A DNA stretch of 64,000 nt from positions 1,240,001 through 1,304,000 of the forward strand of contig NZ_LT906479.1 of the NCBI RefSeq assembly GCF_900187015.1, in the 5' to 3' direction. This document shows, piece by piece, positions 1 through 64,000 of the stretch. Source of the DNA: Serratia ficaria (GTDB taxonomy: Bacteria; Pseudomonadota; Gammaproteobacteria; Enterobacterales; Enterobacteriaceae). The translations under genes and the position numbers were made by a program. How positions within the stretch are numbered: the first letter of the stretch is position 1; the number at the start of each line of letters is the position of its first letter. Under the pieces are notes generated by a model that searched no databases, was not told the DNA's origin, and saw only the letters and a list, made by a program, of their open reading frames with translations.

Positions 1-1
1 C

Positions 2-880
2 ATCGCGCAGAAGGCCGGGATCTCGCGCGCGGCGATCCTGCTGGCGATGATCGGCGGCGGCAAAGCCGGCAACGTGATGTCGCCGAACCCCAATACCATC
101 GCGGCGGCCGACAACTTTCACGTGCCGCTCACCTCGGTGATGCTCGCCGGTATCGTGCCGGGGCTGTGCGGGCTGGCGGTGGCTTATCTGCTGGCCCGGC
201 GCCTGAGCGACAAGGGCGACCGGGTGATGGAGGAAGAGCTGACGCAGCACGCCGAAGGCGCGCGGCCGCGGTTTGCCGCGGCGATCGGCGCACCGCTGGT
301 GGCGATTTTGCTGCTGTCACTGCGGCCGATTGCCGGCATCGCGGTCGATCCGCTGATCGCGCTGCCGGTCGGCGGCCTGGCGGGGGCGCTGCTGATGGGG
401 CGCATCCGTCAGTGCAACCAGTTTATGGTCTCCGGCCTCAGCCGCATGGCGCCGGTGGCGATCATGCTGCTCGGCACCGGCACGCTGGCGGGCATCATCG
501 CCAATTCGGCGCTGAAGGACGCGCTGATCACCGGCCTGACGCACACCGGCCTGCCGGCCTGGCTGCTGGCGCCGCTGTCCGGCGCGCTGATGTCGATGGC
601 CACCGCCTCGACCACCGCCGGCACCGCGGTGGCCTCCGGCGTATTCAGCGGCACGCTGCTGGAGCTGGGCGTCAGCGGGCTGGCCGGCGCGGCGATGATC
701 CACGCCGGCGCCACCGTGCTGGACCACCTGCCGCACGGCAGCTTCTTCCATGCGACCGGCGGCAGCGTCAATATGGCGGTGCACGCGCGGTTGAAACTGT
801 TGCCGTACGAAACGCTGGTGGGTTTTACCATCGCGGCGGTCTCGGCGCTGATGTTTGGCGTATTTAATCTGGCGGGATAA
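2..880 (+). CDS. GntP-family organic acid:H+ symporter, 5' truncated
   Basis: This is the C-terminal part of a membrane permease of the gluconate:H+ symporter (GntP) family; its start lies before the window. The frame is open from base 2 through the ATG at base 47, so that ATG is internal. The visible part has about seven hydrophobic segments and the family-like stretch GGGKAGNVMSPNPN, followed by long Gly/Ala-rich helices. It ends 9 bases before a glycerate kinase start with no terminator between, so the two are probably one operon and the substrate is probably glycerate or a related sugar acid. The substrate is inferred from the neighbour, not read from the protein. Confidence 0.85.
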   Translation: MAQKAGISRAAILLAMIGGGKAGNVMSPNPNTIAAADNFHVPLTSVMLAGIVPGLCGLAVAYLLARRLSDKGDRVMEEELTQHAEGARPRFAAAIGAPLVAILLLSLRPIAGIAVDPLIALPVGGLAGALLMGRIRQCNQFMVSGLSRMAPVAIMLLGTGTLAGIIANSALKDALITGLTHTGLPAWLLAPLSGALMSMATASTTAGTAVASGVFSGTLLELGVSGLAGAAMIHAGATVLDHLPHGSFFHATGGSVNMAVHARLKLLPYETLVGFTIAAVSALMFGVFNLAG

Positions 881-889
881 GGAATAGTA

Positions 890-2038
890 ATGAAAACGCT
901 GAAGAAAGTGGTCATAGCACCGGATTCTTTCAAGGAGAGCCTGAGCGCGCTGGAGGTGGCCGATGCGATTGAGCGCGGCTTCAGCCAAATCTTCCCGCAG
1001 GTGCAGTATGTCAAGCTGCCGATGGCGGACGGCGGCGAGGGCACGGTGGAATCGATGGTGGCGGCCACCGGCGGCGAAATTATCGAACTCGAAGTGACCG
1101 GGCCGCTGGGGCGGCCGGTGCGGGCGTTTTACGGCCTGCTGGGCGACGGCGAAACCGCGGTGATTGAAATGGCCGCCGCTTCCGGCCTGCATTTGGCGCC
1201 GAGCGGCCAGCGTGACCCGCGCATCACCACCAGCTACGGCACCGGTGAACTGATGCTGGCGGCGCTGGCGCACGGGGTGAAGGCGATCGTTCTCGGCATC
1301 GGCGGCAGCGCCACCAACGACGGTGGCGCCGGCATGATGCAGGCGCTCGGCGCCCGGCTGCTGGATGCGCAGCGTCAGCCGCTGCCGCCGGGCGGCGCGG
1401 CGCTGGCGCAATTGGCGCATATCGATCTGGCCGGGCTGGACCCGCGCCTGCGGCAGCTGAGCATCACCGCCGCCTGCGACGTCGACAATCCGCTGTGCGG
1501 CGAGCAGGGCGCTTCGGCGGTATTCGGGCCGCAGAAGGGCGCCACGCCGCAGATGGTGGCGCAGCTCGATGCGGCGCTGCGCCACTACGGCGAACTGATG
1601 GAGCAGGTTATCGGCCGCGAGATCGTCCGCCAACCGGGCGCCGGGGCGGCCGGGGGAATGGGCGCGGCGTTGCTCGGCATGCTCGACGCCCGGCTGCGGC
1701 CTGGCATCGAGATCGTGATTGAAACCCTGCGGCTGGAAGAGGCGGTGCGCGGCGCCGACCTGGTGATCACCGGCGAAGGTCGGCTGGACAGCCAGTCGAT
1801 CCACGGCAAAACGCCGATCGGCGTGGCGCGGGTGGCCAAGCGCCACGGCCTGCCGGTGATCGGCATCGCCGGCAGCCTGGCGCCGGATTATCAGGTGGTG
1901 CACCTGCACGGCATCGACGCGGCATTTTCGGTGCTCGATCGCATCGTCACGCTGGAGGAAGCGCTGGCGGGCGCGGCGCGCAATCTGGAGGTCACGGCGC
2001 GCAACGTAGCGGCGGTATGGCGGCTGGCGCAGGGCTGA
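890..2038 (+). CDS. Glycerate kinase (GlxK/GarK family)
   Basis: This cytosolic enzyme of the glycerate kinase type-1 family phosphorylates D-glycerate, feeding glyoxylate or sugar-acid breakdown into glycolysis. The 382-aa length is normal for the family. Typical stretches are VIAPDSFKESLSA near the N-terminus, PMADGGEGTVE around residue 45, GIGGSATNDGGAGM around 142 and ITGEGRLDSQS around 298. The start follows GGAATAGTA, a usable ribosome site. It lies just downstream of the GntP-type permease and reads as the enzyme partner of that transporter. GlxK and GarK cannot be told apart from sequence alone, so no symbol is given. Confidence 0.93.
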   Translation: MKTLKKVVIAPDSFKESLSALEVADAIERGFSQIFPQVQYVKLPMADGGEGTVESMVAATGGEIIELEVTGPLGRPVRAFYGLLGDGETAVIEMAAASGLHLAPSGQRDPRITTSYGTGELMLAALAHGVKAIVLGIGGSATNDGGAGMMQALGARLLDAQRQPLPPGGAALAQLAHIDLAGLDPRLRQLSITAACDVDNPLCGEQGASAVFGPQKGATPQMVAQLDAALRHYGELMEQVIGREIVRQPGAGAAGGMGAALLGMLDARLRPGIEIVIETLRLEEAVRGADLVITGEGRLDSQSIHGKTPIGVARVAKRHGLPVIGIAGSLAPDYQVVHLHGIDAAFSVLDRIVTLEEALAGAARNLEVTARNVAAVWRLAQG

Positions 2039-2046
2039 GGCCGAAT

Positions 2047-2067
2047 GGCGCCGTCATGGGCGGCGCC
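2047..2067 (+). terminator. Possible terminator hairpin after glycerate kinase
   Basis: GGCGCC at 2047-2052 pairs with GGCGCC at 2062-2067 across a 9-base loop, 9 bases after the stop codon. There is no clear U-run, so this is a weak intrinsic terminator at best. Confidence 0.3.
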
Positions 2068-2184
2068 TGTTGCTGATATCGGTTCCGACGAAGAGCTTTT
2101 CCGTTACAATAGACCGCATTAGTGGCTGTCGGCATCCTGACCCAGAACGGGATACCGGCCGGAAAGGAAACGAGAGGAACTGAG

Positions 2185-3147
2185 ATGAAGCAAGAGAAAC
2201 ACGGCGTATTGCTGGTGAACCTGGGCACGCCAGATGCTCCGACCTCATCCGCGGTAAGACGCTATCTGAAAGAATTCCTCAGTGACGACCGCGTAGTCGA
2301 TACCTCACCGCTGCTGTGGTGGCCCATCCTCAACGGCGCGATCCTGCCGATCCGTTCGCCGCGCGTCGCCAAACTCTATCAGTCGGTGTGGATGGAGGAA
2401 GGCTCGCCGCTGCTGGTATACAGCCGTCGTCAGCAGCGGGCGCTGGCGGCGCGCATGCCGAACACCCCGGTGGAGCTGGGCATGAGCTACGGTTCGCCAA
2501 GCCTGGCGGAGGCCATCGACAAGCTGTTGGCGCAGGGCGTGACCAACCTGGTGGTGCTGCCGCTGTACCCGCAATACTCGTGCTCGACCAGCGCCGCGGT
2601 ATGGGATGGCGTGGCGCGCGTCCTCAAGGGGTATCGCCGCTTGCCGTCGACCGCGTTTATCCGCGACTACGCCGAACACCCGGCCTATATCGCCGCGCTG
2701 CAGCAGAGCGTCGAGCGTTCGTTTGCCGAGCACGGCCAGCCGGACCGGCTGGTGCTGTCGTTCCACGGCATTCCCAAGCGTTATGTGCGGCTGGGCGACG
2801 ATTATTCGCAGCGCTGCGAAGATACGCTGCGGGCGCTGAGCGCCGCGCTGCCGCTGTCGCCGGACCGGGTAATGATGACCTATCAGTCGCGCTTCGGCCG
2901 CGAACCCTGGCTGACGCCTTATACCGACGAAACGCTGAAAAGCCTGCCGGCGCAGGGCGTGAAGCATATTCAGCTCATTTGCCCCGGTTTTTCGGCGGAT
3001 TGCCTGGAAACGCTGGAGGAGATCAAGGAGCAGAACCGCGAGATCTTCCTCGAGGCCGGCGGCGAGAAGTTTGAGTACATTTCCGCGCTGAACGACGAGC
3101 CGGCGCATATTGATATGATGCAGCAGCTGGTGGCGCAGCGTTTTTAA
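2185..3147 (+). CDS. hemH: Ferrochelatase
   Basis: HemH inserts Fe2+ into protoporphyrin IX, the last step of heme synthesis, at the cytoplasmic membrane face. Starting at the ATG at 2185 gives 320 aa, the E. coli length, after a GAGAGGAAC ribosome site; the open frame extends further upstream but lacks family similarity there. Signature stretches are [14 protein letters not shown] at the N-terminus, the active-site [10 protein letters not shown] with His194, and [15 protein letters not shown] with the conserved Glu. In E. coli hemH follows adk; here the glycerate operon sits directly upstream instead. The aes gene that follows hemH in E. coli is absent. Confidence 0.97.
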
Positions 3148-3182
3148 TCACTAATAATCTACATAATTGCATTCATCATCAT

Positions 3183-3213
3183 CAGGCAGGAATGTGTTAA
3201 CATTCTCTGCCTG
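3183..3213 (+). promoter_or_regulatory. Strong hairpin between hemH and gsk
   Basis: CAGGCAG-GAATGT and ACATTC-T-CTGCCTG form a long stem around a GTTA loop, ending about 25 bases before the gsk start. It could terminate hemH transcripts or act as a leader structure for gsk. It lacks a U-run, so the role is unresolved. Confidence 0.45.
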
Positions 3214-3237
3214 TTAACTGCCACAACCGCCAATCAC

Positions 3238-4542
3238 ATGAAATTTCCTGGTAAACGCAAGTCCAAACACTATTTTCCGGTGAACGCCCGCGATCCGCTT
3301 TTGCAGCAGACGCAGCCCGAAAGCGAGGTCAGCACCTCTTATGTCGTCGGCATCGACCAGACGCTGGTGGATATCGAGGCCAGGGTGGACGACGCCTTTG
3401 TCGAGCGCTACGGCCTGAGCCTGGGGCATTCGCTGGTGATTGAGGACGCCGTCGCCGAGGCGCTGTACCAGGAACTGAGTGAAAACAACCTGATCGCCCA
3501 TCAGTTTGCCGGCGGCACCATCGGCAATACCCTGCACAACTATTCGGTGCTGGCGGACGACCGCTCGGTGCTGCTCGGCGTGATGTGCAGCAACGTCAAA
3601 ATCGGCAGTTACGCCTACCGCTATCTGTGCAACACCTCGAGCCGCACCGACCTCAACTATCTGCAGGCGGTGGATGGCGCGATCGGCCGCTGCTTTACGC
3701 TGATTAACGAAAGCGGCGAGCGCACCTTCGCCATCAGCCCCGGGCAGATGAACCAGCTGCGGCCGGAAAGCGTGCCGGAAGAGGTGATTGCCGGCGCATC
3801 GGCGCTGGTGCTGACCTCTTATCTGGTGCGCTGCAAGGAAGGGGAGCCGATGCCGGCCGCCACCATGCAGGCGATCGAATACGCCAAAAAGCACGACGTG
3901 CCGGTGGTGCTGACGCTGGGCACCAAATACGTGATTGCCGACAACCCGCAGTGGTGGCGCGACTTCCTGAAACAGCACGTGTCGATTCTGGCGATGAACG
4001 AAGATGAGGCGCTGGAGCTGACCGGGCTGAGCGATCCGCTCACCGCCTCGGATATGGCGCTGGAGTGGGTGGATCTGGTGCTGTGCACCGCCGGGCCGAG
4101 CGGCCTGTATATGGCGGGCTACACCGAAGAGGCCAACAAGCGCGAAACCCAGCATCCGCTGTTGCCGGGGCATATCGCCGAATTCAACCGCTACGAGTTC
4201 AGCCGCGCCATGCGCCGCGAAAGCTGCGAAAATCCGTTCCGCGTTTATTCGCACATCGCCCCTTATATGGGCGGGCCGGAAAAAATCATGAACACCAACG
4301 GCGCAGGCGACGGCGCGCTGTCGGCGCTGCTGCACGATATCGCCGCCAACGGCTTCCACCGCAACAACGTGCCGAATTCCAGCAAGCACGTGCGCAGCTA
4401 CCTGACCTATTCCTCGCTGGCGCAGGTGTGCAAATACGCCAACCGCGTCAGCTATCAGGTGTTGAACCAGCATTCGCCGCGGTTGACGCGCGGCCTGCCC
4501 GAGCGGGAAGACAGCCTGGAAGAGTCTTACTGGGAACGTTAA
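3238..4542 (+). CDS. gsk: Inosine-guanosine kinase
   Basis: Gsk is a PfkB/ribokinase-family enzyme that phosphorylates inosine and guanosine with ATP in purine salvage. The 434-aa length matches the enterobacterial protein. The C-terminal NTNGAGDGALSALLHDIAANG segment (around residues 350-368) is the PfkB signature, with the GAGD anion hole and catalytic Asp. An N-terminal FAGGTIGNTLHNYSVLADD substrate-binding segment is also present. The position after hemH is conserved in enterobacteria. A bidirectional terminator follows and the next gene converges. Confidence 0.96.
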   Translation: MKFPGKRKSKHYFPVNARDPLLQQTQPESEVSTSYVVGIDQTLVDIEARVDDAFVERYGLSLGHSLVIEDAVAEALYQELSENNLIAHQFAGGTIGNTLHNYSVLADDRSVLLGVMCSNVKIGSYAYRYLCNTSSRTDLNYLQAVDGAIGRCFTLINESGERTFAISPGQMNQLRPESVPEEVIAGASALVLTSYLVRCKEGEPMPAATMQAIEYAKKHDVPVVLTLGTKYVIADNPQWWRDFLKQHVSILAMNEDEALELTGLSDPLTASDMALEWVDLVLCTAGPSGLYMAGYTEEANKRETQHPLLPGHIAEFNRYEFSRAMRRESCENPFRVYSHIAPYMGGPEKIMNTNGAGDGALSALLHDIAANGFHRNNVPNSSKHVRSYLTYSSLAQVCKYANRVSYQVLNQHSPRLTRGLPEREDSLEESYWER

Positions 4543-4550
4543 AAGCAAAA

Positions 4551-4573
4551 GGTCCGGCAAGCCGGACCTTTTT
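4551..4573. terminator. Bidirectional terminator between gsk and ybaL
   Basis: GGTCCGGC (4551-4558) and GCCGGACC (4561-4568) form a perfect 8-bp stem, with AAAA before it and TTTTT after it. It can therefore stop both convergent transcripts. Confidence 0.9.
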
Positions 4574-4590
4574 GATTATTGATTGCCGCT

Positions 4591-6282
4591 TCAGATCGGG
4601 CAGCCGCCCAATTTCTCTTCTTCGCTCAGCGTATCCAGCTTGAGGATATTCAGCATGCTGTTGGCTATCTCCCGTTCGCCCATCACCACCTGATTGGCGC
4701 CGCGATCGGAGATGTAAGACACCTCGTCGTCGTAGTGGGCGCGGGCGATGATTTCGATATTCGGCCGCTTGGTGCGCGCCGAGGCGACGATCTCGCCGGC
4801 TTCGTAGCCGTTCGGGATGGTCAGCAGCAGCCAGCGCGCGCAGTCCAGCCGCGCCAGGTCCATCACCTCGGGATTGGCGGCGTTGCCCAGCACCGTCTTG
4901 ATGCCCTGTTCGCGCAGCGCCTCGACCCGCGGGCGGGAGTTCTCGATCACCACCAATGGAATGCCGGCCTCGGCCAGCTTGCTGCCCAGCAGGCTGCCCA
5001 CGCGGCCATAGCCGACCACCAGCGCATGATTGCACATGTCGACCGGGATCTGCTTTTCTTCCTCCACCGCCTCTTCCAGGATTTGGTCTTCCATGGTTTC
5101 GGTCTTGGCCAGGTAACGCTCCAGCAGGGTGAACAGCAGCGGATTGAGCATGATCGACAGGATGGCGCCGGCCAGCACCAGATTGCGGCCGTGTTCCGAC
5201 ATCATGCCCAGCGAAATGCCCAACCCGGCGAGGATAAAGGCGAACTCGCCAATCTGCGCCAGGCTGGCGGAGATGGTCAGCGCGGTGCGTTTGGAGTGGC
5301 CGAACATCTTCACCAGCAGGAACGCGGCGGCGGATTTGCCGAACACGATGATCGCCAGCGTCGCCAGCACCGCCAGCGGCTCGTTGATCAGGATCATCGG
5401 GTCGAACAGCATGCCGACCGAGACGAAGAACAGCACCGCGAACGCGTCGCGCAGCGGCAGCGTGTCGTGGGCGGCGCGGTGGCTCAGCTCGGATTCGTTC
5501 AGCACCATGCCGGCGAAGAAGGCGCCCAGCGCAAAGGAGACGTCAAACAGCTTCACCGCGCCATAGGCGATGCCGAGCGCCAGCGCCAGCACCGCCAGGG
5601 TAAACAGCTCACGCGAGCCGGTGCTGGCGGTTTTCGACAGGATCCACGGCACCAGGCGGCGGCCGACCACGATCATCAGCGCGATAAAGGCGATAACCTT
5701 GCCGATGGTGATCGCCAGCTCGATCAGCAGTTGGCCGCTGCTGGCGTTGTCGTTGCCCATCATGTTGCCGAAGGCCGGCAGCAACACCAGCGTCAGCACC
5801 ATCGCCAAGTCTTCGACGATCAGCCAGCCGATGGCGATCTGCCCGCGCTGGCTGTCGATCAGCTGGCGTTCCTCCAGCGCGCGCAGCAGCACCACGGTGC
5901 TGGCGGTGGACAGACAGAGGCCGAACACCAGCCCGGAGACCAAATCCCAGCCCAACAGCTTCGACAGGCCCATGCCGAGCAGGGTGGCGACGGCAATCTG
6001 CGCCACGGCGCCGGGGATAGCGATAGATTTTACTGCGAGGAGGTCTTTCAGAGAGAAATGCAGGCCAACACCGAACATCAACAGGATCACACCGATTTCC
6101 GCCAGTTCCGGCGCCAGTGAGGTGTCGGCGACGAAACCGGGGGTAAACGGGCCGGCGAGCACCCCTGCGGCCAGGTACCCCACCAGGGGGGAAATGCGCA
6201 GGCGGTTCGCCAGCATGCCGAGGAGGAAGGCCAATACTAACCCTCCGACAATGGTGGTGATTAGCGGTGTTGAATTATGCAT
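4591..6282 (-). CDS. ybaL: Kef-type cation/proton antiporter YbaL
   Basis: A CPA2-family membrane antiporter with a cytoplasmic RCK/TrkA-N regulatory domain, 563 aa. About 12 hydrophobic segments fill residues 1-390, including the family-like FLLGMLANRLRISPLVGYL start. The nucleotide-binding motif ALVVGYGRVGSLLG lies near residue 418, and a short acidic linker joins the two parts. The start at 6282 has AAGGAG just upstream. The order gsk-ybaL-fsr-ushA matches E. coli. Potassium or sodium export coupled to protons, gated by nucleotide or thiol ligands, is the family role; the substrate of YbaL itself is not certain. Confidence 0.93.
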   Translation of the reverse strand: MHNSTPLITTIVGGLVLAFLLGMLANRLRISPLVGYLAAGVLAGPFTPGFVADTSLAPELAEIGVILLMFGVGLHFSLKDLLAVKSIAIPGAVAQIAVATLLGMGLSKLLGWDLVSGLVFGLCLSTASTVVLLRALEERQLIDSQRGQIAIGWLIVEDLAMVLTLVLLPAFGNMMGNDNASSGQLLIELAITIGKVIAFIALMIVVGRRLVPWILSKTASTGSRELFTLAVLALALGIAYGAVKLFDVSFALGAFFAGMVLNESELSHRAAHDTLPLRDAFAVLFFVSVGMLFDPMILINEPLAVLATLAIIVFGKSAAAFLLVKMFGHSKRTALTISASLAQIGEFAFILAGLGISLGMMSEHGRNLVLAGAILSIMLNPLLFTLLERYLAKTETMEDQILEEAVEEEKQIPVDMCNHALVVGYGRVGSLLGSKLAEAGIPLVVIENSRPRVEALREQGIKTVLGNAANPEVMDLARLDCARWLLLTIPNGYEAGEIVASARTKRPNIEIIARAHYDDEVSYISDRGANQVVMGEREIANSMLNILKLDTLSEEEKLGGCPI

Positions 6283-6487
6283 CCAGACTCCTTCTAGCTA
6301 TGCATCGCGGCAAGGGAGAAACGCAACAAAGTTACGAAAAGATACATTTAGTTTATTGCATTTGTTCGCGTCTTGCTTGGCTAAATTGAGCCTTTTTGTG
6401 AAAAGGCAGAGGATTTCACTTGGCGGGGGCCAATAAGGGGATTTACCACTATATAACTAAAATAACATTGATTTATCTGGTAGATAA

Positions 6488-6515
6488 CCCGGGTGAATAA
6501 TGTATTTCTCCCGGG
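6488..6515 (-). terminator. Possible weak terminator after fsr
   Basis: CCCGGG at 6488-6493 and CCCGGG at 6510-6515 are palindromic and can pair across a 16-base loop, just past the fsr stop. There is no U-run. The rest of the 245-base gap up to the ybaL start is AT-rich and should hold the ybaL promoter. Confidence 0.3.
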
Positions 6516-6527
6516 CCGTCTGCGAGA

Positions 6528-7748
6528 TTACTGCGCTTTATGGTCCATATTAGGCAATAGTGCGGTGATGATGCCGATTAACGGCAGGAAAGCACAGATT
6601 TGGTAGACCAGCTCGATGCTGGTCAAATCTGCGACATAACCAAGAACCGCCGCACCTAAACCGCCCATACCGAAAGCAAAACCGAAGAATAAACCGGAAA
6701 CCATGCCGACTTTACCGGGGATCAGCTCCTGTGCGTAGACCAGGATCGCCGAGAAGGCCGAGGCGAGAATTACCCCGATGATCACCGTCAGAATGCCGGT
6801 CCAGTAGAGCGATGCGTAGGGTAAAATGAGCGTGAACGGCGCTGCGCCAAGGATTGAGCCCCAAATTACGTATTTTCTCCCTATCTTGTCGCCGAGAGGC
6901 CCGCCGATGATGGTTCCGGCCGCGACGGCGAACAGGAAGGCGAACAGGTGTATCTGGGCGTTCTGCACCGAAACGCCGAACTTATGTATCAGATAAAAGG
7001 TGTAATAGCTGCTGATGCTGGCCAAGTAGAAGTATTTGGAAAAAATCAGCACCAGCAGGATGCCCAGCGAGTAGGCGACCGTACGTTTTGGCAGCGCTTT
7101 CAACGCGGAAGGGCTTTTGGGCTGACCTTTCGCCGCCCGGTGCTGTTGCTGATACCATTTGCTGACCTGCAGCAGCACCACGATCGCCAGCAGCGCCGCC
7201 AGCGAGAACCAGGCGACGTTGCCTTTGCCGTAAGGGGCGATGATCAACGCCGCCAGCAACGGCCCGAGCGAGCTGCCGAAGTTGCCGCCGACCTGGAACA
7301 ACGACTGCGCCAGGCCGTGTCGGCCGCCGGAGGCCATGCGCGCCACGCGGGAGGACTCCGGATGGAACACCGAGGAACCGGTGCCCACCAGCGCCGCCGC
7401 CAGCAACACCAGCGGGAAGGTGTTGGCGACCGCCAGCAGCAGCAGGCCCGACAGGGTGAAGCCCATGCCGATCGGCAGGGAGTAGGGCTGCGGGTGCCTG
7501 TCGGTGTAGTGACCGATCAGCGGCTGCAACAGGGACGCGGTCAGCTGATAGGTCAGGGTAATCATGCCGATCTGCACGAAACTCAGGTGGAAGTCGGCTT
7601 GCAGGATCGGGTAAATCGCCAGGATCAGCGACTGGATCATGTCGTTGAGCAGGTGAGACACGCTGATGGCGCCAAGGATGGAAAACGCGGTGCCTTTCAC
7701 CGCACTGCCCTTGGCCGGCGGTGCAGCGCTTTGGCTACTGTCGGTCAT
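6528..7748 (-). CDS. fsr: Fosmidomycin-resistance MFS efflux transporter
   Basis: A 12-helix major facilitator of the inner membrane; the E. coli orthologue exports fosmidomycin. I chose the ATG at 7748 (MTDSSQSAAPP), which gives 406 aa as in E. coli; the frame is open to 7808, but the extra residues have no counterpart. Highly conserved stretches include HLLNDMIQSLILAIYPILQ near residue 33, GTGSSVFHPESSRVARM near 120 and GDKIGRKYVIWGSILGAAPF in the second half. It is transcribed divergently from ushA, sharing a 179-base promoter region. Confidence 0.94.
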   Translation of the reverse strand: MTDSSQSAAPPAKGSAVKGTAFSILGAISVSHLLNDMIQSLILAIYPILQADFHLSFVQIGMITLTYQLTASLLQPLIGHYTDRHPQPYSLPIGMGFTLSGLLLLAVANTFPLVLLAAALVGTGSSVFHPESSRVARMASGGRHGLAQSLFQVGGNFGSSLGPLLAALIIAPYGKGNVAWFSLAALLAIVVLLQVSKWYQQQHRAAKGQPKSPSALKALPKRTVAYSLGILLVLIFSKYFYLASISSYYTFYLIHKFGVSVQNAQIHLFAFLFAVAAGTIIGGPLGDKIGRKYVIWGSILGAAPFTLILPYASLYWTGILTVIIGVILASAFSAILVYAQELIPGKVGMVSGLFFGFAFGMGGLGAAVLGYVADLTSIELVYQICAFLPLIGIITALLPNMDHKAQ

Positions 7749-7927
7749 ATTATTATTAGCCTGATAAGTTGTTGAGTACCGAGTTGACATCTTAGGCAGC
7801 TTGTTCAATTTTTACCATATCCGAAATAATCTGACGTACATCGCAAAAATTTGAAATCAGATGTTATTGATTCGCGCTACAATTTCGGCCACATCAAAAA
7901 AGTCACTTAATTACACGGAGATCCGCC

Positions 7928-9580
7928 ATGCGCTTTTCGCTGAAGACCACCGCATGCGCGTTGGCCGTTTCCCTGACTTTCCTGTCGGGAACCGCCAGTG
8001 CCTGGGAAAAGGATAAAACCTACGCCATCACCATCCTGCACACCAACGATCATCACGGCCATTTCTGGCAGAACGATCACGGTGAATATGGCCTGGGCGC
8101 GCAGAAAACGCTGGTGGACGGCATTCGCCAGGAAGTGGCGGCCCAGGGCGGCAGCCTGTTGCTGCTCTCCGGCGGCGACATCAACACCGGCGTGCCGGAG
8201 TCCGATCTGCAGGACGCCGAGCCGGATTTCCGCGGCATGAACCTGGTGGGCTACGACGCGATGGCGATCGGCAACCATGAATTCGACAACCCGCTCAGCG
8301 TACTGCGTCAGCAGGAAAAATGGGCGACCTTCCCGCTGCTGTCGGCCAACATCTATCAGAAAAGCACCGGGCAGCGGTTGTTCAAACCCTATGCGCTGTT
8401 CGACAGGCAGGGCATCAAGATTGCGGTGATCGGCCTGACCACCGACGACACCGCCAAGATCGGCAACCCGGAATTCTTCACCGACATCGAATTCCGCGTG
8501 CCGGCGCAGGAAGCGAAGCAGGTGGTGGAACAGCTGCGTCAGGACGAGAAGCCGGATGTGATCATCGCCGCCACCCACATGGGCCACTACGACGACGGCA
8601 ACCACGGCTCCAACGCGCCGGGCGACGTCGAGATGGCGCGCAGCCTGCCCGCCGGCTACCTGGATATGATCGTCGGCGGCCACTCGCAGGATCCGGTGTG
8701 CATGGCCGGCGAAAATCACAAGCAGGTCGATTACGTGCCGGGCACCCCGTGTTCGCCGGATCGTCAGAACGGCACCTGGATCGTGCAGGCCCACGAATGG
8801 GGCAAATACGTCGGTCGCGCCGACTTCCAGTTCCGCAACGGCGAGCTGAAGCTGGTGCACTATCAGCTGATCCCGGTGAACCTGAAGAAGAAGGTGGAGA
8901 AGGCCGACGGCACCAGCGAACGCGTCTACTATACCCAGCGGATTGCGGAAGATCCGGGGATGATGAAGCTATTGACGCCGTTCCAGGATAAAGGCAAAGC
9001 GCAGCTGGAAGTGAAGATCGGCAGCGTTAACGGCAAGCTGGAGGGCGACCGCAGCAAGGTGCGCTTTGTGCAAACCAATCTGGCGCGGGTGATGCTGGCG
9101 GCGCAGATGGAGCGCGCCGACGCCGACTTCGCGGTGATGAGCGGCGGCGGGGTGCGCGATTCGATCGAAAGCGGCGACATCACCTACAAAAACGTGCTCA
9201 AGGTGCAGCCGTTCGGCAATACCCTGGTGCATGTCGATATGCAAGGCCGCGAGGTTGAGCGGTATCTGGCGGTGGTGGCCAATATGAAGGTGGATTCCGG
9301 CGCCTACGCCCAGTTCGCCAACGTCAGCCTGGTGGCGGACGGCCAGGGCGTGCGCAACGTGAAGATCAACGGCCAGCCGCTGCAGGCGGACAAAACCTAC
9401 CGCATGGCGACGCTGAACTTCAACGCGCTGGGCGGCGACGGCTATCCGAAGCTGGATGGGCTGCCGAGCTACGTCAACACCGGCTTTATCGACGCCGAAG
9501 TGCTGAAGCAATACATTGAGAAACACTCGCCGCTGGACGCGGCGGCCTACGAGCCGAAGGGCGAGATCGTCTATCAGTAA
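7928..9580 (+). CDS. ushA: UDP-sugar hydrolase / 5'-nucleotidase
   Basis: A periplasmic bifunctional enzyme that hydrolyses UDP-glucose and 5'-nucleotides so that the nucleosides can be taken up. The 550-aa precursor starts with a signal peptide (about residues 1-25, cleavage near ASA-W). It contains the calcineurin-like metal-binding motifs LHTNDHHGHF and GNHEFDNP, and a C-terminal 5'-nucleotidase substrate domain with SGGGVRDSIESG and FNALGGDGYP. A CGGAGAT ribosome site precedes the ATG. Salvage role and position next to fsr match E. coli. Confidence 0.97.
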   Translation: MRFSLKTTACALAVSLTFLSGTASAWEKDKTYAITILHTNDHHGHFWQNDHGEYGLGAQKTLVDGIRQEVAAQGGSLLLLSGGDINTGVPESDLQDAEPDFRGMNLVGYDAMAIGNHEFDNPLSVLRQQEKWATFPLLSANIYQKSTGQRLFKPYALFDRQGIKIAVIGLTTDDTAKIGNPEFFTDIEFRVPAQEAKQVVEQLRQDEKPDVIIAATHMGHYDDGNHGSNAPGDVEMARSLPAGYLDMIVGGHSQDPVCMAGENHKQVDYVPGTPCSPDRQNGTWIVQAHEWGKYVGRADFQFRNGELKLVHYQLIPVNLKKKVEKADGTSERVYYTQRIAEDPGMMKLLTPFQDKGKAQLEVKIGSVNGKLEGDRSKVRFVQTNLARVMLAAQMERADADFAVMSGGGVRDSIESGDITYKNVLKVQPFGNTLVHVDMQGREVERYLAVVANMKVDSGAYAQFANVSLVADGQGVRNVKINGQPLQADKTYRMATLNFNALGGDGYPKLDGLPSYVNTGFIDAEVLKQYIEKHSPLDAAAYEPKGEIVYQ

Positions 9581-9738
9581 TGCCCACCAAGGCGGTTTAT
9601 CTTGCCCGACGCGCGATAAACCGCCCGCTGTCGCCACCAAAAAATTGTTCGTCAGGCGGAGTGAAACGCCGCCGCCAACGCCTTCCTGTGATAGCCTGAT
9701 AAATAGCGACGTTTTGATAAAGGAAACAGGAAGATAAC

Positions 9739-11211
9739 ATGTTGAAAACCGCAGGATGGCTGTTGCCCGCCATCATGATGCTGGCGGGGTGCTCCGCCTC
9801 CGGGCCTGGAGGCCAGCGCGGCCAAACCCTGAACGAGGCGCTGGCGGCCATCGGCCAGAATAAGGCGCTGGCGGGGGCTTCGAGCGGCATTATGGTGCGC
9901 GACGCCGCCAGCGGCAGCGTACTGTATCAGGCCGATGCCGATCGGCGTCTGGTACCGGCCTCCAACATGAAGTTGCTCACCTCTCTGGCGGCCTTTGGGG
10001 TGCTGGGCGCGGATTACCGTTTCGAAACCCGCGTGCTGACGCTGGGCAAACAGCGCGGAGACCGGCTGCTGGGCGATATTTATCTGCAGGGCAGCGGCGA
10101 TCCCAGCCTGCATCCGGACGATATTGACGGGTTTGCCGCGGCGCTGGCGCAGCGCGGCATCAGGCATATCCGCGGGCGTTTGATGCTGGACGCCAGCGCG
10201 TTCGATAACGCCCCCTTCGGCGCAGGCTGGAGCTGGGACGATGAAACCTTCGCCTTCGCCGCGCCGGTCTCGGCGCTGAACTATGCCTTTACCCCCGGCG
10301 GCGACATCAACGTGGTGCGCGTTGACGTGCAGCCGGGCAGCCGGCAGGGCGCGCCGGGCAAGGTGGCGTTTTATCCCGCCGCCAGCCCGGTGGAAATCGT
10401 CAATGACACCACCACCGGCGAGACGACTGCGCTGGCGTTCGAACGGCGGCCGGGCAGCAACCGGATTGTGGTCAGCGGTACCATTGGCATGCGGGCCGCA
10501 ACGGATTCAAAACTTGTCACCATCGACGCGCCGGCCAAGGCGGTGGGCGCGCTGCTGCAGGCGGCGTTGCGCGCCCACGGCATTACGCTGAGCGGCGGGG
10601 TGGGCGAGGGGACGGCGCCTGCCGGGGCCTGGGCGCTGGCCGGCAAAACCTCGGCGCCGCTTTCCCGGTTGGCGGTCACCTTCCTGAAGGTGTCGAACAA
10701 CGGCTATGGCGAGGTCCTCACCAAGGCCATGGGGCGCAAAACGCAGGGCAAGGGCGATTGGCCTGGCGGGCTGCGGGCGATCGGCCATTTTGTGCAAGGC
10801 TTGGGCGTTGACCCGGCGGCGTTTCGGCAGGTGGACGGTTCCGGGCTGTCGCGGATGAACCAGGTGACGCCGCATCAATTGACGACGCTGCTGCTGGCCG
10901 CCAGAAAACAACCCTGGTTTGCGGCCTGGCATAACGCCTTGCCCGTGGCGGGCGAACCGGGCCTGATGGTGGGGGGCTCGCTGCGCAACCGCATGGTGAA
11001 GACCGCGGCCGCGGGGCGAGCCTATGCGAAAAGCGGTTCGCTGACCGGCGTGTCGTCGCTCAGCGGCTATGTCGATTCGGCAACCGGACGGCCGCTGGTC
11101 TTTTCCATCATCAATAACAACTACCTGACATCCGGCGCGGAAATCAAAGCGCTGGAGGACCGCATGGTGGAGACGCTGGCGGCCTGCGACGCCAGGGTAG
11201 TGTGCCGCTAA
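9739..11211 (+). CDS. PBP4-like D-Ala-D-Ala carboxypeptidase/endopeptidase lipoprotein (S13)
   Basis: A penicillin-binding protein of peptidase family S13 (DacB/PBP4 family), expected to trim or cleave peptidoglycan peptides. Catalytic motifs are SxxK at Ser75-Lys78 (PASNMK), SNN at 319-321 and KSG at 431-433, where KTG is usual. The N-terminus is a lipoprotein signal with the lipobox LAGC at residues 15-18, unlike soluble DacB, so it is predicted to be membrane-anchored. At 490 aa it has room for the large insert typical of PBP4. It lies between ushA and ybaK, where E. coli has no such gene, so it looks like a Serratia-side addition and probably a paralogue of dacB. Confidence 0.88.
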   Translation: MLKTAGWLLPAIMMLAGCSASGPGGQRGQTLNEALAAIGQNKALAGASSGIMVRDAASGSVLYQADADRRLVPASNMKLLTSLAAFGVLGADYRFETRVLTLGKQRGDRLLGDIYLQGSGDPSLHPDDIDGFAAALAQRGIRHIRGRLMLDASAFDNAPFGAGWSWDDETFAFAAPVSALNYAFTPGGDINVVRVDVQPGSRQGAPGKVAFYPAASPVEIVNDTTTGETTALAFERRPGSNRIVVSGTIGMRAATDSKLVTIDAPAKAVGALLQAALRAHGITLSGGVGEGTAPAGAWALAGKTSAPLSRLAVTFLKVSNNGYGEVLTKAMGRKTQGKGDWPGGLRAIGHFVQGLGVDPAAFRQVDGSGLSRMNQVTPHQLTTLLLAARKQPWFAAWHNALPVAGEPGLMVGGSLRNRMVKTAAAGRAYAKSGSLTGVSSLSGYVDSATGRPLVFSIINNNYLTSGAEIKALEDRMVETLAACDARVVCR

Positions 11212-11237
11212 GCGGCGCGGGCGTGATTTAACGTCGG

Positions 11238-11717
11238 TCAGTCGCGCTTGGCGATGTCGGCGAAGCTGCCGGCCAACAGCCGGCACAGATCCTCGGCCGC
11301 CAGTTCGATATCGAGCCCGCGTTTGCCGCCAGAGACATAGATGGTGGCGAACGTTTGGGCCGGGCTGTCGATCACCGTCGGCAGCCGTTTCTTCTGCCCC
11401 AGCGGGCTGATGCCGCCCACCAGGTAACCGGTGACGCGCTGCGCCAGCTGCGGATCGGCCATGTCGGCCTTCTTGGCGCCGAGGGCGCGGGCGACCTTTT
11501 TCAGATCCAGCTGAGTGGCGACCGGCGTGACCGCCACCGCCAGGCGCTTGGCGTCGCCGTTCAGCGCCACCAGCAAGGTTTTATAGACCCGATCGGCATC
11601 CAGCCCCAGCTTGCGCACCGCTTCGTCACCGAAGTGGGTTTCGTCGCTGTCGTGGTGATAGGGATGAAGGGTAAATGCGACCTGTTGTTTTTCGAGCAGA
11701 ACCACTGCGGGCGTCAT
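11238..11717 (-). CDS. ybaK: Cys-tRNA(Pro)/Cys-tRNA(Cys) deacylase
   Basis: YbaK is a 159-aa trans-editing protein that hydrolyses Cys wrongly attached to tRNA-Pro, working with prolyl-tRNA synthetase. It is a single YbaK/EbsC domain with the conserved stretches [20 protein letters not shown] (about 24-43), [10 protein letters not shown] and [14 protein letters not shown] (about 94-107). The ATG at 11717 is the only suitable start. It is transcribed away from chiX and is placed as in E. coli. Confidence 0.94.
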
Positions 11718-11863
11718 GATGTTTTTTCCAAAATGTCCCCGGCGAGGGGGGCTTGCGGCGGTAAAGGGTAAAAATACAAAAATAGCGTCCGGTCGGCAAG
11801 CTGGGCGGCTGTTACATAAAGCGAGTTGCCAAGGTGTTCACCGGGTTGCTACCCTGTCTCTTG

Positions 11864-11949
11864 TAACCGTTAACACGGTTGCTATGCGTATAACTAGAAT
11901 ACAAGAAATTCCTCTTTGACTGGCCAATAGCGATATTGGCCACTTTTTT
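11864..11949 (+). ncRNA. chiX: ChiX (MicM/SroB) small RNA
   Basis: ChiX is an Hfq-dependent small RNA that represses chitoporin and chitobiose genes by pairing near their ribosome sites. The 3' half, AAATTCCTCTTTGACTGGCC followed by the AATAGCGATATTGGCCA hairpin and a TTTTTT tail, is nearly identical to E. coli ChiX. A 5' hairpin AACCGT-TAAC-ACGGTT is also present. It sits between ybaK and ybaP exactly as in E. coli. A promoter TTGCCA (11825-11830), 18 bases, TACCCT fits a start near 11864; the 5' end is an estimate. Its terminator touches the last bases of the convergent ybaP. Confidence 0.93.
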
Positions 11950-12760
11950 ATGGCTGCGGCTGCGGCTGCAGCATCGCCGGCAAGTTATCCTCGCCGTACA
12001 GATGCAATGCGCCTACCGCCACCACGTAGTCGCCGGCCGGCAACGCCTCGAGCTTTTGCCGCCAGTCGCGGTTGCGTTGATGCATCAGCACATCGTACAG
12101 CCCGGCGCTGAAGGTGGCGGGCAGCGTTTCCAACCCGCCGCTGGGCTTGGCGTCGAGCCACCAGCTCACCATGGTCTGCAGCAGCCGCGCATTGGTGTGC
12201 CAGTGCTCCAGCGTATCGCGCAACAGCGCGATGCCGCCTTCCGGCAGCTGTTCCAGCATCGCCAGCTGCTGCTGCGCGCCTTCCAGTTCTATCACCTTTT
12301 TGTCCTGCGCCCTGGCCGCCTGCAGCAGCTGGTAGTCCACGCCGTACTCGGCGCGCAGCCCCAGCCGCTGAGCCTGGCGCGCCTGCATCATCAGCGCCAC
12401 CTGCCAACCCGGCAGGGTCGAGAACGACCGGGCGTCGGCGCCCAGCTCCCGGCACAGCGCCAGCAGCCGGTGGAATTCCTCGCTGGACAGGCGCTCTTCA
12501 AGCGTCGGCTGCAGTTCGGCATGGTCGAACGGCGAGGCGGAGCCGGTGATGTCGGCCTCGACGATCAGCGCGTCGGCCTGCTGCAGGCGAGCGGCCAGCC
12601 TGGCCGGCAGCGGCGACATGTCCACCGTGCCCATATGAATGCTGCCGACCAGATGCAGCCGACGATCGCCCGGCAGGCTGATGTCCAGCGCCGGGTAGGC
12701 ATAGCGCATCGGGGCGATCAGGCCGAGAAAGGCGGCGATGCGGCGTAACAGTTGACCCAT
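11948..12760 (-). CDS. ybaP: TraB/GumN-family protein YbaP
   Basis: A protein of the TraB/GumN (Tiki-like) family with unproven metalloprotease-like activity. The start at 12760 gives 270 aa and follows AGGAG at a good distance; the frame is open to 12814 but the extra residues are not conserved. Family marks are LVGSIHMGTVDMSPLP near residue 33, LRAEYGVDYQLLQAA mid-protein and the C-terminal VVAVGALHLYGEDNLPAML with its conserved His. It is transcribed convergently with chiX and overlaps its terminator by about two bases. Confidence 0.92.
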   Translation of the reverse strand: MGQLLRRIAAFLGLIAPMRYAYPALDISLPGDRRLHLVGSIHMGTVDMSPLPARLAARLQQADALIVEADITGSASPFDHAELQPTLEERLSSEEFHRLLALCRELGADARSFSTLPGWQVALMMQARQAQRLGLRAEYGVDYQLLQAARAQDKKVIELEGAQQQLAMLEQLPEGGIALLRDTLEHWHTNARLLQTMVSWWLDAKPSGGLETLPATFSAGLYDVLMHQRNRDWRQKLEALPAGDYVVAVGALHLYGEDNLPAMLQPQPQP

Positions 12761-12889
12761 ACGGCGTGGCTCCTGAATAACGTGTTCGCCTTTCGGGGGG
12801 AAAGGTGAGGGCATATCGACAACCCCATGCTAAACGCTATCCGCCGCACAAGAAAGCCTGAAGAGTGAAGCAATTATGTCAAAACGAAC

Positions 12890-12917
12890 GGGGCGCCACG
12901 GCGGCGCGCGGCGCCCC
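12890..12917 (-). terminator. Terminator after copA
   Basis: GGGGCGCC (12890-12897) and GGCGCCCC (12910-12917) form an 8-bp GC stem just beyond the copA stop. Read on the minus strand it is followed by GTTCGTTTTG, a modest U-rich tail. Confidence 0.6.
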
Positions 12918-12924
12918 GGGAGGG

Positions 12925-15636
12925 TTACCCTTTGGGTTTGAAGCGCAGCAGCCGGTTGGCGTTGCTGACCACGGTAATCGAGGACAGCGCCATCGCCGCG
13001 CCGGCCACCACCGGGCTGAGCAGGGTGCCGGTCAGCGGATACAGCAGGCCGGCGGCAATCGGGATGCCCAGGCTGTTGTAGATAAACGCCCCGAACAGGT
13101 TCTGCTTCATATTGCGCAGCGTCGCTTTCGACAGCTCCACCGCGTCGGCCACGCCGTGCAGGCTGTGGCGCATCAGGGTGATCGCGGCGGTTTCGATGGC
13201 GACATCGCTGCCGCCGCCCATCGCGATGCCTACGTCGGCCTGCGCCAGCGCCGGCGCATCGTTGATGCCGTCGCCGACCATCGCCACGCGCCGCCCCTGC
13301 GCCTGCAGCCGTTTGATCGCTTCCGCCTTGCCGTCCGGCAGCACGCCGGCGATCACCCGGTCGATGCCGGCCTCTTTGGCGATGGCGTTGGCGGTCAGCG
13401 GATTGTCGCCGGTCAGCATCACCAACTGGTAGCCCTGGCGGTGCAGGCGTCGCAACGCCTCAACGCTGTCGCCGCGCAGCGGATCGCGGATGGCGAACAG
13501 CGCCGCCGGTTGGCCGTCGGCGGCCAGCAGCACCGGCGTCACGCCGCGTTCGGCCTGGTTGCGCATCTGCGCTTCCAGCGCGCCGATGGCCACCTGATGC
13601 TGCTGCAGCAGCGCGGCGTTGCCCAGCAGCAGCTTCACGCCGCCCACGTCGCCGCTGATGCCGGCGCCGCGCAGGGTGCGGAACTGCTCCACCGGCGGCA
13701 GCGTCTGCCCGGCGGCGCGTTCGACGATGGCGCGCGCCAGCGGGTGGTTGGAGCCCTGTTCCAGCGCGGCGGCCCAGCCGAGCGCCTGCTGTTCGCTGAC
13801 CTGATTGAAGGTCAGGATCTCCACCACCTGCGGGCGTCCTTCGGTCAGGGTGCCGGTTTTATCGAACACCAGGGTGTCGAGCTGGCTGGCCTGCTGCAGC
13901 GCGTCGGCGTCGCGCACCAGCACGCCGAACTCCGCCGCCCGGCCGACGCCGGAAATGATCGACATCGGCGTCGCCAGGCCCAGCGCGCAAGGACAGGCGA
14001 TGATCAGCACCGTGGTGGCGATCACCAGCGTGTAAACCAGCTGCGGCTGCGGGCCGAAGAAGTACCAGAGGGCGCCGCTGAACAGCGCGATCGCCACTAC
14101 CGTCGGAACGAACACCGCCGAGATGCGGTCCGCCAGCTGGCCGATTTCCGGCTTGCTGCTTTGCGCCTGCCGCACCAGCTTGATGATGCGCGCCAGGGTG
14201 GTTTTGCTGCCGATGGCGGCGGCGCGGAACAGCACGCTGCCGTCGTCCACCACCGTACCGGCATGCACGGTATCGCCCGCGCCTTTCTGCTGCGGCACCG
14301 CTTCGCCGGTCAGCATCGCTTCGTCGAGCCAGGCTTCGCCCTGCACGATCTCGCCGTCGACCGGCACCCGATCGCCGGTGGTCAGGCGCAGCGTCATGCC
14401 CAACTGCACCTCCGCCAGCGGAATATTGCGCTCGCCGTCGTCGGTCACCCGCCGGGCGGTGGGCGGCGTCAAATCCAGCAGCCGCTCCAGCGCCTGCGAA
14501 GAACGCTGGCGCGCCCGCTGCTCCAGCGCGTGGCCGAGGTTGATCAGGCCGATGATCATCGCGCTGGCCTCGTAATACAGGTGTCGCGCCTCCATCGGGA
14601 AGAAATCGGGCCAGATATTGACGCCGATCGAATACAGCCAGGCGGCGCCGGTACCCAGCGCCACCAGGGTATCCATGGTGGCGCTGCCGTTCATCAGCGC
14701 GCGCCAGGCGTTGCGGTAGAAATGCCCGCCGGCGAACGCCATCACCGCCAGCGTGATAATGCCGACCACCAGCCACGGGCGCTGGGTTTCCGGCGTCAGC
14801 GACATGCTGCCGCCGAACAGCCCCCAGGCCATCAGCGGGATGCCCAGCGCCAACCCCAGCGCCGCCTGCCAGCTAAAGCGCTTCATGTTGGCGCGCGCGG
14901 TCTGCTGCTGGCGTTCGCGGCGTTCGGTTTCGTCCTGGATCATCTCGGCGCCGTAGCCGGCTTTTTCCACCGCCGCCACCAGCGCCTGCGGATCGGCGCC
15001 GCCGGTCACCAGCGCGCTGCGCTCCGCCAGGTTGACCCGCGCCTGCTCGACGCCGGGCACCCCCTGCAGGGCGTGCTGCACCTTGCTGACGCAGCTGGCG
15101 CAGGTCATGCCGCTGAGCAGCAGCTGCACGCTGTCGTCATCGCTGTCGGTTGCCGGAAGGGAAGGCTGCGCCGCTGGCTGAACGTCCGGCAACTCAGGGG
15201 TTGCTTCAGTCAACGGCTCAGATTTTGGGGCGATGGCGCCCGCCAGGCTGGCCTGATAGCCGGCCCGCGCCACCGCGGCGATCAGCGCCTGCGGTTCGGC
15301 CTCGCCATAGATTTTGGCGGCGTCGAGGCTGACGTCGGCGGCGATCACGCCCGGCACCGCTTCCAGCGCCTTGCGGGTGCTGCCGACGCAGTGCATGCAG
15401 CTCAGGCCGCTCAACTGCAGCGCGGTATCGGGCCGCTGCGCGATTTCGGCCTGATAGCCGGCGGCGGCCACGCTGTCGATCAGCGCGCTGTCCGGCGCGT
15501 CGCCGGTCACCTTGGCGTAATGCACGTTAACCTCGGCCTGCTCGACGTCGCTGCGGCTTTCCAGGGCCTGTTTCACCCGCTGCGCGCAGTTCATGCAGGA
15601 CAGCCCCTGCAATGCCAACACGGTAGTTTGTGACAT
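12925..15636 (-). CDS. copA: Cu(I)-exporting P1B ATPase CopA with three metal-binding domains
   Basis: CopA pumps Cu+ from the cytoplasm to the periplasm using ATP. The 903-aa protein has three N-terminal HMA domains with CxxC motifs at Cys14/17, Cys80/83 and Cys179/182, then eight membrane segments. The transport motif CPC is in [13 protein letters not shown], the phosphorylation site in DKTGTLTEG, and the hinge in [17 protein letters not shown]. coli CopA (834 aa) has only two HMA domains, so the extra copy explains the added length. Codons 137-138 contain a C CCA AAA slip site whose -1 frame stops at once (see findings). The promoter upstream carries a CueR operator. Confidence 0.96.
15218..15230 (-). 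promoter_or_regulatory. Candidate programmed -1 frameshift site in copA
   Basis: On the coding strand the frame reads GCC CCA AAA TCT GAG. The heptamer C CCA AAA (15229 down to 15223) fits X XXY YYZ. After a -1 slip the next codons are ATC then TGA (TGA at 15220-15218). The product would be 139 aa: two complete HMA domains, then Ile. The E. coli copA gene, as I recall it, has a comparable C CCA AAG GCT AAA site in the same linker that yields CopA(Z). A possible downstream stem pairs GTTG and CAAC repeats within about 30 bases. Confidence 0.7.
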
Positions 15637-15703
15637 GATTCGATTCCTCGCTCAAGGGCGGTGTTTAAAGGTTGACCGCTTGACCCGTTTTCACTAAGAA
15701 TGA

Positions 15704-15734
15704 AGCTTAAACCTTCCAGCAAGGGGAAGGTCAA
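15704..15734 (-). promoter_or_regulatory. CueR-controlled copA promoter
   Basis: On the minus strand TTGACC (-35, 15734-15729) and TAAGCT (-10, 15709-15704) are 19 bp apart, the stretched spacing of MerR-family promoters. The dyad ACCTTCC-N7-GGAAGGT at 15711-15731 lies in the spacer. It is almost identical to the E. coli copA operator. Confidence 0.93.
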
Positions 15735-15983
15735 ATAAATATCTCTACGTCATTCACTGTCGACCTTGTTACCTTTTAAAGCCCGCCAGAACTGGAACCA
15801 CACCCTTTACCATTCTACTTTTGTCTACTGAGATTGCCCCTATGGAGGATCACCGGTTCATCACGCCGGGTATCGGGCGGGTAAAGTTCGGTTAGGCGAG
15901 ATACTTACAATGGTTTTTTTAAAAGGAGCATAGGGGAGTACAGCAACCGGTGAGTTTGGTTGCTGTATTTAAGATAATGGGGG
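15735..15983. other. Intergenic stretch beyond the copA promoter
   Basis: No gene is seen. It forms the copA-proximal part of the foreign insert. ACAGCAACC and GGTTGCTGT at about 15939-15966 form a 9-bp stem past the ankyrin gene stop and may end its transcript, although the tail is not a clean U-run. A string of purines and an A/T run precede it. Confidence 0.4.
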
Positions 15984-16757
15984 TTATTTTTTTACTGGCT
16001 TTGGCGGCCATTCTCCGCCGTGTTTGATTAAGGTTGTTTTTATTTCTTCCAGTTTATCCCAAGTTTCCGTCCCTTCTTGGGTTCGGTTAATAAAACGTTG
16101 TAACTGGTTGCCCATTGTCCAGCCTGAGTTGCCTTGTATACTACTGTCAGCCCCTTTGTCTAGCAGGTAAATAACATGGTCATAGGCTCGGGAATCAAGG
16201 GCGTCAATAAGCAATGAATTACCTAATGAATTTTTGGTGTTAATATCGGCGCCGTATTCCAGCATGACTTTGAGTGTCTCGATGTTTTTGGCTTTGAATG
16301 CTTCAAATATAATGGGCTGGTTGTGAACTTTATCCAGCGCATTAGGCGATAGCCCGCCGTCTAGCATCGCCTTGATCCAGATGCCATCATCGGCTTTCAG
16401 CATAAATTCTGCTGGACAGCTTCCTCCATTTGGACGGGGTTGCAACGGGTCGGCCCCAGCTTTGACTAATGCTGTAATGATCCGCAAGTACTCTGGCGTC
16501 TTTTTTTCGAAGATTGCATTGTTGAGCGCCCAGAATAACAGCGTTATGTCTTCTTTCGCCGGACGGTTAAGCTCCTCCTTGCTGAAGGTCGGAAGTATTT
16601 TTTTTAATGTTGCTTCATCCCCGTGATAAATCACTTCGGCAATAGTTAACTGCTTACCTTCAAAATAATCCTGCGGTTTCAAATCCATACCCTCTTTACA
16701 TCCTTGTAGTATTAACACTGAAAATAACATTACTGCAATACTGATTAAATTTTTCAT
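15984..16757 (-). CDS. Ankyrin-repeat lipoprotein, probable immunity protein
   Basis: A 257-aa exported lipoprotein: a hydrophobic signal ends in the lipobox LQGC (Cys19). Three or four ankyrin-like repeats follow, for example PIIFEAFKAKNIETLKVMLE with YGADINTKNS and DHVIYLLDKGADSSIQ. Its ATG overlaps the stop of the upstream lipase gene (ATGA at 16757-16754), so the two are translationally coupled. Periplasmic ankyrin lipoproteins are common immunity partners of secreted phospholipases, and that is the role inferred here. Base composition is lower in GC than in the neighbouring copA and cueR, which supports transfer. Confidence 0.8.
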   Translation of the reverse strand: MKNLISIAVMLFSVLILQGCKEGMDLKPQDYFEGKQLTIAEVIYHGDEATLKKILPTFSKEELNRPAKEDITLLFWALNNAIFEKKTPEYLRIITALVKAGADPLQPRPNGGSCPAEFMLKADDGIWIKAMLDGGLSPNALDKVHNQPIIFEAFKAKNIETLKVMLEYGADINTKNSLGNSLLIDALDSRAYDHVIYLLDKGADSSIQGNSGWTMGNQLQRFINRTQEGTETWDKLEEIKTTLIKHGGEWPPKPVKK

Positions 16758-18028
16758 ATCCGGCCTTTAATGGTGGCTATATCATCGTCTTTCTGTTCTT
16801 CAATGCAGTTAATGGCTTGGTCGATACCGTGCTTATCTAACAGGGAGCCAGCTCCGCCGGGAAGAGCATACGTTATCCCTGCGGCGTTAGGGGTGTTTAC
16901 GGAAACAGCTTCTTTGGCCGCGAGAGCAAAAAGATTACCTTTTACGAGGCGATAATCAGCCGGTAAATTCACTTCCTGAATTGTGGTGAGTAATTCATTT
17001 TCGACGCGGTAAGCGTGGATATTGCTGGTGTCGCCGAGCCGGCTACCACTGTACATTTCTACGGTGTTTTTATGCAGCCCGGCGGCGTTGAAGGTCCACG
17101 CGGGGTTACCACTGGCAATGGACGCGGCGGACGCCATTCCACCACCTAGCGAATGCCCGGCAATGTCAACGTCAGGATACTTCGATATACTATCGCCAAT
17201 CTCAACAGCACGTTTATAGTATTCGGAGTGCATTCCGCCTCCTTGAGTCAGGTTATTACTCCAGTCTGCAAAGTTCTTGATGTCCGGTGTATCACCTTTG
17301 GCGAGTGCCATGGCGGCATCCTTGAGGCCGGGAAATTCCGGAGCTCTGGATCCCCGAAAAACGACGGTTGGATTCATCGCCTTGCCAAAGATCTCTTCAT
17401 CCGGCTGGTACACGCGGGCCAAAAAATCAGGTGAAAGATCGTCGTCATAAAGCATTTTACTGCTTAACCCCATTTTATTCAGACTGGCCTCATTGTTGCT
17501 GATGTCTTTCCAGCCTTCGGGCACATTTGGCACTGTCTGTAGCGGGCCGGTGGTTTTGTAGATGTTTTCCGCTAGTTTGGCTTTTTCTACGGCGATGTTG
17601 TTATCGGCCAGCCGTTGTGCGGCAATACGGGCATCGGGGTAGATACTGCGTTTCCCGCGTCCAATCAGGTATTGCCGTTCTTGCCAGCGTTCGGCCTTGG
17701 TCATGGGACGCATTGCTTGCAAGGTTGCCGTTACTGTTGCAGCCGCCGTAGCAATCGCCTGTTGCAGTGGCGGGCGGCGGGTGATGTTCTGACGTGGGGG
17801 GAGTACTGTGGGCTTGGGGCGTTGCCCGTAGCGGTGTACCATGTCTTCATAGCGTTCGATGACGTGTGCTACAGGGTATAGCGCAGGAAGGTGGGAGCCG
17901 GGATAGCGTTGCAGCTTGCCGTCGGCGTCGATGTAAAAAACATGTTTTGCAGATGACCACGCGCCGAAGCTATTGCCAATAGCAAGCAGACTTCCCTGGT
18001 TTATATCGTCAAAGACGGCCCTTTTCAT
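16754..18028 (-). CDS. Lipase/phospholipase, probable type VI secretion effector
   Basis: A 424-aa alpha/beta-hydrolase with the nucleophile elbow GHSLGGG (Ser293), preceded by family-like stretches TVVFRGSR and DWSNNLTQGGG-HSEYY that I associate with class-3-type lipases secreted by type VI systems. The ATG at 18028 is chosen because AGAGGA sits seven bases upstream; the frame stays open to 18229, but that leader has no ribosome site and no recognisable content. It has no signal peptide, as expected for an injected effector. It is coupled to the ankyrin lipoprotein gene. The substrate and the secretion route are inferred. Confidence 0.75.
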   Translation of the reverse strand: MKRAVFDDINQGSLLAIGNSFGAWSSAKHVFYIDADGKLQRYPGSHLPALYPVAHVIERYEDMVHRYGQRPKPTVLPPRQNITRRPPLQQAIATAAATVTATLQAMRPMTKAERWQERQYLIGRGKRSIYPDARIAAQRLADNNIAVEKAKLAENIYKTTGPLQTVPNVPEGWKDISNNEASLNKMGLSSKMLYDDDLSPDFLARVYQPDEEIFGKAMNPTVVFRGSRAPEFPGLKDAAMALAKGDTPDIKNFADWSNNLTQGGGMHSEYYKRAVEIGDSISKYPDVDIAGHSLGGGMASAASIASGNPAWTFNAAGLHKNTVEMYSGSRLGDTSNIHAYRVENELLTTIQEVNLPADYRLVKGNLFALAAKEAVSVNTPNAAGITYALPGGAGSLLDKHGIDQAINCIEEQKDDDIATIKGRI

Positions 18029-18452
18029 TTGGGTGTCCTCTTGGTAGCTTGACACACCGATGCCGGATTGAGTGTTGCGCGTGATATGCCGTCGGCTGCA
18101 TATTGACATGCCAGCGGTACCGCCAAAGAGATAACCTCGACTTAATTCATATCGCGCATCGTGCGGTGAGAGTATTCGTGAGAATTTTTCTGGCTCTAGT
18201 GCATCTGAAATTAAATAAATTAACCGCAAAATTTCAATCCCTTGATAGATAGTGGTTTTAATGGTTATAACGAAACAAACGCGAAGTTACAATGTTCATG
18301 CCGCAGAGACTGTGGAAGGTCTCCTGTAGCGTTTCGTATTTTGGCGAGTTAATGAAAATACGCGGCGCCATATTTGGAGGTCTTTATGGGGACCTTTAAA
18401 GTATCTAAATTGATTATTTGATTTAAAATCAACTGGTTGATGGTTAATGGAT
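18029..18452. other. Non-coding or remnant stretch upstream of the lipase gene
   Basis: The lipase frame remains open to 18229 and could be a decayed gene end, but I cannot support a start there. The rest is AT-rich. AGGTC-TTTATGGG-GACCT near 18379-18396 is a small hairpin. No further gene is seen. Confidence 0.35.
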
Positions 18453-18474
18453 CTTCCGGCAAGGGGAAGGTCAA
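18453..18474 (-). promoter_or_regulatory. Second copy of the CueR operator, next to cueR
   Basis: CTTCC-G-GCAAGGGGAAGGTCAA matches 15713-15734 with one difference over 22 bases, in the same orientation. The minus-strand -35 TTGACC is kept, but no convincing -10 lies 19 bp away (CATTAA). The copy overlaps the ribosome-site region of cueR. It marks one edge of the lipase/ankyrin insert. Confidence 0.75.
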
Positions 18475-18483
18475 GGAGCGAAA

Positions 18484-18885
18484 ATGAATATCAGCGACGT
18501 GGCGAAAAAAACTGGTTTAACCAGCAAGGCGATCCGTTTTTATGAAGAGAAGGGGCTGGTGACCGCGCCTATCCGCACCGATAACGGCTATCGCAGTTAT
18601 TCCGCCAAGCATATCGAAGAGCTGACGCTGCTGCGCCAGGCGCGGCAGGTGGGTTTTAATCTGGACGAGTGCCGCGAACTGGTGGCGCTGTTCAACGATC
18701 CGGCCCGCCACAGCGCCGACGTGAAGACCCGCACCCTGCAGAAGGTGGCGGAAATCGAAAAGCACATCGGCGAGCTGGGCGAGATGCGCCAACGCCTGCT
18801 GGCGCTGGCGGAACAATGCCCGGGCGATGACGGCGCCGACTGCCCGATCATCGATAACCTGGCGGGTTGCTGCCGGCAGGCTTAA
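18484..18885 (+). CDS. cueR: Copper-responsive MerR-family activator CueR
   Basis: CueR binds Cu+ and activates copA by distorting its 19-bp promoter spacer. The 133-aa protein has the N-terminal MerR helix-turn-helix ([20 protein letters not shown]), a dimerisation helix, and Cu+-binding Cys112 and Cys120 exactly as in E. coli. A trailing CCRQA tail is also conserved. The ATG follows AAGGAG. It points away from copA but is separated from it by a 2.7-kb insert. Its 3' end overlaps the convergent ybbJ by four bases. Confidence 0.96.
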
Positions 18886-19343
18886 CGGCTGACGGCGCGG
18901 ATCACCAGGGTGACGCCTTCTACGGCGATCACTTCCACCTCGGTGCCGACCGGCAGATCTTCAGTGGCCTGCGCGCGCCAGCTGCCGTCGCCGATGTTGA
19001 TGCGCCCCATGCCGTTGTGCATCGCTTCGGTCAGGGTGGCGCGGGTGCCGATCAGCTGGCGGTTGCGCTGGTTCAGCACCTGCGAGCCGTTGGCGGCGGC
19101 GGCCGGCCGCCGACGCAGCCAGTACCACCACAGATAGGCGACCAGCACGGTCAGCGCGGCGAAGATCGCCCCCTGCCATGCCCAGGGCAGCTGCGGCAGC
19201 AGCCAGACCAGCGCCCCGACGAGCAGGGCCGCCACGCCGCTCCACAACAGATAGCCGCCGGCCCCGAGCATTTCCGCCGCCAGCAGCACCCCGCCGAGGG
19301 AAAGCCAGAACCCGTGCGGATTTGCCGCAATGAGCTCGACCAT
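18882..19343 (-). CDS. ybbJ: NfeD-family membrane protein YbbJ
   Basis: A 153-aa NfeD-like protein with three N-terminal membrane helices ([20 protein letters not shown] onward) and a C-terminal soluble OB-like domain ([20 protein letters not shown]). NfeD proteins partner SPFH/stomatin proteins. It starts two bases after the qmcA stop, so the two form a classic SPFH-NfeD operon thought to act in membrane microdomains or membrane-protein quality control. Confidence 0.92.
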
Positions 19344-19345
19344 GG

Positions 19346-20251
19346 TTATTTGCCCTTGCTTTCTTTCAACAGCTCGGCGATGCCGCCGATGGAGCCGAGC
19401 AGGCTGCTGGCGTCCAGCGGCATCATCACCACCTTGCTGTTATTGGACGAACCGATCTTCTGCAGCGCATCGGTGTATTTCTGCGCCACGAAGTAGTTCA
19501 CCGCCTGAATGTTGCCGCTGGCGATAGCGTCGGAAACCAGCTGGGTGGCGCGCGCTTCGGCTTCGGCCGCGCGTTCGCGCGCCTCTGCCTGCAGAAACGC
19601 CGACTGCCGCTCCCCCTCGGCCTTCAGGATCTGCGACTGTTTGTCGCCTTCGGCGCGCAGGATCGCCGCCTGACGTACCCCTTCGGCCTCCAGAATATCG
19701 GCGCGTTTGGTACGCTCGGCCTTCATCTGGGCGTTCATCGACGCGATCAGCTCGGCCGGCGGGCGCACGTCGCGGATCTCGATGCGGGTGATTTTGACGC
19801 CCCAGGGATTGGTGGCTTCGTCGACGATGTGCAGCAGGCGGCTGTTGATGCTGTCACGCTGCGACAGCATTTCGTCCAGCTCCATCGAGCCGAGCACGGT
19901 GCGGAAGTTGGTCATGGTCAGGTTGACGATCGCCTGCTCGAGGTTGCTGACCTCGTAGGCGGCGCGCGCCGGATCGACCACCTGAATGAAACACACCGCG
20001 TCGATGGCGACGTTGGCGTTATCGCGCGAGATGATTTCCTGCGAAGGAATATCCAGCACCTGTTCCATCATGTTGATCTTGCGGCCGATGCGGTCCATAA
20101 ACGGCACCACCAGATTGAGGCCGGGCATCAGCGTTTTGGTGTAGCGGCCGAAGCGTTCCACCGTCCATTGGAACCCCTGCGGCACAATTTTGACGCCGGC
20201 GAACACCACGATCAGCGCGACGACAATCACGATCGGAATAAAAGTAAACAT
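19346..20251 (-). CDS. qmcA: SPFH/stomatin-like protein QmcA
   Basis: QmcA is a membrane-anchored SPFH/band-7 protein linked to FtsH-type quality control. The ATG at 20251 gives 301 aa and follows a perfect AGGAGG; a short in-frame extension to 20272 is less likely. One N-terminal membrane segment ([19 protein letters not shown]) is followed by the band-7 core ([20 protein letters not shown]) and an Ala/Glu-rich coiled coil around residues 185-240. It is the first gene of the qmcA-ybbJ operon. Confidence 0.95.
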
Positions 20252-20493
20252 GGCAAACCTCCTGTCAGACATATGTAAACGAATATTACGCCAGCGGCCG
20301 GGTAAAGACTAATCATTCAGGGGGGAGTTGGCGGTGAATATGCCAAATTGGCATGTTTCCAATAATTTTAATTCATTTCATGACGTTGTCCGGCTTGGTT
20401 AGAGTAAAAGTCTCGCCGCTTTTAACTTCAAATATTTGTCATTTTTATTTGCGACTATGCTTTTTGAAATGACATCTCGCGCCAAGGATTGTT

Positions 20494-21645
20494 ATGGATT
20501 CGATCAGTGTTGATGAACTCGCCTCAAAAAAAGATCGCTGGTATCGCATTGTGGAAGAAATGCTGGCGGAAGCCGGCGTCGCCATCAACGGCAATCGCGC
20601 CTGTGACATCCGGGTGCATAATCCCGCGCTGTTCAAGCGCATCCTGCAGGAAGGCTCGCTCGGCTTTGGCGAAAGCTATATGGACGGCTGGTGGGACTGC
20701 GATCGGCTGGATGCGTTATTCACCCGCATATTGCAGGCCGGCGTCGATGAGCGGCTGCCGAAAAGCCTGAGCGACATCGCGCGCATCGCCTATGCCCGGC
20801 TGTTCAACCGCCAGTCGCGCAAACGCGCCTGGCAGGTGGGCAAAGAGCATTACGATATCGGCAACGACCTGTTTCGGGCGATGCTCGATCCCTATATGCA
20901 ATATTCCTGCGGTTACTGGAAAGAGGCCCAAACGCTGGAGCAGGCGCAGCAGGACAAGCTGAAGATGATCTGCGAGAAGCTGCAGCTGAAGCCGGGCATG
21001 TCGCTGTTGGACATCGGCTGCGGCTGGGGCGGGCTGGCGCAGTATGCGGCGCAGCACTATGGGGTTTCGGTGCACGGCGTGACCATTTCGGCCGAGCAGC
21101 AAAAGCTGGCGCAGGAACGCTGCCGCGGGCTGGACGTCGAGATCCTGCTGCAGGATTATCGCGATTTGAACCGTCAGTTTGACCGCATCGTTTCGGTCGG
21201 CATGTTCGAACACGTCGGGCCGAAAAACTACGACACCTACTTCAGGGTGGCGGCGCGCAACCTGAAGCCCGACGGCCTGTTCCTGCTGCACACCATCGGC
21301 TCCAACCAGACCGATCTCAACGTCGACGCCTGGATAGACAAATACATTTTCCCCAACGGCTGTTTGCCGTCGGTGCGGCACATCGCCGAAGCCAGCGAAG
21401 GGCGTTTCGTGATGGAAGACTGGCACAATATCGGCGCGGATTACGACCGCACGCTGATGGCGTGGCTGGCGAATTTCAAGCAGGCGTGGCCGGCCTTGTC
21501 AGGGCGCTATTCCGAACGCTTCGAGCGGATGTTCACTTACTATCTGAATGCCTGCGCCGGCGCGTTTCGCTCGCGCAACATTCAGCTGTGGCAGGTGGTG
21601 TTCAGCCCGAAAGGTATAGAAGGCGGTGTTCGGGTTTACCGCTAA
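20494..21645 (+). CDS. cfa: Cyclopropane-fatty-acyl-phospholipid synthase
   Basis: Cfa transfers a methylene group from SAM to unsaturated phospholipid acyl chains at the inner membrane, giving acid and stress tolerance. At 383 aa it matches E. coli Cfa along its length: N-terminal ICEKLQLKPGMSLLDIGCGW is the SAM-binding start (GCGWGG), and GKEHYDIGNDLF, VGMFEHVGPKNYDTY and FTYYLNACAGAF are active-site regions. It lies next to qmcA here rather than at the E. coli position. The AT-rich upstream region holds its promoter. Confidence 0.96.
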   Translation: MDSISVDELASKKDRWYRIVEEMLAEAGVAINGNRACDIRVHNPALFKRILQEGSLGFGESYMDGWWDCDRLDALFTRILQAGVDERLPKSLSDIARIAYARLFNRQSRKRAWQVGKEHYDIGNDLFRAMLDPYMQYSCGYWKEAQTLEQAQQDKLKMICEKLQLKPGMSLLDIGCGWGGLAQYAAQHYGVSVHGVTISAEQQKLAQERCRGLDVEILLQDYRDLNRQFDRIVSVGMFEHVGPKNYDTYFRVAARNLKPDGLFLLHTIGSNQTDLNVDAWIDKYIFPNGCLPSVRHIAEASEGRFVMEDWHNIGADYDRTLMAWLANFKQAWPALSGRYSERFERMFTYYLNACAGAFRSRNIQLWQVVFSPKGIEGGVRVYR

Positions 21646-21691
21646 TCCCCCTCGTCTTTCCCGCCGCATCGTTGTTGGCTGCACGTTCGAA

Positions 21692-21723
21692 CCCTGGTCA
21701 CTTAGTTATCTAAGCTCCCAGGG
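21692..21723. repeat. Intergenic inverted repeat between cfa and cnoX
   Basis: CCCTGG-TCA-CTTAG-TTAT-CTAAG-CT-CCAGGG folds into a two-part hairpin. I have an impression that a similar block with the flank GTTGGCTGCACGTTCGAA recurs in Serratia intergenic regions, but I cannot confirm copy number here. It may also serve as a bidirectional terminator for the convergent cfa and cnoX genes. Confidence 0.5.
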
Positions 21724-21775
21724 CTTCTCGCGTTTGCCGCCTAAATGCGACGAAAAATCCATTGGGGATGGCGGG

Positions 21776-22630
21776 TTAATATAATAAAGAATACAGCTGA
21801 CGGCGATACTTGGCCGCCAGCGCGTCGCCGGTGCCCAGCGCGGCCAGAATATCCATCAGCGTCTTGCGCGCGTTGCCGTTGGCGGCGGCCAGATCTTTCT
21901 TCAGATGGCCGATCAGCAGTTCCAGCGCTTCTTCGTTGCGCCCGACCTGATGCAGCTGCAGCGCCAGCTGCACCGCCAGATCCACGTTGTCCGGCTGCTG
22001 CTGAACCTGTTGCTGCAGCTGCTGGATTTCCGGGGTGTCGGCCGCCTGCTTCAGCAGCTCAATCTGCGCCACCAGGCCCTGGTAACGGGTGTCGCGGTCC
22101 TGCAACGGAATGGTCGCCAGCACCGCTTCGGCGTCTTCGCTGCGGTTCAGCGCGATTTGGGTCTCGGCCAGCGTCAGGCCGATGTCGCTGCGTTGCTGGC
22201 TTGACTGCCAGGCGTCTTTCAACAGCGGCAGCGCTTCGGCGGCCTTATCGTCCGCCAGCAGTTCCATCGCCTGCGCCAGCTTCAGATCTTCTTCCTTCGG
22301 CAGGAAACGCTGCAGGAATTCGCGGATCACCTCTTCCGGCTGCGGGCCCTGGAAGCCGTCGACCGGCTGGCCGTCTTTGAACAGGTACACCGTCGGGATG
22401 GATCGCAGCCCGAACTGGGAGGCGATCATCTGTTCGGCGTCGCAGTCGACCTTGGCCAGCACGAACTGCCCGGCGTATTCCGCCGCCAGTTTGTCCAGCA
22501 GCGGGGTGAGCTGCAGGCAGTGTTGGCTGCGCTCCGACCAGAAGTAGAACAGCACCGGGATGGACATCGACTGTTCCAGCGTCTGGTGCAGGTTAGTTTC
22601 GTTAATATCAACAACAGCTTGAGCTAGCAT
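21776..22630 (-). CDS. cnoX: Chaperedoxin CnoX (YbbN)
   Basis: CnoX is a holdase that guards proteins from oxidation and passes clients to GroEL and DnaK. Starting at 22630 gives 284 aa as in E. coli; the open frame further upstream is not conserved. It has an N-terminal thioredoxin fold whose active site is SQHC instead of CxxC, so it is not a normal oxidoreductase. Tetratricopeptide repeats fill residues 120-284 (for example [19 protein letters not shown]). Confidence 0.95.
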
Positions 22631-22708
22631 GTATTTTCTCTCTGATCTTGCGGAGCCATTGGCTTGTAGATGGGGGCGCGCCGGCATTCTTCAACCCCGA
22701 CGGCCAAA

Positions 22709-23485
22709 TTAACCGTTGCTGCGCAGCAGCCAGTCCAGCCAGCGCCCCGGCAGAATGCGGCGCAGCACGCTCAGCGCGTGCGCCAGCAGGGTGACCGGAT
22801 AGCGCAATTTGGCCTTCGGGCTTTCCAGCGCGTGGCGCAGCTTGGGCAGAATGGCCTCCGGCGGCAGCGTCAGGCGTTTGGCGATGCCGGGGTTATGCAC
22901 CGGTTTGTCGCTCTGCGCCTGATTGACGTTTTGGGTAAAGTGGGTGGCGATGGGCCCCGGTTCGATCAGGCTCACCTGAATGCCGCTGCCGTGCAGCTCC
23001 ATGCGCAGCGCATCGGACCAGGCTTCCAACGCGAATTTGCTGGCGGCGTAGGCGCCGCGGCCGGCGCTGGACACCAGCCCCATCACCGAACTGGTCTGGA
23101 TAATGCGCCCCTCGCCGTGCGGCAGCATCGCCGGCAGCAGCAGCTGGGTCAGCTGATGGGTGCCGAACAGGTTGGTGGCGAACTGCCGTTCCAGCTGGCG
23201 GCGGGAAATGCGGCTCAACGGGCCGTAAACCCCGAAGCCGCCGTTGTTGAACAGGCCGTACAGGCGGCCTTCGGTCAGCGCGATCACCTGCGCCGCGGCG
23301 CGTTCGACGCTGGCGCTGTCGTCGAGATCCAGCTCGATGCCTTCCAGCCCGAGCTGGCGCATGTTTTCCACGTCCTGCGGCTTGCGGCAGGCGGCCAGCA
23401 CCCGGTAACCGCGGTTGCGCAAGTCCTGCGCCGCAATCAGTCCAATCCCGCTGGAACAGCCGGTTATCAATACCGCTTTTTGCAT
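22709..23485 (-). CDS. ybbO: Short-chain dehydrogenase/reductase YbbO
   Basis: A 258-aa NADP-dependent SDR, in E. coli an aldehyde reductase active on medium and long chains. The Rossmann motif TGCSSGIG is at residues 8-15, the structural NNGGFG near 86 and the catalytic YxxxK (YAASK) near 150. It lies between cnoX and tesA as in E. coli. Confidence 0.9.
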   Translation of the reverse strand: MQKAVLITGCSSGIGLIAAQDLRNRGYRVLAACRKPQDVENMRQLGLEGIELDLDDSASVERAAAQVIALTEGRLYGLFNNGGFGVYGPLSRISRRQLERQFATNLFGTHQLTQLLLPAMLPHGEGRIIQTSSVMGLVSSAGRGAYAASKFALEAWSDALRMELHGSGIQVSLIEPGPIATHFTQNVNQAQSDKPVHNPGIAKRLTLPPEAILPKLRHALESPKAKLRYPVTLLAHALSVLRRILPGRWLDWLLRSNG

Positions 23486-23510
23486 AACTTTACCTAGTGT
23501 ACAACCCTAT

Positions 23511-24152
23511 TTAGTTAGACTCATGTTTTACTAGAGGTTCCAGACGTTCCGCCATCCAGGTGGCGATAAACGGCTGGGCGTCCCGATTGGGGTGCAATCC
23601 GTCATCCTGCATCCATTCCGCTTTCACCACCACCTGCTCCATATAGAACGGCAGCAGCGGGATATCGAACTGCTTGGCCAGCGTCGGGTAAATCGCGCTG
23701 AACGCCTCGGTATAGCGGCGGCCGTAGTTCGGCGGAATGCGGATCTGCATCAGCAGCGGCTGGGCGCCGGCCTGCCGCACCAGGGTGATGATTTGGCCGA
23801 GATCGCGTTGCACATCCTGCGCCGGGAACCCGCGCAGGCCGTCGTTGGCCCCCAGCTCGATCAGCACCCAGCGCGGCTGATGTTGTTTCAGCAGCGCTGG
23901 CAGACGCGCCAGGCCCTGCGCGGCGGTGTCGCCGCTGATGCTGGCGTTGACCAGCTGCGGCTCGCCCGGTTTTTTCTGCCATTGATCGGCCAACAGCGTC
24001 GGCCAGGCCTGCGCCACCGGCAGGCGATAGCCGGCGCTTAAACTGTCGCCCAAAATCAATAAGGTATCGGCGGCGACGGCGCGTAAACTGAATAATCCCA
24101 ACAGCAAAAGGAAGGGAAGATGCCAGCGGAAAACGTTCTTGAAGTTCATCAT
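23511..24152 (-). CDS. tesA: Periplasmic thioesterase I / lysophospholipase L1 TesA
   Basis: TesA is an SGNH hydrolase acting on acyl thioesters, lysophospholipids and some peptides in the periplasm. The start is the first ATG of MMNFKNVF at 24152, giving 213 aa; the much longer open frame to 24845 is only the antisense of ybbA. It has a signal peptide ending near AVA-A, the block I motif GDSLSAGY, GAND in block III and DGLHPN at the C-terminus. Its first 33 bases lie inside the opposite-strand ybbA gene. Confidence 0.95.
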   Translation of the reverse strand: MMNFKNVFRWHLPFLLLLGLFSLRAVAADTLLILGDSLSAGYRLPVAQAWPTLLADQWQKKPGEPQLVNASISGDTAAQGLARLPALLKQHQPRWVLIELGANDGLRGFPAQDVQRDLGQIITLVRQAGAQPLLMQIRIPPNYGRRYTEAFSAIYPTLAKQFDIPLLPFYMEQVVVKAEWMQDDGLHPNRDAQPFIATWMAERLEPLVKHESN

Positions 24153-24806
24153 CTTAGTAAACACGTTGGTCAGGGTGAGCATCGGCTCTCCATCCTTACC
24201 GGAGTCGAGCTGGTTGTCAAACCCGCGCAGACGATCGCCCTGATCGGCGAATCCGGCTCGGGCAAATCGACGCTGCTGGGCATCCTCGCCGGGCTGGACG
24301 ACGGCAGCGAAGGGGAGGTGCAGCTGCTGGGCGAGTCGCTGACCGCGCTGGATGAAGAGGGCCGCGCCGCGCTGCGCGCCAAAAACGTCGGCTTCGTGTT
24401 CCAGTCGTTCATGCTGGTGCCGACGCTGAACGCGCTGGAAAACGTGCAGCTGCCGGCGCTGCTGCGCGGCGAGAGCGACCGCCAAAGCCGCGAGCAGGCG
24501 GTGCAACTGCTGGAACAGCTGGGGCTGGGCAAGCGGCTCGATCACCTGCCGGCGCAGCTGTCCGGCGGCGAGCAGCAGCGGGTAGCGTTGGCGCGCGCCT
24601 TCAGCGGCCGGCCGCGGGTGCTGTTCGCCGATGAGCCGACCGGCAACCTCGATCGCCAGACCGGCGAACGCATCGCCGACCTGCTGTTCACCCTCAACCG
24701 GGATTTCGCCACCACCCTGATACTGGTGACTCACGACGAAACGCTGGCGGCGCGCTGCCAGCGGCGGCTGCGGCTGCGCGAAGGCAAGCTGTGGGAGGAA
24801 GCATGA
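24120..24806 (+). CDS. ybbA: ABC transporter ATP-binding protein YbbA
   Basis: A 228-aa ATPase of the LolD/MacB-like group that pairs with the permease YbbP. Walker A is GESGSGKST near residues 40-48, the signature LSGGEQQR near 143 and Walker B VLFADEP near 163. MPAENVLEVHHLSKHVGQG at the start matches E. coli. The gene overlaps tesA head to head and its stop overlaps the ybbP start. Substrate unknown; a role in releasing or handling lipid or other hydrophobic material is often suggested. Confidence 0.94.
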   Translation: MPAENVLEVHHLSKHVGQGEHRLSILTGVELVVKPAQTIALIGESGSGKSTLLGILAGLDDGSEGEVQLLGESLTALDEEGRAALRAKNVGFVFQSFMLVPTLNALENVQLPALLRGESDRQSREQAVQLLEQLGLGKRLDHLPAQLSGGEQQRVALARAFSGRPRVLFADEPTGNLDRQTGERIADLLFTLNRDFATTLILVTHDETLAARCQRRLRLREGKLWEEA

Positions 24807-27235
24807 TCTGGCGCTGGTTTTGGCGGGAATGGCGCTCCCCGTCATTGCTGATAGTCTGGTTGGCGCTGACGCTGTCGGTCGCCTGCGTGCTGGCGCTGGG
24901 CAGCATCAGCGACCGCATGGACAAGGGGCTGAGCCAGCAGAGCCGCGACTTTATCGCCGGCGATCGGGTGCTGCGCAGCGCCCGGCCGGTGCCGGAGGGG
25001 TGGTTGCTGGACGCGCAGCAGGAAGGGCTGAAACTCAGCCGCCAGCTGTCGTTCACCACCATGACCTACGCCGGCGATCGGCCGCAGCTGGCGGACGTTA
25101 AGGCTACCGATCTGGCCTATCCGCTGTACGGCAAGCTGGAAACGCGACCGGCCAACGTCAAGCCGGAGCCGGGCTCCGTGCTGGTGGCGCCGCGCCTGCT
25201 GGCGCTGCTCAACGTGAAGGTCGGGGACATGCTCGAGGTCGGCGACACCCGCCTGCGCATCGCCGGTGAAATCATTCAGGAGCCGGATTCCGGCTTCAAT
25301 CCGTTCCAGACCGCGCCGCGCATCATGATCAACCTGGCGGACGTCGATAAAACCGGCGCGGTGCAGCCGGGCAGTCGCCTGACCTATCGTTACATGTTCG
25401 CCGGTGCGGCGCAGGATCTCCAGGGTTACGAAACGCGCCTGACGCCGCAGCTGCAGCCGGACCAGCGCTGGTTCGGGCTGCAGGAGTCCGGCAGCGCGCT
25501 GGGCAAATCGCTGCAGCGTTCTCAACAGTTCCTGCTGCTGTCGGCGTTATTGACGCTGCTGCTGTCGATCGCCGCGGTGGCGGTGGCGATGAGCCACTAC
25601 TGCCGCAGCCGTTATGATCTGATTGCGGTGCTGAAAACGCTCGGCGCCGGCCGCGGCGCGCTGCGCAAGCTGATCGTCGGCCAGTGGCTGGCGGTAATGC
25701 TGCTGGCGGCGGCGTGCGGCGGGGCGATAGGTTTGGCCTTCGAGGCGGCGCTGATCCGCCTGCTGGCGCCGGTGCTGCCGGCGGCGTTGCCCGCCGCCGG
25801 GGGCTGGCCGTGGCTGTGGGCGCTGGGCGCGCTGGTGCTGATTTCGCTGCTGGTCGGGCTGCGGCCGTATCGACAACTGCTGGCCACCCAGCCGCTGCGC
25901 GTGCTGCGCCGCGACGTGGTGGCCAACGTCTGGCCGCTGCGCTATTTCCTGCCGGCCACGGCGGTGATCGTGGTGGCGCTGCTGACCGCGCTGATGGGCG
26001 CCAGCACGCTGCTGTGGGCCATTTTGGCCGGCATTCTGGTGCTGGCGTTGCTGCTGGGCGGCATTGGCTGGGGCAGCCTGTTGCTGCTGCGCCGCATCCA
26101 GCTGAAGAACCTGGCGCTGCGGCTGGCGGTTAACCGTTTGCTGCATCAGCCGTGGGTGACGGTCAGCCAGCTGGCGGCGTTTTCGCTGTCGTTCATGCTG
26201 CTGGCCCTGTTGCTGGTGCTGCGCGGCGATCTGTTGGATCGCTGGCAGCAGCAGCTGCCGCCGGACAGTCCGAACTACTTCCTGCTCAACATGACCGAAG
26301 CGCAGGTGCCGCAGGTGCAGGCTTTCCTGCAGCAACGGCAGATCAAACCGGAGACGTACTACCCGATCGTGCGGGTGCGTCTGACCGAGATTAACCAGCA
26401 GGTGGCTACCGAACGGGTGCATGAGGACGATCCGGGCGGCGAGGCGGTCAACCGCGAGCTGAACCTGACCTGGCTGGCGCAGCTGCCGGATCACAACCCG
26501 CTGCAGGCCGGCAGTTGGCCGCCGCAGGCCGGGGAGGTGTCGATGGATCAAGGCATCGCCGGACGATTGAAGATCAAGCTGGGCGACACGCTGACCTTCA
26601 GCGGCGATACCCAGTCGTTCAGCGCCAAAGTCACCAGCCTGCGCCAGGTGGACTGGGAAAGCCTGAAGCCGAACTTTTACTTCATTTTCCCGCCGGGCGC
26701 GCTGGACGGCCAGCCGCAAACCTGGCTGACCAGCTTCCGTTATGACGGCGACGGCCAGATGCTGACCCAGCTTAACCGCCAGTTCCCGACGCTCAGCCTG
26801 CTGGACATCGGATCGATCCTGAAACAGGTCGGCGGCGTGCTGCAGCAGGTCAGTCGTGCGCTGGAGGTGATGGTGGTGCTGGTGGTGCTGTGCGGCGGCC
26901 TGTTGCTGATGGCGCAGGTGCAGGTCGGCATGCGGCAGCGGCGACAGGAGCTGGTGGTGTACCGAACGCTGGGTGCCGGCAAGCGTCTGTTGCGCAGCAC
27001 GCTGTGGTGTGAATTCGCTTTGCTGGGGCTGGTGGCGGGCGTCGCCGCGGCGGTTGGCGCGGAAGCGGCGCTGTGGCTGCTGCAAAGCCAGGTGTTTGAT
27101 TTCCCCTGGGCGCCGACGCCGGTGCTGTGGTGGGCGCTGCCGCTGTTCAGCGCGCTGTTGCTGTCGCTGTGCGGTGGCTGGCTTGGCGTGCGCCTGCTGC
27201 GCGGGCGGGCGTTGTTCCGCAGCTACGACGGGTAA
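24803..27235 (+). CDS. ybbP: FtsX-like ABC transporter permease YbbP
   Basis: An 810-aa inner-membrane permease of the MacB/FtsX type: one N-terminal helix, a long periplasmic domain, then three helices (residues about 240-380), further helices in the middle, a second periplasmic domain and three C-terminal helices with an FtsX domain (MVVLVVLCGGLLLMAQVQVG). I chose MIWRWFWREW at 24803, whose ATGA overlaps the ybbA stop. YbbA and YbbP should form one complex. Confidence 0.94.
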   Translation: MIWRWFWREWRSPSLLIVWLALTLSVACVLALGSISDRMDKGLSQQSRDFIAGDRVLRSARPVPEGWLLDAQQEGLKLSRQLSFTTMTYAGDRPQLADVKATDLAYPLYGKLETRPANVKPEPGSVLVAPRLLALLNVKVGDMLEVGDTRLRIAGEIIQEPDSGFNPFQTAPRIMINLADVDKTGAVQPGSRLTYRYMFAGAAQDLQGYETRLTPQLQPDQRWFGLQESGSALGKSLQRSQQFLLLSALLTLLLSIAAVAVAMSHYCRSRYDLIAVLKTLGAGRGALRKLIVGQWLAVMLLAAACGGAIGLAFEAALIRLLAPVLPAALPAAGGWPWLWALGALVLISLLVGLRPYRQLLATQPLRVLRRDVVANVWPLRYFLPATAVIVVALLTALMGASTLLWAILAGILVLALLLGGIGWGSLLLLRRIQLKNLALRLAVNRLLHQPWVTVSQLAAFSLSFMLLALLLVLRGDLLDRWQQQLPPDSPNYFLLNMTEAQVPQVQAFLQQRQIKPETYYPIVRVRLTEINQQVATERVHEDDPGGEAVNRELNLTWLAQLPDHNPLQAGSWPPQAGEVSMDQGIAGRLKIKLGDTLTFSGDTQSFSAKVTSLRQVDWESLKPNFYFIFPPGALDGQPQTWLTSFRYDGDGQMLTQLNRQFPTLSLLDIGSILKQVGGVLQQVSRALEVMVVLVVLCGGLLLMAQVQVGMRQRRQELVVYRTLGAGKRLLRSTLWCEFALLGLVAGVAAAVGAEAALWLLQSQVFDFPWAPTPVLWWALPLFSALLLSLCGGWLGVRLLRGRALFRSYDG

Positions 27236-27355
27236 CCGCCCTCGGCATGGATCCGGCCCGTCGCCAGGCCGGATCCGCTTCAGCTCCTCTTTCCGCTCCG
27301 TCGCCCCGAGTCCCCCGATCCCAGGTTCTTCCTGCCGGCAGCCCTTGGAATGTGA

Positions 27356-27371
27356 GTGAAATCGCTTACAA
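27356..27371 (+). promoter_or_regulatory. Distal GalR/GalS-type operator
   Basis: GTGAAATCGCTTACAA matches the Gal operator consensus GTGKAANCGNTTNCAC at 14 of 16 positions. Its centre is 172 bp upstream of the proximal operator, so repression by DNA looping is possible. Confidence 0.65.
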
Positions 27372-27527
27372 GTTTACCGAAATCGGCCCCGGGAATACGC
27401 TAATCGCCCCGGATTGACGTTCCGCGGGGTTTATTTTTCAAACCGCATGAGTAAAGTAAGTGGCATTTTATTAGTGACTTACGGCTACTTTTTGCCGATG
27501 CGGCGTTTTTTTTGCAAAGAAAAAATA

Positions 27528-27543
27528 ATGTAACCGTTTCCAC
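27528..27543 (+). promoter_or_regulatory. Proximal GalR/GalS-type operator
   Basis: ATGTAACCGTTTCCAC matches the Gal operator consensus at 15 of 16 positions. It lies 83 bases before galP and directly abuts a CRP-like site. Confidence 0.8.
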
Positions 27544-27565
27544 TAATGTGATCGCACTCACTTAC
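27544..27565 (+). promoter_or_regulatory. CRP-like site upstream of galP
   Basis: TGTGA-TCGCAC-TCACT at 27547-27562 matches the CRP core TGTGA-N6-TCACA with one change. It is adjacent to the Gal operator, consistent with cAMP-CRP activation of a sugar importer. Confidence 0.75.
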
Positions 27566-27625
27566 CGTCGGGCGATTGCCTCCTATCATGGCGTTAACTG
27601 ATGAACGTTACCTATTGGAGGCTGT

Positions 27626-29032
27626 ATGAGTGCTACCGCCAAAGCTGCACCGGCTGCAAAAGGCCAGGCTAATGCCGGTATGACTTTTTTCGTCTGTTTT
27701 CTGGCTGCGCTAGCCGGGTTGCTGTTTGGCCTGGATATCGGCGTGATTGCGGGCGCTTTGCCGTTTATTACCGAGTCGTTTAATATCACCAGCTCCCAGC
27801 AGGAGTGGGTGGTCAGCTCAATGATGTTTGGGGCGGCGGTCGGCGCGGTCGGCAGCGGCTGGATGAACTTCCGCCTGGGGCGCAAATACAGCCTGATGAT
27901 CGGCGCGATCCTGTTTGTGGCGGGGTCGCTTTGTTCGGCGTTCGCGCCCGACGTGGAAATACTGATCGTTTCCCGCGTGCTGCTGGGGTTGGCGGTGGGC
28001 ATCGCCTCCTATACCGCGCCGATTTACCTGTCTGAAATTGCGCCGGAGAAAATTCGCGGCAGCATGATTTCCATGTATCAGCTGATGATCACCATCGGCA
28101 TTTTGGCGGCTTATCTGTCTGACACCGCCTTCAGCTATACCGGCGCCTGGCGCTGGATGCTGGGGGTCATCACCATTCCCGCCGGGCTGCTGCTGGTCGG
28201 CGTGTTTTTCCTGCCGGACAGCCCGCGCTGGCTGGCCTCGCGCAATCGCCATGAACAGGCGCGGCAGGTGCTGGAAAAGCTGCGCGACAGCAGCGCGCAG
28301 GCCCAGCATGAGCTGAATGAAATTCGCGAAAGCCTCAAGCTGAAGCAGAGCGGCTGGGCGCTGTTCAAAGACAATAAAAACTTCCGCCGCGCGGTGTTCC
28401 TTGGCGTTCTGTTGCAGGTGATGCAGCAGTTCACCGGCATGAACGTCACCATGTATTACGCGCCGAAAATATTTGGCCTGGCGGGCTTCGCCAGCACCGA
28501 GCAGCAGATGTGGGGGACGGTGATCGTCGGGTTGGTCAACGTGCTGGCCACCTTTATCGCGATTGGCCTGGTCGACCGCTGGGGCCGTAAACCGACGCTG
28601 ATCCTCGGCTTTATCGTAATGGCGGTGGGCATGGGCGCATTGGGGACCATGATGAGCCTCGGCATGAGCACGCCGGCGACGCAATACTTCGCCATCATCA
28701 TGCTGCTGATGTTTATCGTCGGTTTCGCCATGAGCGCCGGCCCGCTGATCTGGGTGCTGTGCTCGGAGATCCAGCCGCTGAAAGGCCGCGATTTCGGCAT
28801 TACCTGTTCTACCGCCACCAACTGGATCGCCAACATGATCGTCGGGGCGACCTTCCTGACCATGCTCAATTCGTTGGGCAGCGCCTGCACCTTCTGGGTT
28901 TACGCGGCGCTCAACGTGCTGTTTATCTTCATCACGCTGGCGCTGATCCCGGAAACCAAAAATATCTCGCTGGAACATATCGAACGCAATCTGATGGCCG
29001 GCAAACCGTTGCGTAAAATCGGCTCGCGTTGA
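27626..29032 (+). CDS. galP: Galactose:H+ symporter (GalP-type MFS)
   Basis: A 468-aa sugar porter of the major facilitator superfamily with 12 membrane helices. It is closer to E. coli GalP than to AraE across the protein, for example [57 protein letters not shown] and [17 protein letters not shown]. The motifs GRK and PETK of sugar porters are present. Control by two Gal operators and a CRP site supports a galactose substrate. E. coli galP lies elsewhere, so this is a lineage-specific position. Confidence 0.9.
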
Positions 29033-29051
29033 TCTCTGCGGCAACAAAAAA

Positions 29052-29084
29052 GGGTTCAGTTCTGAATGCGAACTGAACCCTTTT
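29052..29084. terminator. Bidirectional terminator between galP and purK
   Basis: GGGTTCAGTTC (29052-29062) and GAACTGAACCC (29070-29080) form an 11-bp stem with a 7-base loop, flanked by AAAAAA and TTTT. It serves both convergent genes. Confidence 0.92.
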
Positions 29085-29104
29085 CCTTTCGTCGGCGACC
29101 GACC

Positions 29105-30172
29105 TTAAGCCAGCTTCCGCTGCGCCCAGGCCAGGCCGCTCTGATACTCGTCCGGCAGCAGCGGCGCCAGTGCCTGCAGCGTCTGGCGCAGGGCGGCGGC
29201 GCTCGGATCGTTCAGGTTCAGGTGGCCCACCTTGCGGCCAGCGCGCACCTCTTTCTGGTACCAGTGCAGATGCACCAGCGGCAGCGCCAGCCACTGCGGA
29301 TCCACCGCGGTGCCGATCAGGTTGACCATCGCCGAAGGGGTGCTCACCACCGGCTTGGGCAGCGGCAGCCCGAGGATGGCGCGCAGGTGCAGCTCGAACT
29401 GGCTGATGGAGGCGCCGTTTTGCGTCCAGTGGCCGCTGTTGTGCACCCGCGGCGCCAGCTCGTTGATCAGCAGGCGATCGCCGACGATAAAGCACTCCAT
29501 CGCCATCACGCCGACGTAGTTCAGCTCGTTCAGGATCGCCGCCAGCATCTGCTCGGCCTGCCGCTGCAGCGCCGGATTGGGCTGCGGCAGCGCCACGCTG
29601 GCGCGCAGGATGCCGTCTTCATGCAGGTTGTGGGTCAGCGGATAGAACACCGCGCTGCCGTCGTGGCCGCGCGCGCCGACCAGCGACACTTCGCCGGAGA
29701 AGTTGATGCCCTGTTCGACGATGCATTCACCGTAGGCGTCGGTCGGCAGTTCAGCCTGCTGGCCCGGGCGCAGGCGCCACTGGCCGCGGCCGTCGTAACC
29801 GCCAACGCGGCGTTTGACAATCGCCAGTTCGCCCAGGGTGGCGAATACCTGCGGCCACTCGGCGGCGCTCGCCAGCAGTTGCCAGGGCGCGGTGGCCAGG
29901 CCGAGCTGGTCGAGCAGCTGTTTTTGCGTCAGGCGATCGGCCAGACGCGGGAAGATGTCGCGGTTCACGAAGCTGCCGTGGGTCGCCAGCTCGCGGGTTA
30001 AGGCGGTTTCCGGCCAGCGCTCGATCTCGGCGGTGATGACGCTGTTCTGATAAGGCACCGCCTCCGGCTCGGCGTCGAGGCCGACCGGATAAACGGCGAT
30101 GCCCAGCGGTTCGCCGGCCTGGCGCAGCATGCGCCCCAGCTGGCCGTTGCCCAGTACGCAAACCGGCTTCAT
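29105..30172 (-). CDS. purK: N5-carboxyaminoimidazole ribonucleotide synthase
   Basis: PurK is an ATP-grasp enzyme that carboxylates AIR to N5-CAIR in purine synthesis. The 355-aa protein begins [20 protein letters not shown] and has [16 protein letters not shown] in the ATP-grasp core and [15 protein letters not shown] near residue 250. Its start overlaps the purE stop by four bases (30169-30172), so the pair is co-translated. Confidence 0.96.
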
Positions 30173-30693
30173 GCTTCCTCCCGCGGATCCGGGTTGTTCA
30201 GCACGTCTTCGGTCTGCGCGCGGCGCCAGTCCGCCAGACGCTGCGCCAGTGCGCCGTCGTGCAGCGCCAGGATCTGCGCCGCCAGCAGCCCGGCGTTGGC
30301 CGCGCCGGCTTTGCCGATCGCCAGGGTGCCGACCGGGATGCCGCGCGGCATCTGAACGATGGAATACAGGCTGTCCACGCCGCTCAGCGCGGCGCTTTGT
30401 ACCGGCACACCCAGCACCGGAACCAGGGTTTTCGCCGCCAGCATGCCCGGCAGGTGCGCCGCACCGCCCGCGCCGGCGATGATCACGTCAAAACCGTTGG
30501 CGCTGGCCTGTTCGGCGAAGCTGAACAGTTTATCTGGCGTGCGATGAGCGGAAACGACGTCGACATGGAAGGGGACATCGAGCATGGTCAGGACTTCGGC
30601 GGCAAACTGCATGGTGGCCCAGTCACTTTTCGATCCCATTACAATTGCGATTTTAACCTCAGCGGGGGTGGCTGAAGCGGCGTTGGCTCCCAT
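30169..30693 (-). CDS. purE: N5-CAIR mutase, catalytic subunit
   Basis: PurE converts N5-CAIR to CAIR, the next purine step after PurK. Starting at the ATG at 30693 gives 174 aa and follows AGGAG; the frame is open to 30762 but the additional residues are not conserved. Active-site stretches are [15 protein letters not shown] and [11 protein letters not shown]. It is the first gene of purEK, with a PurR box in its promoter. Confidence 0.96.
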
Positions 30694-30751
30694 GGGTGTA
30701 AGGCTCCTGTGATTGTGCAAGCGTCGGCCGCAGGGGCCGAATGAGGGCGTA

Positions 30752-30790
30752 GAGCATACCATGAGCGCACGGCGAGGAAAACGGTTGCGT
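30752..30790 (-). promoter_or_regulatory. purEK promoter with PurR box
   Basis: On the minus strand ACGCAACCGTTTTCCT (30790-30775) is a PurR-type palindrome close to the E. coli purE operator. It overlaps a candidate -35 (TTTTCC), which lies 17 bp from TATGCT. Purine repression is inferred. Confidence 0.8.
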
Positions 30791-30847
30791 CGCCGGTTTT
30801 CGCCGTCGAAAGCGCGAATTTTTTCACTCGCGCGGCAAGTCAGGGAG

Positions 30848-31570
30848 TTAGAACGGGAATTGGATCAGTTCGACGGCGTCGGCGCTGACTTTGATCATCG
30901 AGCCTTCAACGTGCCAGGCGCCCAGCACCGCGCGGTGGGCTTCGCCGTTGTTCAGGCTCAGCCGATGCACCGCCGGCCGATGGGTATGGCCGTGGATCAT
31001 CCAGCGCACGCCGTGGCGCCGCATCGCCTGCTCAACCGCTTGCGGGTTGACGTCCATGATGGCTTCCGACTTGTACCGGTTGGTTTGCTGGCTGCGGGCG
31101 CGCATTTTGGCGGCGATCTTGAGGCGCCAGCGCAGCGGCAGGGCCAGGAACAGCTTTTGGATCAGCGGATTGTGCACCCTGCGGCGGAACTGCTGGTAGG
31201 CCTGATCGTCGGTGCACAGGGTGTCGCCGTGCAGGATCAGAATTTTGCGGCCGTACAGTTCCAGCACTTTTTCTTCCGGCAGCAGCTGCATGCCGCTGGC
31301 GCGGGCAAAGCGCTTGCCCAACAGAAAATCGCGGTTGCCGTGGATGAAGTAGCAGGGCACGCCGGTCTGCTGCAGCGCCTTCAGCGCCGCGGCGATTTCA
31401 CCGTGCAGCGGCTCCGGATCGTCATCGCCGATCCAGGCTTCAAACAGGTCGCCGAGGATGTACAGCGCGTCGGCGTGGACGGCTTCACGCCGTAAAAAAC
31501 GCAGAAAACCGGCAGTGATTGCCGGTTCCTGTGCGCACAAGTGCAGATCTGCGATGAACAGCGTACTCAT
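30848..31570 (-). CDS. lpxH: UDP-2,3-diacylglucosamine diphosphatase
   Basis: LpxH cleaves UDP-2,3-diacylglucosamine to lipid X in lipid A synthesis at the inner membrane. The 240-aa length equals E. coli. It is a calcineurin-like metallophosphatase with metal motifs IADLHL near residue 6, [12 protein letters not shown] near 41, GNRD near 79 and IHGHTHRP near 195. Order purE-lpxH-ppiB-cysS is conserved. Confidence 0.96.
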
Positions 31571-31580
31571 GCAGCCGCGA

Positions 31581-32075
31581 TTACTCGCTGACGGTAACGC
31601 TGTTGACCACGACGTCTTCTACCGGCACGTCCTGGTGCATGCCGCTGCGGCCGGTTTTCACGCCTTTGATCTTGTTGACCACGTCCATGCCTTCAACCAC
31701 TTCTGCGAATACGCAGTAGCCCCAACCCTGCGCGTTTTCGCCGCGGAAGTTCAGGAAGTCGTTGTCTGCCACGTTGATGAAGAACTGCGCGGTGGCGGAG
31801 TGCGGATCGTTGGTGCGCGCCATTGCCAGGGTGCCGATGGTGTTTTTCAGACCGTTGTTGGCTTCGTTCTTGATGGTCGCGTTGGTGGCTTTCTGGTTCA
31901 TGCCAGGCTCAAAACCGCCGCCCTGGATCATGAAGCCATTGATGACACGGTGGAAAATCGTGTTGTCGTAGAAGCCTGCGCGGCAGTAGTTCAGGAAGTT
32001 TTCAACGGTAACCGGCGCTTTGTCAGCAAAGGTCTTGATAACGATGTCGCCGTGATTGGTGTGGAAAGTAACCAT
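31581..32075 (-). CDS. ppiB: Peptidyl-prolyl cis-trans isomerase B
   Basis: PpiB is a cytosolic cyclophilin of 164 aa that speeds proline isomerisation. Cyclophilin active-site stretches are [13 protein letters not shown] near residue 41, [18 protein letters not shown] near 88 and [11 protein letters not shown] near 129. It ends 10 bases before lpxH and may be co-transcribed with it. Confidence 0.96.
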
Positions 32076-32383
32076 AGTTTTAGTCCTAACAAGATGAAGT
32101 GAGACGTCACGTAGAGCGAGTGAACATTCAGACCGACCTTATAACATATCTCCCAGAGCGAGTCAGCAGCGGCTAAACCGCGCGCCGGCTGTGGAAAAAC
32201 TAAATTTGTTATATTATAACACTCATGCCGAACGCTGATTTTTCACCGTTTTCCATCGGCAGAGTCGGCAAAGCATGGCCTTAACCTTGCATTAGATCAG
32301 GCTTCGGGTTTCAATACGCTACCGGGTGAACAACCTGAGCCTGGTTACCATTTTTGTTATCACGCACACCACGGAATGTCCCG
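32076..32383. other. Divergent promoter region between ppiB and cysS
   Basis: No gene is seen in these 308 bases. The region should hold both promoters. A perfect 15-bp palindrome in it is listed separately. The rest shows no clear structure. Confidence 0.6.
32207..32221. promoter_or_regulatory. Zur-box-like perfect palindrome upstream of cysS
   Basis: TGTTATA-T-TATAACA is a perfect 7-1-7 palindrome that matches the core of the enterobacterial Zur operator as I remember it. It lies 162 bases before cysS and 131 bases before ppiB. It could also simply be an AT-rich -10 region. Confidence 0.45.
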
Positions 32384-33769
32384 ATGCTAAAGATTTTTAA
32401 TACCCTGAGTCGTCAAAAAGAGGAATTCAAACCCATTCATGCCGGAAAAGTCGGCATGTACGTGTGCGGGGTAACCATCTATGACCTGTGTCATATCGGC
32501 CACGGGCGTACCTTTGTCGCTTTCGACGTGGTGGCGCGCTACCTGCGCTATCTCGGTTACTCGCTGAACTACGTGCGCAACGTCACCGACGTCGACGACA
32601 AAATTATCCGCCGCGCGGCGGAGAACGGCGAAACCTGCGATCAACTGACCGGGCGCATGCTGGCGGAGATGCACGCCGACTTCGATTCGCTGCTGATTGA
32701 ACGCCCGGATCTGGAGCCGCGCGCCACCCAGCATATCGCCGAAATCATCGAGATCACCCAACGGCTGATCGACCGCGATCACGCCTACGTGGCCAGCAAC
32801 GGCGACGTGATGTTCTCGATCGACAGCGATCCGCAATACGGCCTGTTGTCGCGCCAGGATCTGGACCAGCTGCAGGCCGGCGCGCGCGTTGAAATCGACG
32901 ACGTGAAGCGCAACCCGATGGACTTTGTGCTGTGGAAAATGTCCAAGCCGGGCGAACCGAGCTGGCAGTCGCCGTGGGGCGCAGGGCGCCCGGGCTGGCA
33001 TATCGAGTGCTCCGCCATGAACTGCAAGCAGCTCGGTACCCATTTTGACATCCACGGCGGCGGTTCCGACCTGATGTTCCCGCACCACGAGAACGAGATT
33101 GCCCAGTCCAGCTGCGCGCACGACGGCCCGTACGTCAACTATTGGATGCACTCCGGCATGGTGATGATCGACAAAGAGAAGATGTCCAAATCGCTGGATA
33201 ACTTCTTCACCATCCGCGACGTGCTCGGCCATTACGATGCCGAAACGGTGCGTTACTTCCTGATGTCCGGCCATTACCGCAGCCAGCTGAACTACAGCGA
33301 AGAGAACCTGAAGCAGGCGCGCACCGCGCTGGAGCGTTTGTACACCGCGCTGCGCGGCACCGACGCAACGGCGCAGCCGGCCGGCGGCGAAGCCTTCGAG
33401 GCCCGTTTCCGCGAGGCGATGGACGACGATTTCAACACCCCGGAAGCCTACTCGGCGCTGTTCGATCTGGCGCGTGAAGTTAACCGCCTGAAGAACGAAG
33501 ACATGGCGGCGGCCAACGGCATGGCGGCGGAGCTGCGCAAGCTGGCGAAGGTGCTCGGCCTGCTGCAGCAGGAGCCTGAACAGTTCCTGCAAAGCGGCGC
33601 CAGGGTCGACGACGGCGAAGTGGCGGAAATCGAAGCGCTGATCAAGCAACGCAACGACGCGCGCAAGGCCAAAGACTGGGCGCTGGCGGATGCCGCGCGC
33701 GATCGGCTGAACGAGATGAACATCGTGCTGGAAGACGGCCCGCAGGGCACCACCTGGCGCCGCAAGTAA
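32384..33769 (+). CDS. cysS: Cysteinyl-tRNA synthetase
   Basis: CysS charges tRNA-Cys. The ATG at 32384 gives 461 aa, the E. coli length; an upstream ATG in frame at 32354 is not conserved. The class I motifs are HIGH at 37-40 and KMSKS at 266-270. Zinc ligands include Cys28 and the CSAMNCK region near 209. A strong terminator follows. Confidence 0.97.
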
Positions 33770-33794
33770 TTCGGCGCGGCAGGCAAACAAAAAA

Positions 33795-33817
33795 GGCGCT
33801 GAATTCAGCGCCTTTTT
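33795..33817. terminator. Bidirectional terminator between cysS and ybcJ
   Basis: GGCGCTGAATTCAGCGCC is an 18-base palindrome bracketed by AAAAAA and TTTTT. Confidence 0.92.
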
Positions 33818-33830
33818 CTATGGCAGGGGA

Positions 33831-34043
33831 TTAGGGTTTGACCACAACCTTGCCGCCGGCAAATTCCACCACCTGATCGGCGACGATCTTGCAGCGCTTG
33901 CGGGTTTCGACCTTGCCGTCGACCTTAACCTGCCCTTCGGCAATCACTTCTTTCGCGGCGCCGCCGCTTTCGCACCAGCCCTGGAACTTCAGCAGATCGC
34001 AGAGTTCGACGTGGGGGTGATTATCCAGATTAAAAATTTCCAT
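33831..34043 (-). CDS. ybcJ: S4-like RNA-binding protein YbcJ
   Basis: A 70-aa S4-domain protein with the core LLKFQGWCESGGAAKEVI and the motif GQVKVDGKVETRKRCKI, matching E. coli YbcJ. It is thought to bind RNA, possibly at the ribosome. It lies directly downstream of folD on the same strand. Confidence 0.92.
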   Translation of the reverse strand: MEIFNLDNHPHVELCDLLKFQGWCESGGAAKEVIAEGQVKVDGKVETRKRCKIVADQVVEFAGGKVVVKP

Positions 34044-34053
34044 ACTGCCTTAC

Positions 34054-34920
34054 TTATTTAGGTTGAACGTCGTGATATTCCTCGCAGGCCTGCAAGGTAT
34101 TTTGGATCAGTGTAGCAACGGTCATCGGGCCAACGCCACCCGGAACCGGGGTAATGTAGGCGGCGCGTTCGCTGGCGGCCTCGAAATCCACGTCGCCGAC
34201 CACTTTGCCGCTTTCCAGGCGATTAATGCCGACGTCCACCACGATGGCGCCCGGTTTGATCCAGTCGCCCGGAATAAAGCCCGGCTTGCCAACCGCCACC
34301 ACCAGCAGATCGGCGTTCTCGACGTGATGGCGCAGATCCTTGGTGAAACGGTGGGTGACGGTGGTGGTGCAGCCGGCCAGCAGCAGCTCCATGCTCATCG
34401 GGCGGCCGACGATATTGGATGCGCCAACCACCACGGCGTTCAGGCCGTAGGTGTCGATGTCATAGCGCTCCAGCAGGGTGACGATGCCGCGCGGGGTGCA
34501 GGGGCGCAGCTTGGGCGCGCGCTGGCACAGGCGGCCGACGTTGTACGGGTGGAAACCGTCGACGTCTTTATCGGGATGGATGCGCTCCAGCACCTTGACG
34601 TTATCGATGCCGGCCGGCAGCGGCAGCTGCACCAGAATGCCGTCGATTTCCGCATCGGCGTTCAGCTGGTCGATCAGCGCCAGCAGCTCGGCTTCGCTGG
34701 TGGTGGCGGGCAGATCGTAGGAGCGGGAGAGAAAGCCCACTTCATCGCAGGCGCGGCGCTTGCTGGCGACGTAAATCTGCGAGGCCGGGTTCTCGCCGAC
34801 CAGCACTACCGCCAGGCCCGGGGCGCGTTTACCGGCCGCCAGACGTTGTTTAACTTGCTCAGCCACTTCGTTTCTAACCTGCTGCGCAATCGTTTTACCA
34901 TCAATAATCTTTGCTGCCAT
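34054..34920 (-). CDS. folD: Methylene-THF dehydrogenase / methenyl-THF cyclohydrolase
   Basis: FolD interconverts 5,10-methylene-THF, methenyl-THF and 10-formyl-THF in one-carbon metabolism. The 288-aa length equals E. coli. Marks are the catalytic [14 protein letters not shown] with Lys near 54, [13 protein letters not shown] near 97, [12 protein letters not shown] near 162 and [10 protein letters not shown] near 261. Only ybcJ follows. Confidence 0.97.
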
Positions 34921-35460
34921 CGGTGAGGAAATCCATCAATTAAGAAAAGCGGGGATGGCGCTATTTTGTCAGAAGCTGAGCGCGCTGTCAGGCTCTGAAT
35001 CATCCCCGGCGCCGTTTGCCGGCGTCGATTTACGCTTTTTTTATACCAACAGAATGATCCTCTACGTCTTTTTTACCTGCGGCTGGGTAGGCTGAGATCG
35101 TTGCCATCAAGGTCATGGGGGACAAATCATGATGCTCATCACCCGGCTTTACCCTTTGCATCACCCGGCGGATAGCCCGCCGGAACCGCCTAAGCACGTG
35201 GGGGAAACGGTGTTCGACTCGTCGCTGCACCCGGCGGAGGCGGCGCAGTCGACGCTTTTGCGCCCGCTCGGCAGGCACGCGGCCAAGCCCGCATGGCGAA
35301 TGCGCCTGAACGCGCTGCGCCGCAGGCTGCGCGGATGAATAAACTGGCCTGCCGCCGGATTTCGCCTGGGTGAAATGACGGCGTTAACCCGGCGGCGCGC
35401 GGCCGCTGGCTGAAAAAACGCCATAAAGCACGGCTGCCGCCGTAACGTCATGAAAAGGCA
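34921..35460. other. Region between folD and argU
   Basis: This stretch holds the folD promoter side, one doubtful small open frame (35129-35338, listed separately) and GC-rich sequence up to the argU promoter. No other gene or clear terminator is seen. Confidence 0.5.
35129..35338 (+). CDS. Hypothetical 69-aa protein
   Basis: This open frame begins ATGATG after GGGGGAC, a plausible ribosome site, and encodes a Pro-, His- and Arg-rich protein with no signal peptide or recognised domain. It lies alone between folD and the argU promoter. High GC makes chance open frames common here, so it may not be real. Confidence 0.3.
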   Translation: MMLITRLYPLHHPADSPPEPPKHVGETVFDSSLHPAEAAQSTLLRPLGRHAAKPAWRMRLNALRRRLRG

Positions 35461-35488
35461 TTGACTCAATGATCTCTGACCGTATAAT
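35461..35488 (+). promoter_or_regulatory. argU promoter
   Basis: TTGACT (35461-35466) and TATAAT (35483-35488) are 16 bp apart, with the tRNA starting 34 bases after the -10. This is a near-consensus sigma70 promoter. Confidence 0.85.
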
Positions 35489-35521
35489 CCCACCCGCAAC
35501 CCCAGGTTGCCGCATCCCAAT

Positions 35522-35598
35522 GCGCCCTTAGCTCAGTTGGATAGAGCAACGGCCTTCTAAGCCGTAGGTCACAGGTTCGAGCCCTGTAGGGCGTACCA
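35522..35598 (+). tRNA. argU: tRNA-Arg (anticodon TCT)
   Basis: A 77-base tRNA with an encoded CCA end: acceptor GCGCCCT pairs with AGGGCGT, the anticodon arm is GGCCTTCTAAGCC (TCT at 35556-35558), and the T arm is ACAGGTTCGAGCCCTGT. It matches argU, which reads AGA codons and is a known prophage integration site in E. coli (DLP12). Here the next gene is an integrase. Confidence 0.97.
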
Positions 35599-35675
35599 TT
35601 TTCACTTCTCTCAACGTCTACTAAAGTCCACTCATCCCCAGTAATCCTAGTATTCTCCAAAAATCTCATTCTACC
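35584..35675 (+). repeat. Left attachment region (attL) of the argU element
   Basis: The tRNA 3' end CTGTAGGGC (35584-35592) and a 64-base block (35612-35675, from CAACGTCTACTAAAGTCC to TTCTACC) recur at the right end (58141-58149 and 58152-58215). The 64-base blocks differ at three positions. The 19 bases between the two parts here are shortened to 2 at the right. Confidence 0.85.
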
Positions 35676-35711
35676 AATGTCTCCTAACGTCTATTGAAAT
35701 CTACACTCAAG

Positions 35712-35762
35712 TGGGGGTACATTTGGGGGTATTCGCAGGTTCAATAAAGTGAGATACCCCCA
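35712..35762. promoter_or_regulatory. Integrase arm-type sites at the left end
   Basis: TGGGGGTA occurs at 35712-35719 and 35724-35731 (12-bp step) and inverted at 35755-35762, just before the integrase start. The same pair in the same spacing recurs at the right end (58058-58077), as expected for integrase arm sites. Confidence 0.6.
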
Positions 35763-35763
35763 G

Positions 35764-36978
35764 ATGAAGCTCAATGCCAGGCAAGTCGATACTGCCAAGC
35801 CGAAGGATAAGCCTTACAAGCTCTCTGATGGCGGTGGCCTCTATTTATTGGTTAACCCTACCGGTGCCCGCTATTGGCGCTTGAAATACCGCGTTGCTGG
35901 CAAAGAGAAGCTTTTAGCCGTGGGGGTATATCCAGATGTATCTCTCGCTGATGCCAGGGCCAAACGAGATGAAGCGAAACGTCTTTTGGCTGCTGGTGGA
36001 GATCCGGGGGAAGAAAAGAAAACCGAGAGACAGGCAAAGAAGGTTAGCGTTGAAAACACCTTCGAAGCGCTGGCCAGAGAATGGCATGCCTATAAAGAAC
36101 CCAACTGGTCCAAAGGCTATGCCGAAGACCTGATGGAGTCTTTCGAGAAAGATATCTTCCCTTACATCGGTAGAAGACCTGTCGCTGATATTAAGCCGCT
36201 TGAAGTTTTGGAGGCGCTACGCAAGTTAGAAAAGCGTGGCGTTCTGGATAAGATGCGTAAGATCCGCCAAGCCTGCAGTCAGACTTTCCGCTATGCCATC
36301 GTTACCGGAAGAGCGGAGAATAACCCGGCCAGCGAATTAGCCGGTGCGTTGGCTATCCAGAAGCATAAGCATTACCCCCATCTCGTTGCCTCAGAGTTTC
36401 CTGAGTTTCTACAGTGCCTCAATGATTACACCGGTAGTTCTGTCACCAAAATAGCGACACGTTTGCTCCTGCTGACGGGTGTGCGCACGATTGAACTCCG
36501 TGCTGCCGAGTGGGCTGAGTTCGATTTGGATAAAGGGCTCTGGGAAGTGCCTAAAAGCAGAATGAAAATGCGCAGACCGCACTTGGTGCCGCTTTCAGAG
36601 CAGGTTCTGGTGCTTCTCCACCAGCTTCAAGAAATAACTGGTCGCTTCAAATTAGTCTTCCCAGGGAGGAATGACAGCACAAAACCGATGAGCGAAGCGA
36701 GCATCAACCAGGTAATAAAACGTATTGGTTATCACGGACGCGCTACCGGGCACGGTTTCCGCCACACAATGAGTACTATTCTCCACGAGCAGGGGTATAA
36801 CACCGCCTGGATTGAAACTCAGCTGGCGCACGTTGATAAAAACTCTATCCGTGGTACCTACAATCATGCCCAGTACTTGGATGGTCGCCGGGACATGCTC
36901 CAATGGTATGCCAATTATATGGATGCGCTGGAGCGTGGCGATAATGTGGTTCACGGCACATTCGGTAAGAGTGCGTAA
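35764..36978 (+). CDS. P4-like tyrosine integrase
   Basis: This is a site-specific recombinase that would integrate and excise the element at argU. Starting at the ATG at 35764 (MKLNARQVDTAKPKDKPYKL) gives 404 aa, typical of P4-type integrases with an N-terminal DUF4102-like arm-binding domain, a core-binding domain (about 100-200) and a C-terminal catalytic domain. Catalytic residues are the Arg in TGVRTIEL near 240, HGFRH near 330 and Tyr366 in GTYNHAQY. It reads away from the tRNA, next to attL. Confidence 0.94.
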   Translation: MKLNARQVDTAKPKDKPYKLSDGGGLYLLVNPTGARYWRLKYRVAGKEKLLAVGVYPDVSLADARAKRDEAKRLLAAGGDPGEEKKTERQAKKVSVENTFEALAREWHAYKEPNWSKGYAEDLMESFEKDIFPYIGRRPVADIKPLEVLEALRKLEKRGVLDKMRKIRQACSQTFRYAIVTGRAENNPASELAGALAIQKHKHYPHLVASEFPEFLQCLNDYTGSSVTKIATRLLLLTGVRTIELRAAEWAEFDLDKGLWEVPKSRMKMRRPHLVPLSEQVLVLLHQLQEITGRFKLVFPGRNDSTKPMSEASINQVIKRIGYHGRATGHGFRHTMSTILHEQGYNTAWIETQLAHVDKNSIRGTYNHAQYLDGRRDMLQWYANYMDALERGDNVVHGTFGKSA

Positions 36979-37038
36979 CTGTACAAATAGACAGTATCTA
37001 TGGACGGTAGTAGACTTTGGTATACAGTAAAAGAATAA

Positions 37039-37094
37039 GGCTATGCCTAGGCTGATCCCCGAAAACCAGTACACCTCTACTGGCTGACATAGCC
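37039..37094 (+). ncRNA. Structured leader or small RNA between integrase and the AT-rich cargo gene
   Basis: GGCTATG (37039-37045) pairs with CATAGCC (37088-37094) around an inner hairpin CCAGT-N8-ACTGG (37066-37083). The structure lies 30 bases before the start of the next gene, past the integrase stop. It could be a 5' leader, a small regulatory RNA, or an integrase terminator. The role is not known. Confidence 0.45.
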
Positions 37095-37123
37095 CCCAAA
37101 CTCAGAGGGCGTGAGGTGGCGTA

Positions 37124-38191
37124 ATGAAATCAGAACTCAGAAGTACAGAAGAACTGGACCTGGAAATAGAAAGAGTTTGCAAAAATATAACTGAAAGCTA
37201 TGATTTTTTTGATTACATCAGAGGTTTTGATTTTGGTGTAAAGGATGTTTTGAAGAATATAGATGTCATTAGGTATGATGAGATTACTAAGGATTTTGAT
37301 GGAATCCAGTTTTATGTGGCATTTAAGAAAAGAATAGAAATATTAGCATCTATTGAATATGCTAAAAGACTTGACTCTGAGAGTTACGAAATGTATTTGT
37401 CTGATTTCACTGATGATGAAATTTTAGATGATGTTACATCCTACCCTGTTCCAGAAGAGGATTTTTATGATGGAATAAAGGATGATGTTAGACGTGAACT
37501 GATGGATACATCTATATTTTTAGAAAAAATTTTTTATGGTGATGCCGTAAAAATCACGAGCGATGACTTAAAGTATGCAAATGATTGGAGAGCTAAGACG
37601 ACAATAAATGCAATTGATATGTCTCGTATAGCTTTTTTAAATAGATACGGTGGTTTTATGGGAGGGATGGATAATAAGGAGTACAATGAGGTCATTGGAG
37701 ATGTGCTAAAGGAAAACGCCAGCATTGAAACTGTGAAGAAAGCTAGAGAGATACCCTTTGGATATGGATGGGAAGAAGGAGGCATAGGAAAGTCTACAAT
37801 TTGGGCTGAAATTGATCTTAGCGCCCCCGATGAAATACTATTTGAAGGTTTCAAAAACTGGATTGGTCATGCACGAGAAATGCATGGGAATGTATTTGAT
37901 AAAAAAGTAAGTAAAGGTAAGGTGAAAAGTAATTTCAAACCATCCCTTATAAAAAGATGGAAGGTTCTTCGTGTATTAGCTTACTTTGATATGAAAATTT
38001 TGTCTTCATTTTTTCATCAAAGCCCGACTCTAAAGCAGTACGGTGATGCTTTATACTTTGATGAATATGATGTCGATACTACCGAAAAAGTTAGGAAAAC
38101 GCTGATTCCGATAGTGCAGGATGTTGTGGATGGAGACTGCCTTGATAATCTGATGCAGAAAGTTATTGCGGAAGACAAGATTCCAAAATAA
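37124..38191 (+). CDS. AT-rich 355-aa cargo protein (possibly DUF6387 family)
   Basis: I do not recognise a function. The protein is acidic, has no signal or membrane segment, and contains segments such as AEIDLSAPDEILFEGFKNWIG near residue 230 that remind me of the DUF6387 family found beside integrases. Codon use is strongly AT-rich (many Ile, Lys, Asp, Asn), unlike both the chromosome and the rest of the element, so it is a recent import. The start at 37124 follows GAGGTGGCG. It sits in the integrase-proximal cargo slot, where satellites often keep defence genes. That role is inference. Confidence 0.8.
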   Translation: MKSELRSTEELDLEIERVCKNITESYDFFDYIRGFDFGVKDVLKNIDVIRYDEITKDFDGIQFYVAFKKRIEILASIEYAKRLDSESYEMYLSDFTDDEILDDVTSYPVPEEDFYDGIKDDVRRELMDTSIFLEKIFYGDAVKITSDDLKYANDWRAKTTINAIDMSRIAFLNRYGGFMGGMDNKEYNEVIGDVLKENASIETVKKAREIPFGYGWEEGGIGKSTIWAEIDLSAPDEILFEGFKNWIGHAREMHGNVFDKKVSKGKVKSNFKPSLIKRWKVLRVLAYFDMKILSSFFHQSPTLKQYGDALYFDEYDVDTTEKVRKTLIPIVQDVVDGDCLDNLMQKVIAEDKIPK

Positions 38192-38192
38192 T

Positions 38193-38228
38193 TACCGGAA
38201 TGAAAATTGATTTTTTTCTTTCCGGTAT
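38193..38228 (+). terminator. Possible terminator after the AT-rich cargo gene
   Basis: ACCGGAA and TTCCGGT pair across a T-rich loop right after the stop codon at 38191. No strong U-run follows the stem. Confidence 0.35.
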
Positions 38229-38335
38229 GAAAAAAATAAAAAATGTTGCCTTCCACCAAATACCGATTAAAGAGAATATGTCCATGTCATCTACTTACGT
38301 CCACTCAGGGCGTTTAACAGAAACAGGTGGGCAGA

Positions 38336-38542
38336 ATGCTGAAAGATACGCAATCTCTTATTCGTATATCAGAAGTTCAACGTCGTACAGGTTACAGCAA
38401 GGCGTGGATTTATCGTCTTATCAGTCAGAAACGCTTCCCGTCAACCGTTAAGATTGGCACTCGCTCAATTGCCTTCATCGAAAGTGAGGTAGATGCCTGG
38501 ATTAATCAGCGTATCGCTGAGTCTCGTGGGGAGGCCGCGTAA
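38336..38542 (+). CDS. AlpA-family transcriptional regulator
   Basis: A 68-aa winged-helix protein of the AlpA type: LIRISEVQRRTGYSKAWIYR is the helix-turn-helix and FIESEVDAWINQRI the C-terminal helix. AlpA-like proteins activate integrase or excision genes of P4-like elements. The start at 38336 is preceded by AGGTGG. Its stop overlaps the next start (TAATG). Confidence 0.88.
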   Translation: MLKDTQSLIRISEVQRRTGYSKAWIYRLISQKRFPSTVKIGTRSIAFIESEVDAWINQRIAESRGEAA

Positions 38543-38964
38543 TGGAAATAAAAAACCGCCCCGTACAGCAGGAGGCTAGTCAGAAGGTTGGTACCTCTGA
38601 AAATAGAGCTATCCCCACCATCAAGCCAGCACCGAAAAAGCACCGTGCTCGCGTCTATATGCTGAAAACCGGCATCAATGGCTGGACAGAGAATGACATT
38701 CTTAAGTATTGCCACCTCTCATCTGGCCGCAACTACGCAAGTGAGCTGGAGCGCTGTCTTGATATTCAACTGGAGCGTATCGACGAGAAGAATCCAGACG
38801 GCATCGACAGCCATTTCCGATATCGCTTTGTGAGCTGTGCTGACGTTCTGCGCGTGATCCAGTTGGTCAACCATAACGCCGCTGCTGGTGGCTATCACGG
38901 CCTATCTCAGAGCGACATAGCCAACATCCTGACCTTGTACCCTGAAGCCTTCACCGCCGCTTAA
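38542..38964 (+). CDS. Hypothetical 140-aa element protein
   Basis: I cannot name it. The N-terminal 35 residues are basic and disordered-looking, followed by a helical domain (WTENDILKYCHLSSGRNYAS) that could be a winged helix for DNA binding. It is translationally coupled to the AlpA-like gene and followed by the antirepressor, so a role in early element regulation is likely. Confidence 0.75.
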   Translation: MEIKNRPVQQEASQKVGTSENRAIPTIKPAPKKHRARVYMLKTGINGWTENDILKYCHLSSGRNYASELERCLDIQLERIDEKNPDGIDSHFRYRFVSCADVLRVIQLVNHNAAAGGYHGLSQSDIANILTLYPEAFTAA

Positions 38965-38978
38965 CGGAGCCTGACAAT

Positions 38979-39830
38979 ATGAACATGAAAAATACGGCCA
39001 ACACTGGTCGGGGCCAAACTCACCCCAAAGAAAGCCTCGGCATTATTAACAGCAATGACTTTGCGTCTCTGGTCCCGGTTATTGCCGGTCAGATAGGTGG
39101 GCGTGAAAGTAATATCGTGAGCGCCAAGGCATTGCATAAATCGCTAGGGGTAGGGCGCGTCTTTTCCAGCTGGTTTAATGCGCGAGTGGAAGAATACGAC
39201 TTCAAAAGCGCGGTTGATTATGTTGAGTCTGATACACCCATTTCGGTGTTTCAATGTCCAAATATCGATCAAGTAAAGTCGGCGCGAGTGCAAACATCTC
39301 GGGGTGGCGACAGACGTAGCAAAGATTACGCTATCACTCTGAACATGGCTAAAGAGCTGGCTATGGTTGAGCGCAACGACCAGGGCCGAGCCATTCGCCG
39401 TTACTTCATCCAGTGTGAGGAAGAGTTATACCGCAGCGTTCCAGAGGTAGCCGCACGTTTACGCCACCAGCTTAAGACGCGCATTGGGGCAGCCAATATG
39501 TTTAAAGCGATGTGTGCAGCCTTAGAGGCTGCTCGTGCCGAACAGGGCAAGCAAACCTCTCAGAATCACTACACTAACGAAAGCAACATGATTGCTCGTA
39601 TCGTCCTGGGAGGTATTACTGCCAAGCAGTGGGTGTTGGCTAACGGATTAGATGGCGATCCTCGTGACAACATGAGTGCCGAACAGCTAGAGCACCTCTC
39701 CTACTTGGAAAGTACCAACATCACTCTGATTGATATGGGTATGGATTACGAGCCACGTAAAGCCGAGTTAATGCGCCTATCACAACGTTGGTTAACCAAG
39801 CGCTTGGGGAGCGAGAATGATGACAAATGA
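38979..39830 (+). CDS. AntA/AntB-type antirepressor
   Basis: A 283-aa protein with an N-terminal AntA/AntB antirepressor domain: VSAKALHKSLGVGRVFSSWF near residue 47 and NMAKELAMVERNDQGRAIRR near 125. Such proteins inactivate phage repressors and could link the element to a helper phage. The C-terminal half (about 160-283) has no domain I recognise. The ATG follows ACGGAGC. Confidence 0.85.
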   Translation: MNMKNTANTGRGQTHPKESLGIINSNDFASLVPVIAGQIGGRESNIVSAKALHKSLGVGRVFSSWFNARVEEYDFKSAVDYVESDTPISVFQCPNIDQVKSARVQTSRGGDRRSKDYAITLNMAKELAMVERNDQGRAIRRYFIQCEEELYRSVPEVAARLRHQLKTRIGAANMFKAMCAALEAARAEQGKQTSQNHYTNESNMIARIVLGGITAKQWVLANGLDGDPRDNMSAEQLEHLSYLESTNITLIDMGMDYEPRKAELMRLSQRWLTKRLGSENDDK

Positions 39831-39929
39831 TGACGTTCTCAGCGCTATGAACCTCACAAAACCAGACATTGGGAAATATGTTGCTGGCACTGCAGGAGGT
39901 TTTTCGGCGGTCATTTCGTTTGATGGGGG

Positions 39930-40052
39930 GAGTTTCGCGACCAATACACGCGCAGAGTTTTCGGAGGCCATAAAAAAAGGCGAAGCGACAAATGTTTATC
40001 AGTCGAGTTTCGCGACCAATAAGTGTCGAGAGTTTTGCGAGTCCATAAAAAA
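39930..40052 (+). repeat. Tandem 75-base repeat with the dispersed GAGTTTT...CATAAAAAA motif
   Basis: GAGTTTCGCGACCAATA (39930-39946 and 40005-40021) is followed each time by GAGTTTT-N7/8-CCATAAAAAA (39955-39978 and 40030-40052), a 75-base period. Single copies of the second part occur at 55351-55373 and 56767-56789, and inverted at 56895-56917. Read on the minus strand each copy is a T-run followed by an ATG (MASENS, MDSQNS or MGSENS). Confidence 0.75.
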
Positions 40053-40097
40053 GGGCAGCACAGTGAATGCTGCTCGTTGGCTACGCGGGCGGGTAAA

Positions 40098-40289
40098 TTA
40101 CTCTTTAGGCTTCTTTCGCTGTTCGTTCTTGAGCTTACGCCCACATGCATCTAGTACCCAAGAGGAGAAACTAGCACCGGGATTTTCTTCTTTCTCGCGT
40201 TCTACGCTGGCCTCTATGTCAGCGATAAGTTCATGCGGGAAGCGTATAGCCTTTTTATCTGACTTGTTATTTGTGTTTCCTGTAGCCAT
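40098..40289 (-). CDS. Arc-like ribbon-helix-helix repressor (YlcI/YnfO type)
   Basis: A 63-aa basic protein with a ribbon-helix-helix pattern: KKAIRFPHELIADIEASVER, then GASFSSWVLDACGRKLK. It resembles the YlcI/YnfO small phage proteins. It points away from the Icd-like operon, and three repeated operator-like sequences lie between the two, so it probably represses that operon and itself. A long forward open frame runs antisense across it and is not believed. Confidence 0.8.
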   Translation of the reverse strand: MATGNTNNKSDKKAIRFPHELIADIEASVEREKEENPGASFSSWVLDACGRKLKNEQRKKPKE

Positions 40290-40315
40290 TGCTAGTGCTC
40301 ATATTTCTGTTTGTG

Positions 40316-40398
40316 GTGGTAGCACACCATACAACAAAAAAAGACATAGTAAAACTCTTGACGTGGGAGCACACCAAAATGTAAGGTGGGCGCACACC
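40316..40398. promoter_or_regulatory. Three operator-like repeats between the Arc-like gene and the Icd operon
   Basis: GTGG(T/G)(A/C)GCACACC occurs at 40316-40328, 40363-40375 and 40386-40398. The third sits inside a 7-6-7 palindrome, TAAGGTG-GGCGCA-CACCTTA. A candidate promoter TTGACG (40358-40363) with TGTAAG (40380-40385) overlaps copies 2 and 3, so binding would block rightward transcription. Confidence 0.7.
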
Positions 40399-40506
40399 TT
40401 ATCCACAGGTAAGGCACAAGAAATACATAAAATAACGAAGCCCGGCAGTGCGTCAACACTAACCGGGCCTCTTACTACCAACGATAGAGAAAGTATCGAG
40501 GCAGCT

Positions 40507-40731
40507 ATGTTAAATCATACCACACACCCGCAAGGGCGGAATACGCATACCCAAACTCAGCCATCGTTTACCTATGTTTTCGTGGCCATTCGCCGTACCT
40601 CCCCACAACTGAAGCACGAACAACGTCGAGTTACCGCTTGTACTGAGCGTGAGGCCCGCAAAATTCTTGTGCGTGATTTTGTCCTTGTTCTAGCTAGTCG
40701 TATTGCGGCACAGGCGGTGAGCCATGGCTGA
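40507..40731 (+). CDS. Icd-like host cell division inhibitor
   Basis: A 74-aa protein of the Icd-like type found in P1/P4-like elements: TQPSFTYVFVAIRRTSPQLK, then TACTEREARKILVRDFVLVL and a C-terminal helix. Relatives are thought to block host cell division. I start at the ATG at 40507 after GAGG; the frame is open back to 39817, but that part runs through the operators and the opposite-strand repressor. It overlaps the next gene by 8 bases. Confidence 0.78.
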   Translation: MLNHTTHPQGRNTHTQTQPSFTYVFVAIRRTSPQLKHEQRRVTACTEREARKILVRDFVLVLASRIAAQAVSHG

Positions 40732-40915
40732 TATCACTTTAGAACAGGCGACTGAGCGTGCGCGTCAGGCGGAAGTTATATGTCGGATCTTGGAGCATTA
40801 CCCAAACCCGATGGATACCTATGAGATTGATGCGATTGTTTCACTGCTCGGTAAGCTGACCGGCAATGTGGCAGCTTGGCTGGTGGAAGAGTTAGCACTG
40901 AAGGAGAACAAATAA
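40724..40915 (+). CDS. Hypothetical 63-aa element protein
   Basis: A short helical acidic protein (MADITLEQATERARQAEVIC; TYEIDAIVSLLGKLTGNVAA) with no recognised domain. It is coupled to the Icd-like gene upstream and overlaps the next start (TAATG), in a compact early operon leading to the replication gene. Confidence 0.75.
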   Translation: MADITLEQATERARQAEVICRILEHYPNPMDTYEIDAIVSLLGKLTGNVAAWLVEELALKENK

Positions 40916-41148
40916 TGGCTATTTCCTTCACTGATATCGACTCGCAGGCAAGTCAGCTAAAAAAAGCGCGTGCAGTGCTCAGTCTGGTCGTTGATGCTCT
41001 CCCTAATGATGCCGAAAATGAAGATTACGGATGGGCAATTTCGACAGCTCATAGCATTGTTCATGATGCTATTAGGGCTTTAGAAAAGGTTGTTAATGAC
41101 GATCTCAATGCGCAAAGGGCTCACGGTAAACTGGAGGGGCAATCATGA
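40915..41148 (+). CDS. Hypothetical 77-aa element protein
   Basis: I chose the ATG at 40915, after AAGGAG and overlapping the previous stop. The protein is helical (SQLKKARAVLSLVVDALPND; GWAISTAHSIVHDAIRALEK). No domain is recognised. Its stop overlaps the start of the DUF927 gene (ATGA), so it may be a partner or accessory of replication. Confidence 0.75.
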   Translation: MAISFTDIDSQASQLKKARAVLSLVVDALPNDAENEDYGWAISTAHSIVHDAIRALEKVVNDDLNAQRAHGKLEGQS

Positions 41149-43268
41149 GAAATGCTCCGAACGTCAAGCATATCCCAGTTGATACCTTCACTGAGGCGGT
41201 CATATTTGCAGGCTCAGATGCGTGGATCCATGCCAAGCATTGGCAGGCGGGGAATCCAGCTCGTGATACTACTCCTCCTGTTGTTCTGTCTGATAAGGAG
41301 CTTTCTTCCCTCGGAGCTATCCGTATCGTTGATGAGGGGCGTCGCTTTGTGCGTGTCTATCGTGCAGGGAGGCTAAGTGAGCTGCAGGTTACAGCCATTG
41401 CGACACGTTTGGCATTAGCCGGGGTGACTCAGGCGCATCTCTACTCCGAAAGCTACGAACTACTGGAGGATTGGACGAATCAACTTCCTCGACTTAAGGC
41501 GGAGGCTGAGCGTGGAGAAGGGGTCGCCGTACAGCTAAAAGTGATTCACGGAGGTAACGATGCTCAACCGGATGAGGACCCGTTAAAACCACGCGTAATC
41601 AGCCGAGAGGGTGGCGTGTTCTACGTCACCTCAAAGGTAGACAACGACAGCGGCAAAACCACCAGTAACGAACGCTGGTTATGCTCGCCATTGGGTGTGG
41701 TTGGTATTGGTCGTGATGATAAAGACCAATACATGATCCTCCGCTGGCTGGCTCAGGGTTCTGAGACTGAAACGACCCAAGCTATTCCACTGGCTGATAT
41801 TGGTGAGCGTGAGGGTTGGAGAGCTCTCAAGGCTGGTGGCGTGAACGTCGTTACTACGGGTTCACTACGCGCCATCCTGGCTGACTGGCTACAGCGTAGT
41901 GGCTCTCGGGAGGTTTGGCGTGTAGCGCATGCGACTGGCTGGCAGTGCGGGGCATACATCATGCCGGATGGCGAAATCATCGGCGCACCGACAATGCCAG
42001 TGTTATTCAATGGCCGAAGTTCAGCCGCTGCAGGTTATACCATCAAAGGTTCCGCAGATAGCTGGCGTGATAACGTGGCTCGCCTGGCTTTTGGCAATTA
42101 CTCCATGATGACGGGTATCGCAGCCTCACTGGCCGCTCCGCTAATTGGCTTGTCTGGTACCGATGGGTTTGGCATCCATTTCTACGAGCAGTCTAGTGCC
42201 GGTAAAACCACTACCGCCAACGTAGCTAGTAGCCTCTACGGTAATCCGGATTTACTACGCCTGACTTGGTACGGAACTGCTCTCGGCTTAGCCAATGAGG
42301 CTGCAGCCCACAATGATGCGTTGATGCCACTGGATGAGGTCGGACAGGGCGCAGATCCTGCAGGTGTGGCTCAGTCCGCCTATGCCCTGTTTAACGGTGT
42401 AGGGAAGCTCCAGGGAGCCAAAGAAGGCGGTAACCGCGATTTGAAGCGCTGGCGTACGGTGGCGATCAGCACTGGTGAAATGGATATGGAAACTTTCATT
42501 GCGTCTGCAGGAAGACGTATCAAAGCTGGCCAGTTGGTGCGCTTGCTGAATATTCCACTAAGCAAGACTGTACGCTTTCATGAATTCCACACCGGGAAGC
42601 AACATGCTGATGCTCTCAAAGATGCCTACCAGAGCCACTACGGAGCTGCTGGGCGAGAATGGATTAAATATTTGGCCAACCACCAGCAGGAAGCGGTCGA
42701 GGCTGTAAGGGCTGCTGAGGAGCGCTGGAGGTCATTAGTCCCTAGTGACTATGGTGAACAGGTTCATCGTGTAGCAGCGAGGTTCGCCATTCTTGAAGCG
42801 GCTTTGAGCTTTGGGCGCGTCATCACTGGATGGGATGATAAGACTTGCCAGGACGCTATCCAGTACAGCTTTAATGCCTGGGTGAAGGAGTTCGGCACGG
42901 GTAACAAGGAGCATCAACAAATCGTTGATCAGGCGGAGGCGTTCTTGAACTCCTTTGGCATGAGTCGGTTTGCACCGTTACCCTATGATCCGCAAAGTCT
43001 GATGATTCGCGATATGGCTGGCTACAGAGAGCGTGGCAAGCACGATACAGACAAGATGGTGTTCCATACCTTCAAATCTGCGTTTGAAAAAGAGATTGCA
43101 GCCGGGTTCAATGCGAAGCACTTTGCCAAGGTTTTACTGGAGTCCGGCATGCTCACACCGCCAAGCAGTGGCCGTGGTTACCAGAGGAAGTCTCCAAGAG
43201 TGAATGGCCAACAGGTTAACGTCTATGTCCTGCACTACATGCCCGAGGAGAAACAACCAGAAGAGTAA
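41145..43268 (+). CDS. DUF927-domain primase/helicase-like replication protein
   Basis: A 707-aa protein with a DUF927 P-loop ATPase domain: GWQCGAYIMPDGEIIGAP near residue 264, Walker A EQSSAGKTTT near 348, Walker B LMPLDEVGQG near 393 and the sensor-like RDLKRWRTVAISTGEM near 433. The N-terminal 130 residues may be a primase-type domain, less certain. It takes the place of the P4 alpha protein and likely starts element replication at the iterons that follow. No canonical primase zinc finger is seen. Confidence 0.88.
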   Translation: MRNAPNVKHIPVDTFTEAVIFAGSDAWIHAKHWQAGNPARDTTPPVVLSDKELSSLGAIRIVDEGRRFVRVYRAGRLSELQVTAIATRLALAGVTQAHLYSESYELLEDWTNQLPRLKAEAERGEGVAVQLKVIHGGNDAQPDEDPLKPRVISREGGVFYVTSKVDNDSGKTTSNERWLCSPLGVVGIGRDDKDQYMILRWLAQGSETETTQAIPLADIGEREGWRALKAGGVNVVTTGSLRAILADWLQRSGSREVWRVAHATGWQCGAYIMPDGEIIGAPTMPVLFNGRSSAAAGYTIKGSADSWRDNVARLAFGNYSMMTGIAASLAAPLIGLSGTDGFGIHFYEQSSAGKTTTANVASSLYGNPDLLRLTWYGTALGLANEAAAHNDALMPLDEVGQGADPAGVAQSAYALFNGVGKLQGAKEGGNRDLKRWRTVAISTGEMDMETFIASAGRRIKAGQLVRLLNIPLSKTVRFHEFHTGKQHADALKDAYQSHYGAAGREWIKYLANHQQEAVEAVRAAEERWRSLVPSDYGEQVHRVAARFAILEAALSFGRVITGWDDKTCQDAIQYSFNAWVKEFGTGNKEHQQIVDQAEAFLNSFGMSRFAPLPYDPQSLMIRDMAGYRERGKHDTDKMVFHTFKSAFEKEIAAGFNAKHFAKVLLESGMLTPPSSGRGYQRKSPRVNGQQVNVYVLHYMPEEKQPEE

Positions 43269-43292
43269 TTTCTCACGTACGTAGTAAGTGTG

Positions 43293-43401
43293 TTGGTTCA
43301 GTCAGTTCAGTTGGTTCATTATGTTAAAGTAATTGTTCTATATAATAATTATTTTATGTTCTGAACCAACACTGAACCAAAAAATACGCGTTTTGAACCA
43401 A
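43293..43401. repeat. Iteron cluster 1, candidate replication origin
   Basis: TTGGTTCA occurs at 43293-43300 and 43311-43318, and its complement TGAACCAA at 43362-43369, 43373-43380 and 43394-43401. The two orientations flank a 42-base AT-rich core. It lies 25 bases after the DUF927 gene. A second five-copy cluster is at 57425-57528. Confidence 0.75.
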
Positions 43402-43511
43402 CAAATTCGTGATTCTCTCCGCAAAAGCAGCGCTCCCACTATGAATATTCATGGCTAATCTTTCCTATACCCACACAACGTTGGGTTTTAAACCGACCAG
43501 AAGAGGGAAAG

Positions 43512-43742
43512 ATGACCCAGACAAATCTTCAGCCATTACTGATTACCCGTAAAACTGTTCAGTTTCTTCTTGGCGGAATGTCGAAAACTACCTTCTGGCG
43601 TCGGCGCCAGCAATGGGAGGCTCAGGGAACGCCATTCCCTTCCCCAGCCCCTGGCACTAATCCAATCAGGGGCGGTGAGCAGTATCGTTACAAAGAGGTT
43701 ATGGAGTTCTTTAAGCGGATAGGAATAATAGATGAATACTAA
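43512..43742 (+). CDS. Small helix-turn-helix protein (AlpA/excisionase-like)
   Basis: A 76-aa protein: PLLITRKTVQFLLGGMSKTT and FWRRRQQWEAQGTPFPSPAP, then a GEQYRYKEVMEFFKRIG tail, the layout of MerR/AlpA-type winged helices. It may regulate the tail and cargo genes downstream. The ATG follows GAGGGAAAG. The 240 bases before it hold the iterons. Confidence 0.78.
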   Translation: MTQTNLQPLLITRKTVQFLLGGMSKTTFWRRRQQWEAQGTPFPSPAPGTNPIRGGEQYRYKEVMEFFKRIGIIDEY

Positions 43743-43781
43743 ATGATGTTGGTTATTAAATATTAGCTAGCTATATGATGA

Positions 43782-43804
43782 GGCCTGTTTTTTAGCAGGC
43801 TTTT
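43782..43804 (+). terminator. Terminator after the small HTH gene
   Basis: GCCTG and CAGGC pair across TTTTTTAG, followed by TTTTG. A short but recognisable intrinsic terminator. Confidence 0.6.
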
Positions 43805-43911
43805 GTTTATGTGGCATTGATCGAACGTTGATCACTTTGGTATAGCTATGTGAACGCCAGCTGAGCATAGTAGGCATAAAACAAATCTATGGGCCCATAG
43901 AGGGGCAAATC

Positions 43912-44076
43912 ATGAAGAAAGTTATTTTGGTGGCATGCTTGTCACTTTTTGCATTCACAGCAACCGCAGCAAACAAACCATGCTCTGGTAAGAAGGGCGG
44001 TATATCTCATTGCTCCGGAGAGAAGTTCGTCTGCAAAGATGGTTCGATCAGCAAGTCGAAGAAGATTTGTCGTTGA
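43912..44076 (+). CDS. Small secreted cysteine-rich protein
   Basis: A 54-aa precursor: a signal peptide (MKKVILVACLSLFAFTATAA) and a 34-residue mature part with four cysteines in the pattern CSGKKGG-HC-FVCKDGS-KICR. I recall similar tiny exported proteins in phages and plasmids, with unknown function. AGAGGGGC precedes the ATG. It is monocistronic-looking and fits a cargo gene changing the cell envelope. Confidence 0.8.
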   Translation: MKKVILVACLSLFAFTATAANKPCSGKKGGISHCSGEKFVCKDGSISKSKKICR

Positions 44077-44163
44077 TGACCTCTGGTATTTGTGGAACCT
44101 GTCACTACTGGGATCGTTAGTCTTAGTATTCCAATGGCCTGATGAGATGGGTAGGGAGGGATA

Positions 44164-44505
44164 ATGGCATTTAACGATTTAGAATTTCACGCAGTCAAAA
44201 AGGAAGTCGAGGCGTTTGTGGAAAGCAGACGTCCGCCAATACATATCAGGCCTGAGCTGGATATCGCCTACAAAATTGATGACCAGACCATCGAAATCTT
44301 GGAAGTACGCCCGCTATGGAATGGCGAGCCTGGTGAAATGGTGGAGCACGCCACAGCTAAGATAACCTATGTCCGCTCTCAGAAGACATGGAATGTCTAC
44401 TGGATGCGAGCAAGCCTTAAGTGGGAGCTGTACGAGAAAGCCAAGACGCTAGCCGATGCGCTGGAGATTGTACGTACTGACAAGCATGGCTGCTTCTTCG
44501 GGTAG
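44164..44505 (+). CDS. DUF3024-family protein
   Basis: A 113-aa cytosolic protein matching my recollection of DUF3024: PPIHIRPELDIAYKIDDQTI near residue 26 and WNVYWMRASLKWELYEK near 78. Function unknown. The start follows GGGAGGGATA. It is a probable cargo gene. Confidence 0.8.
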   Translation: MAFNDLEFHAVKKEVEAFVESRRPPIHIRPELDIAYKIDDQTIEILEVRPLWNGEPGEMVEHATAKITYVRSQKTWNVYWMRASLKWELYEKAKTLADALEIVRTDKHGCFFG

Positions 44506-44561
44506 CCAGTGGGCTGATGAGCTGGGTGGCACGCTACGGGCAATCAAAGCTTGAGGCAGCA

Positions 44562-44666
44562 ATGGATAAATATGCTCTACATATCACACTAGCCATCATG
44601 TTCGTAATCATGCTAGTCATGGGCTCGGGGTGTAAGCCGTTCGTTATGCAGGACGTCATGCCGTAG
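44562..44666 (+). CDS. Possible 34-aa lipoprotein or membrane peptide
   Basis: MDKYALHITLAIMFVIMLVM is a signal or membrane helix followed by a lipobox-like GSGC (Cys24). A ribosome site (GAGG, 7 bases upstream) is present. It lies after the DUF3024 gene and before a terminator. It is too short to judge by sequence alone. Confidence 0.45.
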   Translation: MDKYALHITLAIMFVIMLVMGSGCKPFVMQDVMP

Positions 44667-44700
44667 GGGTTATCTTGGCCGAGTTGGTGATGGCTGGGTA

Positions 44701-44724
44701 AGGTCGCAGAGATGCGGCCTTTTT
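44701..44724 (+). terminator. Intrinsic terminator after the small cargo genes
   Basis: GGTCGCA-GAGA-TGCGGCC is a 7-bp stem with one wobble pair, followed by TTTTTTT. Confidence 0.75.
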
Positions 44725-44994
44725 TTATGTCCAGTACATTGGTGATTGAGTGAAAAACACCAAGTTCAAGTCCGATAGTGTGGGATAATCTATTGGTATT
44801 AATGTAAGTCAATGATAATTAAGTGGAATAAATCACAACGAAGCCAAATGAATCAAAATGAATCCAGCAATGACCCATCCAAATTACCATTTTGGTGTTT
44901 TTTTAAAAAAGAATCCAACGATCGTTAAAATCTTCTTGATAGAGATGGCCGATCGATCGTAGTATTTGGTTAGAGGACTTATTAGGGGAATGCT

Positions 44995-45531
44995 ATGCAA
45001 GATAACAATTTCACTCTGGGAGAGTTCATCCTCTTCTTACAGTGCCTACCAGAACTCAACATTGTTAATAATGATGCTACGGCCAGGAATCTTAAGGATG
45101 CATCAATGCGTTTGATTTCATCAATTCAAAACCAAACGCACATGGATATCCGTGATATTAAAATTGACACGCTACTCGACAGTTACAGCGACAATGCCGA
45201 TCCTATTCCTTCAGAGGCCACTCTGAACGCTTACAAGAGCCGTATGCAAAGCGCTATTGATAAGTTTCTGGCTTACCAGACAGGGAATACCTCGAATGCC
45301 ACCCCCACTCAACCCGAGTTGAAAAAGGAGCGCAGGAAATTGGTCCTTAAGAAAAAGGCAAATACTTCTAGTGAAGGTGAGGTTAAAACATTTGAGTTAC
45401 CTATTCCCTTGCGAGGCGACATCATCGTGACTATCGGTAATCTACCGCGCGATCTCACACAAGAAGAAGCGAAGCGAATCAGCAATATTGTCGAATCGTT
45501 CGCACTGCCAGAAGGGTTTGGAAAAGAATAA
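44995..45531 (+). CDS. Hypothetical 178-aa element protein
   Basis: I do not recognise a family. Residues 1-95 are helical and acidic (NAYKSRMQSAIDKFLAYQ), then a Lys-rich linker (KKERRKLVLKKKANTS), then a compact end with FELPIPLRGDIIVTIGNLPR. No signal peptide. A promoter is likely in the AT-rich 180 bases upstream, which carry AATGAATC repeats. A strong terminator follows. Confidence 0.75.
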   Translation: MQDNNFTLGEFILFLQCLPELNIVNNDATARNLKDASMRLISSIQNQTHMDIRDIKIDTLLDSYSDNADPIPSEATLNAYKSRMQSAIDKFLAYQTGNTSNATPTQPELKKERRKLVLKKKANTSSEGEVKTFELPIPLRGDIIVTIGNLPRDLTQEEAKRISNIVESFALPEGFGKE

Positions 45532-45533
45532 AG

Positions 45534-45553
45534 CCCCGTTTGCAGCGGGGCTT
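45534..45553 (+). terminator. Terminator after the 178-aa gene
   Basis: AAGCCCCG-TTTG-CAGCGGGGCTT forms a 7-bp GC stem right after the stop codon. Confidence 0.75.
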
Positions 45554-45700
45554 CATAGGGGGAAGAGATTGGACTCTCTTCTTGGTGGCAGGAAAACCCG
45601 CTACACCTTTGTACTAAGCACACTTAGGATAGCGGCTATCCGGGGCCAATACAAGACTGTATAGGATTACAGGATTGTTGACGTTTGAGGATATGACATC

Positions 45701-45835
45701 ATGATGATTCATGACGTTAATCGCGATGACTACATCTATGAACACGATAAGCCAGTATATGTACGCAGTTACTGTCGAATTCGTTTCGGTGAAGTAGAAA
45801 ATGTTCGCCAACACTTCCGCTCTTACCCGAACTAA
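45701..45835 (+). CDS. Possible 44-aa element protein
   Basis: The frame MMIHDVNRDDYIYEHDKPVY to the stop at 45835 starts after GAGGATAT and is followed by a clean terminator. The second ATG at 45704 is an alternative start. No domain is known; the basic, aromatic composition (SYCRIRFGEVENVRQHFRSY) looks protein-like rather than random. Confidence 0.5.
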   Translation: MMIHDVNRDDYIYEHDKPVYVRSYCRIRFGEVENVRQHFRSYPN

Positions 45836-45856
45836 TTCGGGATGCTAGAAATGCCC

Positions 45857-45881
45857 AACCCGGCCACCGAGCCGGGTTTTT
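45857..45881 (+). terminator. Terminator after the 44-aa frame
   Basis: AACCCGGC-CACCGA-GCCGGGTT is an 8-bp stem followed by TTTTT. Confidence 0.85.
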
Positions 45882-45904
45882 TGTGCTTCAAAACTGTGAA
45901 GTGC

Positions 45905-46117
45905 TTACTTCTTGTTTGATAAATAAGCTATCAAATCAAGTGCGTCGTCAGCCATAGCCACTGCATACTCACTTCCTGTTTGGCGTTCGATGAAACCTTC
46001 TATAGCATCCATCACGGTAGCAGTATGGATTTGGTTGCCGACTTTAATCACTTCAAAAACAGCACGCCCAATGGCTAGATAAATATCATCATCAAGATCA
46101 ACAATCCTCGAATACAT
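45905..46117 (-). CDS. Hypothetical 70-aa element protein
   Basis: An acidic helical protein (MYSRIVDLDDDIYLAIGRAV; TVMDAIEGFIERQTGSEYAV) without a recognised domain. ATG at 46117 is preferred; an in-frame GTG lies two codons upstream at 46123. It reads against its neighbours and converges on the terminator at 45857-45881. Confidence 0.65.
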   Translation of the reverse strand: MYSRIVDLDDDIYLAIGRAVFEVIKVGNQIHTATVMDAIEGFIERQTGSEYAVAMADDALDLIAYLSNKK

Positions 46118-46422
46118 ACCCACCGTCCAGTTTCAAAGCCAACCTTTCTTGATATCTTACCTCGCTTTGGAACTCTATTTGTCTGAGGAAAATCTCATTT
46201 CAGTATGTAACTGTCCGTAACCCTTGTTTGCGTTTCATGCTGGAGATAACCTGACTTTGTGACATATAGGCCGATAGCGTCCTTGTGGCTACCTTCGTAA
46301 CGTTTACAAATCTTCTTATCGTCACTTTTCCGCTTGCTCGTTGGGCGTTTTTTCCATTGCTTTGTCCAGCGTGTACTTTTCGATGGGACGGCTTGTTACT
46401 GGTCTTTGGGGATAATCTTAAA
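46118..46422. other. Intergenic stretch before the lipoprotein gene
   Basis: No gene I can support lies in these 305 bases. A minus-strand frame runs through it (46200-46490) but has no ribosome site and overlaps the lipoprotein start. Both flanking promoters should be here. Confidence 0.5.
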
Positions 46423-47097
46423 ATGAAAAAAATGACTATTGTATGTGCCGCAGCTCTCGTGCTTGCAGGATGCACATCACCAAAATACAACTACACACCA
46501 GCTACACAGCAAATTAGCGAGCCACCTATCGGTAGTACCAATACAGCCTATGTGGGGGACTCTTTGTTAAGACAGGGGATTTCTGCGCAATTGGATGGTA
46601 TTAAGGTCACTGCTCCTGCCCGAGTTTCTTGGGGGTATACAGTAACTCCTGGCGAGTTCAAGAAAATTGGAGAGGATGGGCAGAATGAGTTTTATATGCC
46701 GACTCCTGGGGCCTCTTCGGGGGGAGTGGATAAGGCAGTGCTGGCTGATATGTGGCAAGCTGTTATGGCCAAGAAAGGCTCTCAAACGCTGTGTGTTATA
46801 ACGGTTTTCTCCATTTCAACATGCGAAAATGGCATGCCGTTCCAACGTATAAAGTTGAACATGAGTGCCGAAAGCGATTTCCAGCAAACATTGCTTTATA
46901 ACGGTAGGGTTGGAAAAAAAATCAATATTGGCTATCGCGAGTCTAGTAACAGTGTGGCGCGCCCAGCCTTCAACAATGATGTCGAGTATGATCTCTCTGA
47001 GTCAAACGTCATTGGTTATAAAGGGGCGAGGCTCGAAGTATTAGAGGCTACCAATCAGTCGATTCGGTACAAGGTACTCAGTAATTTTAACAAGTAA
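46423..47097 (+). CDS. Lipoprotein of unknown function
   Basis: A 224-aa precursor: signal MKKMTIVCAAALVLAGC with lipobox LAGC (Cys17). The rest is a beta-rich mature part (YVGDSLLRQGISAQLDGIKV; YKGARLEVLEATNQSIRYKV) with two further cysteines (TLCVI, STCEN). I do not recognise the family. The start at 46423 is chosen because the signal begins there; the frame is open upstream to 46285. Surface lipoproteins on phage elements can block superinfection, a possible role only. Confidence 0.78.
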   Translation: MKKMTIVCAAALVLAGCTSPKYNYTPATQQISEPPIGSTNTAYVGDSLLRQGISAQLDGIKVTAPARVSWGYTVTPGEFKKIGEDGQNEFYMPTPGASSGGVDKAVLADMWQAVMAKKGSQTLCVITVFSISTCENGMPFQRIKLNMSAESDFQQTLLYNGRVGKKINIGYRESSNSVARPAFNNDVEYDLSESNVIGYKGARLEVLEATNQSIRYKVLSNFNK

Positions 47098-47465
47098 CCC
47101 GCTTTGAAAAAGGCCCGGTCATTTCTATGATGGCCGGGCTGACCTGCTCCCCTATATTTAGTTTGCTTCTACCCGACCTGTACCTGGTTCAAGTAAAAAA
47201 GTCGCTCTAGAGATTTTCGCTTTGCCATGGCGGCCTTAGAGATGGCTTCTCTGCTCATCTCATCTATAAAGTCTTTCCCACCAAGATTTGGCTTGCACTT
47301 AAGTAGTGTATTTTTCTTTTCTTCCGCCTGATTAACTCCTTAAACCACCAGCAATCTCGATCGTTACGATCGAAAAATATCATTTCAAAAAATGCAATAT
47401 AAATTGTAATCATCCCCACATGTGAAATAATGGTTGCTGTATAAATAATCAGTAGGGTGGTGGCT
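47098..47465. other. Intergenic region before the tail genes
   Basis: CCCGGTCAT and ATGGCCGGG (about 47109-47134) form a terminator-like stem after the lipoprotein gene. On the minus strand a frame ending at 47169 reads protein-like for about 50 codons (GKDFIDEMSREAISKAAMAK) and has AAGGAG upstream near 47345 but no start codon, so it may be a decayed gene. AT-rich sequence follows, likely the tail operon promoter. Confidence 0.45.
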
Positions 47466-47636
47466 ATGACAACTAAAAATAATATGAAGCCAGTACTACT
47501 CAGTACCGAGCAGATAGAGATTCTGCGTGAAATCCAAGAGCGGGAACGGAAGAGTTCGCCACTTGGGTTGGCTCCAAGCATCCACGCCATAGCCCGTGAG
47601 CTGATGAACAAGGCGCTGGTTCTGGAGGCTAGATAA
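47466..47636 (+). CDS. Hypothetical 56-aa protein preceding the tape measure
   Basis: A short helical protein (LLSTEQIEILREIQERERKS; SIHAIARELMNKALVLEAR). GGTGG lies just before the ATG, and the TAATG overlap couples it to the tape-measure gene. It could be a small regulator of ribbon-helix-helix type, or a tail factor; the sequence does not decide. Confidence 0.7.
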   Translation: MTTKNNMKPVLLSTEQIEILREIQERERKSSPLGLAPSIHAIARELMNKALVLEAR

Positions 47637-49450
47637 TGGCGACCATTATCGACGCTCTGGTAGTCACGCTTGGGCTTGATGCTTCTGAGTTTAAGAAGGG
47701 GCAAGAGCAGGCTCGGGAAAGTCTTGATAAGACCAAAAAGGATGCAGACAAAACCGGCAAGGATATGGAGATTGCCGGTAAACGTGCTGCGAGCTTCTTC
47801 GGTTCTATCCGTAATGAAATCCTGGCTCTTGCAGGCGTAGCGTTAACTGCTCAGGGAGTGAAAAACTTCATTACCGGCACAGCGGATTCGCTCAGCAAAC
47901 TCGGTTATGCGTCCCAGACCTTAGGGATGAGTTCGAAAGAGCTGGATGGTTGGCAGAAATCGTTTTCCCGTTTTGGTGTCTCGGCAGAACAGGTTCGTGG
48001 CTCAATGTTGAGTCTGCAGAACGATCTGGCATTGTTCCGCAACAAAGGTCAACTGAGCGAAGGGCTAGTCAGTCTGACAGGGCGTCTTGGTATCAACCTG
48101 CAGAATGCCAAGGGTGAGTTCAAAAACGTCCAGGACATCTACCTGGAGCTGGCGGAGCGTTTTAAAAACATGGATGCGGCAACACGCACCATGTATGGAC
48201 GTGATATCGGCTTATCCCCAGAAATGGTGAACATGCTGTCGCAAGGCGGTCAGTCTGTTTCTCAGCAGGTGAAGCATTACACCAACCTTTCCAACGCCAC
48301 TGAAGAGTCGACGAAGAAAGCGCAAAAGTACGAGCAGCAGCTGGCTGACTTGTCTGCGCGCTTTGATGTGACTAAGCAGAAAATCCTCATTGGTTTAATG
48401 CCGGTGCTGGAATCTCTGAACAAGCTGTTGGGGAAATTTAGCGACTGGGTTAACGCACATCAGGCGGAGATCACCACGTTCTTTAATGAGCTTGAAAAAG
48501 ATATCGAGAAAGCCGTCGAGGCTGTGGGCGGATGGGGCAACGCGATAAAAATTCTGATTGGCTTCTCTCTGGCCAGTTGGGCGTCAGGGCTCATTTCTAG
48601 CATCGTGGGTGTTGGTGTGGCGCTGACGGGGATGGTGAACAGTATTGCCCTCAGGGCTGGTGGCGGGATTGTCGGTAAAGCTGGGGTTGCTGGCGCGGCG
48701 GCTTACCTAAGCGAACCTTACATTGATAAAGCCATGAATGCGGCCTTTGGTAAGAATCAGTGGTTCCAGAACGTCCGTACGGCAAAAGACTGGGGGGAGT
48801 TCTGGGATTCTCTTAACGGTGAAAATCATCTTTCTAAAGATGCCCAGGGTAACTGGCAGCGTCTTCCAGACAAAGCATTGCCGCGCGGTGTGCGTAATAA
48901 CAACCCGGGTAATCTCAATTATGCAAAGCAGAGTGGAGCTACGAAAGAAGAGGGCCCGAATGGTCGCTTTGCTGTATTCCAGTCGATGACGGAAGGGGTT
49001 GCCGCGCTCTATCGCCAACTCATGATGTATTTCCAGCGTGGCACGGACACCATTGACGAGATCATCAGAAAGTATGCGCCAGAGGGTGACAACAATAACG
49101 TTGCTGCCTATATCCAGTCACTTGTTAAAGCCACCGGCAAGGGAGCGAACGAATTACTGAGCTCTGACGACATGACCACAATCTTTAGCCTCATGAAGGG
49201 CATCATCAACCATGAGAATGGGAAGGGGTATGTCAGTGACAATGATATCGCCGGCGGTATTCAGTTAGGCGCTGGCGCAGCCTGGGGCGGTACTAATACG
49301 CGAGGTTTGGGCAATGTTCAAACCGAAACCAATATCGGCAATCTGAATATCTACACGCAGGCTACAGACGCCCAAGGGATTGTTAACGATGCGCGTCGGG
49401 AGCTGGGTAAGAATCCACTTATTGGCGCGATGAACGGGGGGCAGTCATGA
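47636..49450 (+). CDS. Short phage tail tape-measure protein with C-terminal muralytic-like domain
   Basis: The N-terminus (VVTLGLDASEFKKGQEQARE) and the following coiled-coil stretch are typical of tape-measure proteins, which set tail length and exit with the DNA. A hydrophobic segment spans about residues 303-340. Residues from about 417 (RGVRNNNPGNLNYAKQSGAT) resemble a peptidoglycan-cutting domain found in virion proteins. At 604 aa it is short for a myophage-type tape measure, implying a short tail. It heads a block of spike, hub, Dit-like and chaperone genes. Confidence 0.85.
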   Translation: MATIIDALVVTLGLDASEFKKGQEQARESLDKTKKDADKTGKDMEIAGKRAASFFGSIRNEILALAGVALTAQGVKNFITGTADSLSKLGYASQTLGMSSKELDGWQKSFSRFGVSAEQVRGSMLSLQNDLALFRNKGQLSEGLVSLTGRLGINLQNAKGEFKNVQDIYLELAERFKNMDAATRTMYGRDIGLSPEMVNMLSQGGQSVSQQVKHYTNLSNATEESTKKAQKYEQQLADLSARFDVTKQKILIGLMPVLESLNKLLGKFSDWVNAHQAEITTFFNELEKDIEKAVEAVGGWGNAIKILIGFSLASWASGLISSIVGVGVALTGMVNSIALRAGGGIVGKAGVAGAAAYLSEPYIDKAMNAAFGKNQWFQNVRTAKDWGEFWDSLNGENHLSKDAQGNWQRLPDKALPRGVRNNNPGNLNYAKQSGATKEEGPNGRFAVFQSMTEGVAALYRQLMMYFQRGTDTIDEIIRKYAPEGDNNNVAAYIQSLVKATGKGANELLSSDDMTTIFSLMKGIINHENGKGYVSDNDIAGGIQLGAGAAWGGTNTRGLGNVQTETNIGNLNIYTQATDAQGIVNDARRELGKNPLIGAMNGGQS

Positions 49451-50100
49451 GTGATCAGGAAAGCTTTCAGGGGGAGTTGAGTGTCGAAGACATGGCTACT
49501 GAAGAGAACGTGCTCTTTGCCATGATGCGACGTTTCATCGGCCAGAAGTGCTTCTCTGGGCTGGTAGTTGTGGAGTCCATTACCGTGCCAGACGCCCTGT
49601 CGCCTGTCGGTATGGTGACAGTTAAACCGATGGTTCATCAGGTCCAGGCGGATGGGGCAGTGATGCCTCATAACAAAATCTACAACCTTCCATATTTTCG
49701 CCTGCAGGGTGGAGTTAATGCCGTGGTGATTGATCCGGTTGTCGGTGATATCGGCGTGGCGATATTCGCCGATCGAGATATCTCGGTTGTGAAAGAAACT
49801 CGTCAAGCTGGTGCGCCTGGTTCAAAGCGCCGTAATCACTTCTCTGATGGACTGTATGTTGGCGGCTTCCTCAATGGTACGCCGTCTCAATACCTATGGT
49901 TCAAAAATGGGGGGATCGTCATTCACTCTCCATCAAAAGTCACCATTGAGGCTCCTGAGGTCGAGCTGGTAGGCAATTTAAGTGTGAGTGGTGATGTTAC
50001 CGCTATTGGCGAAGTGACGGGTAAGGGGATCCCACTGTCTGAGCATGAACATGGTGGTGTGGAGTCTGGCGGTTTTAATACTGGGAAACCGGTGGCTTAA
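49447..50100 (+). CDS. Baseplate spike protein (gpV / Gp138 type)
   Basis: A 217-aa spike subunit: an OB-like N-terminal domain (IYNLPYFRLQGGVNAVVIDP; VGDIGVAIFADRDIS), a beta-helix stem (VTIEAPEVELVGNLSVSGDV) and a His-rich tip (LSEHEHGGVESGG) that usually binds metal. It would sit at the tail tip and pierce the outer membrane. The start overlaps the tape-measure stop by four bases. Confidence 0.85.
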   Translation: MSDQESFQGELSVEDMATEENVLFAMMRRFIGQKCFSGLVVVESITVPDALSPVGMVTVKPMVHQVQADGAVMPHNKIYNLPYFRLQGGVNAVVIDPVVGDIGVAIFADRDISVVKETRQAGAPGSKRRNHFSDGLYVGGFLNGTPSQYLWFKNGGIVIHSPSKVTIEAPEVELVGNLSVSGDVTAIGEVTGKGIPLSEHEHGGVESGGFNTGKPVA

Positions 50101-50111
50101 GAGGAATAGTA

Positions 50112-50960
50112 ATGAACACATACTCTGAAAAGCTGATCACCGTCGAGTTTAAACTCTATAACCAGAAGGAGCCGGTTCGCCTTTCTGATTATCGTTGCGC
50201 CCTGTCAATGAGTAATGCTGGCGGCAGGAGCCAAAGCCAAATCGACCTTTCGATTTTCAACGTTAACCAGGATCTGACTCAGATGATAGTCGGTCAGGGG
50301 TTCAGTACGCCACGGATTACCAATGCTGTTGTTTCTGTATTAGCGGGGGCAGCGAACGAGCAAACTCAGATTTACCAAGGGACTATTTACGATGCCTTTG
50401 TCGATTACAACCAGATGCCAGACGTGCCTTTACGCATCAAATCCACCAGCACTTATTTTTACCGGGTCAAGCCTGCGGCTCCCAACAGCTATATCAACGG
50501 TGTTGACGTTGCTGAGGTGATCAAGGGGCTGGCTAAGGCATGTAACTACACATTCGTAAATCACGGGGTAAGTGTGATTTTGAAGGATATGTACCTGTGC
50601 GGTAGCGCCATTGAGCAGATTATGGATTGCGTCGATGCCGCTGATATTGGCTGTACCATCCATAACGGGGTAGTAGAGATATCCAGGAAAGGGGATTTCC
50701 TCAGTGATGTCGTAACCGAAATCTCCCCGGAGACAGGTCTTATTGGATACCCCACGGTAACTAATTCGGGAGTGTTGGTGAACATGGTGTTCAGCCCCAA
50801 ATTGCGTCGATTGAACCGCGTGAATATTAAGAGCGGTAACAAGGCTGCCAATGGTCTTTTCACCATCAGAACGATGGAACATAACATTTCAACTAAAACG
50901 CCTGGGGGTGCATGGTTAACGTCCATGCTCGTCTTCCCTGTCGGCGAGCAGAGGAGCTAA
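50112..50960 (+). CDS. Phage baseplate hub protein
   Basis: A 282-aa protein that I place as a baseplate hub (gp27-like) from its position beside the spike gene and from stretches such as SQIDLSIFNVNQDLTQMIVG and VFSPKLRRLNRVNIKSGNKA. A hub joins the tail tube to the spike. It follows the spike gene by 11 bases with a GAGGAAT ribosome site. Confidence 0.75.
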   Translation: MNTYSEKLITVEFKLYNQKEPVRLSDYRCALSMSNAGGRSQSQIDLSIFNVNQDLTQMIVGQGFSTPRITNAVVSVLAGAANEQTQIYQGTIYDAFVDYNQMPDVPLRIKSTSTYFYRVKPAAPNSYINGVDVAEVIKGLAKACNYTFVNHGVSVILKDMYLCGSAIEQIMDCVDAADIGCTIHNGVVEISRKGDFLSDVVTEISPETGLIGYPTVTNSGVLVNMVFSPKLRRLNRVNIKSGNKAANGLFTIRTMEHNISTKTPGGAWLTSMLVFPVGEQRS

Positions 50961-50967
50961 GAACCTT

Positions 50968-51738
50968 ATGGCCATATCGTTAAACGAAACAACATTGCTC
51001 AACGCTATCAGTGGCGGCGGCCTGTTGTCCGTTATCAACAGCTCTTTGTCTCCGAGTTATGGTGTCTACTACAGCCCGTTGACGAAGACAAAATCCAAGG
51101 CAAGCTCCTACGCTCTGGAACCAACCAGTTTCATCGACGTTTCACGCGTGAAAGAAGCGTCCATCACGACGGCTCCGCTTGAGAAGGGGGATTATGAGAG
51201 CTACAACAAGGTCCAGCGACCTGCTGAGATTAACGCCATTGTCGTGTTTGAAGGTTGGACGGGATTCAGTGGTTCAGTCCCCAATCTCACCAATTTCACT
51301 ACCGGCAGCCGGACTGAGTTTTTAGCGACTCTGGATAAGATGATATCCAGCACTGAAATCTATGACATAGAGACTCCGGATACCACTTACGAGAGCTACG
51401 ACTTGTCGCGATACGACTACAAGGTCAACTCTCAAGATGGCATTACGCTATTGACGGTGAACTTGGTTTTTCAGGCTGTCCAGGTCACAGCCAAGTCAAA
51501 TAAGGTTGATCCGAGTCAGGACGCCAAATCCCCGAATCTCATTACGCAGGATGGCGGTCGCGCAGGGACGCCAGATGCCACTCTCGATGAAGTGAACGCG
51601 GCAATTGCCTCTATCAAGAAGCAAATCCCGGCAGCGGCCACCAAGGTTGCAACAACTGTCGAGAAAGCTGTATTGGGGCAGGGCGGTAAAGCTCAGTTAG
51701 ATGCTGCGGTGAAGGAGTTGGTGGGGTTATTACAATGA
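50968..51738 (+). CDS. Phage baseplate/distal tail (Dit-like) protein
   Basis: A 256-aa tail protein with a beta-rich core (YNKVQRPAEINAIVVFEGWT; YDLSRYDYKVNSQDGITLLT) and an Ala-rich helical end. I assign it as a Dit-like baseplate component from overall pattern and from the hub gene next to it; this is less firm than the spike. Its stop overlaps the next start. Confidence 0.68.
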   Translation: MAISLNETTLLNAISGGGLLSVINSSLSPSYGVYYSPLTKTKSKASSYALEPTSFIDVSRVKEASITTAPLEKGDYESYNKVQRPAEINAIVVFEGWTGFSGSVPNLTNFTTGSRTEFLATLDKMISSTEIYDIETPDTTYESYDLSRYDYKVNSQDGITLLTVNLVFQAVQVTAKSNKVDPSQDAKSPNLITQDGGRAGTPDATLDEVNAAIASIKKQIPAAATKVATTVEKAVLGQGGKAQLDAAVKELVGLLQ

Positions 51739-52097
51739 AAAAGCTACTTTGCGTATTCATGTTAACTTTCCCTGCCTTGGCTCATGCCGGGCAGGTTGAA
51801 ATTCAGCAGGATTGCATGTCGCATGCGCGGGCATTCCACATCATTGCTAATACTGCGGCAGGTTTTTACCCCAATAAGGAAATGTCAGAGCAGCAATTGC
51901 TGCCCTATGCGCCAGAAACCAACCCACCTGAAGCGGGTAAACGCTTTGCTCAAAGCGTTATTGACCGAGTCTACAAGGATAAGAATTTTCGCCGCCTTTT
52001 CAGAGATACAGGCGACGTTGATTTCATCATGCCTTACTACAGGAATTGTCTGGAAGAGCCAGAGAACTACCTGAGCGATTACAACAGCGTCAAATAG
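51735..52097 (+). CDS. Secreted 120-aa protein inside the tail operon
   Basis: A signal peptide (MKKLLCVFMLTFPALAHAG, cleavage near AHA-G) precedes a 100-residue mature part with two cysteines (QDCMSHAR; RNCLEEPE). It starts in the stop of the Dit-like gene, so it is co-translated with tail genes, which is odd for a periplasmic protein. Superinfection exclusion or help in envelope passage are possibilities; nothing in the sequence proves either. Confidence 0.72.
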   Translation: MKKLLCVFMLTFPALAHAGQVEIQQDCMSHARAFHIIANTAAGFYPNKEMSEQQLLPYAPETNPPEAGKRFAQSVIDRVYKDKNFRRLFRDTGDVDFIMPYYRNCLEEPENYLSDYNSVK

Positions 52098-52131
52098 GCA
52101 ACAATAAAGCCGATTACGGAGAGACGACAAC

Positions 52132-52539
52132 ATGGCACGCAAAGAATTGTTCTACACCATTAGTGGTACTAAGGGGCGTGATGAAGGCAAGGTGTTCTAT
52201 ATCCAGGAGATGACTTCCTCTCAGGGCGAGTGGTGGGCTGTCCGGGCGTTTATGGGTATGTCAAAAAGTGGTTTTGAGGTGCCTGATAATCTGAAGGATA
52301 TGGGGCTGGTTGGGTTAGCCACATTTGGTTTCTCTCTACTTTCCAAAATGAACCCGGAGGACGCCAAGCCCCTGATGGAAGAATTGATGTCCTGTATTCA
52401 GTATGTACCAGACCCGAGTAACAGGAAGGTGGCACGTCCGCTCATTGAGTCGGATATCGAAGAAGTGGCCACGCGTCTGAAGCTCAAAGCTGAAACGCTG
52501 AAATTGCATGTCGATTTTTTTTTCGCAGATGCCGCTTAG
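52132..52539 (+). CDS. Tail assembly chaperone (TAC), zero-frame product
   Basis: A 135-aa protein resembling phage tail assembly chaperones: GKVFYIQEMTSSQGEWWAVR near residue 18, GMVGLATFGFSLL-like middle, and PLMEELMSCIQYVPDPSN near 82. Chaperones of this kind coat the tape measure during tail assembly. The gene ends in a run of nine T followed by a -1 frame extension (see next entry). In most phages it lies before the tape measure; here it lies after the baseplate genes. Confidence 0.75.
   Translation: MARKELFYTISGTKGRDEGKVFYIQEMTSSQGEWWAVRAFMGMSKSGFEVPDNLKDMGLVGLATFGFSLLSKMNPEDAKPLMEELMSCIQYVPDPSNRKVARPLIESDIEEVATRLKLKAETLKLHVDFFFADAA
52515..52523 (+). promoter_or_regulatory. T-run slip site joining TAC and TAC-T
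   Basis: The zero frame reads GAT TTT TTT TTC GCA, with T TTT TTT available for tandem slippage. The zero-frame stop follows 14 bases later (52537-52539), and the -1 frame is open for another 79 codons. Confidence 0.7.
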
Positions 52540-52550
52540 ACATTCCGCCA

Positions 52551-52760
52551 ATGATGAGTGATGGTCCGTCTGGTTTGATTGAGTGCGTTAACATTCCCAA
52601 GACGATCAGTGCCATCCTCGAGCACAAACTCAGGCTCGCCACAAAGTACGAGCTCGACACTATCTATGGTACGGAGGACCTATGGGATTTCCTGGAGTTG
52701 ATCACCGTCCATAACTACAACCAGAGGATGATCAGCAAGGCACAAACCTCCGGGATCTAA
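52551..52760 (+). CDS. Tail assembly chaperone extension (TAC-T), likely made by -1 frameshifting
   Basis: Frame -1 to the chaperone gene. From the T-run the -1 frame is open (reading RCRLDIPPMMSDGPSGLIE) through to the stop at 52760, giving a fusion that ends LWDFLELITVHNYNQRM, as in lambda gpG-gpGT type pairs. A separate start at the ATG at 52551 would give 69 aa but has no good ribosome site. Confidence 0.72.
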   Translation: MMSDGPSGLIECVNIPKTISAILEHKLRLATKYELDTIYGTEDLWDFLELITVHNYNQRMISKAQTSGI

Positions 52761-52842
52761 CTGTAGGCTGGCAGGGGGAATGGTTCTGTCTGGAGCCTAC
52801 CCCATGAGATGTTGATAAAAGTTAACGTTGGTGGGCGTTTCC

Positions 52843-53169
52843 ATGAGTGACAAAGCAGAGCGACTAAAGCGTCGGAATACGTGGTTCGAGCTAAAAGAGG
52901 CAGAATTTCAGGCGTGGGCAGATCGCGGTTATCGCTATCCACCGCCACCAGCGTGCCAATTTCCCACAGAACTGGCAGAGCAGACGTGTGGTGCAAAAAC
53001 GCGAGCAGGCACACCCTGCAAGATGCGCGCTATATACGCTAATGGACGATGCAAGCTCCATGGCGGCCTCTCAACTGGCGCAAAGACTGTCGATGGTAAG
53101 GCGAGGCAGTTAGAGGGCTTCTATCGCTGGTTAGAAGCTAAGAAAGCAAAAGGTGGCACACCATGCTAG
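52843..53169 (+). CDS. HGGxSTG-type phage protein
   Basis: A 108-aa protein with the motif CGAKTRAGTPCKMRAIYANG then RCKLHGGLSTG, a small cysteine/histidine cluster seen in many phage proteins of unknown function. The ATG at 52843 (MSDKAERLKRR) follows GGTGG. Its end overlaps the next gene. Confidence 0.8.
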   Translation: MSDKAERLKRRNTWFELKEAEFQAWADRGYRYPPPPACQFPTELAEQTCGAKTRAGTPCKMRAIYANGRCKLHGGLSTGAKTVDGKARQLEGFYRWLEAKKAKGGTPC

Positions 53170-53351
53170 ACCATAAAACTATAGAACAGACCATTGCCCT
53201 TTTGGCCAAAGAGAACGGCGTCACCTTGGATCGGAAGGACATGCTAGAGCTGCGCACAAGGGTTGCTATGACATTGGCAGCGAAGGAGCGACATCGCCAG
53301 AGGATGAACTCACCGACATACCATTGGAAGAAGTCAGGGAGTTTAAGATGA
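53163..53351 (+). CDS. Hypothetical 62-aa element protein
   Basis: A basic helical protein (TIEQTIALLAKENGVTLDRK; RTRVAMTLAAKERHRQRM) whose start lies inside the end of the HGGxSTG gene. No domain is known. It is the last gene of the tail-linked group. Confidence 0.65.
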   Translation: MLDHKTIEQTIALLAKENGVTLDRKDMLELRTRVAMTLAAKERHRQRMNSPTYHWKKSGSLR

Positions 53352-53658
53352 GTTTCGTTTAATGGATTGATTTTTTTGTAATAATTATAAGGCGTGGAAA
53401 AAAAAACGATACCGCATAAGCGAAACAGAAAACGATTCAGAAAACGATTTTTCTGTCCATGTAGGTGTATGGTGGTGTTGTTTGACGCACTACAAAGCCA
53501 TTGAGCGCATTTTAAGACAATTTACGGTAAACAAAACGAACGGTCTACGTTGAAAGATTACCATTAAGGTAATACACTTCACAAAAAAGAGAGGGGGGAT
53601 TGGAAGGTCACTCTCATACCTAATGGACTGAAGAGCCTTGCGTTGTTGAGGATTAATT
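53352..53658. other. AT-rich promoter region of the peptidase cassette
   Basis: No gene is seen. AAAACGATTCAGAAAACGAT contains a short direct repeat (about 53420-53449). ATTACC-ATTAA-GGTAAT at 53557-53573 is a perfect 6-5-6 palindrome, a possible operator. GC content drops sharply from here to 55.3 kb. Confidence 0.55.
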
Positions 53659-53937
53659 ATGAAATTTGTAACTATACAGTCGTCAGCGCTGCCGGAAATC
53701 ACGGAGCTTGTCAAAGAGTGTGTGAACCTCGGGCAGTGGTTGCTTTTTAAGGCGCATTCTGAGGATGCTAATGTTTTTTTCTATCTTAAAACAGATAAAG
53801 ATCTATATGCTTTAGGTAAGAGTGGGAAAGTTTTGACATCAACTCCTGTAGAAGGTGTTGAAATGAATGAATTATATTATTTCTCTGATATACCTAAACC
53901 AATTTCCCTGAGTAATGCTATTGCATTTAAACATTGA
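53659..53937 (+). CDS. Unknown 92-aa protein, first gene of the peptidase cassette
   Basis: I do not recognise it. It is AT-rich in codon use, without signal peptide, and looks like a small alpha/beta protein (SALPEITELVKECVNLGQWL; VFFYLKTDKDLYALGKSGKV). The start follows GAGGATTA. It lies 35 bases before the caspase-like peptidase gene on the same strand, so it may be its regulator, sensor or substrate; that link rests on position only. Confidence 0.75.
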   Translation: MKFVTIQSSALPEITELVKECVNLGQWLLFKAHSEDANVFFYLKTDKDLYALGKSGKVLTSTPVEGVEMNELYYFSDIPKPISLSNAIAFKH

Positions 53938-53972
53938 TTTCTTAATGTGTAGCGTTGTAAAAGGGGCTGTTT

Positions 53973-54863
53973 ATGAAATTAAGAAGTCAAAGAACAAAGT
54001 GGATCTTGTTTTTATCAAGTTCAAATGCTGTTCCAGAGTTTCGACACGTAGTTGATCTTGTATTCGGTTTAATGTGCTTGGAGCGTTCGGGTGTTCGTCC
54101 TCAGGATATATTTATTTATGTTGATGGGCCAACTGACCTTTTGGAAAAGGTTTTTTCACTAGGAACGGTAAACCGATATGAGATTAAATCTTCCGAAGAA
54201 TTTTTCAACGACTCGACACAAAATGTATATGAAAACTTAGTGATGTTTATCACTGGTCATGGTAGCCCCAATGGTATTGATGCTGGTGAAGACATCACGC
54301 CCAATAGACTTGTTAGTACTTTAAAAAATATCCCTGGTCTGAATAACGCAATTGTATATCTAGGGCAGTGTTTTGCGGGGCTATTTAATTATGTCAATGC
54401 GGCTAAAGGTAAAGAAGGTGTTGATATAATTTTTATTGGTGCAACAAACCTTCATGAAAGCCTTAGCCACCCAACTTCAGAAGATTTCATCTCCGGTCCC
54501 TTTCCTTGGCCTGCCAACCTGTTTTTGCTACATGTATTTAAATGGATTTCCTCCCCTACTGATGTAGACGGTGATGGACGAGTGACGGTGATGGATTCTT
54601 ATAAATATGCAGGTGTTCATGCGAATATGCATAATAAGCAGTTCAAAACTCAAAGCTTCATCGATATGTTAGATCAGCATCAGGCATACAAAGTACTGCA
54701 TGAAAGAGTTCAAGCCCCCACAGGAGATCCAAGTATAGATATGGATAATCAACTCAACTTAGAGGCAGCACATAATAAATATCAAAATAGTCTTTCTGCA
54801 CATTATGTTCACCAAGAATGTTGGATTTTGAACTCAATTCCCGCTCAGCGAATTGAGTTTTAA
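53973..54863 (+). CDS. Caspase-like (C13/legumain-type) cysteine peptidase
   Basis: A 296-aa protein with the catalytic layout of clan CD peptidases: His96 in VMFITGHGSPNG and Cys133 in YLGQCFAGLF, each after a hydrophobic strand. A DxDxDGxVxxxD loop at 197-208 (DVDGDGRVTVMD) matches an EF-hand/dockerin calcium site, which bacterial C13-like proteins often carry in this place. The N-terminus (KWILFLSSSNAVPEFRHVVD) fits the first strand of the fold. No signal peptide. AT-rich codon use marks it as imported cargo. Caspase-like proteases appear as effectors in several anti-phage systems; this role is inferred. Confidence 0.82.
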   Translation: MKLRSQRTKWILFLSSSNAVPEFRHVVDLVFGLMCLERSGVRPQDIFIYVDGPTDLLEKVFSLGTVNRYEIKSSEEFFNDSTQNVYENLVMFITGHGSPNGIDAGEDITPNRLVSTLKNIPGLNNAIVYLGQCFAGLFNYVNAAKGKEGVDIIFIGATNLHESLSHPTSEDFISGPFPWPANLFLLHVFKWISSPTDVDGDGRVTVMDSYKYAGVHANMHNKQFKTQSFIDMLDQHQAYKVLHERVQAPTGDPSIDMDNQLNLEAAHNKYQNSLSAHYVHQECWILNSIPAQRIEF

Positions 54864-54865
54864 TT

Positions 54866-54970
54866 ATGGCTGATTCAATACATGTTTCTTTTTTAACATG
54901 GAGCATCCTATTTTTATTGGCTTTGGGTATCAACTGGAAGCGTTTTGTGTGTGAGTGTAGGTTTTCTTAA
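54866..54970 (+). CDS. Possible 34-aa membrane peptide following the peptidase
   Basis: The frame starts two bases after the peptidase stop and encodes one membrane helix (SFLTWSILFLLALGINW), then a basic, Cys-containing tail (KRFVCECRFS). No clear ribosome site, so translation would depend on coupling to the peptidase gene. It could be a membrane-acting effector or chance. Confidence 0.42.
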   Translation: MADSIHVSFLTWSILFLLALGINWKRFVCECRFS

Positions 54971-55350
54971 ATTATTATTGATTGTTATATGCATGCTGAT
55001 TTGTCGGTTTTTTTTAGTCGTAAATATAAATAAGATGTTATGCTAGTTAATCATTCAACAAGAAATGGAAAGGGTTTATAACACCTATATTTTGCAAAAA
55101 TAATCACATAGCGACAGAATAGCACCAAAAACTAGTATTAAGCATAACAAACCCACATGAGTGGAATTCTATTTTGCTATCTATAATACTTCAACGATGG
55201 GGGACCGATTTCCTTATGCACTGGATATAAGTGCCCGCATGTATCATGATACTGGCTAACTACCTTTTCGTTATACTGATGTGAAAATGGCTAGACTTAC
55301 CGTGAAGCCGTGCTGCTGTAGTACGCATAACGGAATGGCGAAGTTAGGAC
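54971..55350. other. AT-rich stretch between the peptidase cassette and the insertion sequence
   Basis: About 380 bases without a gene I can support. A 21-codon frame at 55286 is too short to judge. No terminator hairpin with a U-run is obvious. A copy of the dispersed GAGTTTT...CATAAAAAA motif begins at 55351. Confidence 0.45.
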
Positions 55351-55388
55351 GAGTTTTCGGAGGCCATAAAAAATCTATGGTCACCCCC

Positions 55389-55648
55389 GTTTTTGCAACA
55401 CCGATTTTGATTTATGATGGGCTTGCGTAAATCTATACGGCGTCTGATGGGTAACACTGCGTTACCCGCGCCACGATGAAGTCCGCACCTGCTGAACCTG
55501 AAAAGGGTCCCGGCTTCAAAGAGCCATTTTTTATGTCAGGTTCATCAGCAGGTCGCTGTGCCGTTCATGTCATCATCATCAGTCGTCGCAAAACCAGGTC
55601 GTAACTGGGTTATCCAAAGCGCTGACAGCGGCTAACTGTCGGCGCTTT
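55389..55648. ncRNA. Candidate bridge-RNA region of the IS
   Basis: This non-coding segment lies between the left repeat and the transposase 3' end. AGCGCTGACAG-CGGCTAA-CTGTCGGCGCT followed by TTTT (about 55618-55650) is a terminator-like hairpin read rightward. Several internal stems are possible (for example CACCTGCTGAACCTGA with TCAGGTTCATCAGCAGG near 55487-55552). Strand and ends of the RNA are not settled. Confidence 0.4.
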
Positions 55649-56653
55649 TTATTGGCTAAATACGGTGCGATGCGCCGTCACCGCCCAGGCTATCCGTGCC
55701 AGCTTGTTCGCCAGTCCACAGGCCACCACATTCGAGTGATGCCGTGTCAACTGGACCTTCACCCATTCAGCCAGACGCCCCGGGTGATGTTCAAGTCGCT
55801 GCATAAAGGCCCGCGCACATTGAACCAGCAGGCGGCGCAGATTTTTATCTCCCCGCTTGCTGATGCCCATCAGCGTATTTTTCCCGCCGGTGCTGTATTG
55901 CCGCGGGACCAATCCCGTCGATGCCGCAAAGTCCCGGCTGCCGACATAGTTTTTCCCGTCGCCCAGCTTTGTGGCCAGCAGGCTGGCGGTTATCATGCCG
56001 ACACCGGGGATGGTCAGCAGACGCTGCGTAGCCTCGTCATCCGCCATATGCGTTTTTAACTCTTGTTCGAGTCCCTCAACCTGCTCGCTGAGATAGGTGT
56101 AATGTTGCTGGAGGCGCATAAGCAGCCGGGTTAAATAAGGCGGGAGTGAATGCTCTTCAAGTACCGCAGCCAGGCGTCGGATAACGGCCGTTCCTCGCGG
56201 CATGCTGATGCCAAACTCAAGCAGAAAGGCGTGCATCTGATTGGTGGTTTTGACCCGTTCTCTGACAAGAGGATCCCGGACGCGATGCAGCGCCGCCATC
56301 GCCTGTTGGTCTTCGGTTCTCGGCGTCACGAAGCGCATAGAGGGGCGTGAAGCGGCTTCGCAGATGGCTTCAGCGTCGATGAAGTCGTTCTTGTTGCTCT
56401 TGACGAATGGCCGGACAAACTGGGGCGAGATGAGTTTAACCTGATGGCCGAGCTGAGTGATATGGCGCGCCATAAAGTGAGCGCCGGCGCAGGACTCCAT
56501 GACGACGGTGGCTGTGCTGCAGGTGGAAAGAAAAGCGGTGAGCTGGGTACGGGAAAACTTCTTGCGCAACAGAGCGTGGCCGTTTTTATCCTGAGCGTGG
56601 ACATGGAAGGTATGCTTGCCGAGGTCGATACCGATAAGTGTGATGTTTTGCAT
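55649..56653 (-). CDS. IS110/IS1111-type transposase (DEDD)
   Basis: A 334-aa recombinase: the N-terminal RuvC-like DEDD domain begins ITLIGIDLGKHTFHVHAQDK with the first Asp, and includes VMESCAGAHFMARHI and KSNKNDFIDAEAICEA. The C-terminal Tnp20 domain has LLTIPGVGMITASLLATKLG and the serine region FAASTGLVPRQYSTGGK. Start at 56653 after AAGGGG; the open frame upstream crosses the terminal repeat. Confidence 0.93.
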   Translation of the reverse strand: MQNITLIGIDLGKHTFHVHAQDKNGHALLRKKFSRTQLTAFLSTCSTATVVMESCAGAHFMARHITQLGHQVKLISPQFVRPFVKSNKNDFIDAEAICEAASRPSMRFVTPRTEDQQAMAALHRVRDPLVRERVKTTNQMHAFLLEFGISMPRGTAVIRRLAAVLEEHSLPPYLTRLLMRLQQHYTYLSEQVEGLEQELKTHMADDEATQRLLTIPGVGMITASLLATKLGDGKNYVGSRDFAASTGLVPRQYSTGGKNTLMGISKRGDKNLRRLLVQCARAFMQRLEHHPGRLAEWVKVQLTRHHSNVVACGLANKLARIAWAVTAHRTVFSQ

Positions 56654-56724
56654 GATGATCCCCTTCGAAAAGAAAAACACCCTGCCAGCGTACCGCTCAC
56701 AGGGTGGGGGTGACCATCTCATTA

Positions 56725-57160
56725 GGGACGAGTTCTTACGTGTAGTTGCGCTGGTGGGTTGTCAAAGAGTTTTGCGAGTCCATAAAAAAGCATTTTAGGT
56801 AGCGTATAAAACTTGGGTGAGAACCTCACAAAACCTGACTTTTCACTTTAGTTGTTCGCGATCCAAGATGAGGGGGACGGAGGGGTAACTCGTCTTTTTT
56901 ATGGGGTCCGAAAACTCACGCCTCATCCGACTGGACGCAATAAAACCATCCTAAGATTGCCCTAAGGCCATACTACGTTCGGTACGCCCCAAAACGCTCT
57001 TTCTAAAATACTTACCCCATGAGTACAGCAAGATTACAGCAAGGTTTTTGGGGGAGGGGCAAGAGTGCAAAAATGCATGACGGTAAGGTTACGGTAAGGG
57101 GATGGAGCATGTTAAAGGTTCTACCATCGTCACTGGTACTAATCGGGCTAAGGAGTTGAT
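56725..57160. other. Non-coding region right of the IS, with motif copies and 11-bp-spaced repeats
   Basis: No gene is seen. Dispersed-motif copies lie at 56767-56789 and, inverted, at 56895-56917. TACAGCAAG at 57024-57032 and 57035-57043, and ACGGTAAG at 57080-57087 and 57091-57098, form two pairs each spaced 11 bp apart (consensus ACRGYAAG). Helical spacing next to excisionase genes suggests binding sites for Xis or a similar protein. Confidence 0.55.
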
Positions 57161-57418
57161 ATGGGCGAGATGCAAATAATTCAATTAGTGCCCAATAAGT
57201 GGGTATCTGAATCAATTTTAATGTCCATCACCGGTCTGAAGAAAAACACAATCAAAACGGCGTGAGAGCAGTCTTGGATGGAGGGGCGAGAATATAAGCA
57301 TCTATCTCCCGACGGATACCCAAGGAGCAACAGCATGTGTTTTTACAATCGAGAGGCCATTGATAGGTGGATTGAGGGGTTACCTACCGCAATTCCTAGG
57401 CGAGAAAAGCATATGTGA
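57161..57418 (+). pseudogene. Excisionase-like gene with an internal stop
   Basis: The frame from the ATG at 57161 reads IIQLVPNKWVSESILMSITG, hits TGA at 57263-57265 (codon 35), and continues with SWMEGREYKHLSPDG and FYNREAIDRWIEG to a stop at 57416-57418. It aligns along its length with the intact paralogue at 57724-57978. AAGGAGT precedes the ATG. Reading through the stop is possible, but decay is simpler. Confidence 0.8.
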
Positions 57419-57723
57419 ACCCCGTGAACCAACATCTCTATGGACTGAACCAACATTTTTTCGTGTGTGTTGGTTCAGTCAAACCCAGGCGTGGTAAGGG
57501 CTAGATGCCCGTGAACCAACTGAACCAACTGAACTGACACATTTTCTGTATATATACACGTTTCGTGAGTTGGGCTACGGCTCATCTTCGATGCTTTTGG
57601 CATTTTGAGCTGGATCTCTTCGATGAAAAATGCGACAGGTATAGACGCTCCAAGAAGCCCCACGTGGTGAGCTTCAATAAGAGCAACGCATTATTCCTAT
57701 CACTAATGAATTGAGAGCCAGAT
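57419..57723. other. Region between the two excisionase copies
   Basis: No gene is seen in these 305 bases. The first part holds iteron cluster 2 (listed separately); the rest up to 57723 should hold the promoter of the intact excisionase gene. Confidence 0.5.
57425..57528. repeat. Iteron cluster 2, candidate second cis replication site
   Basis: TGAACCAA occurs at 57425-57432, 57446-57453, 57512-57519 and 57521-57528, with the inverse TTGGTTCA at 57470-57477. The octamer is the same as in the cluster after the DUF927 gene 14 kb away, and both have five copies. P4 likewise needs two sites (ori and crr) bound by its alpha protein. Confidence 0.7.
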
Positions 57724-57978
57724 ATGGATGAGAACCGCATATTTCAACTTGTACCAAACAAATGGGTTTCAGAGCAGTTACTGATGGCTTTGAGTGGTAT
57801 GAGCAAGCACATGATCCAGCATGCACGAAGAACCACATGGCTTGAGGGGCGCGAGTACCGACATGTAGCCCCTGACCTAAACCCAAAGATGAACAATCCC
57901 ATCATGTACAACAGAGAAGCGATAGACCAATGGATTGAGAGACAAAGACCGGCGATCCGCCGACGTATTACTAAGTAA
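57724..57978 (+). CDS. Excisionase-like protein
   Basis: An 84-aa basic protein: FQLVPNKWVSEQLLMALSGM, then WLEGREYRHVAPD and YNREAIDQWIERQRP, the layout of Xis proteins with a winged helix for DNA binding. Its place beside attR, with integrase at the other end, fits a directionality factor. It is the intact member of a tandem pair. Confidence 0.85.
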   Translation: MDENRIFQLVPNKWVSEQLLMALSGMSKHMIQHARRTTWLEGREYRHVAPDLNPKMNNPIMYNREAIDQWIERQRPAIRRRITK

Positions 57979-58057
57979 CAGTAAGAAACGAAAAGTAAGT
58001 TAGCACGCCAATTTATTTGGGTGTTTTCTAAGCGTAAACCAGGTGCGCAAAAACATA

Positions 58058-58077
58058 TGGGGGTACATTTGGGGGTA
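58058..58077 (+). promoter_or_regulatory. Integrase arm-type sites at the right end
   Basis: TGGGGGTA at 58058-58065 and 58070-58077, with the intervening CATT identical to the left-end pair. They lie about 75 bases inside attR. Confidence 0.6.
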
Positions 58078-58140
58078 TGTATTGATAATGAACTTAAAAA
58101 TATCAATTTATAATAGTTGTTTACATTCTTTTATCGACTC

Positions 58141-58215
58141 CTGTAGGGCCCCAACGTCTACTAAAGTCCGCTCATCCCCAGTAATCCTAGTATTCTCCAA
58201 GAATCTCGTTCTACC
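58141..58215 (+). repeat. Right attachment region (attR) of the argU element
   Basis: CTGTAGGGC (58141-58149) then CC and the 64-base block at 58152-58215 match the left end. Three single-base differences and the missing 17 bases suggest an old or chimeric junction. Backbone-like genes resume after this point. Confidence 0.82.
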
Positions 58216-58411
58216 CCTTTCATGATCCTATCTGTGATTATGTTTTTTTTTGCAGTGAATAAGAAAGAAAAAACCTTCCTCATCTTGGGTTGTGTCTTTA
58301 TGATTTCATCTGTCATAAATGCGGCCATCAGTATGAGCATACTTTGAGCAGAATGCAGGGTGAGGGTGGTTGTTAAGCAGAGTCTGAGTTGGCTCCAACA
58401 ACGAGAACAAT

Positions 58412-58510
58412 ATGAAAATTGGATACCTGTTTCCCGTCGCTATCATCGTAGCGGCTGTAGTGCTTCTGGCTTGGTTCATCATTGGTGGATATGCAATGCC
58501 CGGAAAGTAA
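58412..58510 (+). CDS. yoaK: YoaK-like small membrane protein
   Basis: A 32-aa single-helix peptide (MKIGYLFPVAIIVAAVVLLA, then WFIIGGYAMPGK). It matches my memory of E. coli YoaK, a 32-aa inner-membrane protein, at most positions, including WF.IGGYA.PG. A weak GAGAAC precedes the ATG. Function in E. coli is unknown. Confidence 0.78.
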   Translation: MKIGYLFPVAIIVAAVVLLAWFIIGGYAMPGK

Positions 58511-58668
58511 TTGTTAGTTCGATGCGTTTATCTACATGCTGAAGAAATAATCCGCCGTTGCAGCCTTGGCACCGCGCCGGGGCTTTTCGTTTTTGCCCGA
58601 TGTGCGGGCAATTGAGCCTTGGTTTATCCCGCCGCGTTAAAATAGGCCCAAATGCAAATTTGGAGCTC

Positions 58669-58815
58669 ATGGTGCGTAAATCAAGATTCTTGTTTGTGAC
58701 CTTACTCTGCCTGTGCGCCGCGGCGGCGCTCTACGTGCTGGCCTATCGGGCGCTGGGCCACTACCTCAGCGACGGCGAGAAAGCCTACCCCGATATCAGC
58801 ATTGAAATCCGCTAA
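58669..58815 (+). CDS. Small membrane protein (48 aa)
   Basis: One N-terminal membrane helix (FLFVTLLCLCAAAALYVLAY) and an acidic C-terminal tail (YLSDGEKAYPDISIEIR). TGGAG lies just before the ATG; GTG at 58672 is an alternative start. Base composition matches the Serratia backbone. Function unknown. Confidence 0.6.
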   Translation: MVRKSRFLFVTLLCLCAAAALYVLAYRALGHYLSDGEKAYPDISIEIR

Positions 58816-58942
58816 GGCCCGTCACTGCGTCAATGCCCGGATGGTCTCCTGCAGCCAGCGCGAGGCCTTTTGGCGCAGGTGGCGCGCGAGGGCGATTGGG
58901 TCGCCGCCAATTACACCACTCAACGGGCGCGCTGACGTTCGG

Positions 58943-59104
58943 CTACTTTTCTTTTGGCAGGAAATAATGCCCGCATTTAGGGCAGATCAGGGTGACATTC
59001 TGGCGTATCTTGCTGCGGCTCTGGGTAGAAACATAAGCGCACTGCGGGCAGGTGACCTTTACCGTTGAGGCGCTGAACATCTTGAAGGCATCGAAGATAG
59101 ACAT
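58943..59104 (-). CDS. Zinc-ribbon protein, YnfU-like
   Basis: A 53-aa protein with two CxxC knuckles (VTCPQCAYVSTQSRSK and LICPKCGHYFLPKEK), so a small zinc ribbon. It resembles the YnfU family of enterobacterial small zinc-binding proteins, whose role is not known. The gene is short and stands alone on this strand. Confidence 0.75.
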   Translation of the reverse strand: MSIFDAFKMFSASTVKVTCPQCAYVSTQSRSKIRQNVTLICPKCGHYFLPKEK

Positions 59105-59185
59105 ATCTTTTACCGGTGAGATGCGTGAACCCTCAGACTAGCACCTAATGCGGGTAATAGTTTATTTATCAATCATTTTTGCGAG

Positions 59186-59221
59186 GGCGCCGCGCAGCGC
59201 GCAAGATCTGCCCGCGCGGCG
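59186..59221. other. GC-rich hairpin upstream of the zinc-ribbon gene
   Basis: GCGCCGCGC and GCGCGGCGC form a 9-bp GC stem with an 18-base loop in an otherwise AT-rich gap (59105-59303). It has no U-run on either strand. A cold-stress-type leader for the zinc-ribbon gene is one possibility. Confidence 0.35.
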
Positions 59222-59303
59222 CGGCGGCGAAGAATGTCATATTTCCCATTCGGCGTTACATCTGCCGGAGCAAACTTACTCAGGGATGACAGTTCTATAC
59301 ATT

Positions 59304-59410
59304 GGGATTGGTACTGTAGCTCTACCCGATGATGTTGTGTGTTATCCATTCCCTGTAGTGCAGTACCCCATCCCTGTTAAGTTTATCCCGCCTTGTGCGG
59401 GATTTTTTTT
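59304..59410 (+). ncRNA. Candidate small RNA
   Basis: GGGAT-T-GGTACTG (59304-59316) pairs with CAGTACC-CC-ATCCC (59361-59374), a 12-bp stem with a small bulge. An intrinsic terminator follows (ATCCCGC-CTTGT-GCGGGAT plus eight T, 59385-59410). A TATACA -10 lies just before 59302. No open frame fits. The loop carries a GU-rich stretch (GATGATGTTGTGTGTTAT) suited to pairing. I cannot match it to a named RNA. Confidence 0.5.
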
Positions 59411-60473
59411 ATCTGCGCCTGGCGATGTTCAGATCGCCGAACATGATGTTGCGGGTGGTCGACAGCGCCAGAAAATCATGCGGGAACCCCAGTTCTATCG
59501 CGCTGAGGTTGTCCAGCCGCTGCCAGTGTTCTTCCGCCAGCCGCACCTCCAGCGCGCCGAGGTTGTCTTCCAGCTGCGGCAGCGTGCGGGCGCCGACGAT
59601 CGGCGCGGTGACCGCCGTATTGCGCAGCGTCCAGGCCAGCGCAACCTGCGAAGCGCTATAGCCGCTTTCGCGGGCGACATCGCCCACGGCGTCGGCGATG
59701 TCGAGGTTGTGCGCGGTCAGCGTTCCCTTGGTGCGCACAACTTCGCGTCGGGTGCCGGTTTCATCGCCCGTCGCCTGCAGATCCCGCCGGCGGTATTTTC
59801 CGCTCAATACCCCGCCCGCCAGCGGCGACCAGGGGATCACGCCCAGCCCCAGCTCCTGCGCCATCGGCATCAGTTCGCGCTCTACGGTGCGCTCCAGCAG
59901 GCTGTATTCGATCTGCAGGGCGATCAGCGGCGACCAGCCACGCAAATCCGCCAGCATCTGCATTCTCGATGCCTGCCAGGCGGGCAGGTCGGATACCGCC
60001 AGATACAGCACCTTGCCGGCCCGCACCAAATCGTCCATGGCGCGCATAATCTCCTCCACCGGCGTGGTGAAATCCCAGGCGTGCAGATAGAGCAGGTCGA
60101 TGTAATCGGTGTTCAGCCGCTGCAGGCTTTCCTCGACCGAGCGCACCATGCTCTTGCGGTGGTTGCCGCCGGAGTTCGGATTGTCGGGCTGCGTCGGCAG
60201 GGTGTATTTGGTGGCGATCACCAGCCGATCGCGGCGGCCGGCGGCGAACTCGCCGACAAAGCGCTCGGCGCTGCCTTCGGTATAGCGGTTGGCGGTATCG
60301 ATAAAATTGCCGCCGCGATCGACATAGGCGTCGAACAGGCGGCGGGCCTCGGCCTGCTCCGCCCCCCAACCCCAGTCGGCGCCGAAGGTCATGGTGCCGA
60401 GCGCCAGCGGCGAAACGCGCAGGCCTGAACGGCCCAGCAGGCGGTAACTGTCCAGCGATAAAGCGGTGTTCAT
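59409..60473 (-). CDS. Aldo/keto reductase
   Basis: A 354-aa NADP-dependent oxidoreductase of the AKR family. Catalytic-tetrad segments are NFIDTANRYTEG (Asp and Tyr) near residue 56, VIATKYT (Lys) near 84 and DLLYLHAWD (His) near 130; the cofactor site is the C-terminal TAPIVGARTLPQLEDNLGAL. The substrate is unknown. It is divergent from a LysR regulator, which probably controls it. Confidence 0.93.
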   Translation of the reverse strand: MNTALSLDSYRLLGRSGLRVSPLALGTMTFGADWGWGAEQAEARRLFDAYVDRGGNFIDTANRYTEGSAERFVGEFAAGRRDRLVIATKYTLPTQPDNPNSGGNHRKSMVRSVEESLQRLNTDYIDLLYLHAWDFTTPVEEIMRAMDDLVRAGKVLYLAVSDLPAWQASRMQMLADLRGWSPLIALQIEYSLLERTVERELMPMAQELGLGVIPWSPLAGGVLSGKYRRRDLQATGDETGTRREVVRTKGTLTAHNLDIADAVGDVARESGYSASQVALAWTLRNTAVTAPIVGARTLPQLEDNLGALEVRLAEEHWQRLDNLSAIELGFPHDFLALSTTRNIMFGDLNIARRR

Positions 60474-60570
60474 TGGCGTTCTCCTGTTGATGTCGATCTC
60501 AAGATAGTCCCGGCGGCCAGTTCACGGAATACGCTATAATCTTCATGAATTATTAAGGGAGCAGAGCATA

Positions 60571-61476
60571 ATGAGAGGCAGTGAGTTCGCCGAATTGCGC
60601 GCCTTTGCCGCCATTGTCGAACATGGCAGCTTCGCCCGCGCCGCCGCACAGCTGGGGATGTCCGCTTCTGCGCTGAGCCAGACGCTGCGCAATCTGGAAA
60701 GCCGCCTGGGGCTGCGCCTGTTGAACCGCACCACCCGCAGCGTGGCGCCCACCGAGGCCGGCGCGCAGATGTTGGCGCGCCTGCTGCCGGCCATCGCCGA
60801 AATCGATGCGGCGGTCGAGCAGGCGGTCAATCAGCGCCAGCAGCCCACCGGCCGGCTGCGGCTCAATGTCACCCGCGTCGCCGCGCTGCACTGTCTGGCG
60901 CCGATGATCGGGCCGTTTCATCGGCAATATCCGGACATCACCCTCGATCTCAACGTGGAGGACCGGCTGGTGGACATCGTCGCCGGCGGTTTCGACGCCG
61001 GCGTGCGCCTGCATGAAAAGCTGCCGAAAGACATGGTGGCGATCAAACTCGGCGGCGACCTGCGCATGCGGGTGGTGGCGTCGCCGGACTATCTGGCGCG
61101 TCACGGTCGGCCGCAAACGCCGCGCGAACTGCGCGATCATCGCTGTCTCAACTGCCGCTGGCCGACCAGCGGCACTCTGTACCGATGGGAATTTGAGCGC
61201 GACGGCGAAGCGCTGGAGGTGGCGGTGGCAGGGCCGGTGATTGTCGATGAGCCGGAAATCCTGGTGCAGGCGGCGCTGGACGGCGTCGGCATCGCCTATC
61301 TGTTTGAGCATCAGGTCGCCGCCGGGTTGGCCGAGGGGCGCCTGCTGCCGCTGCTGGAAGCCTGGTCGCCGCCGTTTCCCGGGTTCTATCTGTATTACCC
61401 CGCCAACCGTCAAATGCCGCGCCCGCTGCGCGCCTTTATCGATTTTGCCCGCCAGCAACAGCGGGCGGAGCCGTAG
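60571..61476 (+). CDS. LysR-family transcriptional regulator
   Basis: A 301-aa LTTR: N-terminal helix-turn-helix ([39 protein letters not shown]) and a periplasmic-binding-like effector domain from about residue 90. GGGAG precedes the ATG. The 97-base gap to the divergent aldo/keto reductase gene is the usual layout for a regulator and its target. Confidence 0.94.
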
Positions 61477-61594
61477 CGCGGTTTTTTTGAATAACACCGT
61501 CAGTTAAATTTGGTATTCAGCCGCCGGCAGGTTGACTAGATTGGAGGTTCCATGGGCGCCGTCGGCGCCCTTATGCAGCTACCGGGGAGTTTCT

Positions 61595-62146
61595 ATGGCG
61601 AAGACAGCAGTTGTTTTTCATTCCGGCTACGGCCATACCGAACGTTTGGCGAAAGTGGTGGCGGAAGGCGCCGCAGCGGAACTGATCGCCATCGATCAGG
61701 AAGGCAATATCAGCGATGAAGCCTGGCAAAAACTGGATGAGGCCGACGCCATCATCTTTGGCTCGCCGACCTACATGGGGGGCCCGTCCTGGCAGTTCAA
61801 GAAATTTGCCGACGCCAGCTCCAAGGCGTGGTTCGGCCGCAAATGGCAGGATAAGGTGTTCGGCGGTTTCACCAACAGCGCCAGCCTGAACGGCGACAAA
61901 CAGGTGACGCTGATTGCATTGCAGACCCTGGCGTCGCAGCACGGCGGCCTATGGGTCAGCCTGGGGCTGTTGCCGGCCAATACCAAATCGGCGCAGCGTA
62001 CCGACGTCAATAACCTGGGCGGTTCGGTGGGCCTGCTGGTGCAAACGCCGGCCGACGCCGGGGTGGACGAAATGCTGTCTGGCGATCTGGATACCGCCAG
62101 GCTTTATGGCCAGCGCGTTGCGGGTTTCGCCGCCAAGCTGGCGTGA
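61595..62146 (+). CDS. Flavodoxin-like (WrbA-type) NAD(P)H-quinone oxidoreductase
   Basis: A 183-aa flavoprotein: FMN phosphate loop VFHSGYGHTERLAKVVAEGA near residue 7, FGSPTYMGGPSWQFKKFAD near 67 and FTNSASLNGDKQVTL near 103. This is the WrbA/flavodoxin_2-like pattern, though shorter than E. coli WrbA. The ATG at 61595 follows GGGGAG; the frame upstream is not conserved. A role in quinone reduction under stress is the family expectation. Confidence 0.88.
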   Translation: MAKTAVVFHSGYGHTERLAKVVAEGAAAELIAIDQEGNISDEAWQKLDEADAIIFGSPTYMGGPSWQFKKFADASSKAWFGRKWQDKVFGGFTNSASLNGDKQVTLIALQTLASQHGGLWVSLGLLPANTKSAQRTDVNNLGGSVGLLVQTPADAGVDEMLSGDLDTARLYGQRVAGFAAKLA

Positions 62147-62234
62147 TGCCGCTCCCCTCATCCGCCGCGATGGGGGGAATATTCCCAGAGGTTTTCCTCG
62201 CCCGGGCCTCCCGCCGTTCATTTTTTCTGCACAA

Positions 62235-62323
62235 TTGGCGCGTATATTGCGATGTGTTATTAGCCCGCTTGGGCTAACACTGCATTTCGTACGAATATTC
62301 CCGGTTCCTAGACCGGGTTTTTT
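62235..62323 (+). ncRNA. Candidate small RNA 1 in the 62-kb gap
   Basis: TATATT near 62242 could be a -10. TTAGCCC-GCTT-GGGCTAA (62259-62276) is a perfect hairpin, followed by the terminator CCCGG-TTCCTAGA-CCGGG and TTTTTT (62300-62323). The 5' end is a guess. Confidence 0.35.
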
Positions 62324-62329
62324 GTTGCT

Positions 62330-62447
62330 AAGGTTCACTTAAGCCTTTATCGATACACTGAACGGCAGCACAGACATGCAATGGCTGTGTCGTCACTGTC
62401 AATTTGCTGTTGTTCAAGCAAGCCCGCTCCGTGCGGGCTTTTTTTGC
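62330..62447 (+). ncRNA. Candidate small RNA 2 in the 62-kb gap
   Basis: CACAG-ACATGCAATGG-CTGTG forms a stem near 62369-62389, followed by a strong terminator AGCCCGC-TCCGT-GCGGGCT and seven T (62421-62445). It may be an independent RNA or readthrough of the first. Confidence 0.3.
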
Positions 62448-62794
62448 TTCCAATTGCGCTGGCGAGTCAGTTGCAGGAAAATAATAGCCGGCAACCCGAT
62501 CAAAACCATAAAGATTAATAACCATTTATTTTTTGTTGTTATTATCTTTGCGCAGGTGCGCCGTCGTTTACGCTATGCTGTCAGAGAAGCTAACCGTATT
62601 TTCCGTTATGAGGCTGCGGGTTAAACTTGGGGCGTTATGGCGTAAGAAGATTCCGTTAAATAAAGGTTAATACGTTTTATTATTGATTTGTCTGGCTTTT
62701 TTGGTTGAAATCTGGATTGTTCATCCCCTCATGATGCCGGGCGAGAGAGTATGCATATTATTATTCTGGTTATTATCAATATATGGGCACGGCG

Positions 62795-64000
62795 ATGAGC
62801 GCCAGAATAAATGCCAAACATGGCTTGCCGGTCACCGTCCAGCTGATCAATCTTTTCATGCTGGCCTTTTTGCTTTCTCTGCTGGGTATACTTACCCGGC
62901 CAATAGGTTCGCTTTCCTTGTTTTGGCCGGTGAATACTATTCTGCTCGGCCTGCTACTGCGCAAACCCGCTTACGCCACGCCCCTGGGGTGGCTGACCAC
63001 CTATTTGGGCATGATCGCCGCCGATCTCAGCGCCGGCGAAGGGCTGGCTTTGGCGATGTGGCTGAACGCCTGCAACATGTCGCTGATCGCCACCGGCTAC
63101 GGCATCATGCTGATGCTGCCGCAGTCGCAGCGGCGGATGGGCAAGCCCCAGGCGATACTCTATATGTTCAGCGCCAGCCTGGCCGGCGCGGCGGTGGCGT
63201 CGACGCTGTCGATACTGCGCAACGACAGCCTGTACAACAACACCGTGGCCGTCGCCTGGCTGGCGTGGTTCAGCGAGCAGTTTTCCACCAACCTGCTGTT
63301 GCTGCCGGTGATCCTGGCGGCGCCGCGGCTGAAACAGCTGCTGAGCCTGCAGATAAACTGGCGGCTGCGCGCCGGCATGCCGCTGCTGGCGCTGTTGCTG
63401 TCCCTGGTGTTCAGCGTGTATATCGGCGGCCCCGGCGCTATCGCGTTCCCCATTCCGGCGCTGCTGTGGTGCGCGGTGCGCTACCAGCTGTTTACCGTAA
63501 CGCTGCTGACGTTACTGACCGGCATGACCGAGATCAGCAGCATCTCGGCCAATCTGATGCTGTATGAAACGCCGAACAACCACAATGCCTTCCTCGATAC
63601 CCTGATGTCCGCCCGGCTGGGGATCGCCATGCTGGTGATGGGGCCGCTGATCCTCGCCAGCTCCATCGCCGGCAACCGCAAACTGATGCGGCGGCTGGAG
63701 CACAGCGCCAATCACGATTTTTTGACCGGGGTATTGTCGCGCAGCGCGCTGACGCGCAAGGCCGGCGAATTGCTGGAGCATAAGCACCGGTCCAAAGAGG
63801 CGGTTTCGCTGCTGTTGATCGATATCGATCACTTCAAGCTGATTAACGACACCCATGGCCATGTGCTCGGCGATCAGGTGCTGGCGTCGTTCGCCCATAT
63901 CGTGCGGCGCGAGCTGCGGCACGATCAGCTGTTCGGCCGGCTGGGCGGCGAGGAGTTCGCCATCATGCTGCCGCGCGCATTGGCGGCGCAGGGCGTGGCG
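62795..64000 (+). CDS. Membrane-bound GGDEF diguanylate cyclase, 3' truncated
   Basis: The frame is open to the end of the window (402 codons). Residues 1-300 have about eight hydrophobic segments in a MASE1-like sensor layout (SLSLFWPVNTILLGLLL; FPIPALLWCAVRYQLF). A GGDEF domain follows, with HDFLTGVLSR, LIDIDHFKLINDTHGHVLGD and the active-site loop GRLGGEEF near residue 383, so it should make c-di-GMP. Start at 62795 is uncertain; ATG at 62783 is in frame. The C-terminus is missing, so a following EAL domain cannot be excluded. Confidence 0.9.
   Translation, partial: MSARINAKHGLPVTVQLINLFMLAFLLSLLGILTRPIGSLSLFWPVNTILLGLLLRKPAYATPLGWLTTYLGMIAADLSAGEGLALAMWLNACNMSLIATGYGIMLMLPQSQRRMGKPQAILYMFSASLAGAAVASTLSILRNDSLYNNTVAVAWLAWFSEQFSTNLLLLPVILAAPRLKQLLSLQINWRLRAGMPLLALLLSLVFSVYIGGPGAIAFPIPALLWCAVRYQLFTVTLLTLLTGMTEISSISANLMLYETPNNHNAFLDTLMSARLGIAMLVMGPLILASSIAGNRKLMRRLEHSANHDFLTGVLSRSALTRKAGELLEHKHRSKEAVSLLLIDIDHFKLINDTHGHVLGDQVLASFAHIVRRELRHDQLFGRLGGEEFAIMLPRALAAQGVA

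Follow-up and report, generated by a model that had tools for sequence, protein, structure and literature searches.

A mobile two-gene module of a legumain-like cysteine peptidase and a constant small partner in Serratia ficaria, a candidate for superinfection defence

The window (the whole stretch of 64,000 nucleotides of Serratia ficaria DNA that was analysed) carries three consecutive reading frames on one strand, encoding proteins of 92, 296 and 34 aa (Table 1). A preliminary description of this DNA had placed these frames correctly and had read them as an AT-rich, three-gene cassette. The base composition is borne out, since the two larger genes have 38.1% G+C versus 49.5% in the flanks. 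The gene number has to be corrected, as the cassette consists of two genes and not three. No relative of the 34-aa frame was found in the 75 loci fetched (best E 1.2), and when the downstream DNA was shuffled 5000 times, 7.6% of the shuffles had an ATG frame of this size beginning no more than 60 nt after the stop codon. By reading, its ribosome-binding site is poor, whereas those of the 92-aa and 296-aa genes are good. Based on the missing relatives and the shuffle frequency, the 34-aa frame was rejected as a component, and the role that had been suggested for it as a membrane peptide is unsupported, with no counterpart in any of the 75 loci.

Table 1. Positions in the window of the two genes, their conserved residues and the surrounding features.
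Feature	Positions	Strand	Basis
Small partner protein, 92 aa	53659..53937	+	phrog_30138 (E 3.6e-27), 116 homologues
Asn86 codon, SLSN near partner C-terminus	53914..53916	+	kept in 114/117
C13-like (legumain-like) cysteine peptidase, 296 aa	53973..54863	+	profile matches, conserved dyad
His96 codon, predicted catalytic	54258..54260	+	121/121
Cys133 codon, predicted nucleophile	54369..54371	+	121/121
EF-hand/dockerin-type loop, residues 197-208, DVDGDGRVTVMD	54561..54596	+	four Asp 121/121; presumed consensus
34-aa frame, probably outside the system	54866..54970	+	0 relatives in 75 loci; 7.6% of shuffles
Variable cargo slot of the element	53333..55327	.	comparison with same-genus genome G023
Weak promoter-like site TTGAAA-17-TACACT	53550..53578	+	palindrome 53557-53573 inside spacer

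The palindrome that had been pointed out in front of the cassette, the inverted repeat ATTACC-N5-GGTAAT, is present at 53557-53573, but the special status given to it did not hold: when the same 170-nt leader was shuffled 200 times, 22.5% of the shuffles had a best inverted repeat that equalled or exceeded it. The exact repeat with at most one mismatch, a pattern chosen post hoc, has an expected count of 0.05 for the window and occurred in 5 of 100 shuffles, and promoter-like sites of the type that surrounds it number 5 versus 8.1 expected. Inverted repeats also stand 70-110 nt before the small gene in several of 18 leaders. They differ in sequence and most are within the shuffle range, the strongest being those of two close relatives (L003, 0.015; L018, 0.01). 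The palindrome was therefore rejected as a significant operator, since it does not go beyond the leader shuffles. A link to SOS was rejected as well, a LexA-like site being found in 1/18 leaders (L004).

Conservation of the 296-aa protein was followed in 121 sequences, made up of the window peptidase and the best 120 of its 260 homologues. The assignment of His96 to TGHG and of Cys133 to GQCFAG is correct and both residues are invariant (121/121); His96-Gly97 with Cys133, the hallmark of the clan CD dyad, is kept throughout the set. Arg24 (121/121) and Asp28 are also invariant, and His25 is present in 119/121. The Pfam model Peptidase_C13 matches the window protein with an E value of 3.4e-4 and 20.7 bits, under its curated cut-off of 22.8, and matches 9 of 23 family members at E up to 1 (best 2.8e-6). 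A profile of 23 homologues recovered 20 PDB sequences at E up to 1, every one of them named legumain, asparaginyl endopeptidase, vacuolar processing enzyme or asparaginyl ligase. The best of these has a whole-sequence E of 6e-5, its two single stretches scoring 0.066 and 20. A profile of 54 homologues gave 19 matches of the same kinds (best 2.3e-4). The blocks that align to the legumains are the N-terminal T-K/R-W...RHxxD and the stretch from GHG to the Cys. Of the caspase-like peptidase originally proposed, clan CD stands, whereas the nearest solved relatives are legumains (C13) and not caspases. Judged by its profile matches and motifs, the 296-aa protein is a predicted clan-CD cysteine peptidase nearest to the legumains, and it is very probably active. 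Its closest homologue among the matches listed is from Serratia marcescens (96% identical).

The peptidase has at residues 197-208 a sequence, DVDGDGRVTVMD, that perfectly fits what we take to be the consensus of the EF-hand/dockerin loop, and Asp197, Asp199, Asp201 and Asp208 are each kept in 121/121. The Pfam EF-hand model matched 1 of 23 members, weakly (E 0.22). Such a loop was not seen in the stretches that align with legumains; Ca2+ is required by several clan-CD families (PMC4357240). The S1 pocket of AtLEG-gamma contains an Arg-His pair with Glu217 and Asp269 at its bottom (PMC5995516). The pair is kept here as Arg24-His25 and the Asp269 position is not alignable, but the position of Glu217 is taken by Gly131 in 119/121 sequences. 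Because of this glycine, Asn as the P1 residue is uncertain for this enzyme, which we call legumain-like and do not file as a legumain. The window peptidase is also unlike legumain in being encoded with a small partner. In its C-terminus, Asn287 (WILN-S/A-x-P) is another residue kept in 121/121.

The 92-aa partner belongs to a family of unknown function in PHROG (Table 1). Among the window protein and the homologues recovered by a profile search, Asn86, in the motif (P)xSLSN near the C-terminus, is kept in all but three sequences, two of which are truncated before this residue while the third has an unrelated C-terminus. The Asn is retained even in relatives of less than 30% identity that have lost the rest of the motif. 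The tail that follows is variable in sequence and in length (2-15 residues), and its P2' residue is mixed, with no clear hydrophobic rule. Since the P1 residue of legumain is Asn (PMC4357240), the tail of the partner may mark a cleavage site; it could equally be a docking end. Pfam gave only scattered single matches among sets of 38 and 37 members of the small-protein family, and a 37-sequence profile searched against the PDB reached gamma-crystallins at E 0.25. A protease inhibitor with a crystallin fold exists (SMPI), and a crystallin-type inhibitor was considered for the small protein and dropped in view of the missing Pfam support.

That a small upstream protein is linked to the peptidase was part of the preliminary description and is supported. 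We collected 32 records (31 loci and the window), leaving out L034-L037 (contigs of L015, L017, L023 and L029), L008 (the window) and L009 (an incomplete match). In every one of the 28 that hold DNA upstream of the peptidase (all except L006, L024, L025 and L027), the small gene is found there, at a spacing that ranges from a 10-nt overlap to 56 nt apart; the 28 include near-identical records, and in a few cases a single strain may be represented in two collections. The small gene is still upstream in L033, where the peptidase is 33% identical. When viral contigs were scanned with the small protein, 4 and then 18 loci were recovered, all of them on contigs that carry the peptidase (4/4 and 18/18). 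In addition, 40 of the 116 small homologues share their longest-contig size with one of the best 120 of 260 peptidases, versus a mean of 0.6 and a maximum of 3 in shifted controls. The divergence of the two proteins is correlated (r 0.92, 25 pairs, 0/5000 permutations), as expected of two genes that travel together on the same DNA. In the frame listings of the fetched loci, the neighbourhood of the pair shows no conserved third gene. The co-occurrence that the preliminary description had wanted checked by a homology search holds for the 92-aa protein and the peptidase, and fails for the 34-aa frame. We are nearly certain that the small protein and the peptidase constitute a two-gene functional unit.

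In the window, the pair is carried by an element of approximately 22.5 kb that adjoins a tRNA-Arg gene, with 64-nt direct repeats at 35612-35675 and 58152-58215. The related element of genome G023, from the same genus, matches the window up to 53332 (97.5% over 804 nt) and resumes at 55328-55373, with about 950 nt of different DNA between the matching flanks. This slot in G023 (L052, 6637-7105) holds another cassette, of an 83-aa and a 70-aa frame on the strand opposite to the element genes, and neither gene has a match in Pfam or PADLOC. Between 35612 and 58215 the window element encodes an integrase, an Ant-like protein, a DNA primase and tail proteins (tape measure, tail chaperone), and no capsid or large terminase gene was seen among its scanned frames; tail genes alone are unusual in an element that is satellite-like or decayed. 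It had been compared with satellites of P4 type, and its combination of a DNA primase with tail genes makes it something other than a canonical P4. An AT-rich gene of 355 aa adjoining the integrase (37124-38191; DUF6387, E 7.8e-14) may be a second cargo, and an IS110-type transposase gene lies downstream of the cargo slot (55649-56722).

Elsewhere the pair is found in quite different surroundings. It is AT-richer than its flanks in 32/32 places, by a mean of 12 points (some of the places are near-identical). In lambdoid prophages of E. coli it occupies the interval before hokD, and two prophages without the pair have 2 nt at this site versus 1407. In L002, a satellite-like element of E. coli, its neighbours on either side are genes of the opposite strand with an annotation as capsid fusions; this element also bears a gene with an annotated HEPN domain (11327-12040). 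Another carrier, the E. coli prophage L003, carries one gene annotated as an ADP-ribosyltransferase and another as a subtilase-type AB5 binding subunit (11425-12643). The neighbours of the pair include an integrase (L025) and a DUF6246 gene (L014). The surroundings of L005 and L007 appear by reading to be ordinary chromosome with no prophage seen nearby, and a pyruvate dehydrogenase gene beside the pair in L005 was confirmed. The base composition and the empty or refilled sister sites agree with the earlier claim of mobile-element cargo: the pair is mobile cargo in variable slots of prophages and satellites.

The pair occurs in 24 of 5426 complete E. coli genomes (groups of 12, 11 and 1, two of the 11 bearing one strain name), and IMG/VR contigs yielded 24 loci. 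With the window peptidase as query, no match was obtained in 50,697 phage or 72,556 plasmid records, which fits cargo of lysogens yet leaves no studied phage; queries with divergent members in two further viral scans recovered only themselves. Searches in samples of the relatives (1/99), of the order (1/394) and, with either protein as query, of the class (1/369) returned in each case the window's own genome, and the second hit in the phylum sample (2/398) is a match over 52 positions (E 3.8e-4). Among the matches listed, homologues are named from Serratia, E. coli, Klebsiella, Vibrio, Pseudomonas, Xanthomonas and Burkholderia, nearly all as hypothetical or uncharacterized proteins, the exceptions being ‘caspase family protein’ and ‘Peptidase C13 family protein’. 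In keeping with the supposed undescribed system, the three window proteins match no family of PADLOC-DB 2.0.0 at E up to 10, and nothing in NCBIfam at E up to 1. Searching NCBIfam with 54 peptidases gave 11 families with one member each (best E 0.015), which we take as chance matches. Among the titles and abstracts listed from the open-licence PMC literature, none reports the pair, and the words caspase, protease and legumain are missing from the main text of the hotspot paper PMC9122126. Ten neighbour or cargo genes that were scanned included no clear known defence gene and one weak CasR match (E 0.0075).

Proteases that protect lysogens are known. Lit, of prophage e14, blocks superinfecting phage by cutting a host factor; it is another type of protease, encoded by a single gene and triggered by a phage peptide. 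The pair would resemble Lit in its way of working only, as a prophage-borne protease, and differs in protease type and gene number. In Canu, a bacterial anti-phage caspase-nuclease system in which CanA complexes with CanB, a clan-CD protease is likewise encoded alongside other genes (PMC12799240). As described there, Canu combines an MBL-type nuclease with an Ig-like fold, neither of which was seen in the pair, and no Pfam match to either was found in the peptidase family. The clan-CD proteases of Type III CRISPR, gasdermin/CARD, NLR and Thoeris systems (PMC12799240) share with ours the clan and a mobile immune setting, whereas the partner described here matches no Pfam sensor or effector family.

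We propose that the pair is a conserved two-gene cargo module, a legumain-like peptidase with a constant small partner, that serves in superinfection defence, a reading that we hold to be evenly balanced. The pairing, conservation and mobility of the module and its conserved dyad are direct observations. A superinfection-defence or abortive module is the best fit to a protease that has a constant partner, occupies variable slots of prophages and satellites and was not found among sequenced phages; for an anti-phage or superinfection role as such, we lean slightly in favour. Points against this reading are the lack of any clear known defence gene among the ten neighbour and cargo genes scanned, the seemingly chromosomal copies L005 and L007, and the peptidases interrupted in 5 of 15 E. 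coli prophage copies. By stopping other phages, the module would benefit the resident element as well as the host. In the healthy lysogen, the peptidase would be kept inactive or without substrate. Infection would free it, perhaps because Ca2+ rises or because the partner senses a phage product. Its target could then be an essential protein of the host or the phage, or else the partner, cut after Asn86, and growth of the infected cell would stop. The partner could be a protease inhibitor, an infection sensor or a substrate. That it is a direct regulator or substrate of the peptidase we consider likely, and cleavage after Asn86 is doubtful. Asn86 and the Ca2+-type loop are nonetheless the two features that every mechanism must explain. 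Both would be accommodated by a mini-legumain immune switch, a speculation that we consider quite unlikely, in which the partner is sensor and substrate in one. Ca2+ entering the infected cell would load the EF-hand-type loop and the partner would be processed after Asn86, either releasing the tail or transferring the partner onto another protein, as legumain-type ligases can, and the cell would be stopped.

The constant pairing, with the small gene upstream of the larger one as in type II toxin-antitoxin pairs, could also be that of an addiction module, with a peptidase that is toxic by default and inhibited by the small protein, made first from the leading gene, so that the element is stabilised without any phage sensor. 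This would agree with the distribution of lesions. Among 15 copies in E. coli lambdoid prophages, five have an interrupted peptidase (IS1 insertions in two, frameshifts in three) and none an interrupted partner, and L041 and L030 add two further interrupted peptidases. However, gene length alone gives seven of seven lesions in the peptidase a chance near 0.13, so the bias does no more than hint at a greater cost of the peptidase than of the partner, and truncated small homologues (P0225 and P0234, their peptidases unseen) exist. Overall, we regard addiction as unlikely.

The many copies in prophages and satellites, one of which (L010) is approximately 0.9 kb from a Cro/YdaS-like gene, could instead suggest a protease of the element's own cycle that cuts a repressor or other regulator and so controls induction or excision. 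Such a function is difficult to reconcile with unrelated slots in unrelated elements, with sister elements that do without the module, and with the two copies seemingly outside prophages (L005 and L007), and we judge it very unlikely. Counter-defence, in which the module is made on infection or induction and destroys a host immune protein, is more improbable still. It would suit the three E. coli prophages in which the pair lies, by reading, in the early region among accessory genes, but not the L002 copy, on the strand opposite to the adjoining satellite genes, nor the lack of any match in the phage records.

Protease-based immunity is already known; a pair of a legumain-like peptidase and its partner is absent from the libraries and listings searched. 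The clan-CD immune proteases so far described come with other parts, including a nuclease (PMC12799240), and the present pair, two genes in about 1.2 kb, shows none of those known companion parts. A defensive role would make it a minimal immune system based on a protease. Thanks to Asn86 and the invariant Ca2+-type loop, two purified proteins would suffice for a direct test of its mechanism. Were the mini-legumain switch true, Ca2+-gated asparaginyl proteolysis would serve as antiviral immunity in prophages and satellites.
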